DNA of 40,753 nucleotides from Candidatus Woesearchaeota archaeon. GTDB lineage: Archaea; Nanobdellota; Nanobdellia; SCGC-AAA011-G17; GW2011-AR20. This document shows, piece after piece, positions 1-40,753 of this stretch (its first letter is position 1; every line of letters starts with the position of its first letter). The stretch lies in the NCBI GenBank assembly GCA_018303005.1, contig JAGVYY010000016.1, positions 1 to 40,753 on the forward strand, given 5' to 3'. The position numbers and the translations under genes were made by a program. The notes below the pieces were generated by a model. The model ran no database searches, was not told where the DNA came from, and was given only the letters and a program-made list of their open reading frames with translations.

Positions 1-353
1 TAGGTATGTATGTTAGTCATAAGGTTAACAATAAGCGGCGCAAAACTAAAATAAAATAACAAATATTTTGTGCGGTGGGGCCTCTAAACTATAACCTGCT
101 TTGTAGAAGTTGATAATAAACGTTTTGGGGCAAACTTTGATTTTTTGCTTTCGGCATCGTTGCACTAAAAATCAACCACTCCAAGTATTCGTGGGCAACT
201 AACATAATTAGGTAAAATCTTCGGCACGAATTAATATAAGGGGTTTGGCTCGCAACTACCTTCCGCCACTCTCCCCGCCCACCACCCTACGACGAACGAA
301 GGGAGCACTTTTCAACCATAGGTTTATTAAACAGAAATTATTAACTAAATAAA

Positions 354-1700
354 ATGGTGAGTGGGATAAATATTTTATTAGTAGCTTTATATTTTATTAT
401 TGTTTTGATTATTGGAATTGTCTACTCAAAAAAAGAAAGTAAGGAAGATTGGCTTATTGCTGAAAGAAAACTTGGAGCATGGAATATCTCTGCAAGTGTT
501 GCAGCAGGATTTATGGGCGGTGGATTGCTTGTTGCTTATGTTTCATATATCTATGAATTTGGAATGGCTGCTTTTTGGGTTTTTATTGGCATTGCAATTG
601 GATTGCTTTTATTATTAGCTTATTATAAAAAAGTTAAAGAGCTATCAGATAAAGAAGAATTCTATACAATTTCTGATTATTTTAAATTCAAATATGGGAA
701 AAGTGTTGGAATTATCTCAGCGATAACTATCCTATTGTATTCTTTATTTCTTATTCTTATTGAATTAATTGGTGGTGGCAGAATTTTATCTGGGTTGCTT
801 GGAATCTCATATTCTTGGGCAGTTATTCTTTCTGCCGGAGTTGTTTTATTTTATCTAGGATTAGGTGGCTTTAAGTCTGTTGTGACAACTGATTTTTTTC
901 AGTATTTAGTTATGATTTTATTTGCAGGAGTAATTGCATTTTTCCTTATATCTGGCTCGCCTGTTCCAGCAAAAGAATTTAATCTCTCTGGAGCCGGCTT
1001 TGGAAATGCTTTTGCTTTTGTTCTTCTTGGAGCATTTACTTCTTTTATGGCTCCTGACTTGTGGCAGAGAATTTATGCAGCACGGACAGCAAAGGTTGCA
1101 AGAAATTCACTTTATTTAACTTCAGTTATTTTGCTAGTTTTTGGGTTTCTAATTACATTAATAGGGATTGTTGCAAAAATTAATTATCCAAATATTCTAC
1201 CAGGAGAGGCATTATTATATGGTTTGTCTCATTTACTTCCAAGTGGATTACTTGGACTTGGACTTGTTATGCTTTTCGCGGCAATAATGTCCTCACTTGA
1301 TTCCTATTTATTTATACTTGGAATGAATGTTTCTGAGGATATAACTAAAAATTATAAAGAATTGAAAAAAGAAAGCTTAATCAAACTAACAAGATGGGCG
1401 ATTATTGGTTTTACAATAATATCAGTTATAATTGCTCTTCTTATCCAAAATATAATTATAGTTGCTTTAGCATTCGGAAGCATTAGTCTTGCTCTGATAC
1501 CTTCGCTTATTGGTGGTTTTCACTTCAATTTAAAAAGAAAGGCAGTATTTCTTAGCATTCTTACAGGGATTATATCTGTTTTTATAATTCTTTTATCAGG
1601 TTACTTAACTCCAGAGAGTTCAGTCATCTCTTTACCAGTTTCTTTAATTTTCCTTATTATAGGACAATTTATTTTTAGAAAAGAAAAAAGTGCTACTTAA
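354..1700 (+). CDS. Sodium:solute symporter (SSS) family transporter
   Basis: 448-aa multi-TM ORF; SSS-like N-terminus (SKKESKEDWLIAERKLGAWNISASVAAGFMGGG) and LGGFKSVVTTDFFQYLVM motif. Confidence 0.85.
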   Translation: MVSGINILLVALYFIIVLIIGIVYSKKESKEDWLIAERKLGAWNISASVAAGFMGGGLLVAYVSYIYEFGMAAFWVFIGIAIGLLLLLAYYKKVKELSDKEEFYTISDYFKFKYGKSVGIISAITILLYSLFLILIELIGGGRILSGLLGISYSWAVILSAGVVLFYLGLGGFKSVVTTDFFQYLVMILFAGVIAFFLISGSPVPAKEFNLSGAGFGNAFAFVLLGAFTSFMAPDLWQRIYAARTAKVARNSLYLTSVILLVFGFLITLIGIVAKINYPNILPGEALLYGLSHLLPSGLLGLGLVMLFAAIMSSLDSYLFILGMNVSEDITKNYKELKKESLIKLTRWAIIGFTIISVIIALLIQNIIIVALAFGSISLALIPSLIGGFHFNLKRKAVFLSILTGIISVFIILLSGYLTPESSVISLPVSLIFLIIGQFIFRKEKSAT

Positions 1701-1719
1701 CTAAACAAACTCTAAAACT

Positions 1720-1923
1720 CTATCTCCTATAAGCCTCGTCATGATGCCAAAAGAAGAAAAAGGTAACTATTTTGTTCTGCTCATCAATCTCAAACTTAAG
1801 AATAAAACTTTTCATAATATGAACTCTTCTTTCTCCTGCCAAATCATACTTTAATGGTTTGCAATGCTGAGGATTCTGCACAATTTTTCTATATCTCTGA
1901 GACAAGAAGGCTTTATTTCTTTA
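1720..1923 (-). pseudogene. RelE/ParE-like toxin, apparently 5'-truncated
   Basis: Reads RNKAFLSQRYRKIVQNPQHCKPLKYDLAGERRVHIMKSFILKFEIDEQNKIVTFFFFWHHDEAYRR, typical RelE-type C-terminal two thirds. Upstream in-frame TAA (1921-1923), no ATG; only TTG at 1905. Confidence 0.6.
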
Positions 1924-1940
1924 TTGTACATTTTCCTCTT

Positions 1941-2237
1941 TTACTTGATATCTTTGAATATATTAGAAATAGATTTCAACTTTATAGACTTTTCTTTTTT
2001 TCTTCTCTCCATCTCTTTTTTAAACTCCTCTTTTAATGGCAGTTCATTAACAGGATGCCAGTTTATTTTATCGCAAAATTCCCATTCTTCATCAGTTATA
2101 CTTCCAATCTTAATATAATTTTCAAAAATCAATTTTTTCATAGCTTCTTCTCTTGCTATTTCGCTCCAATTTACCCATAGAAACTCTTTTAACTGATTTT
2201 TGAATTCATCAGAAACAGATAAAGTTAAACTTGGCAT
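1941..2237 (-). CDS. Antitoxin-like protein with ribbon-helix-helix-like N-terminus
   Basis: 98 aa, MPSLTLSVSDEFKNQLKEFLWVNWSEIAREEAMKKL; directly upstream of the RelE-like remnant. Confidence 0.55.
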   Translation of the reverse strand: MPSLTLSVSDEFKNQLKEFLWVNWSEIAREEAMKKLIFENYIKIGSITDEEWEFCDKINWHPVNELPLKEEFKKEMERRKKEKSIKLKSISNIFKDIK

Positions 2238-2393
2238 TTAGATTTTTCCAGAGTTTTTTAACTCTTCAAATTTATTTAACTCTCTAATTCTTTGCTCAAA
2301 TCTCTTTTTCAAATACTGTGCCCAATTTATCTCTGGACACTCATCTATCTTTTTCTTCAAATCTTCAGGTATCGAAATAGTAAAGGTTGCCAT
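2238..2393 (-). CDS. Small ribbon-helix-helix antitoxin-like protein (51 aa)
   Basis: My translation: MATFTISIPEDLKKKIDECPEINWAQYLKKRFEQRIRELNKFEELKNSGKI*; VapB/CopG-like N-terminus; stop abuts the next ATG. Below the ORF-track length cutoff. Confidence 0.6.
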   Translation of the reverse strand: MATFTISIPEDLKKKIDECPEINWAQYLKKRFEQRIRELNKFEELKNSGKI

Positions 2394-2768
2394 CTTGTTT
2401 TAATACTATATTTAGTACAAACACTATAATTTGTGTATATATTTAAATCTTTCTATTCTAAAAAATAAACTGAAAAGTGTCACTACGAAACGACTAAACT
2501 AATTACTAAAAAATCGGCTCCCAAAACCCCATTAACTAACTATACTGCCGACGACTTCTGCACTCCTTATTCCCTCAGTAAATTTGTGGATTGCCTCAAA
2601 TTTATTCGGTCATGATAGTGCTCGACCTCTCCACTCTCAAATTCTCATCCAATCGCTCATTCTTCGTTCAAGGATAATTTGGAAGGTTAGGGATACTAAT
2701 ATGTATTAGTTTCAATAGAGAATGAGTCCTATACTCAAGAATAGGGTCAATTTCCTTTATACATTCCG

Positions 2769-3314
2769 CTATTTCAGTCTTGCGACCAGACTATCTTCTC
2801 CAATGGTGTATACATCCCATCCATTCGCTGTTAAATTATTAATAGCATCTTTCAAATAGTCCATTAATGGTTGGGCTCTTAATATCGCACCTTGTTTTGA
2901 TACCTTAGTTACTTGCTCAGCAACTCTTGACGCATCTCCATGAGTAAAAGCTGATTGTACATCTAAAATTCTATCTATACTTGCATCAGGAATATGTGCT
3001 AACATATTCAAATCATCTTTTGCAAATTGTAATTCTCCTCTGCGATTAAGATTAATTTCTCCAGCTTCATATTGTCTATCAACTCCTATCCAAGATACTT
3101 GTTCTCTATAATTTAATCCATTATAAAATTGTGCAAACGCGACACCCTCTCCAGAATCGAGTTCAAGTAAATTAGAATTAGGAGAAAAAAATTCAGAAAA
3201 TCCACCTTTCTTACCAATCTTTATGTTTCCAAAGTTTCTGATTGCTATTAACTGAAATAGCTTTTTGCTGCCTACTGTTTTCTCACTTTCTACTAGTTTA
3301 TATTTATTTTCCAT
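2769..3314 (-). CDS. Chimeric protein: N-terminal leader module shared with the repeat protein at 3345-4262 plus a class I methyltransferase-like body
   Basis: MENKYKLVESEKTVGSKKLFQLIAIRNFGNIKIGKKGGF matches the neighbour's N-terminus; body has LLELDSGEG / WIGVDRQ / FAKDDLNML / TIGEDSLVARL. RBS GGAGG upstream. Confidence 0.5.
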   Translation of the reverse strand: MENKYKLVESEKTVGSKKLFQLIAIRNFGNIKIGKKGGFSEFFSPNSNLLELDSGEGVAFAQFYNGLNYREQVSWIGVDRQYEAGEINLNRRGELQFAKDDLNMLAHIPDASIDRILDVQSAFTHGDASRVAEQVTKVSKQGAILRAQPLMDYLKDAINNLTANGWDVYTIGEDSLVARLK

Positions 3315-3344
3315 TTTTTGCCTCCATTTTATTTTTTTATTTTT

Positions 3345-4262
3345 CTATTTTATTCTATCATTTCCAAAAATTTCTTTATTTCCAGAAACTACTTCATTTC
3401 CAGAAACTTTTGCATATCCAGAAACTTTTGCATTTTCAGAAATTACTGCATTTTCAAAAACTTGTGCATATCCAGAAACTTCTGCATTTTCAGTAACTAT
3501 TGCACTTCCAAAAATTCTTGCATCTCTAAAAATTTTTGCATATCCAGAAACTTTTGCATTTCCAAAAACTACTGCATTTTCAGAAACTTTTGCATTTTCA
3601 GAAACTTTTGCCTTTTCAGTAACTATTGCACTTCCAAAAATTCTTGCATTTTCAGAAACTACTGCATTTTCAGAAACTTTTGCATTTCCAAAAATTTGTG
3701 CATTTCCAGAGACTACTGCATCTCCAGAAACTTTTGCCTTTTCAGTAACTATTGCATTTCCAAAAATTCTTGCATTTTCAGAAACTACTGCATTTTCAGA
3801 AACTTTTGCCTTTTCAGTAACTATTGCACTTCCAAAAATTTGTGCATTGTCAAAAACTATTGCATATCCAGAAACTTCTGCCTTTTCATAAACTTCTGCA
3901 TTTCTAGAAACTATTGCATTTCCAAAAACTTTTGCATCTCCAAAAACTTTTGCATCTCCAGAAATCCAACAATTTTCAGAAACTTTTGCATTTCCAAAAA
4001 CTACTGCATTTCCATAAACTATTGCATTTCCAGAAACTTCTGCATTTCCAGAAACTCTTGCATCTCCAGAAACTTTTGCATCTCCAGAAATCCAGCAATC
4101 TCCAGTTTGGTTTAAATTCCTTTCACTTTCTACATATCCTCCTTTATCTCCATTTTTTACGTCTCCAAAATTTTTTATCGCTACTACCTGAAATAGCTTT
4201 TTGCCATTTACTGTTTTTTTGCTTTCTACTAGTTTGTATTTATTTTCCATTTTTGCCTCCAC
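3345..4262 (-). CDS. Short-period repeat protein, probable beta-helix ([G/E]NAxVS/F repeats)
   Basis: About 40 copies of a ~6-residue repeat (VSGNAEVSGNAIVYGNAVVFGNAKVSENA...) after an N-terminal module. Confidence 0.75.
   Translation of the reverse strand: MEAKMENKYKLVESKKTVNGKKLFQVVAIKNFGDVKNGDKGGYVESERNLNQTGDCWISGDAKVSGDARVSGNAEVSGNAIVYGNAVVFGNAKVSENCWISGDAKVFGDAKVFGNAIVSRNAEVYEKAEVSGYAIVFDNAQIFGSAIVTEKAKVSENAVVSENARIFGNAIVTEKAKVSGDAVVSGNAQIFGNAKVSENAVVSENARIFGSAIVTEKAKVSENAKVSENAVVFGNAKVSGYAKIFRDARIFGSAIVTENAEVSGYAQVFENAVISENAKVSGYAKVSGNEVVSGNKEIFGNDRIK
3360..4095. repeat. Tandem ~18-bp DNA repeat (consensus near TTTGCATTTTCAGAAACT) coding for the repeat protein
   Basis: Near-continuous 18-nt periodicity with A/T/C substitutions, seen by eye. 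Confidence 0.85.
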
Positions 4263-4285
4263 GTTTTTATTTTTATTTTTCTATT

Positions 4286-4762
4286 TTATTCTACTGCATT
4301 TTCAGAAACTTTTGCATATCCAGAAATCCAGCAATCTCCAATCTGGGATAGATTGTTTTTATTTTCTACAAATCCACCACAGCGAGTTTCTGGAAATCTA
4401 TAATCTATTTTATTTTCGTGTGGTTTTGGTCCATTAATATTTAATCCTCCCTTTTTCCATATGGTGTAATAATCTAAATCTGTTCCTCTAGAGTTAGCTT
4501 CCCAAAAAATGTGTTTAACATTTTCAGGTTTAATTCCTAATTTATCTAAAATAGTTTGATCATCCCCAAAAACTCTTTGTATATAAAAAGCGGCAGTTCT
4601 GTCTGTAAACCAATGGTCTGGAACTCCTTGCCTATTATAGTAAGGTGTGTTTCTTTGTTTTTGAACGAGCTTCGTTAAACTAACAGTATCATCAGGATTC
4701 AAAGCATCATTATATATTGCATATGCCCATAATTTTATTTTATTGATAAGTTTTTTTGTCAT
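4286..4762 (-). CDS. Hypothetical protein whose C-terminus is a truncated start of the same repeat domain
   Basis: 158 aa; ends CGGFVENKNNLSQIGDCWISGYAKVSENAVE*, matching KGGYVESERNLNQTGDCWISGDAKVS in the adjacent gene. Confidence 0.5.
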   Translation of the reverse strand: MTKKLINKIKLWAYAIYNDALNPDDTVSLTKLVQKQRNTPYYNRQGVPDHWFTDRTAAFYIQRVFGDDQTILDKLGIKPENVKHIFWEANSRGTDLDYYTIWKKGGLNINGPKPHENKIDYRFPETRCGGFVENKNNLSQIGDCWISGYAKVSENAVE

Positions 4763-4911
4763 ATGTATTAATATTAACTCATCTTTTATTAAAGTTTCGA
4801 TTTGTAACCGTTATATAGTTAACAAAATATCGGAAGTTACACTTCCTTTCAGTAAATCTGCAAAAAGAATATTTGAATCAATCAGTTATTCTAGCCTTGT
4901 CTATAGATTTG

Positions 4912-5922
4912 TTACATTGTGAATCCCTTGAAGAATGATGTGAGAATTGCTGACGCTACTAAGAACACTAGCAAGCTTATTATTATCATGAAAGGAATCA
5001 ATTTTACACCGCCTTTTACACTCCCTTTTCTTATCACAGAGATTAAGGAACTTGATATTAAGGATGTCACGATAAGCATTATAACAGAAAACTTTTTGAA
5101 ATCTGATGGTGTTACACCTTGACCTGCCTTCAATGCAATCTTGCTGCTCATTGTTGATAGGCTGCCAATATCTATCTTGCTTGTTATATCTCCCATTACA
5201 ATTATTATTCTGTAGGATAAAGCGAAAAGAAATGGTGCAGCTAACGCTGATGCAAAGCCGATGAATATTGCATATGTCAATACATCAGCTGCTAATTCTT
5301 TTTTCAATAACTGGTTTTCTTTTATGTTCCAGGCAATCTTGTTTATCAGGTCTGCAATTTCTCCTCCTGATTCAAGACCCTCTATCAACAGGGCAATTGA
5401 CTTGCCCAATATATCTGAATCATATTTATTTGCGAATTCCATCAAAGCAACTTTTAGGTCTATACCTGTCATGCTCTTTTTAGCGACTAACTCTATTTCC
5501 TCGCCTAATGCACCAAATCTTTCTCTCACTGAGAACCACATTGCCTGATCTATCGCCATTCCTGCACTTACATTTCCAGCTACAAGCTGCAAATAATCCG
5601 GCAAGATCTCTTCTATATTTTTTGTTCTGTTATATTTTTTAACCGAGATATATGAATATATGAAGAACAATACAATGCCTGCTGCTATTAAAATTGATAG
5701 CAGCAAAAATGTGAATATTGCAACAGGAATCTTATTTCCAGGATATTTCCTTATAGAATCCAGGAAGAAAAAAAAGAAGATTATTATGCTTAGGACAAAG
5801 CTTGCAATTACAGCTCTGTGTATTATAGATGACAATTTTCTGTTAATCCCTGCGCTTGTCAGTATGTTAACTATCTTTGTTCTTGTCTTTTGTGTTAACA
5901 ACAGGTTCTCGATAATGGTCAT
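4912..5922 (-). CDS. Type IV pilus/Tad-like membrane assembly protein (TadC/ArlJ-like)
   Basis: 336 aa with TM segments and T2SF-like core (ILPDYLQLVAGNVSAGMAIDQAMWFSVRERFGALGEEIELV); overlaps the second TadC-like gene, downstream of the ATPase. Confidence 0.75.
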   Translation of the reverse strand: MTIIENLLLTQKTRTKIVNILTSAGINRKLSSIIHRAVIASFVLSIIIFFFFFLDSIRKYPGNKIPVAIFTFLLLSILIAAGIVLFFIYSYISVKKYNRTKNIEEILPDYLQLVAGNVSAGMAIDQAMWFSVRERFGALGEEIELVAKKSMTGIDLKVALMEFANKYDSDILGKSIALLIEGLESGGEIADLINKIAWNIKENQLLKKELAADVLTYAIFIGFASALAAPFLFALSYRIIIVMGDITSKIDIGSLSTMSSKIALKAGQGVTPSDFKKFSVIMLIVTSLISSSLISVIRKGSVKGGVKLIPFMIIISLLVFLVASAILTSFFKGFTM

Positions 5923-6737
5923 TATATCTCAACTCCGGGCCTTGAGTTTCTTATCACAGCAATGAACATTAGTTGAATAATAGCTACACCAACACCAATT
6001 CCAAGCAATGAATTGAAATCCAGATTTAATCCTATAAAAGAAGATAACATTGAGAGCATTGCTATGCCCAGAGATGGAGCTATAACAGCTATCATCAGAT
6101 AGAACATAACCATTGGATTAAGTTTTTTTCCATATGCTTTTACTTCCAGTAACTGCTCTCTTGATATCTGATCCAGGATGCCTTTCAATGCAAGCCCTAC
6201 ATCAGATCCTGTTCTTAATGAATTTGATATCTGCCATAAGAATTTTCTGAAATTTGGACTTGGCGTTAATTCTATGACTTCATCCATTGCAGTTTCCATT
6301 GGTCTTCCAATTTCTATCCTGTTTGTAACTTCTCTGAAATGCCTCCCTATCTTTGGATAAACATTTGAAACATTCAGCATAGTGTTATAGAGAGGTATAC
6401 CTGAGCTTAACTCTATCAGCAGGAAACGTCCTGCATAGACAATCTCCTTGTCTATCTCTCTCACTTGTTTTTTTGCCTTAACTCTTGGAGATTTAATAAA
6501 GAATAAGAACAGTATAAAGAAAATAGGAATACTAAGAAAAGCCAGAAGAACGGATTTTTCCAATTTGATAAGAACCAGGATTGATATAAACAACAAAACT
6601 ATTGTGGAGAACAAAGCCAGAAAAAAGCTTTTTCTGATAAAATCTTCTGGCTCTTGTTTTATATTCGCCTGTAATAATTCCAGTTTTAGCCCAGGAAACC
6701 TTTTTATTAATACCTTAAACATTTTATTTGTTAACAA
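5922..6737 (-). CDS. Type IV pilus/Tad-like membrane assembly protein (TadB/TadC-like)
   Basis: 271 aa, T2SF-like core (FLLIELSSGIPLYNTMLNVSNVYPKIGRHFREVTNRIEIGRPMETAMDEV). Confidence 0.75.
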   Translation of the reverse strand: MLTNKMFKVLIKRFPGLKLELLQANIKQEPEDFIRKSFFLALFSTIVLLFISILVLIKLEKSVLLAFLSIPIFFILFLFFIKSPRVKAKKQVREIDKEIVYAGRFLLIELSSGIPLYNTMLNVSNVYPKIGRHFREVTNRIEIGRPMETAMDEVIELTPSPNFRKFLWQISNSLRTGSDVGLALKGILDQISREQLLEVKAYGKKLNPMVMFYLMIAVIAPSLGIAMLSMLSSFIGLNLDFNSLLGIGVGVAIIQLMFIAVIRNSRPGVEI

Positions 6738-8181
6738 ATCTCAATAAATTTTCCTTATTTACATAATAAGTTCCGACGACTTTTCCAATTTCATCTACTG
6801 TCTTTATGTTATTTTTTACCATCCATCTTAAAACAAGACCTTTTTCCCTGAGATTTTCATTAATTTCCTGGTGTGTAAGGCCTGTTGTTAGTTCTAATTC
6901 AGGAAAGAGCCTTTGTGATTTAGTTATAGCAGTTAATTTGTCAGATCTCATATCCAGCTGAAGCAGGACATTATATTTCGAATCTCTCAATACCTCTGAA
7001 ATCTGGAATATCCTTCTTATTCCTGTTCTTCTGTTTCTGTACATTACAATTATCAAGCTGATTGAAGGCAATAAAACCTTAGGGACATCTATTGGAGGGT
7101 TTGTTAACCTGTTTATTGTCTCTTCAGTATCATTTGCATGTAATGTGGCATATACAGAATGCCCTGTATGCATTGCCTCAAATAAAGTTTCTGCTTCCTG
7201 CTTTCTTCTTATTTCTCCAACAACTATCCTATCTGGTCTCATCCTCAATGAATTTACTATCAAATCAAGCATTGTAACCTCTCCTTTGCCTTCTACATTT
7301 GCCTGTCTTGTTATCATAGGAATCCAATGCAAGTATTTAGGAAGCTTGATCTCTTGTGTATCCTCTACTGATATTATCCTTTGATTTGGTGGGAAAAAAC
7401 AGCATACTGCCCCGAGAAATGATGTTTTACCTGTTGCTGTACCTCCTGTAATCAAGCAGCTCAGTTCATATTGTATAGAATTCCATAGTAAGGAAGCAGA
7501 AGATATTGAAATAACACCGTTGTTTATCATATCTACAATAGTTATTGTCTTTACAGCAAACTTTCTTATTGTTATTGTGTTTCCGCGGGATGAAATAGGA
7601 TACAAGGTTGCATTCACTCTGTCACCTGTTTCCAGATGTGCATCTAGCAATGGAGTCAATAATGTAATGCTTCTTCCTACTTTCCTGCCTATCAGGCTTG
7701 AATAGTGTTTTATCAATTCCTCATCTTTCAGGTATACATTTGTCTTTAACCAGCCAAGTTTGTGATGATACACCCAGATTGGCTCTTCAGCGTTGTTTAT
7801 TACTACTTCTTCAAGGTCAGGATCTGACATCAATATTTCTATCTTTCCTAGACCGAAGCTCTTCTGCATTAAATATGTTGTCAGAAAATTCTTTGTTTCC
7901 TCTGAGATGTCCGGGAGATACTTGTCCAGCAGGTAAATTATCGTGCTTTTGAATTTGTTTCTTATATAATCAACTTTTTTTGGATCTGTTATGTCAGCGA
8001 CACCTAACTTTACCTTATCAACTAGTTCATCCCTGATTTTTTCAAGAATCACTTCTGTATTAGCGCTTATACTGCTTATTGAAACCTTATAGATGAGTAC
8101 AAAATCATTTTTATCACTCTCTATGTTTACTGTTATAGGTATGTTTCCTGAAAAAAAATTATATGTCTGAATTAAAACCAT
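6724..8181 (-). CDS. Type II/IV secretion ATPase (TadA/ArlI/GspE-like)
   Basis: 485 aa; Walker A GGTATGKTSFLGAV, ISVEDTQEIKLP, RPDRIVVGEIRRKQEAETLFEAMHTGHSVYATLHAND. Confidence 0.92.
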   Translation of the reverse strand: MVLIQTYNFFSGNIPITVNIESDKNDFVLIYKVSISSISANTEVILEKIRDELVDKVKLGVADITDPKKVDYIRNKFKSTIIYLLDKYLPDISEETKNFLTTYLMQKSFGLGKIEILMSDPDLEEVVINNAEEPIWVYHHKLGWLKTNVYLKDEELIKHYSSLIGRKVGRSITLLTPLLDAHLETGDRVNATLYPISSRGNTITIRKFAVKTITIVDMINNGVISISSASLLWNSIQYELSCLITGGTATGKTSFLGAVCCFFPPNQRIISVEDTQEIKLPKYLHWIPMITRQANVEGKGEVTMLDLIVNSLRMRPDRIVVGEIRRKQEAETLFEAMHTGHSVYATLHANDTEETINRLTNPPIDVPKVLLPSISLIIVMYRNRRTGIRRIFQISEVLRDSKYNVLLQLDMRSDKLTAITKSQRLFPELELTTGLTHQEINENLREKGLVLRWMVKNNIKTVDEIGKVVGTYYVNKENLLRFVNK

Positions 8182-8223
8182 TTCACCTCTTATTTATGTT
8201 TTTTCGCAATATTTGCGGTTTGT

Positions 8224-8790
8224 TTACGATAATCTTCTTAAATTCTTTTCAAAGACTGTCTTCCATTCACTGACTTTTTTAAGTTCATCCATGATTAAAT
8301 CCCTATTTTTGCTGTTTATTGTCTTTATTTTCTGTAACAATCCTTTTAGTACATTTGATAATATTATTTTCTGGGCATAAACCAGCTCACTTGTTATGTT
8401 GCCCTCTGTAAATACAAAATCCTTCAATAGTCTTTTAATATCTGAAACGGATTTTATCTTGTCTGAGTTTTTTATATTTTGAGAGTCAACATATTTTAAC
8501 ATATATTCCACTTTTCTTATCAATACATCCTTCAGAACAAGGATATTCTCTATTTCCTGCTCTTCTTTTTTTATATCTTTCTTGTTGACCAAAAATGTTT
8601 TTGAGAATTTATAATCTATGTTCAGTATGCCTTCTTCTTCAAGAAAAGTAGCCCATTCCATTATTATGTTTTCAGGTATTTTAAGCTCTTTTGAAGCCTC
8701 TTCAAGCAAGATTCTTTTTTTTTCCTTTATGAGCTCTACCAGAGAATCAACTGCTGTGCTGATATTAACTGCCATCATATAAAATATCAC
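8224..8790 (-). CDS. Hypothetical protein with winged-helix-like N-terminus, upstream of the pilus genes
   Basis: 188 aa; KEKKRILLEEASKELKIPENIIMEWATFLEEEGILNIDY. Confidence 0.5.
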   Translation of the reverse strand: MIFYMMAVNISTAVDSLVELIKEKKRILLEEASKELKIPENIIMEWATFLEEEGILNIDYKFSKTFLVNKKDIKKEEQEIENILVLKDVLIRKVEYMLKYVDSQNIKNSDKIKSVSDIKRLLKDFVFTEGNITSELVYAQKIILSNVLKGLLQKIKTINSKNRDLIMDELKKVSEWKTVFEKNLRRLS

Positions 8791-9017
8791 AAGTTTGTAT
8801 TTAAATGTTTTGGATTATTATTTTTATATATTACTTGGTTGTCATCAGTTCTTTTACAAGAATCAGTAGCTCTGAAAGATTCTATTTTTAATTATCTGGA
8901 AGGAATCTATCTAGTAAAAGACCATATCCTCTCAATTACTGATTTTTCAATAAGAAAAAGCTTTAAAAATTAAGCTATTTAGAATAATATAGTATTAATA
9001 TGGAGGATTAAGAATTA

Positions 9018-10298
9018 ATGGAGAAAAAGGTAAAAGAACTTAAAAAATCAATTCAACCTGAGATAAACATCGGTCTCGTTGGACATTATTAAACTATAGT
9101 TTAATAAACCAAAGACGTTGACCATGGAAAAACAACAGTGACTCAATCACTTTCAGGTCGTTGGACTGATACACATTCTGAGGAGATTAAGAGAGGAATC
9201 ACAATAAGATTAGGATATGCTGATGCAGATTTTTATTATTGTGAAAAATGCAAAGAATATGGTGTTAAGGAAAAATGCTCAAAATGCAATGGCAAAACTA
9301 AATTTTTAAGAAAAGTTTCTTTTATCGATGCACCGGGACATGAAACTTTAATGGCTGTAATGCTTTCAGGAGCTGCTATTATGGATGGCGCTTTGTTATT
9401 AGTAGCTGCCAATGAGGAATGCCCGCAACCACAAACAAGGGAGCATTTAACAGCATTAAGCATTATTGGCGTTAAGAGCATAGTTGTTGTCCAGAACAAA
9501 ATAGATTTGGTAACTAAAGAGCAGGCTGTTGAAAATTATAAACAGATAAAGAAATTTTTAAAGGGAACGATAGCAGAAGATGCTCCTATAATTCCTATTT
9601 CAGCCCAGCACAACATCAATATAGATAAGATCATAGAAGCTGTTGAGGATGTAATTAAGACTCCTAAAAGGAATGATATGTTAGATCCTTTAATGTTTCT
9701 AGCCAGAAGCTTTGACATAAACAAGCCAGGAACTGATGTTGATTCATTGGTTGGTGGTGTTCTTGGAGGCTCTTTAAAACAAGGAAAGCTTAAAATTGAT
9801 GATGTTATAGAAATAAAGCCTGGATTGAAGACAGAAAAAGAAGGCAAGATATTATGGATTCCTGTTGTGACAAAGATAATTGGACTAAAGACAGGAGGGG
9901 AGTCTATAACTGAAGTGCATCCTGGAGGATCTATTGGTGTTCTTACTGAACTAGATCCGAGCATAGTAAAATCAGATAATTTAGCTGGAGAAGTTACAGG
10001 CCTGAAAGACAAATTACCTGCTATATGGCATGAGTTTTTTCTAAGTCCGAATCTGCTTGAAAGAATAGTTGGTGCCAAGGATAACTTAGTTGTAGAACCA
10101 ATAAAGATTAATGAAAATCTTATGCTGAATGTTAACTCTTCAGCTACTGTTGGGATAGTTACAACAGCAAAAAAAGACCTGATACATGTCAAACTAAAGA
10201 TTCCTGTCTGCTGTAATCAGGAAGATAGAGTAACAATATCTAGGATTGTTGGAGCGAGATGGAGATTAATTGGATATGGAAGTATTGTAAAGAAATAG
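9018..10298 (+). CDS. eif2g: Translation initiation factor aIF2 gamma subunit, interrupted gene: exons 9018-9084 and 9115-10298
   Basis: Exon 1 MEKKVKELKKSIQPEINIGLVGH; exon 2 VDHGKTTVTQSLSGRWTDTHSEEIKRGITIRLGYADADFYYCEKC...DAPGHE...NKID. Joined length 1251 nt (416 aa + stop). ORF track starts at 9138 only because of in-frame stops. Confidence 0.93.
9085..9114 (+). other. Predicted 30-nt bulge-helix-bulge pre-mRNA intron in aIF2-gamma
   Basis: Contains in-frame TAA (9090-9092) and a 22-nt perfect palindrome (9086-9107). BHB: outer helix GGUC/GACC and CG/CG, bulge ACA (9083-9085), central UUGG/CCAA (9079-9082/9109-9112), bulge AGA (9113-9115), inner 9-bp stem with UAUA loop. Cutting after nt 2 of each bulge gives GGA CAC GUU GAC CAU GGA AAA. 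Confidence 0.85.
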
Positions 10299-10313
10299 TA
10301 ATCTTGTTTTGAT

Positions 10314-10669
10314 ATGGTGGAAAAAACAATAAGAGTTGGAGATTATCAATTTAAAGAAGATAATATTTGTTACATAAACCAATTTATAGATATAAGAGTC
10401 TTGTCTCATTTGGAAATGAGCATGAGACAAAAGAATGTAGATGAGCCAAAGCTTGTTGTTATAAACACCATGGTGGTGGAGCAGGTTCTCTTTTTGATGT
10501 CGTATTAGAAAGTTTTTATGAAAGGTATTTTATCATTACTTTATGGGATAAATACAATAGAGACATAGGTTTTCCACCAGAGATAGCAAAGAAAGAAGGG
10601 TTTATAGATAAGGTTATAGAAGTTCCTTATGAGTTAGAATTGCTAATTAATACTGAGCAATCAAGATGA
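10314..10669 (+). pseudogene. Hypothetical protein with a single frame break near 10470
   Basis: Frame 1 MVEKTIRVGDYQFKEDNICYINQF...EPKLVVINT then TMVVEQVLFLMSY*; shifted frame continues HGGGAGSLFDVVLESFYERYFITLWDKYNRDIGFPPEIAKKEGFIDKVIEVPYELELLINTEQSR*. Confidence 0.55.
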
Positions 10670-10781
10670 CTAAAAAGAGTTTAATAGTAAAATAAGAGTG
10701 TTGTCTTTTTACAAACCTTATTTTTAAACCTATACATAAAACTGTAACTAATCTTATAATAAGGTATTTGTTCTAGATTAT

Positions 10782-11996
10782 ATGAAATTTGCTCATCTAG
10801 CAGACATACATATTGGAGGATGGCAGGATCAAAAGCTGAGGAAACTGAATCTAAATGCCTTTGACAAGGCGATAAATATATGTATCAATGAAAGTACTGC
10901 GTTTATCTTAATTGCTGGTGACTTTTTCAATACTGCCCTGCCAAGCATAGATTCCTTAAAAGATGTGGCAAGAATCCTTAGGAAAGTAAAGGAAAAAAAC
11001 ATCAGCTTGTATCTTGTTCCAGGAAGCCATGATTTCTCACCAAGCGGAAAATCAATGATAGATGTGCTTGAAAAGGCAGGTCTATTAAAGAATGTCATGA
11101 AAATAAAAGATAATAAATTACTGTTTACAGAAGACAAGACAGGAACCAAAATTACAGGAATACTTGGATTAAGAACAGGTCTGGAAAAAGAATATTTTAA
11201 GACCTTAAATTTTAAGGATATTGAAGAAGAGGAAGGATTCAAGATATTTATATTCCATACATCTATAGAGGAATATAAACCAAAAGACCTTGGTGATATT
11301 AACAGCCTGTCGCTGGATTTATTTCCCAAAAATTTTGATTATTATGCTGGCGGCCATGTCCATTATCTGCTTGATGTTAAACATGACAGAGGTCATCTGG
11401 CTTATCCTGGTCCATTATTTCCAAACAATTTCAAGGAATTAGAGGAACTAAAAAAAGGATGTTTCAACCTTATTGAAACCAAAGATGATATGAATATTAT
11501 TGTTAAAAAAATACCCATAAAACTTAAAGAGATTGATAGTTATTTTTTTGACGCGAATGGTAGGAGTCCTCTTCAGATTGAAAATGAAATTCTTAATGCT
11601 GTAAAGAACTTTAAAGATAAGATAGTAATGATAAGAATTGAAGGGATACTAGAGACTGGAAAGCCCACTGATATAAATTTCAAGAATATTTTTGATAATT
11701 TCAAAGAGGCATATGTTGTTTTGAAGAATACCAACAAACTAGTCTCTAAGAGCTTTGATAATATCAGGATTGATGAAAGCATTGAGCTTACAGAAAGCAG
11801 GATAATAGAAGAGCATGTAAAGAGCATTGAATTAAAAAATCCTGAAGTTTACAATTCAATTATAAAGAGCCTTTTGCTTTTTCTGGATTCTGAAAAAGAA
11901 GAAGGTGAGAAATCTATGGATTTTGAAAGAAGAATTATGGATGAAACTTTAAAATCTCTGGGTATTGAAAATCTGTTTAAGAATGATAATCAATAA
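10782..11996 (+). CDS. mre11: DNA double-strand break repair nuclease Mre11
   Basis: MKFAHLADIHIGGWQD, AGDFFN, VPGSHD, GGHVHY phosphoesterase motifs; followed by rad50. Confidence 0.93.
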   Translation: MKFAHLADIHIGGWQDQKLRKLNLNAFDKAINICINESTAFILIAGDFFNTALPSIDSLKDVARILRKVKEKNISLYLVPGSHDFSPSGKSMIDVLEKAGLLKNVMKIKDNKLLFTEDKTGTKITGILGLRTGLEKEYFKTLNFKDIEEEEGFKIFIFHTSIEEYKPKDLGDINSLSLDLFPKNFDYYAGGHVHYLLDVKHDRGHLAYPGPLFPNNFKELEELKKGCFNLIETKDDMNIIVKKIPIKLKEIDSYFFDANGRSPLQIENEILNAVKNFKDKIVMIRIEGILETGKPTDINFKNIFDNFKEAYVVLKNTNKLVSKSFDNIRIDESIELTESRIIEEHVKSIELKNPEVYNSIIKSLLLFLDSEKEEGEKSMDFERRIMDETLKSLGIENLFKNDNQ

Positions 11997-14040
11997 GATA
12001 AGACTAGAAAATATAAGAAGTTATACTGATGAGCAGATAGATTTCCCCGAAGGTATTGTGTTGCTGTCTGGAGATGTTGGATCCGGTAAGAGCACAATAC
12101 TGCTGGCCATAGAGTTTGCCTTGTTCGGCTTATTGAAAGGTGATCTGACAGGAGCAACGCTTCTTAGAAACGGCACTAACAAAGGATCAGTAGAATTACA
12201 CCTAAAATTTGATAATAACAGAGTAATAATCAAAAGAACATTAAAGAGGAGCAGCGGTTCTATCTCTCAGGATTCGGGATCATTTACGATAAATGATGAA
12301 ACAAGGCAGTTGTCTCCGGTTGAAATAAAACAGAATGTCCTGAACATGATAAACTATCCTAAGGAATTTCTTACACAAACAAAATCCTTAATTTACAGAT
12401 ATACTGTTTACACACCTCAGGAGGAAATGAAGAATATCCTGCTAGGCTTCAGTGATTTAAGGCTTGACATATTAAGAAAAATCTTCGGGATTGACAAATA
12501 CAAAAGGATAAAAGAAAATTCAAAGATATTCCTGTCCAAGCTGAAAGAGAGGAGGAATGAATTATTGGCAAAAGTTGAAGATCTTGGAAAGGAAAACGAT
12601 GAAAAAAAAGAAGCAGAAAAAAAACTGATCAAACTTGAAAATGATAAAAATCTAGTTGTTGAAGATGCTAAAGAATTAAAAATAAATATCATTTCTCTGA
12701 AAAAAGAGATAGAAGACAAAGAAGAGCTGTCTAACAAGATCAAGGAATTGAAAAATAGCCTTAACATCCTTGATCTGAGGATAGAAAATGAGAATTCAAG
12801 ACTAAAGAGGATTGGAGAAAGTAGAGAAAGCTTAATCTCTGAAATAGAGAATTTAAGAAAAGATATATCTTTTGATGAATCCGGGTTTAAAGAGCTTGAA
12901 ACTAAGATAAATGAAAAAGAAACTGAATCAAGGTCGCTGGAAGGAACTATCAGAGACATCCTCAACAGGCTTCAAGACATAAGAACAAGAAAAGTTTCAT
13001 CCCAGTCAATAATAAAGAAAGTGGCTGAATTAAATGTTTGCCCTTTATGCAAACAAAAAGTAAGCCATGACCATAAATCATTAATAAGCTCTGAAGAAAA
13101 TGATAAGATAAAAAATCTGGAAAATGAGTTCAATGATTTAAGCTCAAGAAATACCATTCTCAATAAAGAATATGAAAAAAACAAAGAGGCATTAAATTAC
13201 CTGAGAGAGTTAAAAAATAAGGTTGATATCATCAACTTGAAAAAATTCAACATTGATAATATGAACAAAAAAATTTCTGCTTTTGACAGAGAATCTGAGG
13301 GCATAATAAAAAATATTTCTGATCTTGACAATAAAAGGAAAAAAATAACTGATGAGATTAAAGAAATCCCGGTTTACAACATTGACATTATAAAGAAAAA
13401 TCTTGAAGGTATGACAGCAAAGGAAAGAAACCTTGAGATCGGCATCGCTAGGACAGAAAAAGAGATTGAATCTAGCCTATCAGAGCTAAACAGACTGAAT
13501 AATTCTATCAGCAGAAAAACAAAAATAAAGAATAATATTGATAAGATAGAAGAGATTCTCCATCTGACAAATGAGTATTTTCTCAGCCTTGTGGATGTTA
13601 TGGAAAAAAACATAATGGCAAAGATATATGATGATTTCAATTCCTTGTTCCAGAAATGGTTCAATGTTCTGATGAATGAAGAGAACATTAGCGTTGCATT
13701 GGAGAATGATTTTACACCTGTTATTGAGCAGAACGGTTACCATATTCAGTATGATGATTTGTCTGGTGGCGAGAAAACAGCAGCTGCACTTGCATACAGA
13801 TTAGCTTTAAACCAGGTTATCAACAATATTGTTTCTACCATCAAGACAAAAGATATTATTATCCTGGACGAGCCTACAGATGGATTCTCTGAAGAGCAGA
13901 TAGACAGAATAAGAGATGTCCTAAATGAACTGAATATGAAACAGATAATAATTGTGAGCCATGAACCAAAGATAGAAACTTTTGTAGATACTGTAATAAG
14001 ACTGCAGAAGAATGAACATGTTACAAAGATTATATCATAA
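11965..14040 (+). CDS. rad50: DNA double-strand break repair ATPase Rad50 (start probably at MIINKIRLENIRSY, ~11983)
   Basis: Walker A SGDVGSGKST, zinc hook CPLC, coiled coils, signature LSGGEKTAAALAYRLAL, Walker B IIILDEPTDG. Confidence 0.95.
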   Translation: MKICLRMIINKIRLENIRSYTDEQIDFPEGIVLLSGDVGSGKSTILLAIEFALFGLLKGDLTGATLLRNGTNKGSVELHLKFDNNRVIIKRTLKRSSGSISQDSGSFTINDETRQLSPVEIKQNVLNMINYPKEFLTQTKSLIYRYTVYTPQEEMKNILLGFSDLRLDILRKIFGIDKYKRIKENSKIFLSKLKERRNELLAKVEDLGKENDEKKEAEKKLIKLENDKNLVVEDAKELKINIISLKKEIEDKEELSNKIKELKNSLNILDLRIENENSRLKRIGESRESLISEIENLRKDISFDESGFKELETKINEKETESRSLEGTIRDILNRLQDIRTRKVSSQSIIKKVAELNVCPLCKQKVSHDHKSLISSEENDKIKNLENEFNDLSSRNTILNKEYEKNKEALNYLRELKNKVDIINLKKFNIDNMNKKISAFDRESEGIIKNISDLDNKRKKITDEIKEIPVYNIDIIKKNLEGMTAKERNLEIGIARTEKEIESSLSELNRLNNSISRKTKIKNNIDKIEEILHLTNEYFLSLVDVMEKNIMAKIYDDFNSLFQKWFNVLMNEENISVALENDFTPVIEQNGYHIQYDDLSGGEKTAAALAYRLALNQVINNIVSTIKTKDIIILDEPTDGFSEEQIDRIRDVLNELNMKQIIIVSHEPKIETFVDTVIRLQKNEHVTKIIS

Positions 14041-14072
14041 AGATTTATAAATTACAGGTCTATACTAGCCTT

Positions 14073-14555
14073 ATGGGAAAAAGAGGCCAGGCATCTAGTG
14101 AATATTTAGGGATAATAATCATTGTCTTAATAATTCTTGTGCCTGTCCTGATTTTATATATGAGATACTCTGGCGAGACCAATGATGCAGTAGCAAGCTC
14201 AAAAATTGACAGTGTAACAAATGAAATATCAAAGGCCTCCAACCAGGTTTTCGTTTATGGTGAAGGAACACAGAATACTGTAACTGTTGATTTCCCAAGC
14301 GGAATAAACAGCATAATTATGGGTGGAGCTACTTATACAGGAGTTACACCTGCTATATTAAGCGGACCAAATGAGATAGTTTTTGTGCTAAAAAATTCAA
14401 AAAATAAAATATACGAGATAGTGAAGGTTGTTGACTCAAAATTTTTGTTGAAAAAGATTGATACTGTCCCCCGAGGCAGGACAAAACTGGTGGTAAGGGC
14501 CTGCGCAGGACAAAAAGTTGAGATCTGTATTAATAGCTGCACTGGAACATGCTAA
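14073..14555 (+). CDS. Class III signal peptide pilin-like protein
   Basis: MGKRGQASSEYLGIIIIVLIILVPVLILYMRY: QxSxEY motif plus hydrophobic helix; Cys-rich C-terminus. Confidence 0.8.
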   Translation: MGKRGQASSEYLGIIIIVLIILVPVLILYMRYSGETNDAVASSKIDSVTNEISKASNQVFVYGEGTQNTVTVDFPSGINSIIMGGATYTGVTPAILSGPNEIVFVLKNSKNKIYEIVKVVDSKFLLKKIDTVPRGRTKLVVRACAGQKVEICINSCTGTC

Positions 14556-14986
14556 AGAACAAGGTAGCACAATCATCGCTGGAGTTTATGATACTTCTTG
14601 GAGTAGCTCTTGTTGTCTTAATTATTTTCACAATAATAAACATAACATACCTGAACATAAGTCTAAGAGAAAGAGAGATTACAAATGCACAAGACCTGGC
14701 AAAGCTTATCAAAAATGAGCTTAATCTTGCCTCCAGGGTTGAATCGGGATATATAAGAAAGGTAACCCTACCTGTTAAGCTGGATAAAAAGAATTATGGT
14801 ATTAATATCGGAAGCAGAGAAGTCTTTGTTTATTTTGAAAGTGGTGATACTCAAGGCTTTTCTGAAAGCCTTGCAACTAACGTTGTAGGATTTAATTCTG
14901 GAATTATAACCAGCAGCAACAAGGTCCTCACAATAAGGAAATGCTCTGATTCAAGCGAGAGTGTTAAAGTTAACGCTCTTTGCTGA
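14549..14986 (+). CDS. Class III signal peptide pilin-like protein
   Basis: MLKNKVAQSSLEFMILLGVALVVLIIFTIINITY; overlaps the preceding pilin-like gene. Confidence 0.75.
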   Translation: MLKNKVAQSSLEFMILLGVALVVLIIFTIINITYLNISLREREITNAQDLAKLIKNELNLASRVESGYIRKVTLPVKLDKKNYGINIGSREVFVYFESGDTQGFSESLATNVVGFNSGIITSSNKVLTIRKCSDSSESVKVNALC

Positions 14987-15089
14987 TTTAAATTTTTTAT
15001 TAACTGACAACAAACAGTTCCAGAAAAAGGCGTTATCACAAAGTCGCAGATAGTTATGTTTATAAATTATTTTTATATTATATATTTAA

Positions 15090-15215
15090 CCGGTGGTAGC
15101 TCAATGGCGGAGCAGGCGGCTGTAGATAAATTCACTATCTGATGTGGAATTTTCTAAAGATGAAAGATAGTCAGCTGGTACCGCAAGGCTGGGGGTTCAA
15201 ATCCCTCTCACCGGA
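15090..15215 (+). tRNA. tRNA-Tyr (GUA) with intron ~15126-15179 (54 nt) at position 37/38
   Basis: Acceptor CCGGUGG/UCACCGG, D-arm GCUC/GAGC, anticodon loop CUGUAG|A (GUA), anticodon stem GGCGG/CCGCA with G27-A43 mismatch, T-arm GGGGGUUCAAAUCCCUC, discriminator A. Confidence 0.9.
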
Positions 15216-15357
15216 TTTAGAATTATAATACAGAAAAATATATTACTAAAACAGAAATTTTTCCGACGTAAAATTCTGAAAGAAATTAACAAAAAATAGA
15301 AACATTTTTAAATAGAAAATCATTCTATAATACAAATTAAATATCTAATCAAAACAA

Positions 15358-15876
15358 ATGAATGATCATTTACAATCAAGCGTAAAAGATACATTGTCTG
15401 TTATCTCACCTTTTAAGTTTATAAACAGTGAAGAAAAAACAGATAAAAAATTATTAGTGAATATATCTGATAAGTATAATTATTCTACTATAGGGTACTA
15501 TGTTTCATTATTGGGAGAAGCAAGAGGCTTAAAAGTTATTCCATCGAGTGATGATATCCTTGCTCTTAACAACAAGAACCTTTTCTTCCATAGGATGAAG
15601 AAAAATGGATTCAGGGTAGACACAATAGATGACGAAAACAAAATAGAAAAGATAAACATAATATTCGGCAGAACATTATCCAAGGGCTTTAAGACTGTCG
15701 CGAGAAAGATATATTATGCTGTCTCGGTACCATTGCTGCAAGTAAAAATAAACAAAGAAAAGAACATTATAGATTCTATAAAGTTTATAGAAGTAAAAGA
15801 TCTTACAGATGATGAAAAATTGATATTTAATCGAGAGATAGAGAAAGATGAAGATATGCTGCTTGTACGATCCTAA
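15358..15876 (+). CDS. RimK-like ATP-grasp N-terminal (RLAN-like) domain protein
   Basis: ISDKYNYSTIGYYVSLLGEARGLKVIPSSDDILAL; immediately precedes and overlaps the ATP-grasp gene. Confidence 0.6.
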   Translation: MNDHLQSSVKDTLSVISPFKFINSEEKTDKKLLVNISDKYNYSTIGYYVSLLGEARGLKVIPSSDDILALNNKNLFFHRMKKNGFRVDTIDDENKIEKINIIFGRTLSKGFKTVARKIYYAVSVPLLQVKINKEKNIIDSIKFIEVKDLTDDEKLIFNREIEKDEDMLLVRS

Positions 15877-16708
15877 GTTTAGAGACGTTCCTTCTAACAA
15901 AAAAGCTCTGAATATATTTGCTGAAAAAGCAAAAAATTTGGGCCATGAATTTGAATTTATCACGAGAAAAAATATAAAAAAGATAAATGACTGTGATGCC
16001 CTTTTCATCAGAGTTACCACAAATCCGGGAGATTATACATTCACTGCTTCAAGAATAGCCAAAGAAAGTAGGATAAAAGTCATTGATGATCCTGACTCTA
16101 TAAGGAAATGCGCCAACAAGGTTTTTTTGTTTGAGTTATTCAGAAAGAATCATATCCCAATACCCAGAACAAAGATATTAAACAAAAGAACGCAAAGAAA
16201 AGGTGTTGAGAAATTTGGATATCCTTTTGTCATTAAACTACCTGATTCTTATGCATCAAAAGGCGTAAAAAAAATTGTCAGCTATAAGAGTTATCTAAAA
16301 TATTCCAGACAGATGTTCAGAAAATCTGCTTTAATTATCTTACAGGAATTTATGCCTACCAAATTTGACTGGAGAATTGGTGTCCTTGACAGGAAGGTTA
16401 TCTATGTATGCAAGTATTATATGGCCAAAAATCATTGGAAAATTATAAAATATGGAGAGAGTTCAAAACCCAGGACAGGACATGCATTTGTGATCAAAAG
16501 AAAAGATATAAATCCGGAACTGAAATCAATTGCTGTGAAAGTCGCCAAGATTATAGGCAGAGGTTTGTATGGAATTGATATTAAAGAGTACAATGGTAAA
16601 TATTATGTTATAGAAGCCAATGATAATCCTAACATTGATGCTGGAGTTGAAGATCGAAAAGATAATGATATATATGAGAAAATAATAAAATTCTTAACAA
16701 GAAATTAA
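15848..16708 (+). CDS. RimK-like ATP-grasp ligase
   Basis: FGYPFVIKLPDSYASKGVKKI, ILQEFMPTKFDWRIGVLDRKVIYVCKYY, GLYGIDIKEYNGKYYVIEANDNPNIDAGVED. Confidence 0.82.
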   Translation: MKICCLYDPKFRDVPSNKKALNIFAEKAKNLGHEFEFITRKNIKKINDCDALFIRVTTNPGDYTFTASRIAKESRIKVIDDPDSIRKCANKVFLFELFRKNHIPIPRTKILNKRTQRKGVEKFGYPFVIKLPDSYASKGVKKIVSYKSYLKYSRQMFRKSALIILQEFMPTKFDWRIGVLDRKVIYVCKYYMAKNHWKIIKYGESSKPRTGHAFVIKRKDINPELKSIAVKVAKIIGRGLYGIDIKEYNGKYYVIEANDNPNIDAGVEDRKDNDIYEKIIKFLTRN

Positions 16709-16712
16709 TTCT

Positions 16713-17255
16713 TTAAGACAGGTCAATTACCTTGTCGCAAAACTGTGTCAATTTTGAGATTAGGGCTTTGTCTGTATCCTCATGGATGCCTATTATTACT
16801 CCGCTTAAGCTATGCAACCTTATCTTCCCTGTTAAAAAATGGAAGAATTTTATCAATTTGTTTATATCATTGTAAACACTTAATGTATCTAAGGAATCTA
16901 TATATATGAATTCATGATTCTCTTTCTTGAACAATGAGTCCAAGGCAACGGCAACGCCTGTCAGATCCTGCGGGCTCTCGATGAAAGAGCAATTTTCACC
17001 AATACAACTTCCTCTTAATTCTTTTGTTATACAATCTATGAAATAAAGATCGTTTAGGTTCATCCCTTTATCCTTTAGATTCTTGATCAATGTAGAATAA
17101 GGCTTGTTTATTGTAATATAGGTTCCTTTGCCTTTCTTTACCAAGAAATTTAATATTGTTGAGTTTATCTCATCATAGCTGTCAGATGGGACTATAGTCA
17201 GAACAATAAAATCATTCTGCAATTTCCTTAATTCTTCCTCTATTTTTATCGGCAT
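16713..17255 (-). CDS. KaiC/RecA-fold-like protein without an evident Walker A
   Basis: 180 aa; HEFIYIDSLDTLSVYND (Walker B-like) and GVIIGIHEDTDKALISKLTQFCDKVIDL pattern. Confidence 0.5.
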   Translation of the reverse strand: MPIKIEEELRKLQNDFIVLTIVPSDSYDEINSTILNFLVKKGKGTYITINKPYSTLIKNLKDKGMNLNDLYFIDCITKELRGSCIGENCSFIESPQDLTGVAVALDSLFKKENHEFIYIDSLDTLSVYNDINKLIKFFHFLTGKIRLHSLSGVIIGIHEDTDKALISKLTQFCDKVIDLS

Positions 17256-17302
17256 GTTATAATTAGGAAGTATTACTATATAAATTATGGTGCTCAGAGA
17301 TT

Positions 17303-17731
17303 TTACTGATCTTCTCCCCTTAATAAATTTCTAACTTTATCATATGATAAAGTATTTCTATAATCAGGGAATATCTTTACCATTAAGCATCCGGGAATCT
17401 GTTCACTAAAGATTACTTCAGAAATAAAGTCGTAGCCAATACTATTCTTTCTAAGAACTTCTAATCGTTGCATTAAAATATCATCAGTTAATGAGTCATA
17501 ATCTAGTTCTTTTATCATTGGTTGATGTTCATAACCTTTAGGAGAATTGGGTGAGTTAGATTTGAAATATTTTGGATTATAGAAAAATAAATTTTTTGAT
17601 AAAAACGTGCCGCCTTGACTTTTTAGTTTCCCAGGTATGTCAATGCTCTCAAACAGGATATTAAATACTCGCTCTGCTTCAACTTTTGTTTCAATATCTG
17701 TAAATCTATGAGTGTACATATTTATCTTCAA
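17303..17731 (-). CDS. Hypothetical protein
   Basis: 142-aa ORF filling the gap upstream of the KaiC-like gene; no family recognised. Confidence 0.5.
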   Translation of the reverse strand: MKINMYTHRFTDIETKVEAERVFNILFESIDIPGKLKSQGGTFLSKNLFFYNPKYFKSNSPNSPKGYEHQPMIKELDYDSLTDDILMQRLEVLRKNSIGYDFISEVIFSEQIPGCLMVKIFPDYRNTLSYDKVRNLLRGEDQ

Positions 17732-17754
17732 AATGGTAAATTTAATAAATCTTT

Positions 17755-18357
17755 TTATTCTTCGTCAGTAAAATCATCAATTTTCTCTTTCAGGTTCTTG
17801 TTCCTGTTCTTCAGATACTCTTTTGCGAATATATAAAATATCAAACCAAGACTTTTCTTGCCTTTATTGTTGCATGGAACAACTAAATCAATGTTATTTG
17901 ACTCATTATTTGTATCGCATAATGCTATGACTGGAACTCCAATCCTGATAGCATCTTTTATAGAATTTTTCTCACTCCACGGATCAACAACAAGGATTAA
18001 TTTTGTTTCAAAGAAGCTCTTAAGATTCTTGTTAGTTAATATACCTGGAGGATAACGTCCTGCAAATGCTCTGATACCTGTTGCTTTTGCAAATGCTTTC
18101 ACTGATTTCCATCCATTTTCTCTTTTGCAAACGACTATTATTTCATCTGGTGCATATTGATTCATGAGATTTATTGCCTGTCGCAGCCTATTATCTATAG
18201 ATTGTATATTTAACACACTTAATCCATCACTTCTTACTTTATATATGAACTGCTCCATATATTTTGTCCTGTACTTAGTCCCTATATGAATCCCTACTTT
18301 AAGGTATTCATCCAGCGGTACTAAAAATTGCTGTTCTTCTGTTGTTGTATTTACCAT
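17755..18357 (-). CDS. rps2: 30S ribosomal protein S2 (uS2)
   Basis: GIHIGTKYRTKYMEQFIYKVRSDGLSVLNIQSIDNRLRQAINL, GRYPPGILTNKNLKSFFETKLILVVDPWSEKNSIKDAIRIGVPVIALCDTN. Confidence 0.95.
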   Translation of the reverse strand: MVNTTTEEQQFLVPLDEYLKVGIHIGTKYRTKYMEQFIYKVRSDGLSVLNIQSIDNRLRQAINLMNQYAPDEIIVVCKRENGWKSVKAFAKATGIRAFAGRYPPGILTNKNLKSFFETKLILVVDPWSEKNSIKDAIRIGVPVIALCDTNNESNNIDLVVPCNNKGKKSLGLIFYIFAKEYLKNRNKNLKEKIDDFTDEE

Positions 18358-18571
18358 CAGTAACTAGAGAAAAAAAGGATTTATAAGAGTTTTGTTCATG
18401 TGAATATTTTCAAGGCAGCCATTACAAGTGTTTTATCTGAGATTATTCCATAAATCTAATTTGCTTTTTTTGTTTTTATAATTTTTTCACTATAACCAAT
18501 ATTATGAAAATTTATGTTTTTGAAAATTTTAAGATATGTTATAAAATAAAAAGAAAAAAGAAAAAAAGGCG

Positions 18572-19261
18572 CTAATGGCTTATTGCGTCTTTTACATGCT
18601 GGATTATTTCTTTGCTCTCTGCTTTGATCCCATTGCCAAGGCCTATGCCTAAAGCTATTGCAATTCCAATTGCTATAGCACCCACAATCAACAAGAATGT
18701 ATTTTCTATTATTGTTGTCTTTATTCCTATCTGCTCTAATGCTATCAATACCACTAAGATTATTATTATAGTCTTCAAGATTCTTGTCAATAGCATTATT
18801 CCCTTCATATCTGAATGCTCTTCAATCTTAATTGCCACTATATGGGAAACAGCGATACCGAATATTATTACTAATGCTGCTGCGATCACATTCGGAAGCC
18901 ATAGAACAAACCTGTTTAATAACACAGAAACAGTACCTAAACTTAATATGTCAACTGCTGCCTGGATAAATATTATGAAGATATACCATTTAGTAATCTC
19001 TTCCAGCAGAGTATTAATATTAATTCCTCCAACAGCCCTGGATAATTTTGACTTATCCATGTATTTTTCCAAGCCTGCCTTATCCAACAGGTAATGAACT
19101 AATTTACTAATACCTAAAGAAATAAAATAACCTATTATAAGAACTATTATGGCTGCTATAATTCCCGGAAAAACTCTAATAAAAGAATTATATAGACTAA
19201 TCAATGGGTTTACAATTAATGTCCCTGTAGCTGCAACTGAATCTAATGCCACCTTATACAC
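18572..19261 (-). CDS. Small mechanosensitive-channel-like TM-helix protein
   Basis: 229 aa; repeated FPGIIAAIIVLIIGYFIS / LPNVIAAALVIIFGIAVS and Gly/Ala-rich helix. Confidence 0.65.
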   Translation of the reverse strand: MYKVALDSVAATGTLIVNPLISLYNSFIRVFPGIIAAIIVLIIGYFISLGISKLVHYLLDKAGLEKYMDKSKLSRAVGGININTLLEEITKWYIFIIFIQAAVDILSLGTVSVLLNRFVLWLPNVIAAALVIIFGIAVSHIVAIKIEEHSDMKGIMLLTRILKTIIIILVVLIALEQIGIKTTIIENTFLLIVGAIAIGIAIALGIGLGNGIKAESKEIIQHVKDAISH

Positions 19262-19403
19262 CTCCTTTTTATAATCATTAAGTTATAAAATTATAAAATT
19301 TATTTATTTAAAAGCTTTTCTGTAAAGTTTTACTATTTTAAAGTTGAGATAAAAGTAAGTTTTATAAGTATTAAAAAAAGAGTTATTGTTTTGAGCTCGT
19401 GAA

Positions 19404-20408
19404 ATGGAACAAAATTATGATAACAGACTTGAAGAAATCTTAGATAACACAAGATTATGGAATGCTTATGTAATGTTTTTAGGATTGGGATTAAGAATAA
19501 CATCAAGAAGTGGGCTAAATCAAGGATGGTTAAGAGATAAAATAAAAGAAGTTTCTTCTTATAAAGACATTCATTATGAAGAACTAGAGAGCTTAAACGG
19601 ACATCCATTTAATGTTCCAATTCTGAGGTTGAAATGCAGAAAACAAAAAAAGAAAATATTATTACAGGCAATACATGGGCATGAATGGGCGGCAACAGAA
19701 TCTATTCTAAGGTTTGCTGATGACTGGGGCAGGAATAAAATTTCGCAGAAGGTTAAAGAAAGTTATGATATTACAATAATCCCATTACTGTCAATAGATA
19801 AATTTCCAGATAAGTATGGAAGCAATAATCTCAGTTCCGATACAAGATTTGAAACAATAAAACATGAAATAGATTCATCTGATCTAATTATTGAGATGCA
19901 TGAATCTCCATTAAAAAATCAATTTTTAATCTTATTACCGTTCATTTATCCTTCGTATAAGTTAGTAAAATTATTAGGGAAATATTATTATAATTATATA
20001 GATACAGAGGGAAAACAAGAAACATTAGAAGCAAATTTGATATATTATCTTAAAAACAGCATTGCTGATGTAGAAATTATGTTTTCTAATAGTGATGGTT
20101 TAATAGAGAAAATTACTGAAAATTTGCATGGTTTTGATATATCACTAGAAGAATCATGTGAGAGTTATAGTAGAAGGATAAGTACAAAAGAAGGAAAACC
20201 AACCTATGGTATAGAGCTTTATTCTGATTGGGGGATGGCTGGAGAAGGGATTGCATTGTTTTTTACAGGAATGTTAGCTTATCCGTTTACAGAGATTTCA
20301 ACATATTTAAACAGAACATTTAGAAAAGAAAAAATTAAACATAGTAGGTTACAGGCAGCGGAAAATGGAAGAAAGACAATACATTCGATACTGGAGGCTT
20401 ATTTATAA
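19404..20408 (+). CDS. M14/succinylglutamate desuccinylase-like zinc hydrolase (tentative)
   Basis: ILLQAIHGHEWAATESILRFADDW (HxxE) followed by LIIEMHESP. Confidence 0.5.
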   Translation: MEQNYDNRLEEILDNTRLWNAYVMFLGLGLRITSRSGLNQGWLRDKIKEVSSYKDIHYEELESLNGHPFNVPILRLKCRKQKKKILLQAIHGHEWAATESILRFADDWGRNKISQKVKESYDITIIPLLSIDKFPDKYGSNNLSSDTRFETIKHEIDSSDLIIEMHESPLKNQFLILLPFIYPSYKLVKLLGKYYYNYIDTEGKQETLEANLIYYLKNSIADVEIMFSNSDGLIEKITENLHGFDISLEESCESYSRRISTKEGKPTYGIELYSDWGMAGEGIALFFTGMLAYPFTEISTYLNRTFRKEKIKHSRLQAAENGRKTIHSILEAYL

Positions 20409-20450
20409 CAAATAAATGTTGTATTAAGTTTATAGAAATGCCGAAATACC

Positions 20451-22037
20451 TTAATCAAACATTCCGAATAGGTTTTTTTTGTTTTCATTAGGCTTCACTG
20501 CCCTGTAGCCATAATCTTCCCTTGATGAATACTGGTTGCTTTTAACCGGATTATTCTCTGTGGATTTTATGTCTTTCAGAATTCTTCTTCTAAAATCAGA
20601 TACTTCGTTGTCATCGATATCAAATTTTCTTTTATGTGCCTGCGGGTTTTCTCTCCTCGCCATTACTATCTGCTTATATCTCTCTCCTTCTTTCCTGTCT
20701 GTTTCATTTTTAAGAAATGTTGTTTTTTTGTTTTTCTGATATGCAATTAATATGACTGCCATGATTGTTGCTATAAGAACTAGATAAAAAGGAGCATAAC
20801 CATAACTATCCCTTACAGAAACAACTGAGCCGGTTATCGGTCCTGTTATCTTCTCGCCAAAGGATTTTTCATAGGTTAATGTAGATTCTCCTAAAGACCT
20901 TGTGTCCTGCTTTGTTATTAATTTAATGAAATAATCCCCTGATTTTAGTATTTCTCTTGCCAAATTTATTGTTTTGGCTTCATTTGGTTTTATATTAACT
21001 GATTTCGAGAAACCTGTGTCTCCATTTAATAATACTCTTATATTATCCTTGTATGGAACGTTTCCTGTATTCTTCAATACTAGAACTTTACCTTGTATCT
21101 CAGAATCAATTTTTTCCAGTTCTTTGACTTTAAATGAGCTTTCTATGTTTAATTTTTCATCTTTTGTCTTTACTTTATATGTTCCCGGCATGGCGTCTGG
21201 CTCCAAGTTAAATATTATCTTTCTTGCCCCTTCTGTTAGCAGCTTATTCTTTGGATTATAGACTTTTATTATTGCATTGTTGTCTATTTTGTCATCTGCC
21301 TGATCATATAAAAGCGTCTCAATCTCTACTTTTTCACCTGGAAGAAATTCTGTTTTTTCATAACTATTTTGCAGTTTAATCGGAATAGGGGTTATGTAGA
21401 AGTTTATTGTTTTCTCTCCAATATTGCCATTATCTCTGACTTCAAGTGTTATTTTATGCTCAAATGATTTAATTCCCTTGTCCAAATCAAAGCTCAATGT
21501 AAACTTTTTTTCATTTATATTGGCTGTTTTTCCTTCTGAATTGTCTATTGTTACAAGAACCGGAATACTGTCCAACAGGTCCCCTCTTGAATTCTTCACA
21601 TCTCCGGACAAAATTACTGTCTCCCCTGGCTTGAATGTCTGCCTGTTCAGGAATGCATCTATAGTTAAATCGTTTTTAACACTGAATTCAGGCAAGCTCT
21701 TCTGTTCTATCATATCTCTTTCCAAATCCTGGACATTGACGTTTATTCTGCAATTTCCTGACATGGTTTCTGTCAGTGTCAGATCTGGTATAGAAAAATC
21801 CTGCCTGCCCTGTTTCAAGGACAATGGAATTGTGTAGTAATCTGTAGAATATCTTTCGCAGATTAATGTTGAGCTTAAAAAACCCTGTAGATTTTCATTT
21901 TCGGTTATTGAAACATCATAAGATAGTTTGTCTCCATAATTATATGTAGTATAAATATTTTTAGAAATCTGGATTTCTGCATTTGCTATTGGAATTAACA
22001 ATAACAATAAAATCACAATCTTTTTTAACATATTCAT
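20451..22037 (-). CDS. Secreted, membrane-anchored surface protein with Ig-like domains
   Basis: N-terminal signal peptide MLKKIVILLLLLIPIANA, beta-rich repeats, C-terminal TM (YAPFYLVLIATIMAVILIAY) plus charged cytoplasmic tail. Confidence 0.65.
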   Translation of the reverse strand: MNMLKKIVILLLLLIPIANAEIQISKNIYTTYNYGDKLSYDVSITENENLQGFLSSTLICERYSTDYYTIPLSLKQGRQDFSIPDLTLTETMSGNCRINVNVQDLERDMIEQKSLPEFSVKNDLTIDAFLNRQTFKPGETVILSGDVKNSRGDLLDSIPVLVTIDNSEGKTANINEKKFTLSFDLDKGIKSFEHKITLEVRDNGNIGEKTINFYITPIPIKLQNSYEKTEFLPGEKVEIETLLYDQADDKIDNNAIIKVYNPKNKLLTEGARKIIFNLEPDAMPGTYKVKTKDEKLNIESSFKVKELEKIDSEIQGKVLVLKNTGNVPYKDNIRVLLNGDTGFSKSVNIKPNEAKTINLAREILKSGDYFIKLITKQDTRSLGESTLTYEKSFGEKITGPITGSVVSVRDSYGYAPFYLVLIATIMAVILIAYQKNKKTTFLKNETDRKEGERYKQIVMARRENPQAHKRKFDIDDNEVSDFRRRILKDIKSTENNPVKSNQYSSREDYGYRAVKPNENKKNLFGMFD

Positions 22038-22141
22038 GCTGCACTTATTTAATTGATTTATTTAAATACTTTCCTATGATCAATTTTACATTCTGCTGAT
22101 TGAGGATAATTTTATATATTAATATATAAAATAAAGAAATC

Positions 22142-22537
22142 ATGAACAGTATTACTAATAATGGACAGGTTGAGAAGATAAGACATTCCTGTGCTCATGT
22201 CCTGGCCCAGGCTGTGAAGGAATTATACCCTAAATCTAAACTAGGCATTGGGCCTGTTATTGAGAATGGATTCTATTATGATTTTGACAATCTAGAAATC
22301 AAGGAAGAAAACCTGAAGAGAATCGAGGACAAGATGAGAGAGACAACAAGAAAAGACTATAAATTTGTAGAAAGCAGGAAAACTAGAAATGAATCTCAAA
22401 TAATATTGAAAGATGAACCTTATAAATTAGAACTACTAAAAGATTTAAAAGATGATGAAATTACATTTTATCAGGATAGTGATTTTATTGATTTGTGTAA
22501 AGGACCTCATGTAAATTCGAAAACGAGAAAGAATTAA
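22142..22537 (+). pseudogene. thrS: Threonyl-tRNA synthetase 5' fragment (N2/SAD editing domain; no TGS domain visible)
   Basis: IRHSCAHVLAQAVKELYPKSKLGIGPVIENGFYYDFD...DFIDLCKGPHV then frame break. Confidence 0.8.
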
Positions 22538-22545
22538 ATGAATAT

Positions 22546-23796
22546 TTGAAACAACAAGAAGAGGCTGAAAAGAGGAATCATATAAAACTAGGAAGAGAAC
22601 TTGGCATATTTATGATTTCTGATCTGGTTGGGAAAGGATTGCCCATATGGCTGCCGAAAGGTAATATAATAAAAGAAGAGATTGAAAAACTAGTCAAGGA
22701 GAAAGAAGAAAAAGCAGGATATATCAGAGTAACAACACCACATTTAGGCAAAAAAGAATTGTATCTTAAATCAGGTCATTTGCCTTACTATAAAGACAGC
22801 ATGTATCCTGAAATGGAAATGGATGACGGCAAATATTACCTAAAGGCAATGAACTGTCCTCATCATCATTTAGTGTACAAGCATGAGATTAGAAGTTACA
22901 GAGATTTGCCGCTAAGAATAGCTGAGTATGGAGTTTGTTACAGGAATGAACTATCCGGGACTTTAGCAGGTTTGTTAAGGGTCAGAATGCTAGCGATGAA
23001 TGATGCCCACATATACTGCACAAAAGAACAAATTGAAAATGAATTTAAAAACGTAATAAAGCTGGTTCAAGAATATTATGAAATTTTCGAATTAAGAGAT
23101 TACTGGTTTAGACTTTCTAAATGGGATCCAAAAAATAAGGAGAAATATATTAATGAACCTGAAAATTGGGAATACACAGAGAATATCCTGAGAAAAGTTT
23201 TAAAAGAATTGGATGTTAAATTTTTTGAGGTTGAAGATGAAGCTGCATTTTACGGACCTAAAGTAGATATTCAATTTAAAGCTGTAACTGGAAGAGAGGA
23301 GACTATGTCTACTATCCAATTAGATTTTGCAGCCAAGGAAAGATTTGACTTAACTTATCAAGATAAGGATGGGACTGAAAACAAGGATGTTTTTGTCATT
23401 CATAGAGCTCCTTTATCTACACATGAAAGATTTATGGCTTTCTTGATAGAGCATTTTGCCGGTAAGTTTCCTGTTTGGTTAAGCCCTGTTCAGATAAGGA
23501 TACTGAGTATAGCTGACAGGAATGTCAGATATGCCAGAGATGTTTTAAAAAAGCTAAGCATTGAAGGTTTTAGGGTTGAATTAGATGATAGAAACGAAAG
23601 CATTTCAAAAAAAGTAAAGGATGCACAATTACAGAATATCCCACTGACAATAACAATCGGCGACAAGGAGATAGAGAACAAAACACTTGCTGTAAGAACT
23701 CTTGATGGAAAAATGAAATATGGAATGAAGATCTCTGAATTTTTAAAGATTATCAGAGATAATCTGGAGAATAAAAATGTTAAATTCATTCTCTAA
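22546..23796 (+). CDS. thrS: Threonyl-tRNA synthetase catalytic and anticodon-binding part, frame-displaced from 22142-22537
   Basis: In-frame from FENEKELNEYLKQQEEAEKRNHIKLGRELGIF; MNCPHHHLVYKHEIRSYRDLPLRIAEYGVCYRNE; C-terminal anticodon-binding domain. Confidence 0.88.
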   Translation: MKQQEEAEKRNHIKLGRELGIFMISDLVGKGLPIWLPKGNIIKEEIEKLVKEKEEKAGYIRVTTPHLGKKELYLKSGHLPYYKDSMYPEMEMDDGKYYLKAMNCPHHHLVYKHEIRSYRDLPLRIAEYGVCYRNELSGTLAGLLRVRMLAMNDAHIYCTKEQIENEFKNVIKLVQEYYEIFELRDYWFRLSKWDPKNKEKYINEPENWEYTENILRKVLKELDVKFFEVEDEAAFYGPKVDIQFKAVTGREETMSTIQLDFAAKERFDLTYQDKDGTENKDVFVIHRAPLSTHERFMAFLIEHFAGKFPVWLSPVQIRILSIADRNVRYARDVLKKLSIEGFRVELDDRNESISKKVKDAQLQNIPLTITIGDKEIENKTLAVRTLDGKMKYGMKISEFLKIIRDNLENKNVKFIL

Positions 23797-24259
23797 GTTA
23801 GAAAGCTCCAAGGTATATAAATCCTGGAAGAAAAAAAACAAGGACAGCTTCCTATGCAGCTGCTTTTTTACTGATGATGAAAACAACTGGCAATTTGATT
23901 TTTATCTGCCCAAAAAAGACATGATAAAAACATTTGTCGTTGAAGACCTGAATATAAAAGAGCTTGCGGATTCAAGAATATTCAGGAACGATAAATCCAA
24001 TATGAAAGTTCTAAATCTTGATGATGTCAAGATAGATTTTGACGAAGCACTAAAGATCATGGACAATATTAAAAATCAAAAATACAAAAGTGAAAACGTC
24101 CTTAGAAAAATTGTTGTGCTGCAATATATTAAAAGACAGCTCTGGAACATGACTTTTCTTATGTCATCCCTTAATCTGCTGAATGTCAGGATAGATTCTG
24201 AATCAGGTAAGGTGCTATCTGAAAACGTGGAAAATATAATGAAATTCAAGGCGAGTTAA
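23777..24259 (+). CDS. Hypothetical protein overlapping the thrS 3' end
   Basis: 160-aa ORF, 20-nt overlap with thrS; no family recognised. Confidence 0.6.
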   Translation: MLNSFSKLESSKVYKSWKKKNKDSFLCSCFFTDDENNWQFDFYLPKKDMIKTFVVEDLNIKELADSRIFRNDKSNMKVLNLDDVKIDFDEALKIMDNIKNQKYKSENVLRKIVVLQYIKRQLWNMTFLMSSLNLLNVRIDSESGKVLSENVENIMKFKAS

Positions 24260-24275
24260 CAATACATAGATAGAG
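24256..24275 (+). repeat. 20-bp direct repeat, copy 1 (TTAACAATACATAGATAGAG)
   Basis: Exact match to 25815-25834; also left arm of an inverted repeat AACAATACA-9nt-TGTATTGTT (24258-24284). Confidence 0.95.
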
Positions 24276-24503
24276 TGTATTGTTGCGTTAAGGGAGATAA
24301 GTCTTCATAACGCTCAATATTTAATTGTTCTAACTTTGTGATAAGATATGAAGTTAGAGAGATTGAGCAAGAGATAGAAGAAACATTTCCTGAAAACAGA
24401 ATAGTTGATTTCTTCTTGGTTCAAGAAGATTTCATTTCTACAGGAGTGTCTCCTTGCGTATTTGAATAAGTGGTTAGATCTGATTAAGATGAGTAAGATT
24501 TGA

Positions 24504-25232
24504 TTAGTTTTTGGCAATTCCCCATAATAACTCAAAGTGTTTTCTATAGCTATCTGCAACATTTTTATCCTTTATTAGAAATGCATATGGATTTTCTGAA
24601 AACACTGCAATAGCGACATAATTTCCTACAATAACTGTTTCCTGGAATTGAGCAAATTCTTTATCAACATATCTTATCTTAGTTAATGGATTTTTTTTAA
24701 TATCTTTTCCACCCCACCGAACTGATTCATCAAATACTTGTCTAGAAGGAAGTTTATTGGCAACTCTTCTCTTATGTAGATTTAACCACCAAGTAAAACC
24801 CATAATCTTAGCAGCTATTGGTCCTCCTCCAAAAGTATTATATTCCTTACCTTTTACATTTATCATGATGCTATAAACTTCTTTGATTCCCCTAATACCT
24901 TTATAGATTGATGCTAATTCTTTTTCTCTTACAGCCCTTTGTTTCTCTTTTAATTCAGGCAAAATTTCCTCAAATCTTTTCTTTTTATCATCAATGAAAT
25001 TAAAAAAATGTTCTGGATTAGTAGCTTGATAGATTTTTCTCTTACCTTCTAAAATATAATTTACTAATCCTTTATCAATTAAAGAATTAAGATCCCTATG
25101 TAGTGTTGAATTGGGAAGTTTTGATTTTTCTAGTACGGTTCCAGCAGATGCAGAACCTAGTTCTAACAATGCTAAGTATACCTTTATCTCAGTAGAGGTT
25201 AGTCCTAAGTCTTCTAGTATATCTGTGTCCAT
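24504..25232 (-). CDS. TrmB-like transcriptional regulator
   Basis: LEDLGLTSTEIKVYLALLELGSASAGTVLEKSKLPNSTLHRDLNSLIDKGLVNYILEGKRKIYQATNPEHFF. Confidence 0.88.
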   Translation of the reverse strand: MDTDILEDLGLTSTEIKVYLALLELGSASAGTVLEKSKLPNSTLHRDLNSLIDKGLVNYILEGKRKIYQATNPEHFFNFIDDKKKRFEEILPELKEKQRAVREKELASIYKGIRGIKEVYSIMINVKGKEYNTFGGGPIAAKIMGFTWWLNLHKRRVANKLPSRQVFDESVRWGGKDIKKNPLTKIRYVDKEFAQFQETVIVGNYVAIAVFSENPYAFLIKDKNVADSYRKHFELLWGIAKN

Positions 25233-25269
25233 ATTATTGACAATTCTGCTCTCTTTATAATTCTTATTA

Positions 25270-25293
25270 TTATCCTACCATATGGTAGGATAA
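25270..25293. promoter_or_regulatory. 24-bp perfect palindrome TTATCCTACCATATGGTAGGATAA, candidate operator
   Basis: Lies between the divergent TrmB-like gene and the 25327 ORF, next to a TATA-like TTATATACC. Confidence 0.8.
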
Positions 25294-25326
25294 ATACTTA
25301 TATACCTTTATGATACAATAATTACT

Positions 25327-25773
25327 ATGGAATCAAAACAAAATGCACAGAAAAAAATGAAGCAGATTAGACGAAACCAAAAAGTTTATGGTGTTCCTAA
25401 ACTGCCTCAGAAAATAGATGCTATGTATGATAATATATGTAGAGGCAACCTTGTGGCTTATTATTTAGATGCCGATCCTGTTAGAGAAGATCCCGTATAT
25501 CTAAAATTAAAAAAACTTAAGGCTACTTATTCTTGGGATAGCCCCAACGGATCAGAAAGATTCGCGCAACATCTTATGTTCGATATGGTGGCTAGACAAA
25601 TGAGGGAAAAAACTTATTATCATATTAGAAAAACACCTTTGTGGCTTCTTAAGTTTGAGTTCGGTGTTAGGCACGAAACTAATCGTGAGCTTAGAAGGGA
25701 AATAGATAGAAGATTGGAATATATGTTTAGAAATGAAGACAAAGAATGGCTTGATTATAAACTTTATAAATAA
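25327..25773 (+). CDS. Hypothetical protein divergent from the TrmB-like regulator
   Basis: 148-aa basic ORF with palindrome and TATA-like box upstream; family not recognised. Confidence 0.65.
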   Translation: MESKQNAQKKMKQIRRNQKVYGVPKLPQKIDAMYDNICRGNLVAYYLDADPVREDPVYLKLKKLKATYSWDSPNGSERFAQHLMFDMVARQMREKTYYHIRKTPLWLLKFEFGVRHETNRELRREIDRRLEYMFRNEDKEWLDYKLYK

Positions 25774-25814
25774 TTCTAATCCTCCATTTTTTGATAGATC
25801 CAGATTCCGCTAAC

Positions 25815-25834
25815 TTAACAATACATAGATAGAG
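25815..25834 (+). repeat. 20-bp direct repeat, copy 2
   Basis: Exact match to 24256-24275. Confidence 0.95.
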
Positions 25835-25878
25835 ATAGTTTTATATATTCCCTTTGGTTTTATCTTAAAAGAAAAAAG

Positions 25879-26871
25879 ATGGCAGATTTACCTTTTATTC
25901 AAATTCAGGATATTACAAAAACTTTTGGCATGAATGTTGTCTTGGATGATATAAACCTTGATATTTCTTATGGTGATATATTTGGCATTATCGGAATAAG
26001 CGGTTCTGGAAAAACAACACTACTAAACATATTAATCGGCTTTTTCAAGCCTGACAAGGGGTCTGTAATCTTCCAATCAAGAGATTTGCTAAAGGATTTA
26101 AGCAATGTCAAGCAGCAGTTCGGCTTTGCATCACAGTCAGGCTCTTTTTATGACAAATTGACTGTAAAGGAAAACCTGTTTTATTTTGGCAGGATGTATA
26201 ATGTGTCTGATACAGAACTAAAAGATATGGTACCCGAACTATTAAGGCTTGTTGAACTTGAGGACGCTGAAAATACATTAGGTGGGAAACTGAGCAGCGG
26301 GATGCAGAAGAGACTAGACATAGCATGTTCTCTTGTGCACAATCCAAAGGTGTTGATATTAGATGAACCGACAGAAGATCTTGATTTGATTCTGAGACGA
26401 GATATCAATAATCTGCTAAAAAAGATCAACAAGGAAAAAAATGTCACGATGATAATAACGTCGCACCTGCTGAGCGAGATGGAAGATGTATGCAGCAAAG
26501 TAGCAATCCTGAACAATCATAAGATACTAGCATCAGGAACTGTTGATGAACTGAAAAATTCTTTAAGCAAAAGCATCGAGATTATTTTAAAGACTGAAAA
26601 CAAAAATTATGAGTATGCGATGAAGCAGATCAATGCATATAATGAGGTCAAAGGTGTTAAAGTCTGGAATGAAAGATTGTATGTTTACAGCCAGAATCCT
26701 TTATTTACATTGCAGAACCTAATAAGATTGATAGATGTAAAAAAAGAGAGAATAGTTGAAATAAATGTAAACAGACCAACGCTAAATGAAGTTTTTGAGG
26801 AATTGATTAATAGGGAAATGGAAGTAAAGAAAGAATATGGTAAAGGAAAAGCTGTTATCAAAAAACAATAA
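25879..26871 (+). CDS. ABC transporter ATP-binding protein
   Basis: Walker A GISGSGKTT, LSSGMQKRLDIACSLVHNPKVLILDEPTEDLD. Confidence 0.95.
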   Translation: MADLPFIQIQDITKTFGMNVVLDDINLDISYGDIFGIIGISGSGKTTLLNILIGFFKPDKGSVIFQSRDLLKDLSNVKQQFGFASQSGSFYDKLTVKENLFYFGRMYNVSDTELKDMVPELLRLVELEDAENTLGGKLSSGMQKRLDIACSLVHNPKVLILDEPTEDLDLILRRDINNLLKKINKEKNVTMIITSHLLSEMEDVCSKVAILNNHKILASGTVDELKNSLSKSIEIILKTENKNYEYAMKQINAYNEVKGVKVWNERLYVYSQNPLFTLQNLIRLIDVKKERIVEINVNRPTLNEVFEELINREMEVKKEYGKGKAVIKKQ

Positions 26872-26946
26872 TAAATTTATATCAATATTTAAAGAATAAA
26901 GTGTGGATATATAAAAAAAGATTTTATAAAAAAGGAGCAACATAGG

Positions 26947-28485
26947 ATGTTAAAATTAGCAAGGGTGATACTTAAGGATTTTAAATTACTAATAAGAAGC
27001 AGGACCTCTGCTGTTATAGTCCTTCTTGGACCTCTGATGCTTATGCTGCTTATAAGCCTGTCTTTCAACACATCCTCTTTATTTGACATAAAAGTTGCAA
27101 CTTATTCTTCAGGATATAGTGAGCTATCTGAATCAATAATAACCAATCTGCAGGATAACTCCTACAAAATCGTAAGGGTAAATGATGAGCAAAGCTGCAT
27201 CAATTCTGTAAAAAACCAGATTAACCATGTATGTGCTATAATACCTGGCAACCTAAATGTTAAAGGAGATGAAGGCGCCATTGTCTTCTATGTCGACAAG
27301 ACAAGAATTAATATTGTCGGAGCCATAATCAATTCTATATCATCAAAAGTTTCATTAAAATCTGCTGAGATAAGCACTGCCTTAACAAATACCTTGCTGA
27401 CTTCTTTAGATAATGCTGATAAAAAATTAAACGAAAAAAAACCAATAATTGCCAATCTTGGCCGTGATCTTGCAAGTGCCAACAATAAAGTCATATCTGT
27501 TGAATCAAGTATGAATAACCTAAATGACACGTATGATGTTAATATATCTGACATAGGTGATAATTTAGACAAGATAAAAACAGAGAATAACCTGACAGGA
27601 GATGCAGCAGAAGCTGTCAGCAAATTCGCTTCAAGAATCAAAGGATTGTTAGAAAACCTTGGAACACAGATAGAAGATGTGAAGAAGTTCAAGGAAACAA
27701 ATACAGATGAAGTAACAGAAATAAAAACCTCTCTGGAAAGCAACAAAGAAGCTGTCAAGGATGTTTCTAATACAATTGACGCAATAACCCAGGATATTGG
27801 AAAGATAGAAATCAAGGACGTAAGGAAGATTGTCAGTCCGATATCTACAGAAATAAAACCATTAGTTTCTGAAAAAACCCATCTTGGAAATACATTTCCT
27901 TCATTACTGGTCTTGATTTTATTATTCTCGGGAATATTACTTGCTTCAACAATAATAATAAATGAAAAATCTTCTTCTGCTTATTTCAGAAATTTTATAA
28001 CACCAACATATGACATTGTCTTTATTCTTGGAAATTTCTTTTCCAATATTATCATAATAATGCTGCAGCTGTTTATAATATTTACAGTAATGATTTTGGT
28101 CACGAAGACTGCTATAAGCCAGGCAGTTATGTCAAATGTATATATTGCCTTATTTTTAATAGCATCCACATTTGTCTTGATCGGAACATTAATCGGCTAT
28201 CTTTTCAAGTCCAGTGAGACAGCAAATCTGGCAGCTGTTTCTGTAAGTGCTATCCTGCTATTCTTTTCGAATACCATATTGCCTATAGAAACCCTGCCTT
28301 TTGGGATAAGGAGAATAGCTGAGTTCAATCCATTTGTAATCGGAGAAGGACTCTTGAGGAAGATATTGATATTTGGAGAACCTCTAAAAAATCTTTTAAC
28401 TCCTGTTCTTATGTTAGTTGCATATATTACTGTCCTTTTAATTATAATCTATGGACTTAGAAAGGCCACGAAAAGAAGGATTTAG
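26947..28485 (+). CDS. ABC-2 type transporter permease with large extracytoplasmic coiled-coil domain
   Basis: N-terminal TM, long soluble region, then multi-TM C-terminus; adjacent to the ATPase. Confidence 0.85.
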   Translation: MLKLARVILKDFKLLIRSRTSAVIVLLGPLMLMLLISLSFNTSSLFDIKVATYSSGYSELSESIITNLQDNSYKIVRVNDEQSCINSVKNQINHVCAIIPGNLNVKGDEGAIVFYVDKTRINIVGAIINSISSKVSLKSAEISTALTNTLLTSLDNADKKLNEKKPIIANLGRDLASANNKVISVESSMNNLNDTYDVNISDIGDNLDKIKTENNLTGDAAEAVSKFASRIKGLLENLGTQIEDVKKFKETNTDEVTEIKTSLESNKEAVKDVSNTIDAITQDIGKIEIKDVRKIVSPISTEIKPLVSEKTHLGNTFPSLLVLILLFSGILLASTIIINEKSSSAYFRNFITPTYDIVFILGNFFSNIIIIMLQLFIIFTVMILVTKTAISQAVMSNVYIALFLIASTFVLIGTLIGYLFKSSETANLAAVSVSAILLFFSNTILPIETLPFGIRRIAEFNPFVIGEGLLRKILIFGEPLKNLLTPVLMLVAYITVLLIIIYGLRKATKRRI

Positions 28486-28582
28486 CTAAAATTGTCAGGG
28501 TTAACTTCTTTTTTTATTTATCCTTAAGAGACCATAGTAATTAATATATCTTAAACGATTCTTAGATAATTATCAATTTCTT

Positions 28583-29553
28583 TGTACTATCCCGAAATAA
28601 TGTTCTCTCGATAAATAAGTTAAGCCATAATGTTAAGCAAGTTTTTATGAAAAAGCTTAACAAGAGAAAGATAAAATGGATAATAAGGCAAATGGGTAAG
28701 AGAGAACTTGGATTATACACAATAGCTAAGCTACAAGATATAACCCCACAACATGCAAGACGTGTTTACAGAAAATATAAGGGAATAAGAGATCCAGTGC
28801 TATTGTCTGCAGGAAGAAAGCAGATTGATATAAAAGAGGATGAAATAAATCTTGTTGAAAAAGCATTCAAGCATTATGGTGTAGGTGCAGTAATGCTTGA
28901 AAAGATAACAGGCATGCCCCATAACAAGATACACAAAATACTAAAAGATAAAGGCTTAGCAAGGAATGAGCCTATGAAGCAATATCAACGTAAATGGGTA
29001 AGGTATGAGAAAAGGCATAGCCTGAGCCTTGTTCATAGTGACTGGTTTGAGTTTAACAGCTGGAAGATAATTCTGGTAGAGGATGACGCTTCAAGATTCA
29101 TTACAGGATATGGCAAGTTTAAGCATGCTACAGCAGAAAATACCTTAAAGGTTATTAAGCAGAGTTTGAAGTATGGCAGGCCTAAACAATTCCATTCAGA
29201 CCATGGAAGTGTTTACACAAGTAATGATGATTCCAATAAGAAAAAGGGGAAAGCCAAGTAGAAGCGTATCTAAAAAGCATGGGAGTACAGCAGATATTTG
29301 CTAGAGTAAAACATCCACAAAGCAATGGAAAGCTGGAAAGATTGGTAGGAACAATAAAGAAGCTATGGAAGCATACAGGAACATTTGAGAAAGCAATAAA
29401 GCTTTATAATTATACAAGACCACATATGAGCTTAACAACAAGTGAAGAAAGATTAAGAACACCATACCAGGCATTCAAAGAAAAAAAGAGGAAAAAATAA
29501 GAATGTGTAACGCCCAACTAAATCAGCGAAGGAACATTAATTCAGGACAACAC
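28583..29553 (+). mobile_element. IS481-like insertion sequence, 971 bp, flanked by 15-bp direct repeats (28568-28582, 29554-29568)
   Basis: AATTATCAATTTCTT on both sides; imperfect terminal inverted repeats (TGTACTATCCCGAAATAATGTTC vs GTGTTGTCCTGAATTAATGTTC). Confidence 0.85.
28647..29500 (+). CDS. DDE (rve/IS481-like) transposase in two frames (28647-29261 and a -1 frame ending 29500)
   Basis: LVHSDWFEFNSWK, QFHSDHGSVYTSN, then in the -1 frame ESQVEAYLKSMGVQQIFARVKHPQSNGKLERLVGTIKKLW; D-D-E triad. Confidence 0.85.
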
Positions 29554-29629
29554 AATTATCAATTTCTTGGCAACATTTAAATAATGAAGGATTATGTAAG
29601 GAATCAGGCATTTACAGAGGTTTAATATT

Positions 29630-30730
29630 ATGAAGAAAGTAATTGATCCATGGAGTAGCATTAATGTTGAAAATTATGGAAGATTAATGAAAGAATTCGG
29701 CATTTCCCCTTTCTCCAATATCATGAGCAAGGTAAAGAATCCGAGCAGTTATATGAGAAGAGGGATTATCTTCGGACATCTTGGATTTGATGTCGTCTTG
29801 GATGCTATAAACAATGGACAGAAATTTGTAATGCTTACCGGATTGATGCCAAGCGGCAAAATGCATCTGGGCCATAAGCTAGTTATAGACCAGATGTTAT
29901 ATTACCAGAACTTAGGTGCTGAATGTTTCATTACTGTTGCAGACATTGAATCTTATCTAACAAGAAACATCTCTCTAAAGGAAGCAAGGAGTACAGCTAT
30001 TGAAGAATATCTAATCAACTATATTGCATTAGGGCTAAAGCCCAAGAATTGCTATGTTTATTTTCAATCTGACTGGAAACAAAGCTATAATAACCTGAGC
30101 AAATTTATTGCAAGAGAGATTACATTCAATGAGATAAATGCTATTTATGGGGAGATAAATCCGAGCAAGATAATCTCTGCCCTAACCCAGGTTGCTGACA
30201 TATTGCATCCTGAACTGAATGAGTTTGGAGGACCAAGGCCTGTTGTGGTTCCTGTTGGCATTGATCAGCATCCGCACCTTTTATTGTCCAGGGATGTTGC
30301 TGCAAGAATGAAAAAAGAATTTAATTTCATCTCTCCAGCTGCCACATACCATAGATTTATGCCTGGACTACAAAGTGTTAACACAAAGATGTCCTCCTCT
30401 AAACCTGAATCTTACATTGCATTGACGGATGATGAGAAGACAGTTGAGAGCAAGATTAAAAAATATGCCTTTTCTGGCGGTAGGGATACTGTAGAGGAAC
30501 ATAAGAAGAAAGGCGGCAATCCAGAGATAGATGTAAGTTACCAATGGTTAACTTTCTTGGAAGAGGATGATAAAAAATTAGAGAAGATTTATAATGATTA
30601 TAAAACTGGAAGATTATTATCAGGAGAATTAAAGCAGATCTTAATTGATAAGTTAAATTCTTTTTTAAGAGAGCACCAGAAGAAAAGAGAAAAGGCTAGA
30701 AAAGAAGTTGATAAGTTTATATACAAATAA
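29630..30730 (+). CDS. trpS: Tryptophanyl-tRNA synthetase
   Basis: LTGLMPSGKMHLGHKLVIDQM, GIDQHPHLLLSRDVA, TKMSSSKPESYI. Confidence 0.93.
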   Translation: MKKVIDPWSSINVENYGRLMKEFGISPFSNIMSKVKNPSSYMRRGIIFGHLGFDVVLDAINNGQKFVMLTGLMPSGKMHLGHKLVIDQMLYYQNLGAECFITVADIESYLTRNISLKEARSTAIEEYLINYIALGLKPKNCYVYFQSDWKQSYNNLSKFIAREITFNEINAIYGEINPSKIISALTQVADILHPELNEFGGPRPVVVPVGIDQHPHLLLSRDVAARMKKEFNFISPAATYHRFMPGLQSVNTKMSSSKPESYIALTDDEKTVESKIKKYAFSGGRDTVEEHKKKGGNPEIDVSYQWLTFLEEDDKKLEKIYNDYKTGRLLSGELKQILIDKLNSFLREHQKKREKARKEVDKFIYK

Positions 30731-30772
30731 TAGTTTATGAATATCAACACAAAATTATTATAGTTATAAAAA

Positions 30773-31408
30773 TTATTGTATTATAGAATTTTGAATTTTC
30801 ACAAGATAGTCCCATTCTTCTTGTCCAAGTGGTTCTATTCCTGATAAATATTTATATGGTAAACCATTTGGGCAGACTATTTTTAAATCTCCTTCTTTAA
30901 TATCACCACTTCCCATCTTAAAGGATTGCAATACTTTTGAATTTAAACCTAAAATAAAACCTTTTCTTTTTTCAGCTTCATGAATAATTTTTAGCAAATT
31001 ACTTCTTCGGAATCCTAACTTTGGATGTTTTTTTAATATTTCATCCATAAAATAATCTCCTTCACTTAACATAAGCGACTCAACATAATCTTTTGCATTT
31101 TCTATATCTAAATCAAGTAATCTTATTAAATAATGACTTTCTGCATTTTGCCCGGCATATTGAGAAGTTCTTTCAATAACATCATGTTCATCAGGGAAAG
31201 TATCTCTAAGAGGATGATTCTGAAATTTCGATTTGAAAGGAAAAAAATATATCTCTCTCGATGCACCATATAATCTTCCAAGTAAAACACCGTTATTTAC
31301 AATATATTCCATAGATTCCAAACTTGTTCCATGATAGCCAACACAATCTTCGCTATCTAAACCTGTTTCAAAAAGCTGAACAATATGTTTTATTCTTTCC
31401 ATTTCCAC
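30773..31408 (-). CDS. Hypothetical protein, possibly ADP-ribosyltransferase-fold (HGT motif)
   Basis: CVGYHGTSLESMEYIVNNGVLLGR near N-terminus; weak motif only. Confidence 0.4.
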   Translation of the reverse strand: MEMERIKHIVQLFETGLDSEDCVGYHGTSLESMEYIVNNGVLLGRLYGASREIYFFPFKSKFQNHPLRDTFPDEHDVIERTSQYAGQNAESHYLIRLLDLDIENAKDYVESLMLSEGDYFMDEILKKHPKLGFRRSNLLKIIHEAEKRKGFILGLNSKVLQSFKMGSGDIKEGDLKIVCPNGLPYKYLSGIEPLGQEEWDYLVKIQNSIIQ

Positions 31409-31607
31409 AAACCTAAACTATGTTCTACTCTATCAAAGATTTGATTAATTTACTGTTTATCAATTTTCTTCACAAGCTCAAAAAAATTTCCCTTATTAAA
31501 GATTTAATCAAACAGATATTTATACTCGTTTTATGTTGTTACTCCATAGTTATATAACAACGAAAGATTTATAAACTGTATTATTATTCTTTTATTATCT
31601 TATAGTA

Positions 31608-32411
31608 ATGAGATATAACAAGATGATAGTAAAACAAGATTTTTTGAAAAAGCTAAGAAGTATTTTTGATTTAAATATTTATGAGGCTAAAATTTGGGCT
31701 GCTTTGTTAAGTAAAGGCATTTCAAGCGCTGGCGAATTATCTGAGATTTCAGGAGTGCCAAGATCAAGGAGCTATGATGTCCTTGAAAGTTTGGAAAAGA
31801 GAGGATTTACCATAATGAAATTAGGCAAACCTATAAAATATATAGCTGTAAGGCCGAATGAAGTAGTCAACAGAGTAAAGAACTCTTTTATGGAAAAAGC
31901 AAAAGAGAGCATGGATGTTGTAGAAAAGATGAAGGATACTGATGATTTTAAGGAACTGGATTTATTGTACAAAAATGGAATTGAACATATTGATCCAACT
32001 AATCTTTCCGGAGCATTGAAAGGAAGAAGAAATGTATATGACCAATTGTCGAGCATGATAAAGAGTTCCAAGAAAAATATCATATTGATGACAACAAGTA
32101 AAGGACTTGTAAGAAAGAGTGAGATGCTGAAATCTAACCTGAAAAAACTGAAGAATGTAAATGTTAAGATATTAGTTCCTTTTAATGATGAAGTTAAAAT
32201 AGCAATTGAAGATTTGAAAGAATATGCTGAATTTAAGCATGTAGACAATATAAAATCGAGATTTTGCATTGTAGATGGGCAGGAAATATTATTTCTTCTA
32301 ACAAGCGATGAGAATATCCATGAAGCTTATGACTCAGCAGTCTGGGTAAAAACGCCATTGTTTGCAAGCACTTTAGAGCAATTTTTCAATAATGCCTGGG
32401 AAAAGTTATAA
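31608..32411 (+). CDS. TrmB-like transcriptional regulator
   Basis: FDLNIYEAKIWAALLSKGISSAGELSEISGVPRSRSYDVLESLEKRGFTIMKLGKPIKYIAVRPNEVV. Confidence 0.88.
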   Translation: MRYNKMIVKQDFLKKLRSIFDLNIYEAKIWAALLSKGISSAGELSEISGVPRSRSYDVLESLEKRGFTIMKLGKPIKYIAVRPNEVVNRVKNSFMEKAKESMDVVEKMKDTDDFKELDLLYKNGIEHIDPTNLSGALKGRRNVYDQLSSMIKSSKKNIILMTTSKGLVRKSEMLKSNLKKLKNVNVKILVPFNDEVKIAIEDLKEYAEFKHVDNIKSRFCIVDGQEILFLLTSDENIHEAYDSAVWVKTPLFASTLEQFFNNAWEKL

Positions 32412-32818
32412 TGGAAACAGACAAATACAAAATACTGGTTATAGATGATGAATATACTATTAGAGATATTTTAAGCCGTGCCCTACCGATTTTTGCAGAA
32501 AAAGATAACCTTGAATATGAAGTTTTAACTGCAGAAAATGGAGCAGATGCCCTGAAAAGACTAGAAGAGATTAAACCGGAAACGCCTGATGTGATTGTCT
32601 CTGATATTACAATGCCTATCATGAATGGTTTGGAATTTCTGACACAGCTAAATGATAAAGGATATAGAAGCATCCCGGTCATATTATGCAGCGGCAATTC
32701 TGATGACATGAAAAATTTATCAGATAATCATAGAGCTATTGTAAAGGAAATCCTGCAGAAACCAATCAGATCTTTATATGTTTATAATGCTGTAAAAAAA
32801 TACACAATACCAAGATAA
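32411..32818 (+). CDS. Stand-alone response regulator receiver (CheY-like)
   Basis: KILVIDDEYTIRDIL...DVIVSDITMPIMNGLEFL...ILCSGNS...LQKPI. Confidence 0.9.
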   Translation: METDKYKILVIDDEYTIRDILSRALPIFAEKDNLEYEVLTAENGADALKRLEEIKPETPDVIVSDITMPIMNGLEFLTQLNDKGYRSIPVILCSGNSDDMKNLSDNHRAIVKEILQKPIRSLYVYNAVKKYTIPR

Positions 32819-32859
32819 TCTGAGATTTTAATTAACCGGTAGTTTAATCTGACAAAGAA

Positions 32860-33244
32860 ATGACAAATAAGGAACATAACATACTGGTGGTAGATGATGA
32901 CTATAACTTTTTGTTTTTACTAATTGGCATTATCACAAATAAACTAGACAAAGATTATGTTCTCTTTACATCTTCTGATGGTACAGATGCTCTGATCAAA
33001 GCTGGAAAAAATAATATAGATTTAATAGTGTCTGACACATATATGCCTCGAATGAATGGCTATGAACTCTTCCAAAAGATAAGAGAAAAAGAATATTTTG
33101 ACAATATAAGGTTCATTGCGATGAGTAGTGATGCAGAATCAATCAAGAAAATATGGTGAAAGAGGAATTGATGCATTCATAGACAAATATGATGACATAC
33201 CTGACAGATTAATTGAACTGATTAAGAATTTAACCTGTCAATAG
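32860..33244 (+). pseudogene. Second stand-alone response regulator receiver with frame break near 33150
   Basis: NILVVDDDYNF...DLIVSDTYMPRMNGYELF...IAMSSDAESIKK then shifted frame KYGERGIDAFIDKYDDIPDRLIELIKNLTCQ*. Confidence 0.7.
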
Positions 33245-33264
33245 ATTTAAACCAAATGTAATTT

Positions 33265-33636
33265 TCATTTCTCCTGTTTTTTTATAAAAGCGATGTAAAC
33301 AAGCAGCAAAGCGCCTATTACATTATAAGAATCTGCCAAATTAAAGACAGGCCAGAATCTCAAATCAATGAAATCACGGACAAATCCGAACAACAGCCTG
33401 TCAATCAGGTTTCCAGCAGTTCCTGCAATAATCAGCAATATACTGATCCTTAAATCATGATAGTTCCTGTAATAATATACTGCTCCAAAAAGAACAATAA
33501 AACTTAGAATTATCAGTAATAAATTTTTCTCCTGTAATATGCCAAATGCTGCACCTGTATTTGTAATTCCTGGAATCAAAAATTTTGTCAGCTGATCCAG
33601 GAATATCAATAAAACAATCAGCAATACCTTTTTCAT
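33265..33636 (-). CDS. lspA: Lipoprotein signal peptidase (signal peptidase II)
   Basis: [44 protein letters not shown], four TM segments, 123 aa. Confidence 0.92.
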
Positions 33637-33654
33637 AACAAAAGGTTTAAAAGT

Positions 33655-35094
33655 ATGCGCGTTTATAAGTGTTTAGAAATGGCTGAGATGAAAAAAGAGG
33701 AAACAAAGAAGGAGGACCCTATTGGCAAACCAGTTCATAGCCTTTTCATTGAAGTAGAAGAAACAGGTGCCGGCATAGAAAAATTTTATTTTTGGATTAT
33801 AAAATTTCTGGAGTCAACCCAGCCTTCAGGACTTAGCGCTATTAATGGTCCTAAATTTAAGGTTGAAAAGATAAAAGATATATTTTCTGCCAGTGAAACA
33901 AGCGCTTTTTTCGGGAGCATTGAACAGAGAAAGGGATTGCAGCAGGAAAAGGTATCGCAGTATATGGCAACATTGGGAAGAATGACCAGGGATTTATTCC
34001 AGATTGTCAGAGAGCTAAGGATAATTGATGAAAGGCTGACTTATTATAACAATAGCGAGGACAGAAAAAGACCTGATTGGGAAGATTCTGAGATTGCATT
34101 AAAAAGCATATGGATAGACCTTGTTGAAGGTGGCAGCAAGAACCCTGGCTCTGTCCTTGGATTGGGAAGCCAAGTAGGATTTGTTATACTGCCTGATTTA
34201 TTCTTTACAATACATCCTGAGAAGGTAAGTGATGTTAAGACAGAGATTTCTGGTGGTGAAGGAAAATACAAGAACCTGGAAGGCATAAACAGAAAAGTCA
34301 GAGAAGTCCTGAGAAGAAAATTATGGCAATATCTGACGTGGAAAGAGACCACAGGAAAAGAGATAAGGCAGAGAAAGAGTTTTGTCTTGAAATTTTTAAG
34401 GCAGCATTATAATGTCATGAGGATGTACATAACATGGCTAAAACCTTATCTGAGAAACATCAAAAGGCTGCAGTCAAGTCAGGAAAATTATCCTGAAATT
34501 GTTGCTGCATTTGATACAAGCAAAATAGAATTAGAGATTCTTGCAAAAAAAGTGGAGAGCGAAAAACAAGAAGTATTTCCATGCATAATAGTGAAATTTG
34601 ATTATGTCTCGATTCCGCAGATGGCATACCAACAAGAGTTCCAGAGAGGAGCTCTACATGTCGGAGACTCCAAGATTATATTTGAGGCTTATGCCCTGAC
34701 ACAGAAACAGATAGAAGCATATAAGAAAAAGATAGAGGATGAGGATTTGGAATTGATAGCTTCTGTGTATGAGTCAATGGAATCCTTAAAGGATGATTTA
34801 AAGAATTATCTAGAACAGGAAGGCGAGAAATGGTTCAAGAAGGATGAGGAAGTTAAAAAAGAGGAGAAGAAGAATATCCTGACTGCATTTTTTTCAGGCA
34901 TTACAGAAGGATTCAGCAATGTATCAAAAGGGTTCAGTGGCATCTTTTCCATAAAATTAAAAAGCATGACAGAAAAGGAAGAAAGCCATTGGTCTTTTAT
35001 GGATGCAAAGAAAAAGGCTGAAGATGAGGCAAAACTAAACTTATGGATTCTATATGATGTTTTCAAGAAAGCGCACAGAATGGTTACCTGGTAA
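33655..35094 (+). CDS. Hypothetical protein
   Basis: 479-aa ORF, good codon pattern, no family recognised; start may be internal. Confidence 0.65.
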
Positions 35095-35202
35095 TGACAT
35101 CCTCCAACTAATGAATTGATTGGCTTCCAACGAAAGGAACTGCGAAGTTACTTTTCATATAAAACATATATTTAAATAAAACATTTCCTTGATATTATTC
35201 TT

Positions 35203-35799
35203 ATGCAAAAAATTAAAAAAAATGAGTTCCTGAATACCAAAAAATCCTCTGATAGTGCAACAAACAAGGATTTCCTGAATAGATTCAGTCATCTGCAAGA
35301 ATTATTGAAAAACATTAAAGGTGAGGGTGTAAAAAATAATGTAAAGAAAGACATTGAGAGTTTTAAAGATGATATAGAGAAAAAAGATCTTTTAAGGATA
35401 AATACCGAGCTTGTGCAGCAGGCTGTAGCAAGGATTGAAAATACCTTAAGAGAAGGCCAGGCTAAAAATGATTATAATCATGAGTTTCATGGCCTGAATC
35501 CAAGAAACAAAGAGAGTTCTAAATTAGAAAATGCAATAGAAGAGCTTGCGAAAGATCTGCCAAGGGATAAAGGCACAAACAACAATGTCAATTACGGCGT
35601 TTCTAATACCAAATATGGAAACAGCTATTCACAAAATTATGAGTCAGTACGGTATAATATCGGGAAAGAGCAGGAAAACAGGAAAAAAACCGAGCATGAA
35701 TTCGCAATTGTAGAAAAAACCATACAATATGGACAAAGTGATGTTGCGATAGATATATATAACAAGGAAAGGATTAACAAACACAAACATGGCATTTGA
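35203..35799 (+). CDS. Hypothetical charged/coiled-coil protein
   Basis: 198 aa, overlaps the following gene by 11 nt. Confidence 0.6.
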   Translation: MQKIKKNEFLNTKKSSDSATNKDFLNRFSHLQELLKNIKGEGVKNNVKKDIESFKDDIEKKDLLRINTELVQQAVARIENTLREGQAKNDYNHEFHGLNPRNKESSKLENAIEELAKDLPRDKGTNNNVNYGVSNTKYGNSYSQNYESVRYNIGKEQENRKKTEHEFAIVEKTIQYGQSDVAIDIYNKERINKHKHGI

Positions 35800-37663
35800 A
35801 AGCGATTACTGGCATACTTTGGACAATCCTGTGGCAAAGAAGCTTAACCTAGACCCGGGAACATTGGGAATATCAACTCCACCTTTCAAAGATCAGGTAG
35901 AATCTTTAAGAACAAGAATATTCCAGGGTGCTTCCAGGATTGAGCTAGGATTTACAGGATCAGGAAAGGGTAATCTAGCACAGGGGTCTACTACACCAGA
36001 ACAATATGGAAAAGAGGAAAGAGAATCAATAAGGCATTTAGCAAAACTTAATGAGGTTCAATTGTCTACACATGCAACTTTCGGCATTGGTGGATTGTCT
36101 GGATTCAGCTCTGAGGAAAAAGGATTCAGCAAAACTGCCGCTGAACACAGCCTGAATGAGGTTAAAAGAGCAATAGACTTTGCTGCTGATACAGCAGGTG
36201 GTGGTCCTATTGTATTACATACGCAAGAATTTCCCAGACCAATATCAAACGTAAAGCCAGAGGGTGTAAAGGGAAGATTTGAAGGTTTTCCAGGAGAAGA
36301 AACAGAAGGGATGATATATTTTGCTGATAAAAGAACAGGGGAGATTAGCGCAATAAAAAAAGATGTCATAATACCAAAGCCTAAATTGATAAACAAAGAC
36401 AATCCTGATGAGGGATATGTCAGGGATGCAGAAGGAAAGATAGAATTTGAGAAGAAGAAATTCTGGGAATATATTGAGGAGGAAAAAAATATTCTTCGCA
36501 AGAAAAATCCAGGATTTGATGAAAATTATATTCAGAAAGAATCTGAACTAAATGTGTTAAAGGAATTTGAAAAACGACAGATTGAAAGGCTTGAAGGAGA
36601 AAGAGAAAGATTTGACACAGGTGTGAGAGATTTTGAGAAAGAATTGAGATCTTTAAACAACCTAAAAGAGAATTATAATAAGGTGTTAAATGAATCACAG
36701 GACAAAGAAGCTGTAAGAGCTATGTTAAGGCAAAGAATAAGGTCTGATCCAAACCTGGCAAGAGGCTTAAACCTGCATATACCAGAAGAAGAAGAGAAAT
36801 TCATCAGGGAACCTGAAAAATTCTTAGACGAAGCAATCAAAGATAAAAAATCAACAGAAAAATATTACAGAGAAGCTGTTATCTCCTATGGCAGAGAACT
36901 TGAAACTGCCAAAGAAAGACAGAGCACATTAAGGCCTATTGAAGAAGTTGGCTTAAACAGAAGCGCTGAAACAATAGCCAGGGCTGCCATATTTGCATAT
37001 GACAAAGAAAAGCTGAAAAAACTAGAAAGGCCATTGTTTGTTGCTCCTGAAAACTTGTTTGATACATCTTATGGATCAGATCCAAGAGAGCTAAGAAAAG
37101 TAATTGAAACCTCCAGAGAAAAGATGGCTGAAAAATTAGTTGAAGATACAGCCAGACATTTAAGCAAAGAACAAGCAAAAAAAATTGCTGAGGAACATAT
37201 AAAAGCTACATTTGATATTGGTCATTTGAATACATGGAGAAAGTATTTTACAGGAAATGATGAAGAGTTCAAGAAATGGGTCTTAAAAGAAGTTGAAGAC
37301 CTACAAAAAAGAGAAATCATCGGACATGTACATTTAAGTGATAATTTCGGATATTATGACGAGCATGTAAGTCCTGGATTTGGTAATGCCCCTGTTGCAG
37401 AATTTGTAAAGAAACTAAAAGAGTTTGGATACAAAGGGACGATGCTGGTTGAGCCAGGACATCAGGATGCTAGAGCCTGGACAGAAGCAATGAGAAATTT
37501 ACACTCGCCCATTTACAGATCAAAATCATGGACTGATATTGAATCAGGTTATTTTGGCAAGAATTATGTTCCCGGATATGCAGTCGGGAGTTATGCTCCT
37601 GACATCAGCTTAGGAGACGAGCACAGAGACTTTAAGTTCTGGAGTGGTGTATCAATTGAATAG
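35789..37663 (+). CDS. TIM-barrel (AP endonuclease 2 / xylose isomerase-like) protein with long coiled-coil insertion
   Basis: IELGFTGSGKG, VQLSTHATFGIG, PIVLHTQE, FDIGHLNTW, GHVHLSDNFGYYDEHVSPGFGNAPVAEFVKKLKEFGYKGTMLVEPGH. Confidence 0.75.
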   Translation: MAFESDYWHTLDNPVAKKLNLDPGTLGISTPPFKDQVESLRTRIFQGASRIELGFTGSGKGNLAQGSTTPEQYGKEERESIRHLAKLNEVQLSTHATFGIGGLSGFSSEEKGFSKTAAEHSLNEVKRAIDFAADTAGGGPIVLHTQEFPRPISNVKPEGVKGRFEGFPGEETEGMIYFADKRTGEISAIKKDVIIPKPKLINKDNPDEGYVRDAEGKIEFEKKKFWEYIEEEKNILRKKNPGFDENYIQKESELNVLKEFEKRQIERLEGERERFDTGVRDFEKELRSLNNLKENYNKVLNESQDKEAVRAMLRQRIRSDPNLARGLNLHIPEEEEKFIREPEKFLDEAIKDKKSTEKYYREAVISYGRELETAKERQSTLRPIEEVGLNRSAETIARAAIFAYDKEKLKKLERPLFVAPENLFDTSYGSDPRELRKVIETSREKMAEKLVEDTARHLSKEQAKKIAEEHIKATFDIGHLNTWRKYFTGNDEEFKKWVLKEVEDLQKREIIGHVHLSDNFGYYDEHVSPGFGNAPVAEFVKKLKEFGYKGTMLVEPGHQDARAWTEAMRNLHSPIYRSKSWTDIESGYFGKNYVPGYAVGSYAPDISLGDEHRDFKFWSGVSIE

Positions 37664-37669
37664 ACTAAA

Positions 37670-38344
37670 ATGCCTACAAAATATAACATAGAATTAAGTA
37701 TTAATACAAATAGGGATTATCCTTTTGATTTATATGAACTAACTGCCAAACAATTTAATGCTGCTGGATTAATTGGTGAAAAGCATGTTAACCATTTTGG
37801 AAGATTGTATGATGGGTATGATAATTCATGTGAAAAGTTTGTACATGGCTATTTTGATATATTTTATGTGGGAGATAAACTAAGGACCATGAGAGAAATT
37901 TTAGATGAGGCGCGCATTAAAGCAAGCGGTTTTGATGAAATGCAACAAAAAGTTTTGGATATTGGTGATAAATTGGTCAGTTTATTGGAGGAGCACTTTC
38001 CTTTAGTTTCTTTACCATTAAATATTTATGATAGTATTCCTTTTATTAGCACAATGGAATTAAATACAGCTTGTGGGATACAAAGTACACATGCCCATGT
38101 TAAATATACTGAAGAGTTGAAAGGAGTTACTTATTTCTGGAAACCTAAAAAAGACAGATACTGGTATGACTTTGATACTATTATAAATTACTCAATTGAT
38201 TTAGAATTAAGCAGTATTAAAACTATTTTAAGCCGTAATGGGTTATTTTCTTTATTTGATTTTGTTTTATTTAAATTATTTACAAAGAGATTATATTGTA
38301 AAGCGCTTGAAGATCCTGATTCTATAGAGAGGATTCCATGGTAA
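37670..38344 (+). CDS. Hypothetical protein
   Basis: 224-aa ORF; no family recognised. Confidence 0.55.
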   Translation: MPTKYNIELSINTNRDYPFDLYELTAKQFNAAGLIGEKHVNHFGRLYDGYDNSCEKFVHGYFDIFYVGDKLRTMREILDEARIKASGFDEMQQKVLDIGDKLVSLLEEHFPLVSLPLNIYDSIPFISTMELNTACGIQSTHAHVKYTEELKGVTYFWKPKKDRYWYDFDTIINYSIDLELSSIKTILSRNGLFSLFDFVLFKLFTKRLYCKALEDPDSIERIPW

Positions 38345-38396
38345 ATTTCGATCAGGAAAATAAAAAACTATAAAAGGAAAGAATATCACTATAAAT

Positions 38397-38525
38397 ATGA
38401 AAATGCAAGAAAAGAATATTATTTATTTAACCTGGAATGAAATTGAGTTAATATATGCTGGAAGAACTTATATTAAAAATTATTTATATGACGACTGGAA
38501 TTATAGCTGTACTTCAATAGAATAA
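38397..38525 (+). CDS. Small hypothetical protein (42 aa)
   Basis: MKMQEKNIIYLTWNEIELIYAGRTYIKNYLYDDWNYSCTSIE*. Confidence 0.3.
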   Translation: MKMQEKNIIYLTWNEIELIYAGRTYIKNYLYDDWNYSCTSIE

Positions 38526-38550
38526 ATTATAATTAAATTTTTTATTTATT

Positions 38551-39729
38551 TTAATATCTTCTATTTCTTGAAAATCTATTATAAGAAGGCCTTTTATTAT
38601 ATTGCGGCTTGCTGAATTCTATGTTTTCGAAATGTGGAGTTTCTATTTTATGGATTAATAAAGATCTATCTTCAAGAATCCTTCTAAAATTATCATGATC
38701 ATCAGGGGATAATAAGGATATAACTTTCCCTTCGTTCCCTGCTCTTGCAGTCCTTCCTATCCTATGAACATAGTCCTGAGATGTTTTTGGTAGATTGTAA
38801 TTTATTATTAAGTTGACATTTTTTATATCTAGACCTCTTGCAGCCACATCACTTGCTACTAAAACATCAAGTTTTCCATTACGAAACAATTCCATGACCT
38901 GATTTCTTCTGCCTTGAGTCATTCCTCCATGAAGTGCTTGCGTTTTTATGTTTTGTTTGGCAAGACTTTTATCTACAATATCGACAATATGTCTGGTGCT
39001 GCAGAAGACAATTACCAAGCCCCTTAATTCTTTCTTTATTATATGGGCTAACAGAGAAAATTTCTTATGTTTATCGACTTGATAATAATGCTGTACAAGC
39101 TTGCTTTTATCAACATATTCCTGCATCTTAACTTTCTTTGGATTGTTCATATATTTATTTGCGATGTTCATTATTTCCTGAGGCATTGTTGCGCCAAATA
39201 ATAATTTCTGGCTGTTTTTTGGAATTCTTGAGATTATTTTTCTTATATCATTAATAAAGCCCATTTCAAACATTTTATCAGCTTCGTCCAGAATAAGTAT
39301 CTTTATGTTGTTTGTATTTAAAGTCCCCCTTGAAAGATGATCCAATAATCTTCCTGGAGTTCCTATAACAACATCTGCTCTTCTTAAATGTTGTATTTGA
39401 GGCCCTATTGAAATTCCACCATATACCTCAACAATGTCAGTTCTTCTGTATTTTGTGAATTTTACGAATTCTTTTGCAACCTGGTTACATAGTTCTCTTG
39501 TTGGAACAATCACTAATAATTGTATGCCTCTTTCCGGAATTACTTTTTCGAGAGATGGAAAACCAAATGCAGCTGTTTTTCCTGAACCAGTATGGGATAA
39601 TCCAATTAAATCTTTTCCTTCACGGATTATAGGAATGCATTTCTCCTGTATTTCTGTGAATTCTGAAAAACCCAAATCAAGGATTGCTTTTTCAAATTCT
39701 GGCTTTAATGTTATTCCTTTTGTGTTCAT
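38551..39729 (-). CDS. DEAD-box RNA helicase
   Basis: SHTGSGKTAAF, VPTRELCNQ, TPGRLLDHL, LDEADKMFEMGF, FGATMP, VASDVAARGLDI, HRIGRTARAGNEG. Confidence 0.95.
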   Translation of the reverse strand: MNTKGITLKPEFEKAILDLGFSEFTEIQEKCIPIIREGKDLIGLSHTGSGKTAAFGFPSLEKVIPERGIQLLVIVPTRELCNQVAKEFVKFTKYRRTDIVEVYGGISIGPQIQHLRRADVVIGTPGRLLDHLSRGTLNTNNIKILILDEADKMFEMGFINDIRKIISRIPKNSQKLLFGATMPQEIMNIANKYMNNPKKVKMQEYVDKSKLVQHYYQVDKHKKFSLLAHIIKKELRGLVIVFCSTRHIVDIVDKSLAKQNIKTQALHGGMTQGRRNQVMELFRNGKLDVLVASDVAARGLDIKNVNLIINYNLPKTSQDYVHRIGRTARAGNEGKVISLLSPDDHDNFRRILEDRSLLIHKIETPHFENIEFSKPQYNKRPSYNRFSRNRRY

Positions 39730-39849
39730 ATAAACATTTACTCTAATGTTTGTTTTTAAATATATGTTATTTGTTTCAATAACCTATAAAAGCTAAAATT
39801 AGAATGATTTAAATAGATGTTTTAATTTACATAAAAAAGAGGTGAAATA

Positions 39850-40653
39850 ATGGATTTTAAGATTAAAAAAAATGTAAGGTTTAACAACCCTTATGTTGAA
39901 CAAAAAGATTTTGATGTTGCCCAGCAATTTGCCAAAAAAGTCTATAAAGAATTTGGCACTTTCATTTCTGCAATTATATTGTTCGGTTCTGTTGCTCAAA
40001 GAAAAGACAAAAGATATGACGTTGACATGTTGATTGTCATAGATGATATCAGAATAAAACTATATCCAGAGATAATGGAAGCATATAAAGTTATTGTTGA
40101 AAAAGCCATATTAGACATAAGCCCGAGGATACATGTCCAAACAATGAAATACAGCAGTTTCTGGGAATATGTCAGAGCTGGAGATCCTGTTGCTATAAAC
40201 ATATTGAGAAGCGGAATTGCACTCATAGACACTGGATTTTTTGATCCTTTGCAGGCTTTGCTAGACAACGGAAGGATAAGGCCTAGTGCAGAAGCTATTG
40301 AAACATATTTTACTATGAGTTATGCAAGTCTTTTCAGAAGCAGAGATCATCTGCTTGCAGGTGCTGTTGACCTATACTGGGCTTGTATTGATGCAGCTCA
40401 TTCTGCTCTGATGTCTATTGGAGAAATACCTCCGAGCCCCGAGCATGCCGGTGATATGCTGAGAGAGAGATTAGTCAATGGAAGAAAGGTTGAAAGCAAA
40501 TATGCTTCAATAATGCAGGAGCTATATCTGGTCAGCAAAAAGATAACTCATAGAGAAATCAAATATATTAGCGGAAAAGAGTACGATAGGTTAAGAACTC
40601 AAACAGAAGATTTTGTCAAAAGAATGAAAAAATTTATTGAAGAAAAAAAATAA
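39850..40653 (+). CDS. Fused MNT nucleotidyltransferase and HEPN-like protein
   Basis: ILFGSVAQRKDKRYDVDMLIVID (GS...DxD) followed by helical region LFRSRDHLLAGAVDLYWACIDAAHSALM. Confidence 0.75.
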   Translation: MDFKIKKNVRFNNPYVEQKDFDVAQQFAKKVYKEFGTFISAIILFGSVAQRKDKRYDVDMLIVIDDIRIKLYPEIMEAYKVIVEKAILDISPRIHVQTMKYSSFWEYVRAGDPVAINILRSGIALIDTGFFDPLQALLDNGRIRPSAEAIETYFTMSYASLFRSRDHLLAGAVDLYWACIDAAHSALMSIGEIPPSPEHAGDMLRERLVNGRKVESKYASIMQELYLVSKKITHREIKYISGKEYDRLRTQTEDFVKRMKKFIEEKK

Positions 40654-40657
40654 AAAA

Positions 40658-40753
40658 TTAAGGTGAAGATACTAATGCTTCTAAGTCTCCGCCCAATTTT
40701 TTCAAGACCTTTCCGACCAATATTCTGTCACTTTCTTTAGGTCCTACTGTATA
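40658..40753 (-). CDS. 3' end of a CDS running off the window
   Basis: Open frame from window edge: YTVGPKESDRILVGKVLKKLGGDLEALVSSP*. Confidence 0.5.
   Translation of the reverse strand, partial: YTVGPKESDRILVGKVLKKLGGDLEALVSSP

Follow-up and report, generated by a model that had tools for sequence, protein, structure and literature searches.

Comparison with known elements

Insertion at a set place upstream of host promoters is known for several groups of mobile elements. In bacteria, TnGBS, ISLre2 and some ISKra4-group elements, which are mobilized by DDE transposases of the Mutator-like kind, insert 15-17 bp before the -35 of sigma-A promoters, mostly in one orientation, and some of them carry large cargo (PMC3942029). 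In archaea, the DDE element ISH6 (p-MULT 2) has an AT-rich target preference which was proposed to favour promoters. Its motif AANATNTT is itself the duplicated target, and no phasing to the BRE-TATA core promoter was reported (PMC3942029). In yeast, the retrotransposons Ty3 and Ty1 integrate next to Pol III promoters and are positioned there by transcription factors including the TBP-containing TFIIIB, a guidance by protein that is proven. Mobile insertion cassettes and other transposase-less passenger elements, in which IS-like ends surround passenger genes, are known from bacteria (PMC3913671).

Here, we focus on a module that deviates from these systems. It lies on contig JAGVYY010000016.1 of a Candidatus Woesearchaeota archaeon (GCA_018303005.1), and the window analysed is the whole stretch of 40,753 nucleotides. 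The module is best explained as the transposase-deleted remnant of a cargo transposon family, apparently undescribed, of tiny-genome (DPANN) archaea. Nearly all members examined sit at one position just upstream of a host core promoter, which is left intact. TnGBS/ISLre2 and Ty3 are the nearest precedents. Unlike TnGBS and its relatives, the present family is found at archaeal BRE-TATA promoters, has a transposase that looks IS6/IS1-like, with a borderline match to the Mutator profile, and a 9-bp target-site duplication (TSD), and is seen in both orientations equally (25 left and 23 right counts). In contrast to bacterial passenger cassettes, the module retains a 3' relic of its transposase gene and belongs to a promoter-targeting archaeal family. 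Searches of the open-access literature for archaeal promoter-targeted transposons or DPANN cargo transposons, and for an archaeal element phased to the core promoter, found none.

Anatomy of the module

A first-pass annotation had reported an exact 20-bp direct repeat on both sides of a TrmB-like gene and a gene for a 148-aa protein, with a palindromic arm just inside the left end. This observation was confirmed. The 20-mer TTAACAATACATAGATAGAG is exact at both places (Table 1). It has no other match in the window with up to three mismatches, and dinucleotide shuffles gave none. In the whole 1.0-Mb assembly the 18-mer AACAATACATAGATAGAG occurs only at these two places, with two other sites differing by 3 mismatches, so that it is not a common genome-wide motif; a common motif would have counted against an inserted module. 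The first copy overlaps the stop codon of the 160-aa ORF, the second lies 44 bp before the start of the ABC ATPase gene, and the inner palindromic arm is real.

What had been missed is an inverted pair at the inner edges, matching at 16 of 20 positions, which joins the direct repeat exactly at TAGATAGAG. The anatomy is therefore TAGATAGAG, then an element running from TGTATTGTTGCGTTAAGGGA to TCCGCTAACTTAACAATACA, then TAGATAGAG again: a 1550-bp element with terminal inverted repeats (TIRs) and a 9-bp TSD. Only these 9 of the 20 repeated bases are duplication, the other 11 being the tip of the right TIR and a look-alike, TTAACAATACA, that precedes the left TSD. With the TIR profile of the family the window pair scores 50.9, with the TSD identical at 9 of 9 positions.

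Table 1. Positions of the features in the window (+, forward strand; -, reverse strand;., not stranded).
Positions	Strand	Feature
22142-23796		threonyl-tRNA synthetase (thrS), read as two ORFs (131 and 416 aa)
23777-24259	+	host gene upstream of the insertion: 160-aa ORF, collinear in G009
24256-24275	+	left copy of the 20-bp direct repeat: 11 TIR-like bases plus the 9-bp TSD
24256-24266	+	TTAACAATACA, TIR-like bases outside the left TSD; stump of an older element at the same site, or chance
24267-24275	+	left TSD, TAGATAGAG
24276-25825	.	the transposon, 1550 bp, transposase-deleted
24276-24295	+	left TIR, TGTATTGTTGCGTTAAGGGA
24462-24503	+	relic of the transposase gene: last codons, LNKWLDLIKMSKI and stop
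24504-25232	-	cargo gene: TrmB-like HTH regulator, 242 aa (Pfam TrmB, 9.1e-17)
25270-25293	.	perfect 24-bp palindrome, TTATCCTACCATATGGTAGGATAA, probable operator of the divergent cargo genes
25327-25773	+	cargo gene: orphan 148-aa protein
25806-25825	-	right TIR, TGTATTGTTAAGTTAGCGGA; same end on the sister element of contig C4
25815-25834	+	right copy of the 20-bp repeat: last 11 bases of the right TIR plus the 9-bp TSD
25826-25834	+	right TSD, TAGATAGAG
25835-25847	+	targeted core promoter of the ABC operon: BRE-like ATAGT, then TATA box TTTATATA (25840-25847); conserved in G009
25879-26871	+	host gene downstream of the insertion: ABC transporter ATPase
28568-29568		IS481-like element (rve domain) in two frames (28647-29261 and 29279-29500)

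The left part of the module keeps the end of a transposase gene. Frame +24276 ends in LNKWLDLIKMSKI and a stop, the conserved C-terminus of the transposase, and nucleotides 24465-24505 are 93% identical over 41 nt to the intact transposase gene of a relative (locus L178; E 1.4e-10). The motif N[KR]W[LM][DES]LI appeared once in 300 shuffles of the window. The TrmB-like gene follows immediately and is convergent, an arrangement (transposase, then convergent cargo gene) seen in many intact elements. The module is not alone in having lost its transposase, since the element of genome G035 (L064), with a Schlafen AlbA_2 protein as cargo, also keeps only a transposase fragment.

The 148-aa protein is an orphan. 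No relative, and no other copy of its gene, was found in 145 relatives, in 371 genomes of the phylum or in viral contigs. Pfam, PADLOC and NCBIfam gave only sub-threshold noise, and a single-sequence AlphaFold model (pLDDT 45) was not interpretable.

An empty site was found in the relative genome G009. There thrS, the 160-aa ORF, the ABC ATPase, the permease and the following synthetase gene are collinear without the module. The same 11-nt spacing separates the TAA of the 160-aa ORF from TAGAGATAG, and TTTATATAT follows. The intergenic region of G009 reads AGTTAAATTTTATTAATTAGAGATAGATTTATATATA, while the collapsed site of the window reads AGTTAACAATACATAGATAGAGATAGTTTTATATATT. G009 is the only clear empty site examined and belongs to another genus (67% identity in the ABC ATPase).

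The interpretation given in the first-pass annotation is supported in part. It is correct that this is an inserted cargo module without an intact recombinase, and that its removal puts the upstream ORF next to the promoter of the ABC operon, as G009 shows. However, the repeats are neither attL/attR of site-specific recombination nor a 20-bp target duplication: the duplication is 9 bp here and in relatives, the ends are transposon inverted repeats shared with many elements, and the remnant of a transposase assigned to the DDE group lies inside.

A family of cargo transposons

A DNA search with the module returned two inverted matches to its right end on contig C4 of the same genome. They are the ends of a 1918-bp element with TSD TTGTTAACA, which carries a DNA methyltransferase (PADLOC MTase_II, 4.6e-121; Pfam N6_N4_Mtase) and a 237-aa protein without a family match, probably the endonuclease of this restriction-modification system. 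On contig C52 a 3602-bp element with TSD AGTATACAG carries an intact transposase together with a CAP-like protein of 410 aa and a membrane protein, the last two assigned by eye.

The transposase has about 310 residues, with an N-terminal CxxC zinc ribbon followed by a DDE domain. D127, D195 and E238 of the protein from the same genome are invariant, and their assignment as the catalytic triad is inferred from the alignment. The best NCBIfam match is IS6 (NF033587), with 52.4 and 62.1 bits, below the curated cut-off of 125. The TIR resembles the tip of IS26, but its own tips are T[GA] rather than the GG of IS6 (T in 94% at position 1 over 98 ends). The duplications are 9 bp rather than the 8 bp of IS6, and the elements carry cargo, for which a single IS6 example is named (PMC7986276). 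With IS1 and IS1595 the transposase shares the N-terminal zinc ribbon (NF050000), and these families make duplications of 8-9 bp. The IS1 profile (NF033558) gave 51.7 and 31.5 bits, below its cut-off of 100, and the DDE region scores at least as well with IS6. The Mutator profile PF00872 gave 23.0 bits in the protein P0003, just above its cut-off of 21, and 16.4 bits in the protein from the same genome, below it. AlphaFold gives a confident model (pLDDT 85) whose best PDB matches are DDE transposases and integrases such as ISCth4 (a weak match), TnsB, Mu and retroviral integrase, at low TM-scores.

A profile scan of 84,980 genomes kept 80 transposase loci, nearly all DPANN by title, including the complete AR20 genome. 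Intact relatives occur across Pacearchaeota, Woesearchaeota and Nanoarchaeota. When paired TIRs and an exact 9-bp TSD around the transposase were required, 44 of the 80 loci gave a pair, while a column-shuffled profile gave none in 240 tries. The remaining 36 loci gave no pair (contig ends, decay or divergent ends, without distinction between these). Lengths run from 1993 to 7723 bp with a median of 3877.

Cargo was assigned by clustering, with Pfam tests of representatives. DNA methyltransferases are present in 19 of 50 elements (11 N4/N6, 3 C5, 3 D12 and 2 Eco57I-type), a count that rests on blastp clustering with one or two members per cluster profiled. ABC transporters (by eye and clustering), TrmB-like regulators (4 elements including the window) and oxidoreductases were also found. 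A small zinc-ribbon protein of 56-60 aa recurs in elements that carry DNA methyltransferases (L155:3397-3567, L160:1291-1473, L163:9668-9850). Two large elements (L146:3618-9338 and L149:4624-9302) have as cargo long, probably surface-exposed proteins shared by two different lineages. Two contig ends of genome G021 (C14 and C19; loci L065 and L066) appear to carry the two ends of one element with the same TSD TTGAAAATG; elements of this family may break assemblies. Relatives of the transposase were also found on two IMG/VR contigs (L210 and L211, 57% and 42% identity), so viruses or plasmids may ferry these elements.

Insertion at core promoters

The relation to promoters was first seen in about 16 elements and then measured. 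In 50 elements the TATA octamer (TTTAWAWA, at most 1 mismatch) begins exactly 5 nt outside the TSD 48 times, some elements counting on both sides, against a background of 0.78 per offset. It lies at offset 3-7 in 45 of 50 elements against 3.3 expected, the other five having only a weak TATA (2 or more mismatches), and offsets 0-2 and 8-10 are empty. In a held-out set without the elements used for discovery, 30 of 35 have the octamer at exactly offset 5, against a mean of 0.58 and a maximum of 4 in 2000 resamplings. Distant IS6-like transposases in the same genomes were considered as a targeting control, but no ends could be defined for them, so these numbers stand without a second-family control.

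The aligned sites show a BRE-like AAA directly outside the TSD, two free positions and then the octamer, with the promoter pointing away from the element. In the window the arrangement is TAGATAGAG-atagt-TTTATATA at the promoter of the ABC gene. Ordinary genes of the same contigs show a similar motif with TATA 29-30 nt before ATG, and about 16 target genes have this leaderless spacing. Target genes include TFB, an eIF2-alpha-like protein and ribosomal L21e, all recognised by eye only. ARAGORN found no tRNA genes downstream of targets lacking an ORF.

If the landing point is set by the promoter, a second insertion at one promoter should reuse the same 9 bp. The AR20 genome is consistent with this: two elements abut across a single CGGCGAGGT (L114:10038-10046), and the promoter-proximal one is flanked by CGGCGAGGT on both sides, although the far end of the distal element was not found.

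Interpretation

We consider the module to be a transposase-deleted derivative of this DPANN cargo transposon family, with a probability of roughly 0.92. In this view, an IS6/IS1-like zinc-ribbon DDE transposase would bind inverted repeats of ~21-26 bp (TGCATTGTTAMSTTAACGGG-like) and join both ends to target strands 9 bp apart, at a cut fixed relative to the core promoter. The TrmB-like protein would be a repressor of the divergent cargo genes, with the palindrome between them as its probable operator. The sequences themselves establish the ends, the TSD, the transposase relic, the empty site, the family and the phasing to TATA. The DDE chemistry with its 9-bp stagger, transposition itself, mobilization in trans, the regulatory role of the TrmB-like protein and its operator, and the positioning of the transposase by promoter-bound TFB/TBP rather than bare BRE-TATA DNA are inferred. 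The copy can no longer move by itself. A transposase elsewhere in the cell, such as the relative on C52, might move it in trans, but this is uncertain since the window TIRs match each other imperfectly and match those of the C52 element less well.

The origin of TTAACAATACA is evenly balanced between two views. It may be the end of an older element that had used the same 9-bp site and was then deleted via AGTTAA microhomology with the ORF stop codon, or native sequence that resembles the TIR by chance. The AR20 junction, AAGTTAACAATACC-CGGCGAGGT-TACATTGG, is very similar to the left boundary of the window, and AGTTAACAATACA matches known ends such as that of L137. However, AGTTAA is present in G009 and the 7-nt gap to the TSD equals that in G009, so that only CAATACA needs explaining.

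It is possible, at somewhat less than even odds, that the fixed distance comes from a transposase reading the bare DNA motif AAANNTTTAWAWA. The AAA and TATA positions are strongly conserved, G at the last TSD base (60%) exceeds the 29% of ordinary promoters, and many transposases have plain DNA target motifs. On the other side, the motif is otherwise that of ordinary promoters, many targets have the leaderless spacing, and degenerate TATA boxes are still hit at the same offset, none of which is decisive. An equally tentative reading is that a widespread family of archaeal DNA transposons steers itself to the upstream edge of host core promoters through the TFB/TBP-promoter complex, an archaeal counterpart of Ty3-type targeting, and uses this harmless site to move restriction-modification, transport and metabolic genes between DPANN archaea. 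If so, promoter-factor-guided integration would occur outside eukaryotes with the archaeal homologues of the same factors.

An island or plasmid bounded by attL/attR of a tyrosine recombinase, with the palindrome AACAATACA-N9-TGTATTGTT as the core site, is very unlikely. The direct repeat with inverted arms at the left junction would fit, but the 9-bp spacer differs between elements while the arms stay, as expected of target duplications and not of att cores, a DDE transposase gene or its relic lies inside the elements, and the right junction lacks the second arm. Survivorship of harmless insertions is least likely, since selection does remove gene-disrupting insertions but cannot produce near single-nucleotide phasing with empty flanking offsets.

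DPANN archaea have very small, dense genomes in which a random insertion is likely to be harmful. A transposon that lands between the upstream gene and the BRE of the next promoter avoids breaking either, and its cargo offers a concrete route for the horizontal spread of restriction-modification and nutrient genes in these lineages.

Other features of the window

The IS481-like element in the same window is unrelated to the module. It has imperfect ends, TGTACTATCCCGAAATAATG and TGTGTTGTCCTGAATTAATG, is flanked by a 14-15-bp direct repeat, (A)ATTATCAATTTCTT, and is absent from the collinear G009 locus. Upstream of the module, the threonyl-tRNA synthetase that is split in the window is a single 579-aa ORF in G009; the split may be a frameshift, a shortened gene or an assembly error.
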